A stretch of DNA of 24,410 nt from a virus. Shown one piece after another: positions 1-24,410 of this stretch. Each line of letters begins with the position of its first letter. Position 1 is the first letter of the stretch. The notes beneath the pieces were generated by a model that had not been told where the DNA came from, did not search any database, and saw only the letters and a list, made by a program, of their open reading frames with translations. The stretch lies in the IMG/VR virus record IMGVR_UViG_3300010885_053449, positions 1 to 24,410 of that record, one strand, 5' to 3'. The position numbers and the translations under genes were made by a program.

Positions 1-44
1 AAAAGCGGGCGACGGTGCAAATCCCCCCGGAAACACCGTCGCCC
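1..44 (-). terminator. Intrinsic terminator of the leftward operon
   Basis: Perfect 11-bp inverted repeat: GGGCGACGGTG at 7-17 and CACCGTCGCCC at 34-44, with a 16-nt loop. Read on the minus strand, the stem is followed by GC and then at least four T residues (AAAA at 1-4), the form of a Rho-independent terminator. It lies 7 bp past the stop codon of the last leftward gene, so it probably ends the transcript that starts at the repressor. The T tract may continue past the window edge. Confidence 0.8.
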
Positions 45-51
45 TAGGACC

Positions 52-258
52 TCAGGACTTGGAGTTGTGAGCGATGCGGCTCACCACAAGTTCAACGAGG
101 AAGGTGGCACCGGCGATGATGAACGCAGTGGTGTGGCTGACGGTTGATGGGTCCGTGATGCCGATGACGGTGGCAGACGCAGCGACTAGCTTCAGCACCT
201 GACGGGGAGCCCATTGGGTGACGAGGGAACGGGCGGCGGTGGCGAAAAGGGATTTCAT
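52..258 (-). CDS. Small holin-like membrane protein
   Basis: A 68-aa protein starting MKSLFATAARSLVTQ. The open frame extends further upstream, but that part would overlap the lipoprotein gene in another frame, so the internal ATG at 258 is preferred. Residues 44-61 (TTAFIIAGATFLVELVVS) form a clear transmembrane helix and residues 21-33 a second, weaker hydrophobic stretch. The C-terminus is short and ends in Lys-Ser. Size and topology fit a phage holin or a small inner-membrane exclusion protein, but I recognise no specific family. It is the last gene of the leftward operon, just before the terminator and next to a lipoprotein gene, which fits a lysis cassette. No endolysin is visible nearby, so the holin call is an inference. 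Confidence 0.5.
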   Translation of the reverse strand: MKSLFATAARSLVTQWAPRQVLKLVAASATVIGITDPSTVSHTTAFIIAGATFLVELVVSRIAHNSKS

Positions 259-317
259 GGCAGGAAGGAGCGGGTCAAATAAAGGGTAGCGGATTGGGAT
301 GAGGTCATCTGAGGGCA

Positions 318-485
318 TCACTTGCCTCCCGTCGGGAACAGGCTTTCGTCGTAACTCTCCCAGTTGATGGTGCCGCCTTGTTTGGGGAGAGGGAGCCGGA
401 AGGATGCCCCGGGGGGGATGGCGGCGCAGGAGATCAGGCAGGCGCTTACTGCGGAAAGGATGCAGGCGAGACATGCGAGTTTCAT
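318..485 (-). CDS. Small lipoprotein, possible outer-membrane spanin
   Basis: A 55-aa gene. The protein starts MKLACLACILSAVSACLISC: a Lys after Met, a hydrophobic core, and a lipobox L-I-S-C with Cys20 as the predicted lipidated residue. The mature part is about 36 aa and begins AAIPPGASFRLPLP, so it is proline-containing and short, as in Rz1-type o-spanins. The ATG at 485 is preceded on its strand by an A/C-rich leader (CCCACTCCCATCACACC), like other genes here. It lies between the winged-helix gene and the holin-like gene. The lipoprotein signal is directly visible. The spanin role is inference from size and neighbourhood; a surface exclusion lipoprotein is the main alternative. Confidence 0.6.
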   Translation of the reverse strand: MKLACLACILSAVSACLISCAAIPPGASFRLPLPKQGGTINWESYDESLFPTGGK

Positions 486-515
486 GGTGTGATGGGAGTG
501 GGGTTGGAGTTGGCG

Positions 516-782
516 TTACTGGAGATGGGTTTCGACATGCGTGATCCCCTGAGCCGTAATCTGATAGGAGCGGACGGCGGGCATGGTGGGGTCAGGCACT
601 TCGGCGATCAGATCACCGGTGGTGAGCACGGCGAGCTGCTGTGCAAGATCAGCATCCGCCACCTCCACGCCCTCCCGGCGCACAGCCCGCGCAATCGATT
701 TGAGGGAGAGGGCGAGGCCGGGGTGTTGGTACAAGTACCGGAGGGTGCCTTCGCGGACGTCTTTGATGGTGAGGGGATCCAT
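516..782 (-). CDS. Winged-helix protein of the Mu-like late-early region
   Basis: An 88-aa protein. Residues about 8-40 (VREGTLRYLYQHPGLALS, then SIARAVRREG) look like the first helices of a winged helix. ADLAQQLAVLTTGDLIAEVPD gives the recognition helix and wing, and YQITAQGITHVE is the typical last strand and helix. Proteins of this shape are common in Mu-like phages next to a membrane/coiled-coil protein and upstream of the terminase genes. Here the same pair is present (this gene and 1024-1437), but on the strand opposite the head genes and without terminase. An A/C-rich leader precedes the ATG. DNA binding is likely; the target is unknown. Confidence 0.6.
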   Translation of the reverse strand: MDPLTIKDVREGTLRYLYQHPGLALSLKSIARAVRREGVEVADADLAQQLAVLTTGDLIAEVPDPTMPAVRSYQITAQGITHVETHLQ

Positions 783-815
783 GGGAATTGTGAGGGGGAT
801 TGAATGGGGAGCGAA

Positions 816-992
816 TTACTCCGCTTCGGAAAAGAAGACTGTGTCCTCAAACCCCTTGTCAGTAGACTGGCGTCCGTAGCCGAGCGTACTTGGTTCGATG
901 GCATCACCTGACGAATCGTAGATCACGATTTCCATATCGCCGGTTACATCCATCTCGGACTCCAGCAGTTCGATCACCTCAGAGATTTCCAT
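816..992 (-). CDS. Small acidic protein, unknown function
   Basis: A 58-aa gene. The protein starts MEISEVIELLESEMDVTG and continues with DMEIVIYDSS. A short helix (VIELLESE), then a G-D-x-E-I-V-I-Y-D strand, is a pattern often seen in small phage proteins of unknown function. The C-terminus is acidic (EDTVFFSEAE). The ATG at 992 follows a good A/C-rich leader (CCAACCAACCCAATCCCC) on the minus strand, which supports this start. It lies between the winged-helix gene and the membrane/coiled-coil gene in the same operon. No role can be assigned. Confidence 0.6.
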   Translation of the reverse strand: MEISEVIELLESEMDVTGDMEIVIYDSSGDAIEPSTLGYGRQSTDKGFEDTVFFSEAE

Positions 993-1023
993 GGGGATTG
1001 GGTTGGTTGGGGCGCTGTCCTGA

Positions 1024-1437
1024 TCAGCGAGTGCGGCGGGGCGGCAGGCCTTCGAGGCGACCTTCGAGATTAGAGGTCTCTTGAGCTAGAGTCTGGAGTG
1101 CCCGTTGCGTCTCCCTGGCTTGGGTCTGGGTCTCCTTCCGCAACTCCTCAAACAGCCGACGGAACTCCGCGTACACCTGCGCGAGTTCCTTGTTGAGCTG
1201 AGGATGCGTCACGTAACCGCCGGTCTCCGCGGCGCGGGCTTCCTGCCGCCGCCGCGCAAAGAAATCAAAGATGGCCAGCACCCCCACGACGAGGGACACG
1301 AGTACAGAGAGGCCGGCGCACACGTACCACAGCAGCATGGGACGCGGATCTGCCGACGCATCCACGATGCCGACAGTGGCAATGTAGGAGGGGAGGGAGA
1401 CGAAAAACGGGGCTAGGCGCTGCATCGCAACACCCAT
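1024..1437 (-). CDS. Membrane-anchored coiled-coil protein (DUF2730/spanin-like)
   Basis: A 137-aa protein. An N-terminal hydrophobic segment at about 8-26 is followed by a strong transmembrane helix at about 34-60 (MLLWYVCAGLSVLVSLVVGV). Positive residues follow (ARRRQEAR), then a long Glu/Gln/Arg-rich helix at about 78-130 that should form a coiled coil. A membrane anchor plus coiled coil is the layout of Mu gp25-type (DUF2730) proteins and also of i-spanins. Placement beside a winged-helix protein favours the gp25-like reading; a lipoprotein gene two genes downstream keeps the spanin reading open. A second Met at residue 5 is an alternative start. Function is inferred from topology only. 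Confidence 0.55.
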   Translation of the reverse strand: MGVAMQRLAPFFVSLPSYIATVGIVDASADPRPMLLWYVCAGLSVLVSLVVGVLAIFDFFARRRQEARAAETGGYVTHPQLNKELAQVYAEFRRLFEELRKETQTQARETQRALQTLAQETSNLEGRLEGLPPRRTR

Positions 1438-1486
1438 ACCCCGGCCTCACCAATCCGCATGACGCAGCGGACGGATGGGAATCAGG

Positions 1487-1924
1487 TCAGCTCTTAAACA
1501 GCATGACGGTGCCCACGATCACACACATCACCCCGATGGGCATGAGGACGAATCCAACCAGCACGTACTTCAGCGGCATGCCGATGATGAACAGAGTGGC
1601 ACCGATCAGGATCAAAAGTGCAGAGCCAGCATAATCCAGAAAGCGGCCGAATGAGGAAGGGCGCGGCGGAGACGGATAAAGCGGATCTGGCTGAAACACC
1701 GGGGGAGGCGGAACAAGAGACTGCGGGGGCATGACCCAGCCCGGGAAAAACGCACGCAGGATGTCACCAAGTGGCTGCCAATCGTCAGTGCCCTCGATGG
1801 CGGCGGGGTGATCCCAGGTGAGAGATCCGGCACGGAATGAGTCCAGCACATCGTGTGCATCATGAGGGCCGGTAGCTTCGGCATCAGATGCTAGATAGAG
1901 GCGGGGAAAGACGCGAGGGGTCAT
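1487..1924 (-). CDS. GYF_2 (DUF4339) domain membrane protein
   Basis: A 145-aa protein. Residues about 9-59 resemble a GYF_2 domain, with the characteristic order of a G-P motif (ATGPHDAHDVLDSF), a short strand (AGSLTWDHPAAIEG) and W-Q-P-L-G-D-I. A proline-rich linker (about 66-90) leads to two transmembrane helices at about 97-115 and 119-142. GYF_2 domains are generally taken to bind proline-rich peptides and occur mostly in bacterial membrane proteins. The gene starts inside the stop of the repressor gene (ATGA overlap at 1921-1924), so translation of the two is probably coupled. Expression together with the repressor suggests a role in the lysogen, such as superinfection exclusion. That role is inference. 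Confidence 0.65.
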   Translation of the reverse strand: MTPRVFPRLYLASDAEATGPHDAHDVLDSFRAGSLTWDHPAAIEGTDDWQPLGDILRAFFPGWVMPPQSLVPPPPVFQPDPLYPSPPRPSSFGRFLDYAGSALLILIGATLFIIGMPLKYVLVGFVLMPIGVMCVIVGTVMLFKS

Positions 1925-2379
1925 GGGGACGTTATGTCTTTGGCATCCTCACGTTCCAACGCCCTGAAGACGCGGTCAAGCACTACCTCCTTCGTCGTGT
2001 TAGGCATGGAAAGGAGCCGGGCAAGTCGAATCAAATCCTTGTGATCGAAGCCGCACAGCACATCGTCAATCAGGCCGGTTGAGCGGATCACTTCCACGCG
2101 AGGTCCCTCGGTATCAGTTGCCGTCATGGATGCCGCCATGACACTCGCCATGACTCCGGCGGGATGGGCATCAAGAAATTTCTGCACACGTTCCAGAGTC
2201 TGGACGTGCGGGACCGATCCCGCCAGCCATCGCGTAATCGTGCTTGGCTGTATGCGGAGGCTCCGAGCCAAATCGACTGGCCTCAGGCCGCGGCTTTCGA
2301 GGGAATCCCTCAGCCACTCCGCGAAACCACTTATTTTATGGGAATCGGCAAATTTTGTTTGCGCTGACATTGCATTCAT
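1921..2379 (-). CDS. XRE-type phage repressor
   Basis: A 152-aa protein. Residues about 18-70 form an HTH_3/XRE domain: FAEWLRDSLESRGLRPVDLA, SLRIQPSTITRWLAGSVPH and LERVQKFLDAH. The C-terminal part (about 75-152) is not a recognisable LexA-like peptidase domain. It is helical and ends acidic and basic mixed (RALEREDAKD). The gene is transcribed away from a small DNA-binding gene at 2412, with only 32 bp between them, the classical arrangement of repressor against Ner/Cro in Mu-like phages. The start at 2379 (MNAMSAQ) or 2370 (MSAQ) cannot be separated. It overlaps the next gene by ATGA. Phage repressor is the best call; anti-repressor or plasmid-type regulator are less likely. Confidence 0.75.
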   Translation of the reverse strand: MNAMSAQTKFADSHKISGFAEWLRDSLESRGLRPVDLARSLRIQPSTITRWLAGSVPHVQTLERVQKFLDAHPAGVMASVMAASMTATDTEGPRVEVIRSTGLIDDVLCGFDHKDLIRLARLLSMPNTTKEVVLDRVFRALEREDAKDITSP

Positions 2380-2424
2380 GATAAAGGGTGCGGAAACATA
2401 TCAGAAAACAAATGCCACAAGAAA
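2346..2424. promoter_or_regulatory. Divergent control region between repressor and Ner-like gene
   Basis: This is the only clearly AT-rich spot in a GC-rich neighbourhood. An inverted repeat GCAAA-N5-TTTGC occupies 2348-2362, inside the first codons of the repressor gene. A related T-rich element on the opposite strand (GCATTTGTTTTCT) covers 2403-2415. A weak leftward promoter can be drawn (TTTCTT at 2424-2419, 18-bp spacer, TATGTT at 2400-2395), and a weaker rightward one ending in GATAAA at 2380-2385. These are candidate operator and promoter sites for the lysogeny switch. The gene arrangement is clear; the exact sites are guesses. Confidence 0.4.
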
Positions 2425-2606
2425 CAGCAACGCGCAAACGGTTTGAGGAGCTGCGTCGCCGCCCCGGCCCCAAGGGCTGGCAAGGGCGAGCTGCCGCCGA
2501 ATTAGGGTACAGCCGGGGCTACGTGTCCCGGGTGGTCGCGGGAAAAGCAGACAGCCCGGCGGCCCGCGCGGCCTTGGCTGAGTGGCGTCGGCAGAACAAC
2601 GTCTGA
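2412..2606 (+). CDS. Ner/Cro-like small DNA-binding protein
   Basis: A 64-aa protein from the ATG at 2412 (a GTG at 2388 would add 8 residues; the A-rich leader directly before 2412 favours the shorter form). It is basic and contains a helix-turn-helix: GWQGRAAAELGYSRGYVSRV, followed by VAGKADSPAARAALAEWRR. It is the first rightward gene, facing the repressor, so a role as early regulator (Ner or Cro equivalent) is likely. The PGPK-W-x-AA-x-LG-RV-x-G pattern is shared with the N-terminal half of the protein encoded at 3154-3585. Confidence 0.6.
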   Translation: MPQETATRKRFEELRRRPGPKGWQGRAAAELGYSRGYVSRVVAGKADSPAARAALAEWRRQNNV

Positions 2607-2701
2607 GCCTCCCCGTTTTTATTCTGGCGATACGCAACACACGATGCGCATTTGCCCTCATCAAGAAATCCCCAAAACCGCAAACCCAAAACCCCCACAC
2701 T

Positions 2702-3157
2702 ATGTCTCGAACTACCTTTTTATCCCGCTTTGAAGAGGCAATGGCCCACGCTGGGCTGAGCCGCAGAGCCATCGCCGAGCACTTGGGAACCGCTAAGAGT
2801 ACCATCACGAGATGGAGTCACGGGGCAATTCCCCGTGCTGAGATCATTGATGCCATCGCCAAGCGATGCGGCGTTAGCACCTTCTGGCTGTCCACCGGCG
2901 GCGGCCCAATGGAAAGGACAGCACCCAAGACTGTTGAGGCATTACCACCCGTCAACATTCATTCCGCGGTCCCTCCCAAGCTGCGGGTCTCGGACTTCAT
3001 CAGCAGCGAAGAGCGGCTGATCATCATGCGCGCCCTATCCGCCGCCGCGGACCGCTGGCGGGAGCACGCCCAAAACGAGCTCTTCGCTTCCGAGGACGTG
3101 AACTGGGCAGCGGACGCCGCCCTCGCAGAAAGCCTCTACCGGATGTTCGCCAAATGA
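2702..3157 (+). CDS. XRE-family regulator with WAADAA C-terminal domain
   Basis: A 151-aa protein. Residues 6-65 form an XRE helix-turn-helix (FEEAMAHAGLSRRAIAEHLG, TAKSTITRWSHG, then IAKRCGVSTFWLSTG). A proline-containing linker leads to a small helical C-terminal domain (about 101-151) with RALSAAADRWREHA and NWAADAALAESLYRMFA. The same C-terminal domain occurs in the next protein, where it is attached to a different DNA-binding domain. The start at 2702 is supported by an A/C-rich leader just upstream (AACCCAAAACCCCCACACT). The open frame continues upstream but would overlap the preceding gene. Probably an early-region transcription regulator; its target is unknown. Confidence 0.65.
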   Translation: MSRTTFLSRFEEAMAHAGLSRRAIAEHLGTAKSTITRWSHGAIPRAEIIDAIAKRCGVSTFWLSTGGGPMERTAPKTVEALPPVNIHSAVPPKLRVSDFISSEERLIIMRALSAAADRWREHAQNELFASEDVNWAADAALAESLYRMFAK

Positions 3158-3585
3158 GTACCACCTTAAGCACATTCGCTGAGCCGTTGGGATTGCCTCC
3201 CCGGGGAAAGCCCGGACCGAAAGACAGGTGGATGAGTCAAGCAGCCAAAGATCTGGGAGTGACTTTGCCCCACCTCTACCGCGTGGCAACTGGAGAGAGG
3301 GAATCCGCCACTCTCTCCCGCAGGATAGCCGAGTGGAAGGCGGCCCACCTTTTGGAGCCGGAGGACATGGAGGAGGCCCGGCCCACGCAGCCAACACTGC
3401 CGCCTGCCACCAGTCAAGCCATCGGCCTCTCTCAAGCAGAACGCATGCTCGCCATCCGGGCGCTCCTCTCTGCCGCCGAAAAATGGCGAGGGTTCGCAGA
3501 CAGCCACCGATTCGAGTCCGAAGGCCTGGTCTGGGCTGCCGACGCCGCCAATGCCGAGAAACTTTGCCGAAAACTAGCACAATGA
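3154..3585 (+). CDS. Chimeric HTH regulator (Ner-like head, WAADAA tail)
   Basis: A 143-aa protein overlapping the previous gene by ATGA. Residues about 19-65 (PGPKDRWMSQAAKDLGVTLP, then YRVATGERES and IAEWKAAH) align with the small protein at 2412-2606. Residues about 93-143 (AERMLAIRALLSAAEKWRG and VWAADAANAEKLCRKLA) align with the C-terminal domain of the protein at 2702-3157. The middle is a Pro/Glu-rich linker. It therefore reads as a fusion of a duplicated Ner-like DNA-binding domain with a duplicated C-terminal domain. The shared C-terminal helices could let the two proteins form mixed oligomers, which is inference. It overlaps the ParB-like gene by ATGA. Confidence 0.65.
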   Translation: MSTTLSTFAEPLGLPPRGKPGPKDRWMSQAAKDLGVTLPHLYRVATGERESATLSRRIAEWKAAHLLEPEDMEEARPTQPTLPPATSQAIGLSQAERMLAIRALLSAAEKWRGFADSHRFESEGLVWAADAANAEKLCRKLAQ

Positions 3586-4448
3586 AAAAGAAACCCCACA
3601 TCCCCACCACCCCCCAGATTCTGATGCTGCCCATCGACAGCATCACCGACCACCCAACGCTGAAGTATCTCCCGACGCTTGAGCAGGCGTCTGACATGGC
3701 GGCATCTGATGATCCCGATGACACGCCACATGGCGACTGGACCCGACTGGTGACCAGTATCCGTGAGACGGGGTTGATCGAACCCATCAAAGTGATTGCC
3801 AACCCTGATGGGGGATGGTGGTGCGTGGATGGCCGGTCCCGACTGGCTGCGGTGCGCGTCCTCAATTTCAGCCCTGATTGGAGAGGGATGACTGAGATTG
3901 CAGCCATCGCCGTCGAGGAGATTGACGTGGAGGTGATCGCAGAGGAGACGATGAGTCGCCGGAACGTGCAGAGTTTTGTGCGGGCGTACATGCATTGCCG
4001 CCAGCACCAGGACGTTCTGTGCGCGGGGAAGCGGGGTGGCGACAGGACCAAACTACCCGCGGGAACTTTGCTCACTCAGAAACAGTGCGCGGAGGCCTGC
4101 GGCGTCAGGAACGAAACCATCATCGCCTGTGTGGCGGCGCTGAAGCACTTCAGGGATCATCCCGCAGATCGGGAGAGGGATGAGCCGAAGATATTGGCAG
4201 GCATCATGCACCCCAACCGCTACGTTCACGCCGCCGCAGGCCGCGCTGCCACCGCCGGAAAAGACCGCCGCCCCACGAGTTTTGTGAGCTGGGCTCCGAA
4301 ATGGAAGTCCATGGTGAGCAATCTGAGAGGCTGGGAACAATGGGCCGAGGCGGACCGCGAGAACGCCAAGGCCCTCCTCGCGAAGGAAGCCGCCGAATGG
4401 CCAGAAGGCTTCAAGGCCATCGTCACTGAAATCCTCAACCCTCAGTAA
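3582..4448 (+). CDS. ParB-like N-terminal domain protein
   Basis: A 288-aa protein starting MKKKPHIPTTPQILMLPIDS. Residues about 14-92 form a ParB/sulfiredoxin-like domain: LPIDSITDHP, then LVTSIRETGLIEPIKVI and the signature VDGRSRLAAVRVL at 82-94. An insertion rich in Asp (ASDDPDDTPHGD) separates the first strand from the first helix. A second helix-turn-helix-like segment lies at about 164-190 (LTQKQCAEACGVRNETIIAC). It starts in an ATGA overlap with the upstream regulator, and its TAA stop overlaps the transposase ATG, so these genes are probably translationally coupled. It may bind DNA and help transposase or partition, or act as a ParB-fold CTPase or nuclease. The family is clear, the role is not. 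Confidence 0.75.
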   Translation: MKKKPHIPTTPQILMLPIDSITDHPTLKYLPTLEQASDMAASDDPDDTPHGDWTRLVTSIRETGLIEPIKVIANPDGGWWCVDGRSRLAAVRVLNFSPDWRGMTEIAAIAVEEIDVEVIAEETMSRRNVQSFVRAYMHCRQHQDVLCAGKRGGDRTKLPAGTLLTQKQCAEACGVRNETIIACVAALKHFRDHPADRERDEPKILAGIMHPNRYVHAAAGRAATAGKDRRPTSFVSWAPKWKSMVSNLRGWEQWAEADRENAKALLAKEAAEWPEGFKAIVTEILNPQ

Positions 4449-6226
4449 TGAGAGACTACATGGAGAGACAACGACTAGCTGCTGCCGTGGATGCGATCCT
4501 GTCCACGGACCCATCCCTCAGTGTCCGCGCGGCATGTCTGCGGGCCGGGGTCTCCCATGCGAGTTTCCTCCGCTGGAAAGCGGAGCCGAATCCTGACGAC
4601 AGGCCGGAGAAACCCCGGGGCCGTCCCGTGAAGTTTGCGCTCGCGGAATCTGATAGGCTCGCCCTCCGCTGGCTGGCGGCGTGGACGCAATCCACCCCGC
4701 TGGCGCTGGAGTACGCCGGCACGTGGGCGGAGACGGGCAACTGCCCATTGCCCTCTCCGCCACACCCCGCCCCTTCCGCCGAGCTGGGCGCACTGATCAG
4801 CGCGGAGCGGGCGCGGGGCGGGCGCTGGGATTCCCGGCTGCCGCGGGCCGTCATCGCGGCCTGCCGTCTCTCCGCCGGTGAACGCGCCATGATCCGCGGT
4901 CACAAGGCAGCGAACGACGGGGCCTTGTCCGTCCGCCGCGTTATGACGATCCGGGATTGGGACGCGGAGGGCGGCATCCGGGACATTCAGTTATTGGCAG
5001 GTTACGGATATGTGAGCGACGACGTTTCCATTGAACAGCCGTTCACTGCTGCCGGTCCTGACGGAACCGCCGTCAACCGCCAGTGCCTCGCCACCCGGGA
5101 CGTGTACAGCGGACGCTGGCTGGGGGTGATGGCGCTGAGCCGGGAAGGCGACGCCTACACGAAAGTGGACATCGCGGACCACATGTCCTCAGTGATCGCC
5201 GAATGCGGGCTCCCGTACTACTGGGCATTGGAGCGCGGCCCGTGGGAAAACGACTTCATCGACGGGGTCCGCGTGGAAGCGGGCTGGGGCCGGGAGGATG
5301 GCGAGCGGTGGGGTGGGCTGGACGCCATCATGAGGATTCGCCGGAAGTTCAAGCCCCAGCACAAGACAATCGAAGGAGGATTCGCCTATCTGCAATCCCG
5401 CCTCCGGGGCCGGTCAACGGGTGTCGGCAGTGAGCGGACTGGTGAGCTTGAGAAGGCAACCCGCATCGTGAGTGCCGCCAAGCGGGGGAACGAGGAGGCG
5501 CTCCGCGCCCTGTGGTCAATCGCCGATGCAGCCGATGAGGTGTGGGCACAGATGGAGGCGGACAACGCCAAGCCGAAGCACAGGGAATTCTTGTCAGGGT
5601 ACGCGGTGCCGAACGAGCTGTGGGCGGACACGTACATCCGCCGTGTAATCCCGACCGGGGACCTGTGGCGGTTGCTGCCCATCAAGACATGCCGGGTGGT
5701 GATCAAGCAGCGGGTCTCCATCACCCTGACAGGATACGGGCGGTTTGACTTCGCGGCCGTCAACGGTTCCCTCCCCCTCCTCGACAACGGGCACCGGCTC
5801 CTCGTGGCATTCCACCCGGGCCGTCCAGAGGAGGGCGCTCAGTTATTCAATGGCGAGGTCCGCAGCAGCCTGAACCGAGACGGCATCCGGTGGGGCGAGT
5901 ATCTAGGCACCGGCGAATACCTCGCCCCCGTGCCCATGGAGGACTTCACCGGCACCGGCGATCACTCCGCGCACAAAAGGGCACGGCAAGCGGTGCAGAG
6001 CGAGCTGCGCGCCGCGAAGGCGACGACTGGCGGAGTGGTGAGTGTGGCACGCCGGGCCGATGCCATGGGCCGTGTCCTCCAACACGCCACCGGCGGCACC
6101 GGCCGCCCAGACAGCGCCGCCACCCCAGCGCCGGAACCGCGCCGCTCCGCCCCATCCCTGGCCGAACTCCGCGCCCGCCGCGCCGCCGCCGCCGCCACCC
6201 CAGCCGACTGGGAAACCATCGCCTGA
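4448..6226 (+). CDS. Mu-type DDE transposase
   Basis: A 592-aa protein (MuA is about 660). An N-terminal helix-turn-helix is visible at about 24-44 (SVRAACLRAGVSHASFLRWK). The RNase H-like core lies at about 180-325: the first acidic pair VSDDVS at D191/D192, a following strand ATRDVYSGRWLGVMAL, the second catalytic position in YYWALERGPWEN, and the third in KTIEGGFAYLQ at E309. The second position, normally Asp in a D-N-G-type motif, reads Glu262 here. A Mu-type C-terminal beta-barrel region follows, with GEYLGTGEYLAPVP near residue 490. The last 60 residues are Ala/Pro/Arg rich, where the MuB-contacting tail lies in MuA. It would catalyse integration and replicative transposition. The start overlaps the stop of the ParB-like gene. 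Confidence 0.85.
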   Translation: MRDYMERQRLAAAVDAILSTDPSLSVRAACLRAGVSHASFLRWKAEPNPDDRPEKPRGRPVKFALAESDRLALRWLAAWTQSTPLALEYAGTWAETGNCPLPSPPHPAPSAELGALISAERARGGRWDSRLPRAVIAACRLSAGERAMIRGHKAANDGALSVRRVMTIRDWDAEGGIRDIQLLAGYGYVSDDVSIEQPFTAAGPDGTAVNRQCLATRDVYSGRWLGVMALSREGDAYTKVDIADHMSSVIAECGLPYYWALERGPWENDFIDGVRVEAGWGREDGERWGGLDAIMRIRRKFKPQHKTIEGGFAYLQSRLRGRSTGVGSERTGELEKATRIVSAAKRGNEEALRALWSIADAADEVWAQMEADNAKPKHREFLSGYAVPNELWADTYIRRVIPTGDLWRLLPIKTCRVVIKQRVSITLTGYGRFDFAAVNGSLPLLDNGHRLLVAFHPGRPEEGAQLFNGEVRSSLNRDGIRWGEYLGTGEYLAPVPMEDFTGTGDHSAHKRARQAVQSELRAAKATTGGVVSVARRADAMGRVLQHATGGTGRPDSAATPAPEPRRSAPSLAELRARRAAAAATPADWETIA

Positions 6227-6257
6227 ACATTCACCCCAAACCCCAAATCCCCCTATC

Positions 6258-6644
6258 ATGAAAACAAAAGAACTCCCGCGGAGGAAAAACTTCCGCTTCC
6301 ACGAATACCTCCAAGGAGGTCTCCGCCCCATCGTCCCCCGCCCGCGGACTGCCACACCGCCCGTCGCTCCGCCGGCATTTTTTCCAGTGATGCGGAAGGC
6401 CGATGTGGTCCAAGGCCGAATCAGCATCAACGTGAATGGCGTGATCATGAGGTACCGGCTGGCATCCGGGACATCAGGATTCGCCCCGCTACCGGAATCC
6501 GGGTCCGTCATGATGGTCATTCGACGTGGGCGCTGGCACAGTGCCGAGGTGTTCGCGCTGCCGGAGGACTGCCACAACACATGGGCGTTCTGCGGGACGG
6601 CCGTGGCCGATGTGGAGGAAACCCTCACCCCTTCCAGCCTGTGA
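6258..6644 (+). CDS. Unknown protein between transposase and MuB-like genes
   Basis: A 128-aa protein. The ATG at 6258 follows a strong A/C-rich leader (CACCCCAAACCCCAAATCCC and on), although the open frame continues far upstream inside the transposase gene. The N-terminus is basic (MKTKELPRRKNFRFHEY), followed by a proline-rich segment. Residues about 55-128 look like a small beta-rich domain (GRISINVNGVIMRYRL, SVMMVIRRGRWHSAEVF). I do not recognise a family. In Mu the A and B genes are adjacent, so this gene and the next are insertions between them and may act with the transposition machinery. Confidence 0.6.
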   Translation: MKTKELPRRKNFRFHEYLQGGLRPIVPRPRTATPPVAPPAFFPVMRKADVVQGRISINVNGVIMRYRLASGTSGFAPLPESGSVMMVIRRGRWHSAEVFALPEDCHNTWAFCGTAVADVEETLTPSSL

Positions 6645-6649
6645 GCACG

Positions 6650-6958
6650 ATGCGCCTGACAGTTCAAACCAACCCGGTGTCCGCGTACTGCGACGCCTGC
6701 GGAGTCATAGGATTCACCCGGCTGCTTGATCCGCATATCCCCTTTGGAGCGATCAAGATTGTGAGCGGAAAGGGAGACCTCGTGATGGAGGCAGTGAGCC
6801 AAGCGGCACGGCTGGCCCCTGACAATCACACGCTTCTCGTTCCCGGCGTCCCCGAGGACTACACCATGGGGAAGGACATCACCCCACGCATCGCCGCCTT
6901 CCGCGAGCGGGTCCTGAGGATCATGCAACGGATGATCATGGCTCCTCTGCATAGCTGA
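6650..6958 (+). CDS. Unknown small protein with one CxxC
   Basis: A 102-aa protein starting MRLTVQTNPVSAYCDACGVI, 5 bp after the previous stop. It has a single CxxC (C14, C17), so any zinc site would need a partner subunit or other ligands. Residues about 38-102 appear alpha/beta (IKIVSGKGDLVMEAVSQAAR, HTLLVPGVPEDYTMG) and end in a basic helix (FRERVLRIMQRMI). No family is recognised. Together with its upstream neighbour it separates the transposase and MuB-like genes. Confidence 0.55.
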   Translation: MRLTVQTNPVSAYCDACGVIGFTRLLDPHIPFGAIKIVSGKGDLVMEAVSQAARLAPDNHTLLVPGVPEDYTMGKDITPRIAAFRERVLRIMQRMIMAPLHS

Positions 6959-6993
6959 ACCAAACCAATCCCCCAACCCAATCCCCCACACAC

Positions 6994-8043
6994 ATGAGAT
7001 CAGACATCATTCCAGAAGGCACCGTGACCGCCCACATCGAGACCGCAGAAGAATCCGTTCGCCGCATCGTGCAGGATGCGGAGAACTGGCGCAAAAGCCG
7101 CGAGATGCCCCGGGTCCGTTTCATCGAACGATTCCGCAGTTACTTCGGCAGCAGCAAGACCTACAATCTCCTCCTCACCCGGCCGTCGGCTGAATGGGAG
7201 CGCCGCTCCCCGGAGAAATGGCTGAGCCGCCTGAGCGGGTTGCCGACGGCCCTGGCCGATGAGGATGCCCGGGGCGACGAAGGCGCTCTCATCGACCTGC
7301 CCCACACCCGCGTCTTCGCTGATGCGCTGCGGGCGCTCCGCCAGCAACGGGGCCTGCGCCGCGTTCTCCTCGTGGAGGGTGGCACGGGATCAGGCAAGAC
7401 ATCGCTCCTCGACTTGGCAGAGAGCCGGTTGGGGGAGGGCCGCAAGGTTGTGAGGATTCGCGGGAGGCAATCATGGGATAGCCTCCACGAGATGCTGGGG
7501 GATTGGCTCCATGCGCTGGGGGAAAAGGATCTGGGACCTACGACGGCCCGCCGTCACCGGCAGGTGAGTGATGCGCTGGCCTCGCTGGGGGATGCTATCA
7601 TCATGGTGGATGAGGCGCAGTACCTGACCGCCCGCGGCGTGAACTCTATCAAGGACTGGTGCAATGACATGGCGGAGCGCGGGAACGCAGTGCATTTCAT
7701 CCTGGGGGCGATGGATACCCTCTGGCGCAAGCTAACCGAAAGCGCCTCAGAGGAGAGCCGCCAGCTCCGCGTGAACCGCACGCTGGACGTACTCAAGCTC
7801 TCAGCGCCGGATGCGGCGGAGGTGCTGGACTTGTTGGGGGTGAGTCTGGACCTGAGCGGCTGGACGGACCGCGAGCGGCACGAGGTTTCCGGCAACCTGA
7901 GCCGGTTGAGCGAGACCGCTGGGTTGAGGGCCTTCGTCCGCGACGTGCGCTCCGCCGCGGCGGAGCTGGTGGATGAGGCGACGCCAGGGCTGATCGGGGA
8001 GATTTCCACGGTCATCGCGTCCAAAAACCGAACCCGCAGATGA
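6994..8043 (+). CDS. MuB-like AAA+ ATPase (transposition target protein)
   Basis: A 349-aa protein with Walker A GGTGSGKT at 129-136 and Walker B IIMVDEAQY at 202-210. A downstream stretch, AVHFILGAMDTLWRKL, is typical of the sensor-1 region of AAA_22/MuB-like ATPases, and RQLRVNRTLDVLKL resembles the region after it. The roughly 110 residues before the Walker A hold a helical domain with a basic helix (MPRVRFIERFRSYFG) where MuB carries its DNA-binding appendage. MuB proteins form ATP-dependent filaments on DNA, stimulate the transposase, direct it to target DNA and give target immunity. The start follows an A/C-rich leader (CCCAACCCAATCCCCCACAC). It is slightly longer than Mu B (312 aa). 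Confidence 0.85.
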   Translation: MRSDIIPEGTVTAHIETAEESVRRIVQDAENWRKSREMPRVRFIERFRSYFGSSKTYNLLLTRPSAEWERRSPEKWLSRLSGLPTALADEDARGDEGALIDLPHTRVFADALRALRQQRGLRRVLLVEGGTGSGKTSLLDLAESRLGEGRKVVRIRGRQSWDSLHEMLGDWLHALGEKDLGPTTARRHRQVSDALASLGDAIIMVDEAQYLTARGVNSIKDWCNDMAERGNAVHFILGAMDTLWRKLTESASEESRQLRVNRTLDVLKLSAPDAAEVLDLLGVSLDLSGWTDRERHEVSGNLSRLSETAGLRAFVRDVRSAAAELVDEATPGLIGEISTVIASKNRTRR

Positions 8044-8169
8044 AGCCACCGGGTCCGGAAACGGAGTGGCCTAGGCGCACGTGTGCGCAAACCGCCAGCC
8101 GAATCCTACCCGCCGGACAGTGTGACCACCGCACCCCCACCCCAAAACGCGCTTAAATCGCCTGCTAAC

Positions 8170-8529
8170 GTGAATCCACCAGACACAGAACAAATCGAGC
8201 CCGGCCGCACCCCAGCCGAGGTCCTCAACACGGCGCTGGGGCAGATCCTCAGCCGACTCGTGGACGTGACCCATGAGGCCGAGGGAATCCCCCCGGCATC
8301 CGCCGCCCGTTCCATCCTCGACCAGATGCGCGAAAAAGAGATAGGAGTGAGCCTTGGGTGTCTGGAGTGGCTGAGCCCTGAGGAGGTCCGCATTCTGATC
8401 AGCAAAGCCGTCGGCACCTACCTGACCACCCCGCCGGTGGATGCAGACATGAGCCGTCCTCTGTCCAGCGAACCATGCGAGCGGCATTTCGACATCTTCG
8501 AGCTGCACCCCGAACCAGAATCCCCATAA
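8170..8529 (+). CDS. Unknown protein, GTG start
   Basis: About 119 aa from the GTG at 8170 (MNPPDTEQIEPGRTPAEVL). A GTG at 8083 would add 29 residues, but that part is Pro/Ser rich and its DNA looks like an A/C-rich leader, so the shorter form is preferred. The core is helical (TPAEVLNTALGQILSRLVDV, AARSILDQMREKEIGVSLGC) and the C-terminus is acidic. No family is recognised. It follows the MuB-like gene and opens the block of unknown genes before the head module. Confidence 0.5.
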   Translation: MNPPDTEQIEPGRTPAEVLNTALGQILSRLVDVTHEAEGIPPASAARSILDQMREKEIGVSLGCLEWLSPEEVRILISKAVGTYLTTPPVDADMSRPLSSEPCERHFDIFELHPEPESP

Positions 8530-8548
8530 CACCAACCCAACATCATCA

Positions 8549-8953
8549 ATGAATACCGAATCCCCCCAACCCACCGAAGGAAAACAGCGAGTGTACAAGC
8601 TCCAACCCCGCACCGCTGGCACTCTGCCGAAGCGCGTGGAGAAGCTCCTCATCAAGCATCTGAAGGCCAAGGCCAGCGCCGGGAAGATGTACGCGAAGTC
8701 CGACGAGTACCTTGAGGCCGCACTCAAGGACCTGACCGGCAGCGGAGACAAAAAGCGCCGCACTGTGGAGTTCGGCACCGTGTACGAGTTCCACGTTCCG
8801 CAGACCATCGACGACAAGCTCAAGCGGACCTTCATCGTGAATGATAACTTCACGCTGCCGGCCGTCACGAAGACGGTTTCCGTCAAACGGTACGAAGTGA
8901 AGACCTGGGTGAACGGGCCGAAGGAATCCAAAGAGGACGGAGGTGCCCAATGA
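8549..8953 (+). CDS. Unknown basic protein
   Basis: A 134-aa protein starting MNTESPQPTEGKQRVYKLQP. It is lysine rich, with a helix (VEKLLIKHLKAKASAGKMYA, DEYLEAALKDL) and a C-terminal beta-rich half (RTVEFGTVYEFHVPQTID, TKTVSVKRYEVKTWV). An A/C-rich leader with an intergenic gap of 19 bp precedes the ATG. The stop overlaps the next gene by ATGA. Function unknown; basic charge makes nucleic-acid binding possible. Confidence 0.6.
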   Translation: MNTESPQPTEGKQRVYKLQPRTAGTLPKRVEKLLIKHLKAKASAGKMYAKSDEYLEAALKDLTGSGDKKRRTVEFGTVYEFHVPQTIDDKLKRTFIVNDNFTLPAVTKTVSVKRYEVKTWVNGPKESKEDGGAQ

Positions 8954-9453
8954 TCCGCCGGATCATCCACGCCATCGCCAACTGTCTAGCCAAGGAACCG
9001 GCGATTGATCAGATCCGGGATAGCGAGATCCGGAATGTGCCGCGGTGCCTCCTGGTGGATTACCTCGCGGGAACCGCCTGTCTGTACGGTATCGACTGGG
9101 CATTGACAGACGGAGGAGATGTGAGGTTCAGGCACCCCGCCGGGCATGGCATGAACCTGCCGGGGGACGCACCGTTGAGGGAGGCTGATACCGCATGCGC
9201 CAAGGTCAACCATGACGCCGACTTGTTTGAGTTGGTGTGGCACAGCAACCCCAACGGCCAATGGGGCGCACCGAAAGGCAAGCCGCGGCTGGCGGTGGCC
9301 TATCTGACGAGGGAGGAAGACGCCATCCCGGGTGAGCAGTGGCGGCTGACGACGGTGGCGGAGGTTTCAGGTTCATTCCACGCCACAGCCGAAGGGGCCA
9401 AGGCAAGGGCTCAAGAGGAGTGGACGCGCTTCGTGGACTTCATCCGTTCCTGA
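8950..9453 (+). CDS. Unknown protein
   Basis: A 167-aa protein starting MIRRIIHAIANCLAKEPAID, coupled to the gene before it by an ATGA overlap. It reads as a soluble alpha/beta protein: CLLVDYLAGTACLYGIDWAL, then HDADLFELVWHSNPNGQWG, and a C-terminal helix (AEGAKARAQEEWTRFVDFI). No catalytic motif or family is recognised. It belongs to the unknown block between the transposition genes and the head genes, where Mu-like phages carry host-takeover and anti-restriction functions. That placement is the only hint to its role. Confidence 0.6.
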   Translation: MIRRIIHAIANCLAKEPAIDQIRDSEIRNVPRCLLVDYLAGTACLYGIDWALTDGGDVRFRHPAGHGMNLPGDAPLREADTACAKVNHDADLFELVWHSNPNGQWGAPKGKPRLAVAYLTREEDAIPGEQWRLTTVAEVSGSFHATAEGAKARAQEEWTRFVDFIRS

Positions 9454-9457
9454 CACC

Positions 9458-10153
9458 ATGAGAGACTACATCATCAAGCAGCGGTCAGATGCCCGGCGCA
9501 GTGCCAGCGCCCCGGACGCGCCAGCGCCGGAGCCGCGGCCCGAACGGGCGTATCCTGACACCCGCCACCAGCCGCTCTCCGCCAGCGAGGTCAAGGAGCT
9601 GGGGATCGCATCGGCGGCGGCATTCAAGAAGTGGGGGGCAGATCCCGCGAACGACGCGGACCGGTTGAGGGCGCGGACGGGGCTGAACAAAACGGCCTTT
9701 GCGGCGGCATGGCGGCACAACGAGGTGACGGAGGCGACAGAGGGACGGGCGGAGGGATTGCGCGGGGTGAGCCGTGCCGATTACCGGCGGGTCAAAGCTC
9801 ACTTCCTGAACATCGCGGGCCTGACGGAACAGGCGTTTGCGGAGATGCTGGGGACGGGGACGGTGAAGGGCGAGCCCGTCGAAAACGGGGAGCAGGTGGA
9901 TAGAGCCATTGCCACCGTCCTCGCGCAGATGGCCCGGCACTTCCGCGAGTCTGGGCAGGATGATCCGGAGGGTCGGGCGAAAGCCTACCTCTCCGGGATG
10001 GCATCGGCCAAGGAGCGGGCCATGGGCTGCGGGTGGAGGAGCTGGCCAAGCAAGAGCAGGTGGCAACTGTACTTCACCCTCCGTAATCGCCTCCACGCCA
10101 TGACCGGCGTGGGGGACCCTGCCAAACGCAACAAATCCCAACGCGCCAAATGA
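9458..10153 (+). CDS. Unknown protein sharing its start region with the transposase
   Basis: A 231-aa protein starting MRDYIIKQRSDARRSASAPD. The first 14 bases of the gene are identical to those of the transposase gene, and both proteins read MRDYxxxQR. Residues about 48-68 (ELGIASAAAFKKWGADPAND) also resemble the transposase helix-turn-helix segment with its following Trp-x-Ala-x-Pro. A second region at about 105-160 is helical (LRGVSRADYRRVKAHFLNIA, LTEQAFAEMLG), and the C-terminus is strongly basic. Possibly a DNA-binding accessory derived in part from the transposase N-terminus; this is a weak inference. It overlaps the next gene by ATGA. Confidence 0.55.
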   Translation: MRDYIIKQRSDARRSASAPDAPAPEPRPERAYPDTRHQPLSASEVKELGIASAAAFKKWGADPANDADRLRARTGLNKTAFAAAWRHNEVTEATEGRAEGLRGVSRADYRRVKAHFLNIAGLTEQAFAEMLGTGTVKGEPVENGEQVDRAIATVLAQMARHFRESGQDDPEGRAKAYLSGMASAKERAMGCGWRSWPSKSRWQLYFTLRNRLHAMTGVGDPAKRNKSQRAK

Positions 10154-10512
10154 TCACCATTCACTGGCCATCGGCATCATGGCTGCCACGCATATTCCGG
10201 GAAAAGACGGGAGCGAGGGATTTGCACGGGAGGGACATCCGGGAGGGAGACGAGGTGTTGCTGTACTGTCAGGAGTACGAACGGACCATCCTCAATCCGG
10301 ATGCTGTGGTCTACGGGCACCCGCCCATCCTTGAGGTGGACACCAACCGCCCGCGCCCCGTCGCGGATGTCCCCAGGGCCCGGGGAGTGGTGCGATGGGA
10401 CTCGTTCATGATGGCGTATGTGATCCTCTTCCGGTGGAAGTGTCAGCAATGGGACACCGGGATTGCGGGCTGCTGCATGGGCGGGGCTAACTATGTTTAC
10501 GAGATCATCTAA
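10150..10512 (+). CDS. YopX-like protein
   Basis: A 120-aa protein. DLHGRDIREGDEVLLY at about 24-39 matches the hallmark of the YopX family (K-D-x-x-G-x-x-I-x-x-G-D-x-V), and GVVRWDSFMMAYVILF at about 77-92 matches the following G-V-V-x-(Y/W)-D strand. YopX proteins are small beta-barrel proteins frequent in phages, with no settled biochemical role. Two cysteines near the C-terminus (AGCCMGG) are unusual. It is coupled to the upstream gene by ATGA. The family call is moderately sure. Confidence 0.6.
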   Translation: MITIHWPSASWLPRIFREKTGARDLHGRDIREGDEVLLYCQEYERTILNPDAVVYGHPPILEVDTNRPRPVADVPRARGVVRWDSFMMAYVILFRWKCQQWDTGIAGCCMGGANYVYEII

Positions 10513-10524
10513 CCCATCCCCTCC

Positions 10525-11052
10525 ATGAAAACCTCAGTCCTGAACTCAGTATTGCCAGCCGAGCCAGCGCCCTCTCCCACCGTGAGGGTAAAAGTGGAGG
10601 TGGTCCCCGGAGCCATCGTCGAGACTGAGGTACCGGAGATCATGCGCGAGAGGTTTGTGGCCGTTAAGCTCGCCCCCATCGCCGGGCGGCCTGGTATCTA
10701 TAGAGTGGTGCCGAGGGATTATCGGGCGCTGGTGCCTGTCACCGAGGATCTGGGGGAACGCATGGGATGGGGGCTGGAACGCCGGCAGATTCTGGCGCTG
10801 GGGGTGGCGGGCCTGATCAACTGCTATCGGGCGACGACGGGGGCGACGCTGGTTGATCCGGTCTCCGTCTGGGAACACATCGACTCCACCCGGATCAGTG
10901 AGGCCCGGGAGTTCTGGACGGCGGAGCGGGTGGCGTCCTACCGGGATGCGCAGGAATTTGTCAGGGCGACGGGCATTGTGGATGCCGGACGCCGCCGGGA
11001 TGCGGACGCCATCCCGAACCATCTGGAGTTTGATTTCTCCGGGCCTGAATAA
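10525..11052 (+). CDS. Unknown protein
   Basis: A 175-aa protein starting MKTSVLNSVLPAEPAPSPTV, with the ATG preceded by the A/C-rich leader AACCCATCCCCTCC. Residues about 20-75 are beta rich (VRVKVEVVPGAIVETEVPE, RFVAVKLAPIAGRPGIYRVV). A middle helical segment (LERRQILALGVAGLINCYRA, VDPVSVWEHIDSTRI) has the spacing of a helix-turn-helix, and the C-terminal helix ends acidic (LEFDFSGPE). It might be a DNA-binding or host-interaction protein; no family is recognised. Confidence 0.6.
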   Translation: MKTSVLNSVLPAEPAPSPTVRVKVEVVPGAIVETEVPEIMRERFVAVKLAPIAGRPGIYRVVPRDYRALVPVTEDLGERMGWGLERRQILALGVAGLINCYRATTGATLVDPVSVWEHIDSTRISEAREFWTAERVASYRDAQEFVRATGIVDAGRRRDADAIPNHLEFDFSGPE

Positions 11053-11058
11053 CTATTT

Positions 11059-11310
11059 ATGATCAAGATGCTCATCATCGGGGGGCAACCCCACTTCCTC
11101 CGCTCGCAACGCGAGGCGGAGCGGGCACGATACGTTGCCCTCACAACTCCCATCAATCTCCCATACGAGAAATGGATGGCGGAAAGCCTCATCGGGGGGC
11201 TGGAACAATCCCGGATTCCGTGGATGATCGTGGGGGATCACGAGGCGATTGAGGTCTGGCGGACGCGGAAGGGCATGGTCGGGAAACTTCCACCAGTTAT
11301 CACCCATTAA
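11059..11310 (+). CDS. Unknown small protein
   Basis: An 83-aa protein starting MIKMLIIGGQPHFLRSQREA. It is alpha/beta-like, with a first strand LIIGG, a helix around LPYEKWMAESLIGGLEQ, a second strand IPWMIVGDH and a final strand. The gene lies 6 bp after the previous stop and 3 bp before the MuF gene, so all are probably on one transcript. No known domain is apparent. Confidence 0.55.
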   Translation: MIKMLIIGGQPHFLRSQREAERARYVALTTPINLPYEKWMAESLIGGLEQSRIPWMIVGDHEAIEVWRTRKGMVGKLPPVITH

Positions 11311-11313
11311 GTT

Positions 11314-13002
11314 ATGGCAACGTGGCTCAACAAACCAACGCCTCACGCTGAGGCGGCGAAACAGATCCGGGGCCTCGCCCCCGTGGACCGGGCAACTTTC
11401 GACAGGCTCCCGGATGAGTTCAAGGCATCGGCATTTTTGATCACGGGGATCGCCGCCCATGACGTGCTCCAAGATGTGAGGGACATGATCGCCGTGATCC
11501 CGGAGGGTCAGGACTTCGAGGAGACCCAGCTACGGGTTGCCGCGCGGTTGCTCCCGTACTTCGGAGGGCGGGAGAAATCGGCGCTGGCCCGCGCCAAGAT
11601 CCTGACGAGGGCGACGGCCTTCCGCGCATACAACGCCGGCATCCACCAGAGTCTGGAAAACTCCACGGCGGCATTCCCGTTCAGGAAGCGGCTGGCGGTG
11701 ATGGATGAGCGGACGCGGGATTCACACAGGGCCATGGACGGGATCACGCTGCCGGCTGGCTCGCCATTCTGGCGCAGTCACACCCCACCGGATGCGCACA
11801 ATTGCCGGTGCTATGTGATAGGCGTGAGCCGTGCGGCAGCGGAGCGGATGAAGCGTGAGGACGATGCGAAGATCAAGGCCGGGAAGCTGCTGCCGGAGCG
11901 GAGGCGGGTGTTGGAAGGGCTGCCGCTGAAGCAACTCGAAAGCGGTATCCTCAATCGGGGCCTGAGCGAGCAATGGAATCTCAATCAGGAACCGGGACGG
12001 GTGCAGTGGGACCCATCCACGCTGATGATGCCGATGGAGGCCGTGCGGCAGCGGTATGATGCGCAGACGTGGAGCGACTTCGAGGGGTGGGCACGCGGTC
12101 AGGACATCGCGGGGCTGAGTCTGTGGGACTGGCTGGCTGGCCAGCGCCCTGCCGGCACCACGCCGCCGCCGCCTCCGGTGAAGCCACCAGTGACGCCTCC
12201 ACCGGCGCCGGTGGCACCGTCCAAAACGCCAGCAACGCCACCACCGGCACCCGCTCCGACGGGGAGGACGGCGGATCAGATCACGACGGCGGTCCAACCA
12301 ATCGTGCAGCGGCTGAGGGAGGCGAGGACGCGGAAGATGGAGCCGGAGGAGTTGGCAAAGATCAATGCCGAGGCGCTGGCGACGATTCAGCTATCAACGG
12401 CAGAACGAGGGACATGGGACATTAAGGTGGCGAGGACGTTGAGCGGCAGACGCAAGGCAAACAGGGAGATGGAGAAGAAGATGAAGGAGGCGTCGCGGTT
12501 GCTCGCCACAGTGCTGCACCCGTCTCTCTTCGCGGCGAATACCACAGTAGCCGAAACCGATTCTCTGCGGGCGGAGTGCGTTACGATTTCCCGGTTCGAC
12601 CCCGTCACCCGGACGAAGGTGATGGTGGCAAATGAGATCAGAGCCCACATCAGCCGTCCGATCCGCACGCTGATCCACGAGGCATGCCACGCAGTGGAAA
12701 CGATGAGTGACGTGTATGAGTCCATGGTGGCCTTCCGAGCTAAGCGGACCGCAGGGGAATCCCTCCAACAGCTTAGGAAACTGTACCCTATGATGAACTA
12801 CGGGCCGGGGGAGGTGGCGTGGGAAGATGAATGGGTGAAGCGCGGAGGGTCGCACTACAGCGGAAAGAAGTACCCTGACTCATGGAGAGCGACGGAGATT
12901 TTCACAAAGGGAATGGAACGGTTGATCTTGGAGACGGCGGAGTTCGCCGCCGATGATCCGGAGTATTTCGAGGCAATCCTCAAAGCAGCCCAAAAACTAT
13001 GA
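11314..13002 (+). CDS. MuF head protein fused to a zincin-like metalloprotease domain
   Basis: A 562-aa protein. The N-terminal 175 residues hold the MuF head-morphogenesis domain: MDERTRDSHRAMDGITLPAG at 130-149, then PPDAHNCRCYVIG at 158-170 with the typical H-x-C-R-C. A proline/threonine-rich linker occupies about 279-318. The C-terminal domain carries IRTLIHEACHAVE with H455-E456-x2-H459, and RATEIFTKGMERL with E528, 68 residues later, as the likely third zinc ligand: a gluzincin-like site. MuF proteins are minor capsid proteins injected or placed near the portal in Mu-like phages, and some carry C-terminal toxin or effector domains. The fused peptidase may cut a host or phage target after entry. 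The gene overlaps the next by ATGA. Confidence 0.8.
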   Translation: MATWLNKPTPHAEAAKQIRGLAPVDRATFDRLPDEFKASAFLITGIAAHDVLQDVRDMIAVIPEGQDFEETQLRVAARLLPYFGGREKSALARAKILTRATAFRAYNAGIHQSLENSTAAFPFRKRLAVMDERTRDSHRAMDGITLPAGSPFWRSHTPPDAHNCRCYVIGVSRAAAERMKREDDAKIKAGKLLPERRRVLEGLPLKQLESGILNRGLSEQWNLNQEPGRVQWDPSTLMMPMEAVRQRYDAQTWSDFEGWARGQDIAGLSLWDWLAGQRPAGTTPPPPPVKPPVTPPPAPVAPSKTPATPPPAPAPTGRTADQITTAVQPIVQRLREARTRKMEPEELAKINAEALATIQLSTAERGTWDIKVARTLSGRRKANREMEKKMKEASRLLATVLHPSLFAANTTVAETDSLRAECVTISRFDPVTRTKVMVANEIRAHISRPIRTLIHEACHAVETMSDVYESMVAFRAKRTAGESLQQLRKLYPMMNYGPGEVAWEDEWVKRGGSHYSGKKYPDSWRATEIFTKGMERLILETAEFAADDPEYFEAILKAAQKL

Positions 13003-13265
13003 TAGTCACATTCCGAACACCAGAAGGGCCGTTCCGGCTCCGCGGCAAAAAGATCACTGGTCCCGACGCTGACAGCATGAGGAGAGTGCAGGCATTCCTT
13101 GATGCCGCGCACGAGGCCGGAGCAGGCCCTCACGACAACGACGGCACGCTGGCTGAAAAGGCGCTTCGCCGGGCGGGATTCGAGGTCATCCATTTTGAGG
13201 TACAGGGAGAGCCTGACGCGGCGGGGGAGGATGTGGTGCAGGTGGACGAAAGCGAGATGGAGTGA
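12999..13265 (+). CDS. Small acidic protein, candidate inhibitor of the MuF-fused protease
   Basis: An 88-aa protein starting MIVTFRTPEGPFRLRGKKIT. A short beta N-terminus is followed by helices (ADSMRRVQAFLDAAHEAG, TLAEKALRRAGFEVIHFE) and a very acidic tail (EPDAAGEDVVQVDESEME, 8 acidic residues of 18). It starts inside the stop of the MuF-zincin gene (ATGA), so the two are translated together. In phages with MuF toxins the cognate immunity gene often sits directly downstream. That position plus the small size and acidic tail make an inhibitor role possible, but no sequence motif proves it. Confidence 0.55.
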   Translation: MIVTFRTPEGPFRLRGKKITGPDADSMRRVQAFLDAAHEAGAGPHDNDGTLAEKALRRAGFEVIHFEVQGEPDAAGEDVVQVDESEME

Positions 13266-13267
13266 CC

Positions 13268-13813
13268 ATGATCCCGACGATCATTCACGAGAAAGCTCTG
13301 AGCCTGGCGATGCGGGTCAGGGATGAGGTGCAGCCGCTGTGCGATTCGGTGGAGATCGTGGGGGCGGTGCGGAGGATAGAGGCGCAGATAGGGGAGATAG
13401 AGCTGGTGGCCATCAAGGCGAGGAACAGCGAGAAGGAGTGGCACCGGCTGGCGTGGTCTCTGGCGGGGGCTGACGGCGATGTGTTGGGCATGGGGGCGCA
13501 GGTGTGCCGCATCATCCTCCGGCGCTCCAAGATCCCTCTCAATATCTGGTTCGCTGATCACGGGGTGATGGGGGATCTGGTGGTGCCCACCATCCCCGGG
13601 AACTGGGGAGCGATGATGATTTCCAAGACGGGGCCGGAGAGTCACCTCCGGATGATAGAGGAGACGGCGGCGGCCATGGGGTGGAGCTGGCGGCCATCGC
13701 GAGGGCTGATCATCCCCGGGGAGGGAGACCGGGTGGACATCGTCTCCGCGTCTGAACAGGCGATTTATGAGCGGCTGGGGCTGCCGTTCACCCCGCCCTT
13801 CGAGCGGGCCTGA
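13268..13813 (+). CDS. PolX-like nucleotidyltransferase with altered active site
   Basis: A 181-aa protein starting MIPTIIHEKALSLAMRVRDE (a GTG 6 bp upstream is an alternative). The layout follows DNA polymerase beta palm and thumb domains: VEIVGAVRRIEAQIGEIELV at 28-47, where PolX has GSxRR...GDxD; IPLNIWFA at 89-96, where PolX has the third catalytic Asp; WGAMMISKTGPESH at 113-126, where PolX has FTGS; and DIVSASEQAIYERLGLPFTP at 157-176, a thumb motif. The serine reads Ala33, the first two acidic positions read Glu43 and Glu45, and the third reads Asn92. Catalysis is therefore doubtful. It may have a structural, regulatory or changed nucleotidyl-transfer role. It sits within the head operon. 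Confidence 0.6.
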   Translation: MIPTIIHEKALSLAMRVRDEVQPLCDSVEIVGAVRRIEAQIGEIELVAIKARNSEKEWHRLAWSLAGADGDVLGMGAQVCRIILRRSKIPLNIWFADHGVMGDLVVPTIPGNWGAMMISKTGPESHLRMIEETAAAMGWSWRPSRGLIIPGEGDRVDIVSASEQAIYERLGLPFTPPFERA

Positions 13814-13849
13814 CTTGATTTCCCCCGCAGCCCGCCGCATGATAGGCGC

Positions 13850-14344
13850 ATGCAACTCACCCTGAGCGCCAATGACCTCATCTCACCGAACATCCGGAAG
13901 ATGGCGGCCAAGCTGGACGGCGGCGGGAGGAAGGCGGTGCTGACGGTGATGGGGGATGCGCTGAGGTATTGGGCGATGGAGAGTTTCACGGATGAGGAAA
14001 AGCGGCCCGCCCCGTGGGCGGACAAAATCGACGGGACCCCATCCACGCTCCAATCTGCCAACCCTACGCTCCGCCGGAGTCTCCGGGTGGAGGCATCCGC
14101 TAACGAGGTGGTGGTGGGCAGTGACCGGCCGTATGCGCTCATTCACCAACTGGGAGGCGAGATCAGGCCGAAGACGGGGACGCTGCTGAGGTTTCAATCC
14201 GGCGGGGTCTGGTTTTCGGTTAAGAAAGTGACGATGCCGGCACGGCCCTACCTGCCGATCACGAGTGCGGGTGGGCTGATGGCGGGGGCGGCGGAGGAGA
14301 TCGCCGCGGTGGCACTGGCGCAGATCGCAGAAGAACGGCGCTGA
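13850..14344 (+). CDS. Virion morphogenesis protein (Mu gpG family)
   Basis: A 164-aa protein starting MQLTLSANDLISPNIRKMAA. The region RPYALIHQLGGEI at about 93-105 is the hallmark of the phage virion morphogenesis family (PF05069), and the downstream MPARPYLPIT is the conserved Pro-Ala-Arg-Pro-x-L. The order MuF, G, I and T is kept as in Mu. In Mu, gpG is needed for head-tail joining and is thought to act as a tail-completion or joining protein. Only an unusual unrelated gene pair lies between MuF and G. Confidence 0.8.
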   Translation: MQLTLSANDLISPNIRKMAAKLDGGGRKAVLTVMGDALRYWAMESFTDEEKRPAPWADKIDGTPSTLQSANPTLRRSLRVEASANEVVVGSDRPYALIHQLGGEIRPKTGTLLRFQSGGVWFSVKKVTMPARPYLPITSAGGLMAGAAEEIAAVALAQIAEERR

Positions 14345-14392
14345 CTATGCGCCACCGTTGCGTCCGGCGCGTCATGCGCTTCTGGCGCATAG
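14345..14392 (+). repeat. Perfect 10-bp inverted repeat between G and I genes
   Basis: CTATGCGCCA at 14345-14354 pairs with TGGCGCATAG at 14383-14392, leaving a 28-nt loop that holds further GCGC-rich pairs. It fills most of the 63-bp gap between the G-type gene and the protease gene. There is no T tract after it, so it is not a normal terminator. It may be an mRNA stem that stabilises or separates the transcripts, or a protein-binding site. Confidence 0.5.
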
Positions 14393-14407
14393 GGCGATGG
14401 TGCGGGA

Positions 14408-15472
14408 GTGAAGAGACAATCCCCAGCCACCACACCCGCCGCGGCACCCGCCGCCGCCATCATCGCCTGCGGGGGCGGTGGGAAACTCACCCCCGGCGGC
14501 ACGCTGCCGAATGAGCTGGTGCTCTGCCCATGGGGAATCCGGAGCACTCGCAAGGGACGGTTCGAGGTGGGGGCTCACACGCTGGCTGTTTTCTCGCAAC
14601 GTCAGGCGGCGATGCGGCGCGACATGGTGGCGGGCGACTTCGAGCACGGCACGCTGAAGAAGGAGGACCCGGTCCGCGTGGCCTGCTATGGCGTCCCCCG
14701 TGTTGTCGAGGGCGTGGGCATCGTCGCTGACATTAATCACTGGACGCCGGACGGGAAAGAATTCGTGGGCGGCGGGCATTACCCTGACATTTCCCCGGCT
14801 TTGGAAGTGAACGCCGCCGGTCAGGTCATCGGGCTCCACTCCTTCGCGTTCTGCCGACATGGCGAAATCGCCGACGACTCGCTCCAAATCTTTTCTGCTG
14901 ACTCCCAACCCCAAATTATGAACCTGCTAACGTTGCTCAATGCCGTTCTCGCCGCCCTGTCCATCCCACCCGTCAAGGACAATGCCACCCCTGAAGATCT
15001 TGCGGCCGTAATGGCGCAAGCCACCGCCGCGGCGAAAGCCAAAAGTGAGACGGAGGTGGAGGTGGAGCCGATGTCCGCGGATGCTGACAAGATCACTCCG
15101 ATCCTCGCCCCGCTCATCACCGAGGTGCGCAACCTGCGCGCCGACGTCGTGGCCCTCACCGCTGCGGACACCACCCGCAAAATCGACAACCTCCTCTCCG
15201 CTGCCAAGGCCGCGGGAAAGGCCATCGGCCTGAAGCCGGCAACCCTCTACGCCATGGGCGCGGATGCTGTTACTGAGTACCTCGACTCCCTCCCCGAAAA
15301 TGCCGTCCCGCTCCAAGGAGCCAACGGCGGCACTGGCACCCAAAGCGCGGCGGATGCGAAGGTGGAGGCGTTCAGCGCGGACCAGAAAGCAATGTTCTCG
15401 CGCATGGGCATGACTGCCGAGGAGGTCGCAAAAGCGGCCGAAGAAATGCACGGCGTGAAGCTCTCCGTCTGA
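14408..15472 (+). CDS. I: Capsid maturation protease with C-terminal scaffold (Mu I family)
   Basis: A 354-aa protein from the GTG at 14408. Residues about 35-165 resemble Mu-like prophage I protein: PNELVLCPWGIRSTRKGRFE, then VEGVGIVADINHWTPDG, HYPDISPALEVNAAGQVIGL and HSFAFCRHGEIADDSLQIFS. From residue 171 the sequence changes to a helical, Ala/Glu/Lys-rich scaffold with MSADADKITPILAPLI and RKIDNLLSAAKAAGKA, and a C-terminal helix (AEEVAKAAEEMHGVKLSV). In Mu the I protease cuts itself and the scaffold Z, which is made from an internal start in the same gene. Location just before the decoration and capsid genes fits. The GTG start is less sure than the family. Confidence 0.75.
   Translation: MKRQSPATTPAAAPAAAIIACGGGGKLTPGGTLPNELVLCPWGIRSTRKGRFEVGAHTLAVFSQRQAAMRRDMVAGDFEHGTLKKEDPVRVACYGVPRVVEGVGIVADINHWTPDGKEFVGGGHYPDISPALEVNAAGQVIGLHSFAFCRHGEIADDSLQIFSADSQPQIMNLLTLLNAVLAALSIPPVKDNATPEDLAAVMAQATAAAKAKSETEVEVEPMSADADKITPILAPLITEVRNLRADVVALTAADTTRKIDNLLSAAKAAGKAIGLKPATLYAMGADAVTEYLDSLPENAVPLQGANGGTGTQSAADAKVEAFSADQKAMFSRMGMTAEEVAKAAEEMHGVKLSV
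14918..15472 (+). CDS. Z: Internal-start capsid scaffold (Mu Z-like)
   Basis: An internal ATG in frame with the protease, at protein residue 171. It would yield a 184-aa scaffold starting MNLLTLLNAVLAALSIPPVK. The DNA just before this ATG (ACTCCCAACCCCAAATT) has the same A/C-rich character as the leaders before many unlinked genes here, which makes independent initiation likely. The coiled, Ala/Glu/Lys-rich composition fits a scaffold. The scaffold would line the procapsid and be removed by the protease. The start is inferred, not shown. Confidence 0.6.
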   Translation: MNLLTLLNAVLAALSIPPVKDNATPEDLAAVMAQATAAAKAKSETEVEVEPMSADADKITPILAPLITEVRNLRADVVALTAADTTRKIDNLLSAAKAAGKAIGLKPATLYAMGADAVTEYLDSLPENAVPLQGANGGTGTQSAADAKVEAFSADQKAMFSRMGMTAEEVAKAAEEMHGVKLSV

Positions 15473-15504
15473 TCCCAATCAACCAACCCTGACAATTCCA
15501 TTTT

Positions 15505-15918
15505 ATGGCCACCACCACAGCCGCATACCCCGCCGCCCCGCAAGTCGGGTTTGACCGCGGGACCTTCGGAGTCAAAGCCAACATCCGCATCGACGAGGGC
15601 TCTCTCGTCATGATCGACACGACCGCCGGCACTGCCGAGGGCGCTGAGCCCATGGCGTCCCAACGCTGCATCGGCTGGGCTGCTGAGCTGGCGGATAACA
15701 CTGGCGGAGTGGCATCAGCCGTCCGCGTCACCGTCACCACTGAGACTGCCAGCTTCGAGAACTCGACTGTCACCCCAGTCACCGCGGCGATGGTTGGTTC
15801 ATCGGTCTGGGCAGAAAGCCCCACCACCGTCAAAGGCTCCGCCGGCACCAACCCCGTTGTCGTCGGGACACTGTTTGGTTTTGCTGCCGATGGGCGGCCC
15901 ATCATCCGGTTCGTCTGA
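15505..15918 (+). CDS. Capsid decoration/head-fibre protein (DUF2190-like)
   Basis: A 137-aa protein starting MATTTAAYPAAPQVGFDRGT. It is small, beta rich and Ala/Thr/Val rich, with repeated short strands (ASAVRVTVTTETASFENSTV, GTLFGFAADGRPIIRFV). It lacks charged helices, and its IDEGSLVMIDTTAGTAEGAE segment resembles DUF2190-type decoration proteins. It stands between the protease/scaffold and the major capsid protein, the usual place of a decoration protein. An A/C-rich leader precedes the ATG. Confidence 0.65.
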   Translation: MATTTAAYPAAPQVGFDRGTFGVKANIRIDEGSLVMIDTTAGTAEGAEPMASQRCIGWAAELADNTGGVASAVRVTVTTETASFENSTVTPVTAAMVGSSVWAESPTTVKGSAGTNPVVVGTLFGFAADGRPIIRFV

Positions 15919-15951
15919 GCCGCATCCCACTTCAACTCAATCCTATCATTT

Positions 15952-16890
15952 ATGATCATCAATCGAAGCAATCTGCGCTCATTCCAGTTCGCTCTGGACA
16001 CGGCGTTTTCCAAAGGGCTGGGCATGACCACAACTGGCGAGGGGGCTGTTCACCAGATCCTCTGCCACGAAAAAGAAGTCATCGGACGCAAGGAGGGTGA
16101 GTACCCATGGCTGGGTGCTAGCGGCAAGATCCGTGAGACGACGGGCACGAAGGAAAAGGTCAAGCTCCCGCTCAACCGGGTGCGAGTCCGGAACGGGAGG
16201 TTCTCGCTCCTCATCGCCATCGACGAGGAGGATCTGGAGTGCGACGAAGAGGGCCTGTACAAGGACCAAGCGCAGATGTTTGGGACTGAGGCGAGCGATC
16301 ACTTTGAGGACGAGGCGGCGAAGGTTCTGGCGGCTGGATTCAGCACGAAGGACTACACCGGCTCCAACTTCTTTGCCGCAAACAAGAACGTCGCCCCCGA
16401 CCTTGGGGCGAAGAGCGCAAAGTTCACTAACTTCGTCACGAAGAAGTTCAGCACGGCAAACTATGCAGCCGCCGTCGCCAGCCTCCGCACCCGGACCGAC
16501 GCGAACGGGAAAAACCTTGGGCTTGGGAATCAGGGCTTCACGCTGATCGTGGGGCCGAATGCTGAGGCGGACGCAAAGGTGGCCATTCAAGCGACTCAGG
16601 GAGCGAATGGTGCCACCAACGTCTGGTCCGGTACCGCCAAGCTCCGCGTCTGGAACTGGCTGCACTCGTACCTGCCTGACTCATGGTTCCTCGTGGCCAA
16701 TACCGTCACAGGGACCCGCCGCCCGCTCATCAAGCAGATCGGGAAAAAGATCAGCTCGCGCATGACGGGCACGGAAGACGTCTCCGCCATCATCGACGGG
16801 GAAATCCTGTACGAGCTCTACGGCCGCCACCGCATCGCCTATGGCGACCCCGCCCTCATCTACGGCAGCGATGGTTCCACCGCTGCCTGA
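15952..16890 (+). CDS. T: Major capsid protein (Mu gpT family)
   Basis: A 312-aa protein, close to Mu gpT in length. Recognisable segments are MIINRSNLRSFQFALDTAFS at the N-terminus (SNL and fold start), YPWLGASGKIRE, VRVRNGRFSLLIAIDEEDLE, AANKNVAPDLGAKSAKFTNF, and near the end SWFLVANTVTGTRRPLIKQI and DGEILYELYGRHRIAYGDPA. It belongs to the Mu-like prophage major head subunit gpT (PF10124) with an HK97-type fold. It assembles around the scaffold from the upstream gene. A hairpin directly follows the gene. The A/C-rich leader before the ATG contains CAACTCAATCC. Confidence 0.85.
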   Translation: MIINRSNLRSFQFALDTAFSKGLGMTTTGEGAVHQILCHEKEVIGRKEGEYPWLGASGKIRETTGTKEKVKLPLNRVRVRNGRFSLLIAIDEEDLECDEEGLYKDQAQMFGTEASDHFEDEAAKVLAAGFSTKDYTGSNFFAANKNVAPDLGAKSAKFTNFVTKKFSTANYAAAVASLRTRTDANGKNLGLGNQGFTLIVGPNAEADAKVAIQATQGANGATNVWSGTAKLRVWNWLHSYLPDSWFLVANTVTGTRRPLIKQIGKKISSRMTGTEDVSAIIDGEILYELYGRHRIAYGDPALIYGSDGSTAA

Positions 16891-16910
16891 CCAATACCCA
16901 CCAAAAACTA

Positions 16911-16958
16911 GGGGCCGGGGACGAATCCTCTCCGGAGGCTGATTCCCCGGCCCCGCTT
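16911..16958 (+). terminator. Hairpin after the capsid gene, probable terminator or attenuator
   Basis: A perfect 11-bp inverted repeat: GGGGCCGGGGA at 16911-16921 and TCCCCGGCCCC at 16944-16954. A smaller stem (CCTC with GAGG, 16927-16938) lies in the loop. The outer stem is followed by GCTTT, then C residues, so the T tract is short. It sits 20 bp past the capsid stop and before the gp36-like gene. A partial terminator that leaves more capsid than tail mRNA is a reasonable reading; RNA stabilisation is an alternative. Confidence 0.6.
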
Positions 16959-16969
16959 TCCCCCCCACA

Positions 16970-17425
16970 ATGGCCCGCCCCATCCTGTACTGCACTGCCG
17001 CTGAGCTTCTCGCCAAGATCCCCATGGCGGATCGGGATGCCGCCGTGGACGATACTGGCAGCGGGGTGCCTGACATGGCCCTCTTAGATGAGGTCATCTC
17101 GCAGGCCTGCGACGAGGTGGATACATTTTACGCGATCCGCGGGGTGACGGTGCCGCTCAACCCGGCCATCGAACCGCTGGCCAAACAGGCGGCGATGCAC
17201 ATCGCGATTGAGACGCTGTACACCCGCCGCGGAGAAGATCCGACGCGGAACCCTCACCACAAGAGTCTGGAGCAGATCCGGGGATTGCTGGGACGGGTGG
17301 CAGACGGGCGGCTGTCTGTGGCATCGACGCTGCCCAATGCGTCATCCGAAATCGTGGGGCAGGTGGTGAGCGTGGAGGGCGAGCCCGCCCTGACGTATCC
17401 CGGCCCGAACCGAATCTTCATGTGA
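16970..17425 (+). CDS. DUF1320 protein (Mu gp36-like)
   Basis: A 151-aa protein starting MARPILYCTAAELLAKIPMA. The YCTAAELLAKIP start, the ALLDEVISQACDEVDTFYAI segment and the AMHIAIETLYTRRGE helix are typical of DUF1320 proteins (Mu gp36). These lie just after the major capsid gene and are thought to be head-tail connector or completion components. The C-terminus (VASTLPNASSEIVGQ) is short. The gene follows the post-capsid hairpin and precedes a gp37-like gene, matching Mu order. Confidence 0.75.
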   Translation: MARPILYCTAAELLAKIPMADRDAAVDDTGSGVPDMALLDEVISQACDEVDTFYAIRGVTVPLNPAIEPLAKQAAMHIAIETLYTRRGEDPTRNPHHKSLEQIRGLLGRVADGRLSVASTLPNASSEIVGQVVSVEGEPALTYPGPNRIFM

Positions 17426-17432
17426 CCTGACC

Positions 17433-18023
17433 ATGCTGGCCGAAACCATCAACCGTCTGAGGACTGCACTGACGCCTCACATCGACGCCTCCGGCGGGGA
17501 GCTGATGCTGGCGACAGACCGCATGGATGCACTGATGCAGGCGGTGGCCTCTCTGAGCGCACGCTGGCAGATGATCATCTGGCTCACTGGCACGCCGCCA
17601 TCCTCCCGAGAGGATGCGCGCAGCGGGCGCATCAATCTCGAAATCCACGTGGTTGTCTGCCGCCGCCCGTCACTCCCCGCCGTCCGTTCCCTGACAACGA
17701 CGGATGAGACGGATGCCACCAGCCTTTACCGCCTCTGGGATGAGGTGCGCGGCATCATCCACCGGGTGCGGTTTGGCGACCTGATGAGGGACGAAGCGGG
17801 GCTCCTCCACTTCATTCCGCGCAACGGCTTTTTGGCTGCCGAGAACCCGATGGTTCTCCAATCCATCGCCATCACGCGGGAGTACATGGAGGTCAAAAAG
17901 CCTGACTCCAAGCCATCCTACAAAGAGCTTCTCTGGGCTCAATCCTCATGGATATGCCCGGTCTCCGCCGCCGTGGCGATGCCCTCCGGCACCGCCATCG
18001 AAGACTGGTGGATTTCCGCATGA
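17433..18023 (+). CDS. Tail-terminator/completion protein (Mu gp37-like)
   Basis: A 196-aa protein starting MLAETINRLRTALTPHIDAS. It has the helix-strand pattern of Mu gp37/DUF1834-type proteins: an N-terminal helix, ARSGRINLEIHVVVCRRPSL as a central strand, then a helix with SLYRLWDEVRGIIHRVRFGD, and ENPMVLQSIAITREYMEVKK as a last strand. Position right after DUF1320 and before the tail tube agrees with Mu order. The last 25 residues are unusual, being hydrophobic (SSWICPVSAAVAMPSGT). Role inferred by position and fold pattern. Confidence 0.6.
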   Translation: MLAETINRLRTALTPHIDASGGELMLATDRMDALMQAVASLSARWQMIIWLTGTPPSSREDARSGRINLEIHVVVCRRPSLPAVRSLTTTDETDATSLYRLWDEVRGIIHRVRFGDLMRDEAGLLHFIPRNGFLAAENPMVLQSIAITREYMEVKKPDSKPSYKELLWAQSSWICPVSAAVAMPSGTAIEDWWISA

Positions 18024-18055
18024 TCACTCAACCCTGATTTTAACCCTATCACACC

Positions 18056-18679
18056 ATGGCCAGACAATACACAGGCAATCCTTTAGGAGACCTCACCAAT
18101 CCCAGCATCGTCCTCGCCCCCGCATCGGAATTTGTGCTGGTGGAGGGAAATGCTCACGGCACCAAGGCGCGCATGGGCACCGGGTGGTTGGGGATCAACG
18201 GCACCGTTGGCACCGTGATCAAGGCAAGCGCCAAACTGATGGGCGACATCAGCGAGACGGCCGATGGAGCCTCCGGCACGCGGGCGATGTTCAGCAAAAA
18301 AAACGGGGTGGAGATGGAGCTGGAGCTTCAGCATGACCGGGGATTTCCCAGCATCCAGAAACTGGACAGGTTCCGCGTTTGGGTGGACATCGGTCAGGAC
18401 GTACCGTTCCTGGCCACGTGCATCGTGACTGAGGTGAGTGCCGATAAGGGGGACGATGAGACCGCCTCCATCAAGATCACGGCGCAGTACAAGCCTGGCT
18501 TTTCGACGGCAACGTCGATGTATCGTGCGGTGTTGGACGAATTCGGACGCGTCGTCTCCTTCGAGGCTGCCACGAAGTTTGCGGCCGGCAACACGCAACC
18601 CGGCGTACTGCCCGCCGATCCGCCCGCGCTCAGCAGCACGCCGCCTGTCGGCAACACGAATCCCGGCATCGGCATCTGA
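18056..18679 (+). CDS. Probable tail tube protein
   Basis: A 207-aa protein starting MARQYTGNPLGDLTNPSIVL. It is beta rich, with internal strands (GVEMELELQHDRGFPSIQKL, FRVWVDIGQDVPFLATCIVT, DETASIKITAQYKPGFS) that resemble tube proteins. It lies between the completion gene and the chaperone/tape-measure genes, where the tube is expected. No tail-sheath gene lies beside it. The C-terminal 35 residues are Pro/Asn/Thr rich and repeat the pattern GNTxPG twice. A stretch of eight A residues (18296-18303) lies in the gene but a -1 slip would stop soon. Tube by position and composition. Confidence 0.55.
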   Translation: MARQYTGNPLGDLTNPSIVLAPASEFVLVEGNAHGTKARMGTGWLGINGTVGTVIKASAKLMGDISETADGASGTRAMFSKKNGVEMELELQHDRGFPSIQKLDRFRVWVDIGQDVPFLATCIVTEVSADKGDDETASIKITAQYKPGFSTATSMYRAVLDEFGRVVSFEAATKFAAGNTQPGVLPADPPALSSTPPVGNTNPGIGI

Positions 18680-18691
18680 CCATCCTGACGC

Positions 18692-19111
18692 ATGGAATCC
18701 ATCCGCCAAGACATCCGGGAAGCGGCGCTCCGCGTGCAGGCTGGCCTGTCACCAACGGCCGCCTACACGACTCCATCCAATTACGAGGTGGGGCTCCTCA
18801 CCGAATCCGGCGCGGAGGTCTCCACCTCCGGCACCGGTTATGCGCGGCGGACTATCAGCAGCACGGGATTCTTCGCCGTCGGGGATTCTCCGCTGGGGAA
18901 CAAATGGGTGACCAACACGGGCACCATCCGGTTTCCCGCCTCCGGATCTGCGACGCTATCGTGGGGAGCCATCAAGCATGTGGCTTTGTGGAAAACGGGC
19001 GAGAGCGAGCCGCTGTTCATCTTTTCGCGAGACGACTCCGAAAGCGTGCTGACGGGTGGGAGCTACACAGTGGCCCCGGACGATCTGCAACTCCTGGATA
19101 ACATCATCTGA
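18692..19111 (+). CDS. Minor tail protein (gp80-like pattern)
   Basis: A 139-aa protein starting MESIRQDIREAALRVQAGLS. It carries a pattern frequent in small phage tail proteins: a strand with VGLLTESGAEVS, then GYARRTISSTGFFAV, then TGTIRFPASGSATLSWGAIK with HVALW. This matches the Y-V-x-L-x-T...GYAR...F-P-A...W-G-x-V-x-H architecture of the Gp80-like family, though at low identity by eye. It overlaps the next gene by TGATG and follows the tube gene. A structural role in the tail is likely. Confidence 0.55.
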   Translation: MESIRQDIREAALRVQAGLSPTAAYTTPSNYEVGLLTESGAEVSTSGTGYARRTISSTGFFAVGDSPLGNKWVTNTGTIRFPASGSATLSWGAIKHVALWKTGESEPLFIFSRDDSESVLTGGSYTVAPDDLQLLDNII

Positions 19112-19704
19112 TGGGCGCTCACTCCGCGTGGAACTACTGGCTGCCGCGTGCCACCGGGAATCCGGTGCTGACCGTGGCAGCCAGTTATTCCCTGCGGGCA
19201 GGTGGAACGGTTGAGTACGTGGGTGGGGTGCCGGGTGGACGGGTGCCGAGCGGCAATGTGATAGTGCTGGCAAGGCCGGACATGTTCCGGATGGACACGG
19301 AGACAGACGAGCCCGCGGCCTATCTGCCGATGGAGCGGAGGAACTGGGGCACCGCATGGGCGACAGCGGAAATCGGGTGGGGAGAGGTGCTTTCGGTAGA
19401 GGCTCCGATGAGGGCGGAGGCAGGCAGCCACAGGACAGCGGTGGGGCAACTGGTCGGAGGATGGGTGGAAGATCCGGAGGGAATGATTACGGTGCGGTGC
19501 ATCGTGGAAATGGCGACGGCTGACGATCTGCCGGAGACGGGCGATCACTTTTTTTACAGCGGCAAGAGGTACAGCGTAACGGAGGTGGTGCCTGAGGACG
19601 CCATGGGGGAGAGCAAAACACTGACGGTTTCCGGCCGTCATTGGCCGAACTGCAACCGCACCATCACCCCGCCCAATCTGCCGTCACCCGGCAGCCTGAT
19701 CTGA
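19111..19704 (+). CDS. Unknown tail-module protein
   Basis: A 197-aa protein starting MGAHSAWNYWLPRATGNPVL. It is beta rich and rich in Trp and Gly: GGTVEYVGGVPGGRVPSGNV, NWGTAWATAEIGWGEVLSVE, GMITVRCIVEMATADDL, and YSGKRYSVTEVVPEDAMGES near the C-terminus. It overlaps the previous gene by one base (TGATG). Position before the tail chaperone suggests a minor tail or tube-associated protein. No family is recognised. Confidence 0.55.
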   Translation: MGAHSAWNYWLPRATGNPVLTVAASYSLRAGGTVEYVGGVPGGRVPSGNVIVLARPDMFRMDTETDEPAAYLPMERRNWGTAWATAEIGWGEVLSVEAPMRAEAGSHRTAVGQLVGGWVEDPEGMITVRCIVEMATADDLPETGDHFFYSGKRYSVTEVVPEDAMGESKTLTVSGRHWPNCNRTITPPNLPSPGSLI

Positions 19705-19709
19705 TTTCC

Positions 19710-20321
19710 ATGAACAAGCAACCACCCCCCACTATCACGAGTCGCGAACTGGCCAATCAGGCCATGCAGGCCAATCGCGCCGCCCGCCTAAAGGCATCCG
19801 AACGAGGAGGTCCGGAGACGGAAATGGAAATCCTGTTGGCCGCGCACGAGCCGCCAGAGATCGCGGCTGGTGAGCTGAGCTGCATGTCGGCTGGCATCGC
19901 TGAACTCATGAGGCGGAGGCGGATGATTGAGGAAGAGATCACGCCGGAGGAGCTCATCTACATCTTTCGTTACCCGGTCTCGGCTTGGGCCTATCTCAAG
20001 CAGATCAAGGAGCCTCAACAGACGACATCGGAGGAGTGGAAGTGCGAGATCTTCACGCTGTCCTTGATGCTGGACAAGCAGGCGCTGGAGCAGTGCTCCG
20101 CGTGGGTCACTCGCGAGCTGCACCATTTTTTCGGCTTGCCGGAGGCGAGCCCTCCGGAGGAGCCGAGTCAGCCTCAAGTGGATGCGAGGGCAGTAGAGCC
20201 GGATGGTGGATGCGAGCCGTCGAAGGCATCCTCGCCAATTACGGACACAGCGTCCCTGCCGGTGCCGATCCCGTGCGATGGGCCGTCTGGAGATTCCCCC
20301 TCAACTCCTACCTCGCCCTGA
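19710..20321 (+). CDS. Tail assembly chaperone, short form (G-type)
   Basis: A 203-aa protein starting MNKQPPPTITSRELANQAMQ. The core is helical (LMRRRRMIEEEITPEELIYI, FRYPVSAWAYLKQIKEPQQT, CEIFTLSLMLDKQALEQCSA). After residue 141 the composition changes to a low-complexity Pro/Ser/Glu tail (EASPPEEPSQPQ, then SSPITDTASLPVPIP), as expected when translation passes a frameshift site without shifting. It stands directly before the tape measure, the standard place of tail chaperones. With the -1 frame at 20132 it gives the long form. Chaperones of this kind bind the tape measure during tail assembly and are not in the mature virion. Confidence 0.7.
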   Translation: MNKQPPPTITSRELANQAMQANRAARLKASERGGPETEMEILLAAHEPPEIAAGELSCMSAGIAELMRRRRMIEEEITPEELIYIFRYPVSAWAYLKQIKEPQQTTSEEWKCEIFTLSLMLDKQALEQCSAWVTRELHHFFGLPEASPPEEPSQPQVDARAVEPDGGCEPSKASSPITDTASLPVPIPCDGPSGDSPSTPTSP

Positions 20322-20440
20322 TGCCCGCGGCGCTTGAGAGAGCCGGGGTGGAACTGCCAAAACACTACGCCATCCGCGAGGGTCTCTCCGCCGCTAACGC
20401 ACTCAAGAAGGCCACCCGCAAAACCCACACCGTGATCTAA
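19710..20440 (+). CDS. Tail assembly chaperone, -1 frameshift long form (GT-type)
   Basis: Joined reading: 141 codons from 19710 to 20132, then -1 with the C at 20132 read again, and 102 codons to the stop at 20440, for 243 aa. The second part reads RLAGGEPSGGAE at the junction, then a normal-looking domain starting MRAVEGILANYGHSVPAGAD and continuing VRWAVWRFPLNSYLALMPAA. It ends with basic NALKKATRKTHTVI. That domain has better composition than the zero-frame tail and its stop lies just before the tape measure start at 20444. This is the lambda G/GT-type layout, also proposed for Mu gp41. Confirmed only by sequence reading. Confidence 0.75.
20126..20157 (+). promoter_or_regulatory. -1 programmed ribosomal frameshift signal
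   Basis: The slippery heptamer T-TTT-TTC at 20126-20132 is in the correct phase for the chaperone frame (CAT TTT TTC). It is followed by a 6-nt spacer (20133-20138) and a 7-bp G/C-rich stem: CCGGAGG at 20139-20145 and CCTCCGG at 20151-20157 with a 5-nt loop. Slippery site, spacer, stem and a long open -1 frame together match a working frameshift signal. Confidence 0.8.
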
Positions 20441-20443
20441 GCC

Positions 20444-22285
20444 ATGGCCAGTTGGACCGCTGCACTCAAGCTCACCCTCAACTCCAGCTCCGTAACGGCT
20501 GGACTGCGGACGGTGACGGGAGGGATCGGTGGGGCCATCAACTCCATGGGCAAGCTGGCCAGCGCCGGCACTGCGGCGGGCCAGCGCATCGCTGGCGCAC
20601 TCAAGGGCGCTGGCGACGTGCTGTGGAAACTCCCTCAGCAGGCGCAGGCCTTGGGTGGCATCCTCGCAGGCATTTCCGGTCCAATGCGGCTGGCGGCTGA
20701 GGCGGAGAGCACAGCGGTAGCGTTTGGTGTGCTGGTCGGTTCTGCGAAAGAGGCGGAGAGGGTGCTGGCGGATCTGAGGAAGATCGCGGATTCGTCCCCG
20801 TTTGGCTTCCAAGAGGTAGCGAGCGCGGGCCGAAATCTTGCGGCCTTTGGCATTGAAGCCCGCGATGTGGCGGCAGTCACCGGAAAGCTGGCGGATGTGG
20901 CATCTGGCGTGGGGGCACCCCTGACGGAAATCGCGCTGTTGTACGGCAAAGCGCGAGTCTCGCAGAGGCTGATGAGCGAGGACATTGACCAGTTCATTGG
21001 CCGAGGCGTCAACATCCTCGAAATCCTCGCGAGCATCACAGGCATTGCCGCCGGTCAGATTCGGAACATGGCCAGCGAAGGTAAAGTCACTTTCCCCCTT
21101 TTGGAGCAGTCCATTAACAAGCTGACCGTGGCTGGGGGGAGGTTTTCGGGGATGATGAAGACGATGAGTGAGACAACAGAGGGACGGTTCTCCTCGCTCA
21201 AGGACGCCATCGACGGAGTGCTCATTAAGCTGGGTACTCCGATCAACGACGCGCTCCGGCCCCTAATGGTGGACTTGGCGGGGATGGCAGATGGACTGAA
21301 ACCGAAGATGGAAGCGATTGGGAATGCGCTCAGGGATGCGTTAAATTACGGATTCCAAATCATCCGGGACGGGAAAGTGGGGGATCTTGTGACCGGTGGA
21401 TTGAGGGCGGCCGCGCTGACGTTTTCCGAGCTGATGATGAAGGCGCTGGATCTGGTGCAACAGAAGCTGAAACAGCTCGCCATCATTCTCAAGGCGTCAC
21501 TCACCAATGACGTGCAGGGAGGCTATGAGGCGGGACTTCGGTTACAGGAACTGGACGCAAAAGGTCTAGGAGCATCGAACCTTGGAGACCCAAACATCAA
21601 CGCGGAGGCGGAGCAGGCCCGGTCCGCATACAAGGCCCTGACTGCGGAAATCAGCAAGTCCGCTCAGCAGGCGCAGGCGAAACGCACGGCTGATGAGCAG
21701 GCAGGCAGAGCCAAGAGAGAGGCGGACAACGAAGAGGCCAAGGCCAAGGATCTGGCAGCCAACGTGGCGAGGAGCACCGCGGCCATCGAAGCGCAGAGGA
21801 AGCGGCAGGATGCGATGACGGGTCTGAAGGGGGGGGCGGCGGCCGCTACGAGATTCGCCATGGGGACCATCGGCAACCTGACGGCCCGGACAAAGGCTGG
21901 GAGGGATTTGTTGGGAGCGCCGGTGGATAACGGCCGTGGGAGGTTCTCCGACTTGGGCAACATCCAGAGCCGGTATTTGTCAGCGGACCGAAAGACGAGG
22001 GGCTCATTCGACGAGTTTGCAAAGAAGTCGATGGGTATGAATTTCGATAAGCTCAGCGTGGGCGAGCGTGCGGCCGTCAAAGCCGCCGATCCGACCATGG
22101 GAGGCAAGGTGCAGCCCGGCAGCCGAGCGGACCGGCTGGCAGCCATTCAGCAAGGGCAGGAACGGGCCAAGGCCGCCGTTGCTGGGCAGAAGGAGGAAAG
22201 CGCGAATTTCCAGAAAGCAGCCATGGCCGTCCTTCAGGCGCTTCCTAGCATGGAGAAGAACATTGCAAGACTCGCCGCCCCATGA
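20444..22285 (+). CDS. Tape measure protein
   Basis: A 613-aa protein starting MASWTAALKLTLNSSSVTAG. Residues about 85-235 match the phage tape-measure domain: AESTAVAFGVLVGSAKEAER, VLADLRKIADSSPFGFQEVA, ARDVAAVTGKLADVASGVGA and LMSEDIDQFIGRGVNILEIL. The central part is helical with long Ala/Glu/Lys stretches (about 400-470), and the C-terminus is again helical. There is no lysozyme or peptidase motif. Using about 0.15 nm per residue it would set a tail near 90 nm. It follows the chaperone gene by 3 bp and overlaps the next gene by ATGA. Confidence 0.8.
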   Translation: MASWTAALKLTLNSSSVTAGLRTVTGGIGGAINSMGKLASAGTAAGQRIAGALKGAGDVLWKLPQQAQALGGILAGISGPMRLAAEAESTAVAFGVLVGSAKEAERVLADLRKIADSSPFGFQEVASAGRNLAAFGIEARDVAAVTGKLADVASGVGAPLTEIALLYGKARVSQRLMSEDIDQFIGRGVNILEILASITGIAAGQIRNMASEGKVTFPLLEQSINKLTVAGGRFSGMMKTMSETTEGRFSSLKDAIDGVLIKLGTPINDALRPLMVDLAGMADGLKPKMEAIGNALRDALNYGFQIIRDGKVGDLVTGGLRAAALTFSELMMKALDLVQQKLKQLAIILKASLTNDVQGGYEAGLRLQELDAKGLGASNLGDPNINAEAEQARSAYKALTAEISKSAQQAQAKRTADEQAGRAKREADNEEAKAKDLAANVARSTAAIEAQRKRQDAMTGLKGGAAAATRFAMGTIGNLTARTKAGRDLLGAPVDNGRGRFSDLGNIQSRYLSADRKTRGSFDEFAKKSMGMNFDKLSVGERAAVKAADPTMGGKVQPGSRADRLAAIQQGQERAKAAVAGQKEESANFQKAAMAVLQALPSMEKNIARLAAP

Positions 22286-22962
22286 GTAGCCAACGCCGCC
22301 TCTATCGACGCTATGACTCGCTGGTCTGGGAGTCCTATGCCGAGCGCCGCACTGGCCCGGGCCAATGGGATGAGATCAGCGGCCGCATCTACATGCCACA
22401 GGCGACGCCGGCAGCGGCCCGGGAGGCGCTTATGGGCAAGCGGCTGGCGATTGGCCTGGGATTTTTCGTCGATGGGGACTCGCTGGACACGGCCTATGCG
22501 GGCGGGGGACAGGTGATAGCGAGCGTGAACCTCAAGGGGCTGTTTGCGAGGAAGACGACGCGACGGGATTTGACGAAGCTGGAGGAGCGGTTCTGGGCAA
22601 GCGGCAGGGTCAGTGCGCCCGGTTGGAACCCGGCGGTGACCTATGAGAATCTCAATATCAAGCTGCCGGCCGTGGCGTTTGAGGTGGTGACGTTTTCCGA
22701 GCTGGCTCCGGACATGGGGCTGATGGGCAAGACGACATCGTCGCACTGGTCTGTCGGGGCTACGGGAGGATTCCCGCCGCCGCCGCCGTACCCGTTCCTC
22801 TTCGACGGGGACGGCATCGAGACCCACGCCAATTACCCGGACAACTGGTGGATGGACATCCTGCCATCTGAGGAGATGGGGCCTGTAAATGGCCTAGGAC
22901 CGGCAAAGCTCTACGCGGTGACCTACCGGTTCACCTATCAATTCCGGCTCACTCCAGGCTGA
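22282..22962 (+). CDS. Distal tail protein, unknown family
   Basis: A 226-aa protein starting MSSQRRLYRRYDSLVWESYA. It is beta rich, with aromatic residues (GPGQWDEISGRIYMPQATPA, IASVNLKGLFARKTTRR, AVTYENLNIKLPAVAFEVVT) and a proline loop (GGFPPPPPYPFLFDGDG) before a final beta part (YAVTYRFTYQFRLTPG). It follows the tape measure (ATGA overlap) and precedes a small coiled-coil protein, so a distal tail or baseplate role is likely. Family unknown. Confidence 0.55.
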   Translation: MSSQRRLYRRYDSLVWESYAERRTGPGQWDEISGRIYMPQATPAAAREALMGKRLAIGLGFFVDGDSLDTAYAGGGQVIASVNLKGLFARKTTRRDLTKLEERFWASGRVSAPGWNPAVTYENLNIKLPAVAFEVVTFSELAPDMGLMGKTTSSHWSVGATGGFPPPPPYPFLFDGDGIETHANYPDNWWMDILPSEEMGPVNGLGPAKLYAVTYRFTYQFRLTPG

Positions 22963-23168
22963 TGATCCTTCGTCGCCTGAAAGCACTTGAGGAAAGGATC
23001 GCTCAACTGGAGGCCACGCAGATCCGCGTCATCGCAGGCCCCGGCATCCACCTGGACCCACACCCCTCCGGGATCGTGGTGGTGGCCGTCAATTTGGAGC
23101 AGGTACGCGGAGGACTCGCCGCCCCGCCGCCCCCGCCAGCAGAAAATTCAGAAAAGCGGCATAAATAG
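22962..23168 (+). CDS. Small coiled-coil tail-fibre-like protein
   Basis: A 68-aa protein starting MILRRLKALEERIAQLEATQ: a short coiled coil (residues about 3-20) directly followed by a beta segment with IRVIAGPGIHLDPHPSGIVV, and a proline run (APPPPPAENSEKRHK). A coiled-coil oligomeriser joined to a small beta segment is common in tail-fibre or tail-tip accessory proteins. It overlaps the upstream stop by one base (TGATG). Exact role unknown. Confidence 0.5.
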   Translation: MILRRLKALEERIAQLEATQIRVIAGPGIHLDPHPSGIVVVAVNLEQVRGGLAAPPPPPAENSEKRHK

Positions 23169-23169
23169 G

Positions 23170-23219
23170 TTGACGAGATGCGGCGTGGTGGTATGGGTGG
23201 GGTGTTGCCACTAGGCAAC
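23170..23219 (+). promoter_or_regulatory. Possible promoter and operator of the accessory cassette
   Basis: A -35-like TTGACG at 23170-23175 is followed by 16 bp and then TATGGG at 23192-23197. Just downstream, GTTGCC-ACTA-GGCAAC (23204-23219) is a perfect 6-bp inverted repeat that could be an operator or a small RNA hairpin. The segment is the largest gap (77 bp) in this part. The -10 match is weak, so the promoter is only a suggestion; the palindrome is certain. Confidence 0.35.
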
Positions 23220-23245
23220 GCAAAACCCCAAATCCCCACACCAAG

Positions 23246-23575
23246 ATGAACATCAGGCCCGTCAATCCAAAGTACCAACCCCTCATCGACATCATCGTTT
23301 CCCCCAGGCGTCTCCCTGAGGGGATGAAGCTGGTGAGGATGTCTCGCAAAGACGCCGAGTGGGCGGGGATGGCCCCCGCCGTGGCTGGCGGATGGGTGGC
23401 GACGCGGCAGCCATGCGAGGCCAATCCGATGCACCCCAGCGGCCACATCGCTCTCGTTCCGGAGTCATGGAGCACAGGTCAAAACGTCAGGCTTGAGGAG
23501 GTGCAGGAATGGTGGGCAAATGGCTACGAGTGGGAAGATGCCGTCGCCAAAATTGGAGCGTTTCCCCCAGCCTGA
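23246..23575 (+). CDS. Unknown small protein
   Basis: A 109-aa protein starting MNIRPVNPKYQPLIDIIVSP. The first half contains LPEGMKLVRMSRKDAEWAGM and the second half VRLEEVQEWWANGYEWEDAV with a final helix. A beta-alpha protein with several Trp residues; no motif recognised. The ATG follows the leader AAACCCCAAATCCCCACACC, the best example of an A/C-rich leader in this part. It opens the accessory cassette after the tail genes. Confidence 0.55.
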   Translation: MNIRPVNPKYQPLIDIIVSPRRLPEGMKLVRMSRKDAEWAGMAPAVAGGWVATRQPCEANPMHPSGHIALVPESWSTGQNVRLEEVQEWWANGYEWEDAVAKIGAFPPA

Positions 23576-23610
23576 GCCCCAATCACTTCCCACCCCAACC
23601 CTAAATCCCC

Positions 23611-23826
23611 ATGAAAATTCCATCTCGTTGGACCACGGCGGCGATCAAAAAGGCCTTCGCCGAAGGCACGGAAGAACGCACGATCAATGGACGAAAGGTC
23701 CGGATCGTGACCGATCCAGCCCTGAAACTTGCCCTGACATCGGCCCCTAAGGGGAAGCTGCACGAGGTAATGCAACCCGGGCCTTGGCTCTCGAAAAATG
23801 AATTGGAGGTCCGTCTGGTCGGATGA
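23611..23826 (+). CDS. Unknown small basic protein
   Basis: A 71-aa protein starting MKIPSRWTTAAIKKAFAEGT. It has a basic N-terminal helix, then two strands with TINGRKVRIVTDP, a segment LKLALTSAPKGKL, and a C-terminal strand NELEVRLVG. It follows an A/C-rich leader (CCCCAACCCTAAATCCCC) and overlaps the next gene by ATGA, so it is probably co-expressed with the HTH/zinc-finger gene. Function unknown. Confidence 0.5.
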   Translation: MKIPSRWTTAAIKKAFAEGTEERTINGRKVRIVTDPALKLALTSAPKGKLHEVMQPGPWLSKNELEVRLVG

Positions 23827-24299
23827 AAACCAGAGCTGAGTATTACCGGGAGCCCGGCACAGGGCCGGGACCGGGGAAGCCGCTTCCCATCCCGCCATCG
23901 CTCGCAGCGAAAATCGAGGCCGTAAGACAGGCCCGATCGCAATGGGGATACCCGCTGTCAGTCGGGGATTTGGCTTCGACGGCTCTCGCCGCGAGGTGCG
24001 GAGTCCATCGGGACACGGTGGGACGCTGGCTGAGGGGCATTGACCGCCCCGCCCCCGCCCATCACGAAACGGTGGAGAGCTGGTGCCGAGAGGTCATGGC
24101 GGCAGCGGCCCAACTGGCGCAGACACCGGCCCGCACAGTGTCCCGACAGGCAGACTGGAAACGTGCGAGGAGTGCAGGGAGATCAGTGGGCCGCCCCGCA
24201 TGGGCCTGCCCGGATTGCGGTGGGGGAGAGCGAAAAAAAACGGCAGCCGGCCTGCGAGTCTGCGCGGTGTGCAACCCCCGGAAAAAGGCGGGGACCTGA
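23823..24299 (+). CDS. HTH protein with C-terminal zinc finger
   Basis: A 158-aa protein starting MKTRAEYYREPGTGPGPGKP. A helix-turn-helix lies at about 53-74 (STALAARCGVHRDTVGRWLR), inside a segment that starts with LSVGDLA. The C-terminus has CPDC at 129-132 and CAVC at 147-150, a four-cysteine zinc ribbon (CxxC-14-CxxC) between basic stretches. A DNA-binding regulator is likely, possibly of late or mom-like accessory functions as in Mu. An A8 run (24233-24240) lies between the two CxxC pairs. It is the last complete gene in the window. Confidence 0.6.
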   Translation: MKTRAEYYREPGTGPGPGKPLPIPPSLAAKIEAVRQARSQWGYPLSVGDLASTALAARCGVHRDTVGRWLRGIDRPAPAHHETVESWCREVMAAAAQLAQTPARTVSRQADWKRARSAGRSVGRPAWACPDCGGGERKKTAAGLRVCAVCNPRKKAGT

Positions 24300-24359
24300 G
24301 CCCGCGCACACCCCGCGCCCCGCCCGCGCGGTTACAGCGCAACCCCACCTTTGACCCTA

Positions 24360-24398
24360 TTCACGCTTTTCCGCGGGGTGGTTCACGAATTTCGCGGC
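24360..24398. repeat. 22-bp-spaced direct repeat at the right edge
   Basis: TTCACG at 24360-24365 and again at 24382-24387, each followed by a T-rich segment and GCGG: TTCACGCTTTTCCGCGG and TTCACGAATTTCGCGGC. Start-to-start distance is 22 bp. Mu transposase sites at the phage right end are about 22 bp and adjacent, with a TTTCACGA-type core, so these may be transposase-binding sites. No gene is visible from 24300 to 24410 except an open frame that runs off the edge. Evidence is limited to this resemblance. Confidence 0.35.
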
Positions 24399-24410
24399 GT
24401 TACATCGATG

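Follow-up and report, generated by a model that had tools for sequence, protein, structure and literature searches.

Does the gene that immediately precedes the tape measure gene in a virus with Mu-type head genes encode one tail-assembly chaperone or two? The stretch of DNA analyzed here, 24,410 nt from IMG/VR record IMGVR_UViG_3300010885_053449 (positions 1 to 24,410; hereafter the window), contains at this position two overlapping reading frames, the second displaced by one base and joined to the first at a heptamer of the kind on which ribosomes slip. On the combined evidence we put the probability at roughly 90% that one gene yields two tail-assembly chaperones from one start codon through a -1 frameshift. 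Comparative evidence supports the joining of the chaperone to its -1 extension by this route.

Organization of the chaperone locus

All features of the locus are on the plus strand. The zero-frame open reading frame (ORF), which probably encodes a gpG-like tail-assembly chaperone of 203 aa, occupies 19710–20321, beginning with ATG 19710 and ending with TGA 20319–20321; its first 141 codons would be common to the frameshift product. The candidate slippery heptamer, T TTT TTC (20126–20132), lies in zero-frame phase as X XXY YYZ, with codons TTT (20127–20129) and TTC (20130–20132). It is followed by a 6-nt spacer, GGCTTG (20133–20138), and a putative stimulatory hairpin at 20139–20157, consisting of a perfect 7-bp stem, CCGGAGG/CCTCCGG (20139–20145/20151–20157), and a 5-nt loop, CGAGC (20146–20150). 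The gpT-like extension in the -1 frame is 102 codons long (20132–20440, stop TAA 20438–20440), and its first ATG is at 20210. Past the slip site the zero frame continues for 62 Pro/Ser-rich codons (20133–20321); its TGA falls within the codons for ALM of the -1 frame. The phase of the heptamer, the spacer, the stem and the length of the -1 frame are all as an earlier sequence-only reading of this DNA had described them; the same reading had placed the -1 stop 4 bp before the tape measure start, and there are 3 nt between TAA and ATG 20444.

The tape measure protein (TMP) gene directly downstream (20444–22285, 613 aa) is identified by PF20155 (TMP_3, E 7.5e-23) and by PHROG tape measure families, and upstream of the chaperone pair are the genes for the gpT head protein, an adaptor and other virion proteins. 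Strict in-phase heptamers occur 12 times in the 5850 codons of the window's listed genes, and the one at 20126–20132 has the strongest downstream fold among them. Only about 0.02% of the 32-nt segments in 11314–22285 are as stable as the 32 nt that follow it, and the hairpin, outer pairs included, is predicted at -20.0 kcal/mol.

The arrangement suggests the following course of events. Most ribosomes would stay in the zero frame and produce the 203-aa gpG-like protein. A minority would pause at the GC hairpin, a plausible stimulator 6 nt downstream of the heptamer, with tRNA-Phe in both the P and the A site on T TTT TTC, and would slip back one base, where both tRNA-Phe could re-pair fully with TTT TTT. 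These ribosomes would produce a 243-aa gpGT-like fusion made of the 141 shared residues and a 102-residue helical extension. For this locus we infer the slippage event, the slippage efficiency and the chaperone function of the products.

Selection on the -1 frame in a close relative

A 32.7-kb viral contig from an independent metagenome (IMGVR_UViG_3300033076_001440, hereafter L003) encodes a TMP 81% identical to that of the window, and the protein neighboring the chaperone (19111–19704 in the window) is 89% identical. The heptamer is identical in L003 (5685–5691), as are all 14 of the 14 stem bases; the spacer keeps its length of 6 nt with one change, the loop has two changes, and both stops are retained. 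In the comparison with relatives that the sequence-only reading had proposed as a check, heptamer and stem are thus kept while the bases around them change. The 32 nt after the L003 heptamer are matched in stability by about 0.1% of windows, and the L003 hairpin fold has a z of -3.30.

The two sequences differ in a pattern that follows the -1 frame. Base changes at -1-frame positions 1/2/3 number 8/9/25 in the overlap, and 2/3/14 from the heptamer to 20206, so that 14 of the 19 changes at 20133–20206 are at third positions. The -1 frame has 10 amino acid changes in the overlap where 24.8 are expected, and 3 where 10.5 are expected from the heptamer to 20206; in both cases none of 5000 permutations gave as low a number. 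The zero frame behaves differently on the two sides of the site. Upstream (19980–20125) it is conserved, with 25 amino acid changes against 33.8 expected, whereas from the heptamer to 20206 it is unconstrained (15 against 11.3 expected), and its entire tail after the site (20133–20321) has 29 changes against 26.8 expected, giving no sign of selection at the amino acid level. Identity to L003 amounts to 34 of 63 positions for this tail and 85 of 103 for the -1 frame, stops included, in agreement with the earlier description of the former as low-complexity Pro/Ser sequence and the latter as a real domain. From its pattern of purifying selection, the -1 frame is evidently an expressed coding sequence; because it is selected at the protein level before ATG 20210, its translation has to begin well before that codon. 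A change-point scan places the switch between frames only to about 20082–20102 and does not single out the heptamer, because a block of identical bases occupies 20082–20102.

The stem gives a modest sign that it is itself kept by selection: none of its 4 third positions has changed, whereas 14 of the 21 surrounding ones have (Fisher p = 0.026). RNAalifold detected no covariation in the stem between these two sequences, and with a single close relative in the collections the conservation of the stem comes down to 14 bases that have stayed the same; there is no compensatory change.

Family and structure searches

The chaperone of the window has no match to a Pfam or PHROG chaperone family, and a sequence search of solved structures returned nothing relevant to it. 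Searches for relatives of the chaperone, by protein and by alignment, covered 142 related genomes, 388 genomes of the phylum, viral contigs, genome contigs and phage records, and recovered L003 plus weak matches (E 0.003–0.008), three of which are interrupted by stop codons; a search with the gene neighboring the chaperone recovered the same contig only. In the AlphaFold model of the extension, a 20-residue linker leads into a predicted domain of four helices (mean pLDDT 63); Foldseek found no match for the extension in BFVD at E ≤ 0.001. The model of the 141-aa common domain is weak (pLDDT 45).

Distant relatives found through the tape measure gene

Because the chaperone is too divergent for direct searching, a tape measure alignment was used as the query against 384 genomes of the class, which, the window's own contig aside, gave 19 matches. 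At 11 of these 19 loci, a zero/-1 pair of frames lies upstream of the TMP gene, and the two frames meet at a strict in-phase heptamer. Before the slip site the zero frame encodes 119–155 residues, and the -1 extension that follows is 73–84 aa long. The heptamers themselves are diverse: AAAAAAG (L014, L020, L024), CCCAAAC (L017, L021, L023), GGGAAAA (L025, L027), AAAAAAC (L030), AAACCCT (L016) and CCCTTTA (L031). L027 has a weak match to the tail assembly chaperone family PHROG 33493 (E 0.012). At two further loci, L022 and L026, the TMP gene is preceded by a zero/-1 pair that has no strict heptamer; slippage there may take place at a different sequence, or the pairing may not be real. After codon shuffling, an average of 1.6 and a maximum of 6 of the 13 pairs have a strict heptamer, against the 11 observed, a figure that serves as a guide rather than as a clean test because the 13-locus set was assembled after the pairs had been seen.

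The fused products of these relatives can be aligned with that of the window. In hhalign, the fused profile of the window and L003 reaches a local score of 37.1 against the fused relatives over 147 columns, crossing the junction, while 60 column shuffles gave 17.3 at most. The extensions of the window and the relatives have a common GW..-L-PL-R pattern. It is possible, and in our judgment an evenly balanced matter, that the slippery heptamer has been repeatedly replaced (at least seven kinds) while -1 chaperone frameshifting stayed fixed in phages of this bacterial class, and that the zero-frame product in the lineage of the window acquired its Pro/Ser tail of 62 unselected residues through overprinting of the extension.

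Alternative explanations

The -1 extension could instead be a separate protein, made by internal initiation or reinitiation without any frameshift. Its start could be ATG 20210 or a codon other than ATG, for example GTG 20102, and both of these codons are present in the window and in L003. Against this, the -1 frame is strongly selected over the 75 bases that precede ATG 20210. The internal starts are without a convincing Shine-Dalgarno sequence; the GGAG 11 nt before GTG 20102 is GGAA in L003. Internal initiation would also leave unexplained the heptamer and hairpin, the heptamers of the 11 relatives, and the alignment of the fused products across the junction, and we consider it improbable.

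The T6 run could also cause RNA polymerase to slip, and an mRNA that had gained or lost a base there would encode the same fusion. A run of six bases is short for transcript slippage, and the non-homopolymer heptamers of the relatives, for example CCCAAAC and GGGAAAA, fit tandem tRNA slippage. This origin of the fusion is therefore very unlikely here, even though a homopolymer run together with a hairpin can favor transcript slippage in some systems (PMC5009743). Finally, the source contig is one fragment of a draft assembly of 128 contigs, estimated to be 75% complete, and an indel introduced during assembly could split a single intact gene into two frames. Such an error is hardly credible in view of L003, an independent contig in which both frames are open to the same stops, and of the 11 distant relatives with the same architecture.

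Comparison with known tail-chaperone frameshifts

Tail chaperones in many phages undergo frameshifting of the lambda type (PMC5009743; Xu et al. 2004, as cited in PMC4378225). For the Mu-like siphophages of the D3112 group, the heptamer T TTT TTC has been reported in the genes for tail assembly and contrasted with the -2 frameshift of Mu (PMC4378225). The D3112 group (Casadabanvirus) combines Mu-type head genes with a siphovirus tail, as the window phage apparently does. In D3112 itself T TTT TTC is in phase, identical to the heptamer of the window and with the same residues, FF|R, and the extension likewise ends just before the TMP gene (by 2 nt). The zero-frame stop in PaMx73, a member of this group, is 43 codons past the site (PMC4378225), compared with 63 in the window. 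The chaperones of D3112 and the window have no detectable sequence homology (hhalign probability 0.8%), and the fold downstream of the D3112 site is unlike that of the window.

The lambda slippery heptamer is GGGAAAG and differs from the T TTT TTC of the window. As further differences, the zero frame of the window runs 63 codons past the slippery sequence, which has a clear GC hairpin after it. As in lambda, the -1 slip would come near the end of the chaperone gene, with the tape measure gene next downstream, and would give a major product that is short and a minor one that is long (PMC5009743). In lambda, G and GT share the part that binds the tape measure, and the extension of GT recruits the tube protein (PMC5009743). 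By analogy, the common part of the window products may coat the TMP and the extension may recruit the tail-tube protein, and the ratio of the short to the long product would matter for assembly. Phage Mu likewise has Mu-type head genes, and its tape measure gene is preceded by a chaperone pair joined through frameshifting; this pair is produced by -2 slippage (PMC5009743) and the Mu tail is contractile, in contrast to the -1 site of the window, where the interval from the head genes to the TMP gene has no gene of sheath size.

The sequence-only reading had presented the locus as the lambda G/GT logic reproduced in a Mu-type phage. The -1 frameshift is supported, but its presence in such a phage is no surprise: since T TTT TTC was reported in the D3112 group (PMC4378225), both the frameshift logic and this heptamer in a Mu-headed phage had already been published. 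The site is well supported as a new instance of a known mechanism, not as a new mechanism, and it leaves the understanding of tail assembly unchanged. What it does provide is a corrected annotation, one gene pair with two products, in a poorly sampled group of Mu-headed phages. As a site that is well supported and has a clear hairpin, it is also useful, together with the heptamer variants of the relatives, for the training of frameshift predictors.

Mu-like and siphovirus-like features of the window phage

The designation "Mu-type phage" given earlier holds demonstrably only for the head module and a transposition gene; the tail appears to be siphovirus-like. The head module of the window contains Phage_Mu_F, Mu-like_Pro (protease I) and Mu-like_gpT, and a DNA transposition protein (PHROG 296) is encoded at 6994–8043. 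The interval from the major head gene to the tape measure gene (16890–20444) contains no ORF of sheath size, and the tail is therefore apparently non-contractile, which would fit a siphovirus tail like that of D3112. The 592-aa protein encoded at 4448–6226, upstream of the transposition ATPase, has no Pfam or PHROG match at E ≤ 0.01; it occupies the position where a MuA-like transposase is expected. Between the F and I genes of the head module, 13262–13813 encodes a 183-aa protein that is odd content for a head-gene cluster. The C-terminus of this protein matches the DNA polymerase beta thumb (PF14791, E 3.7e-7).
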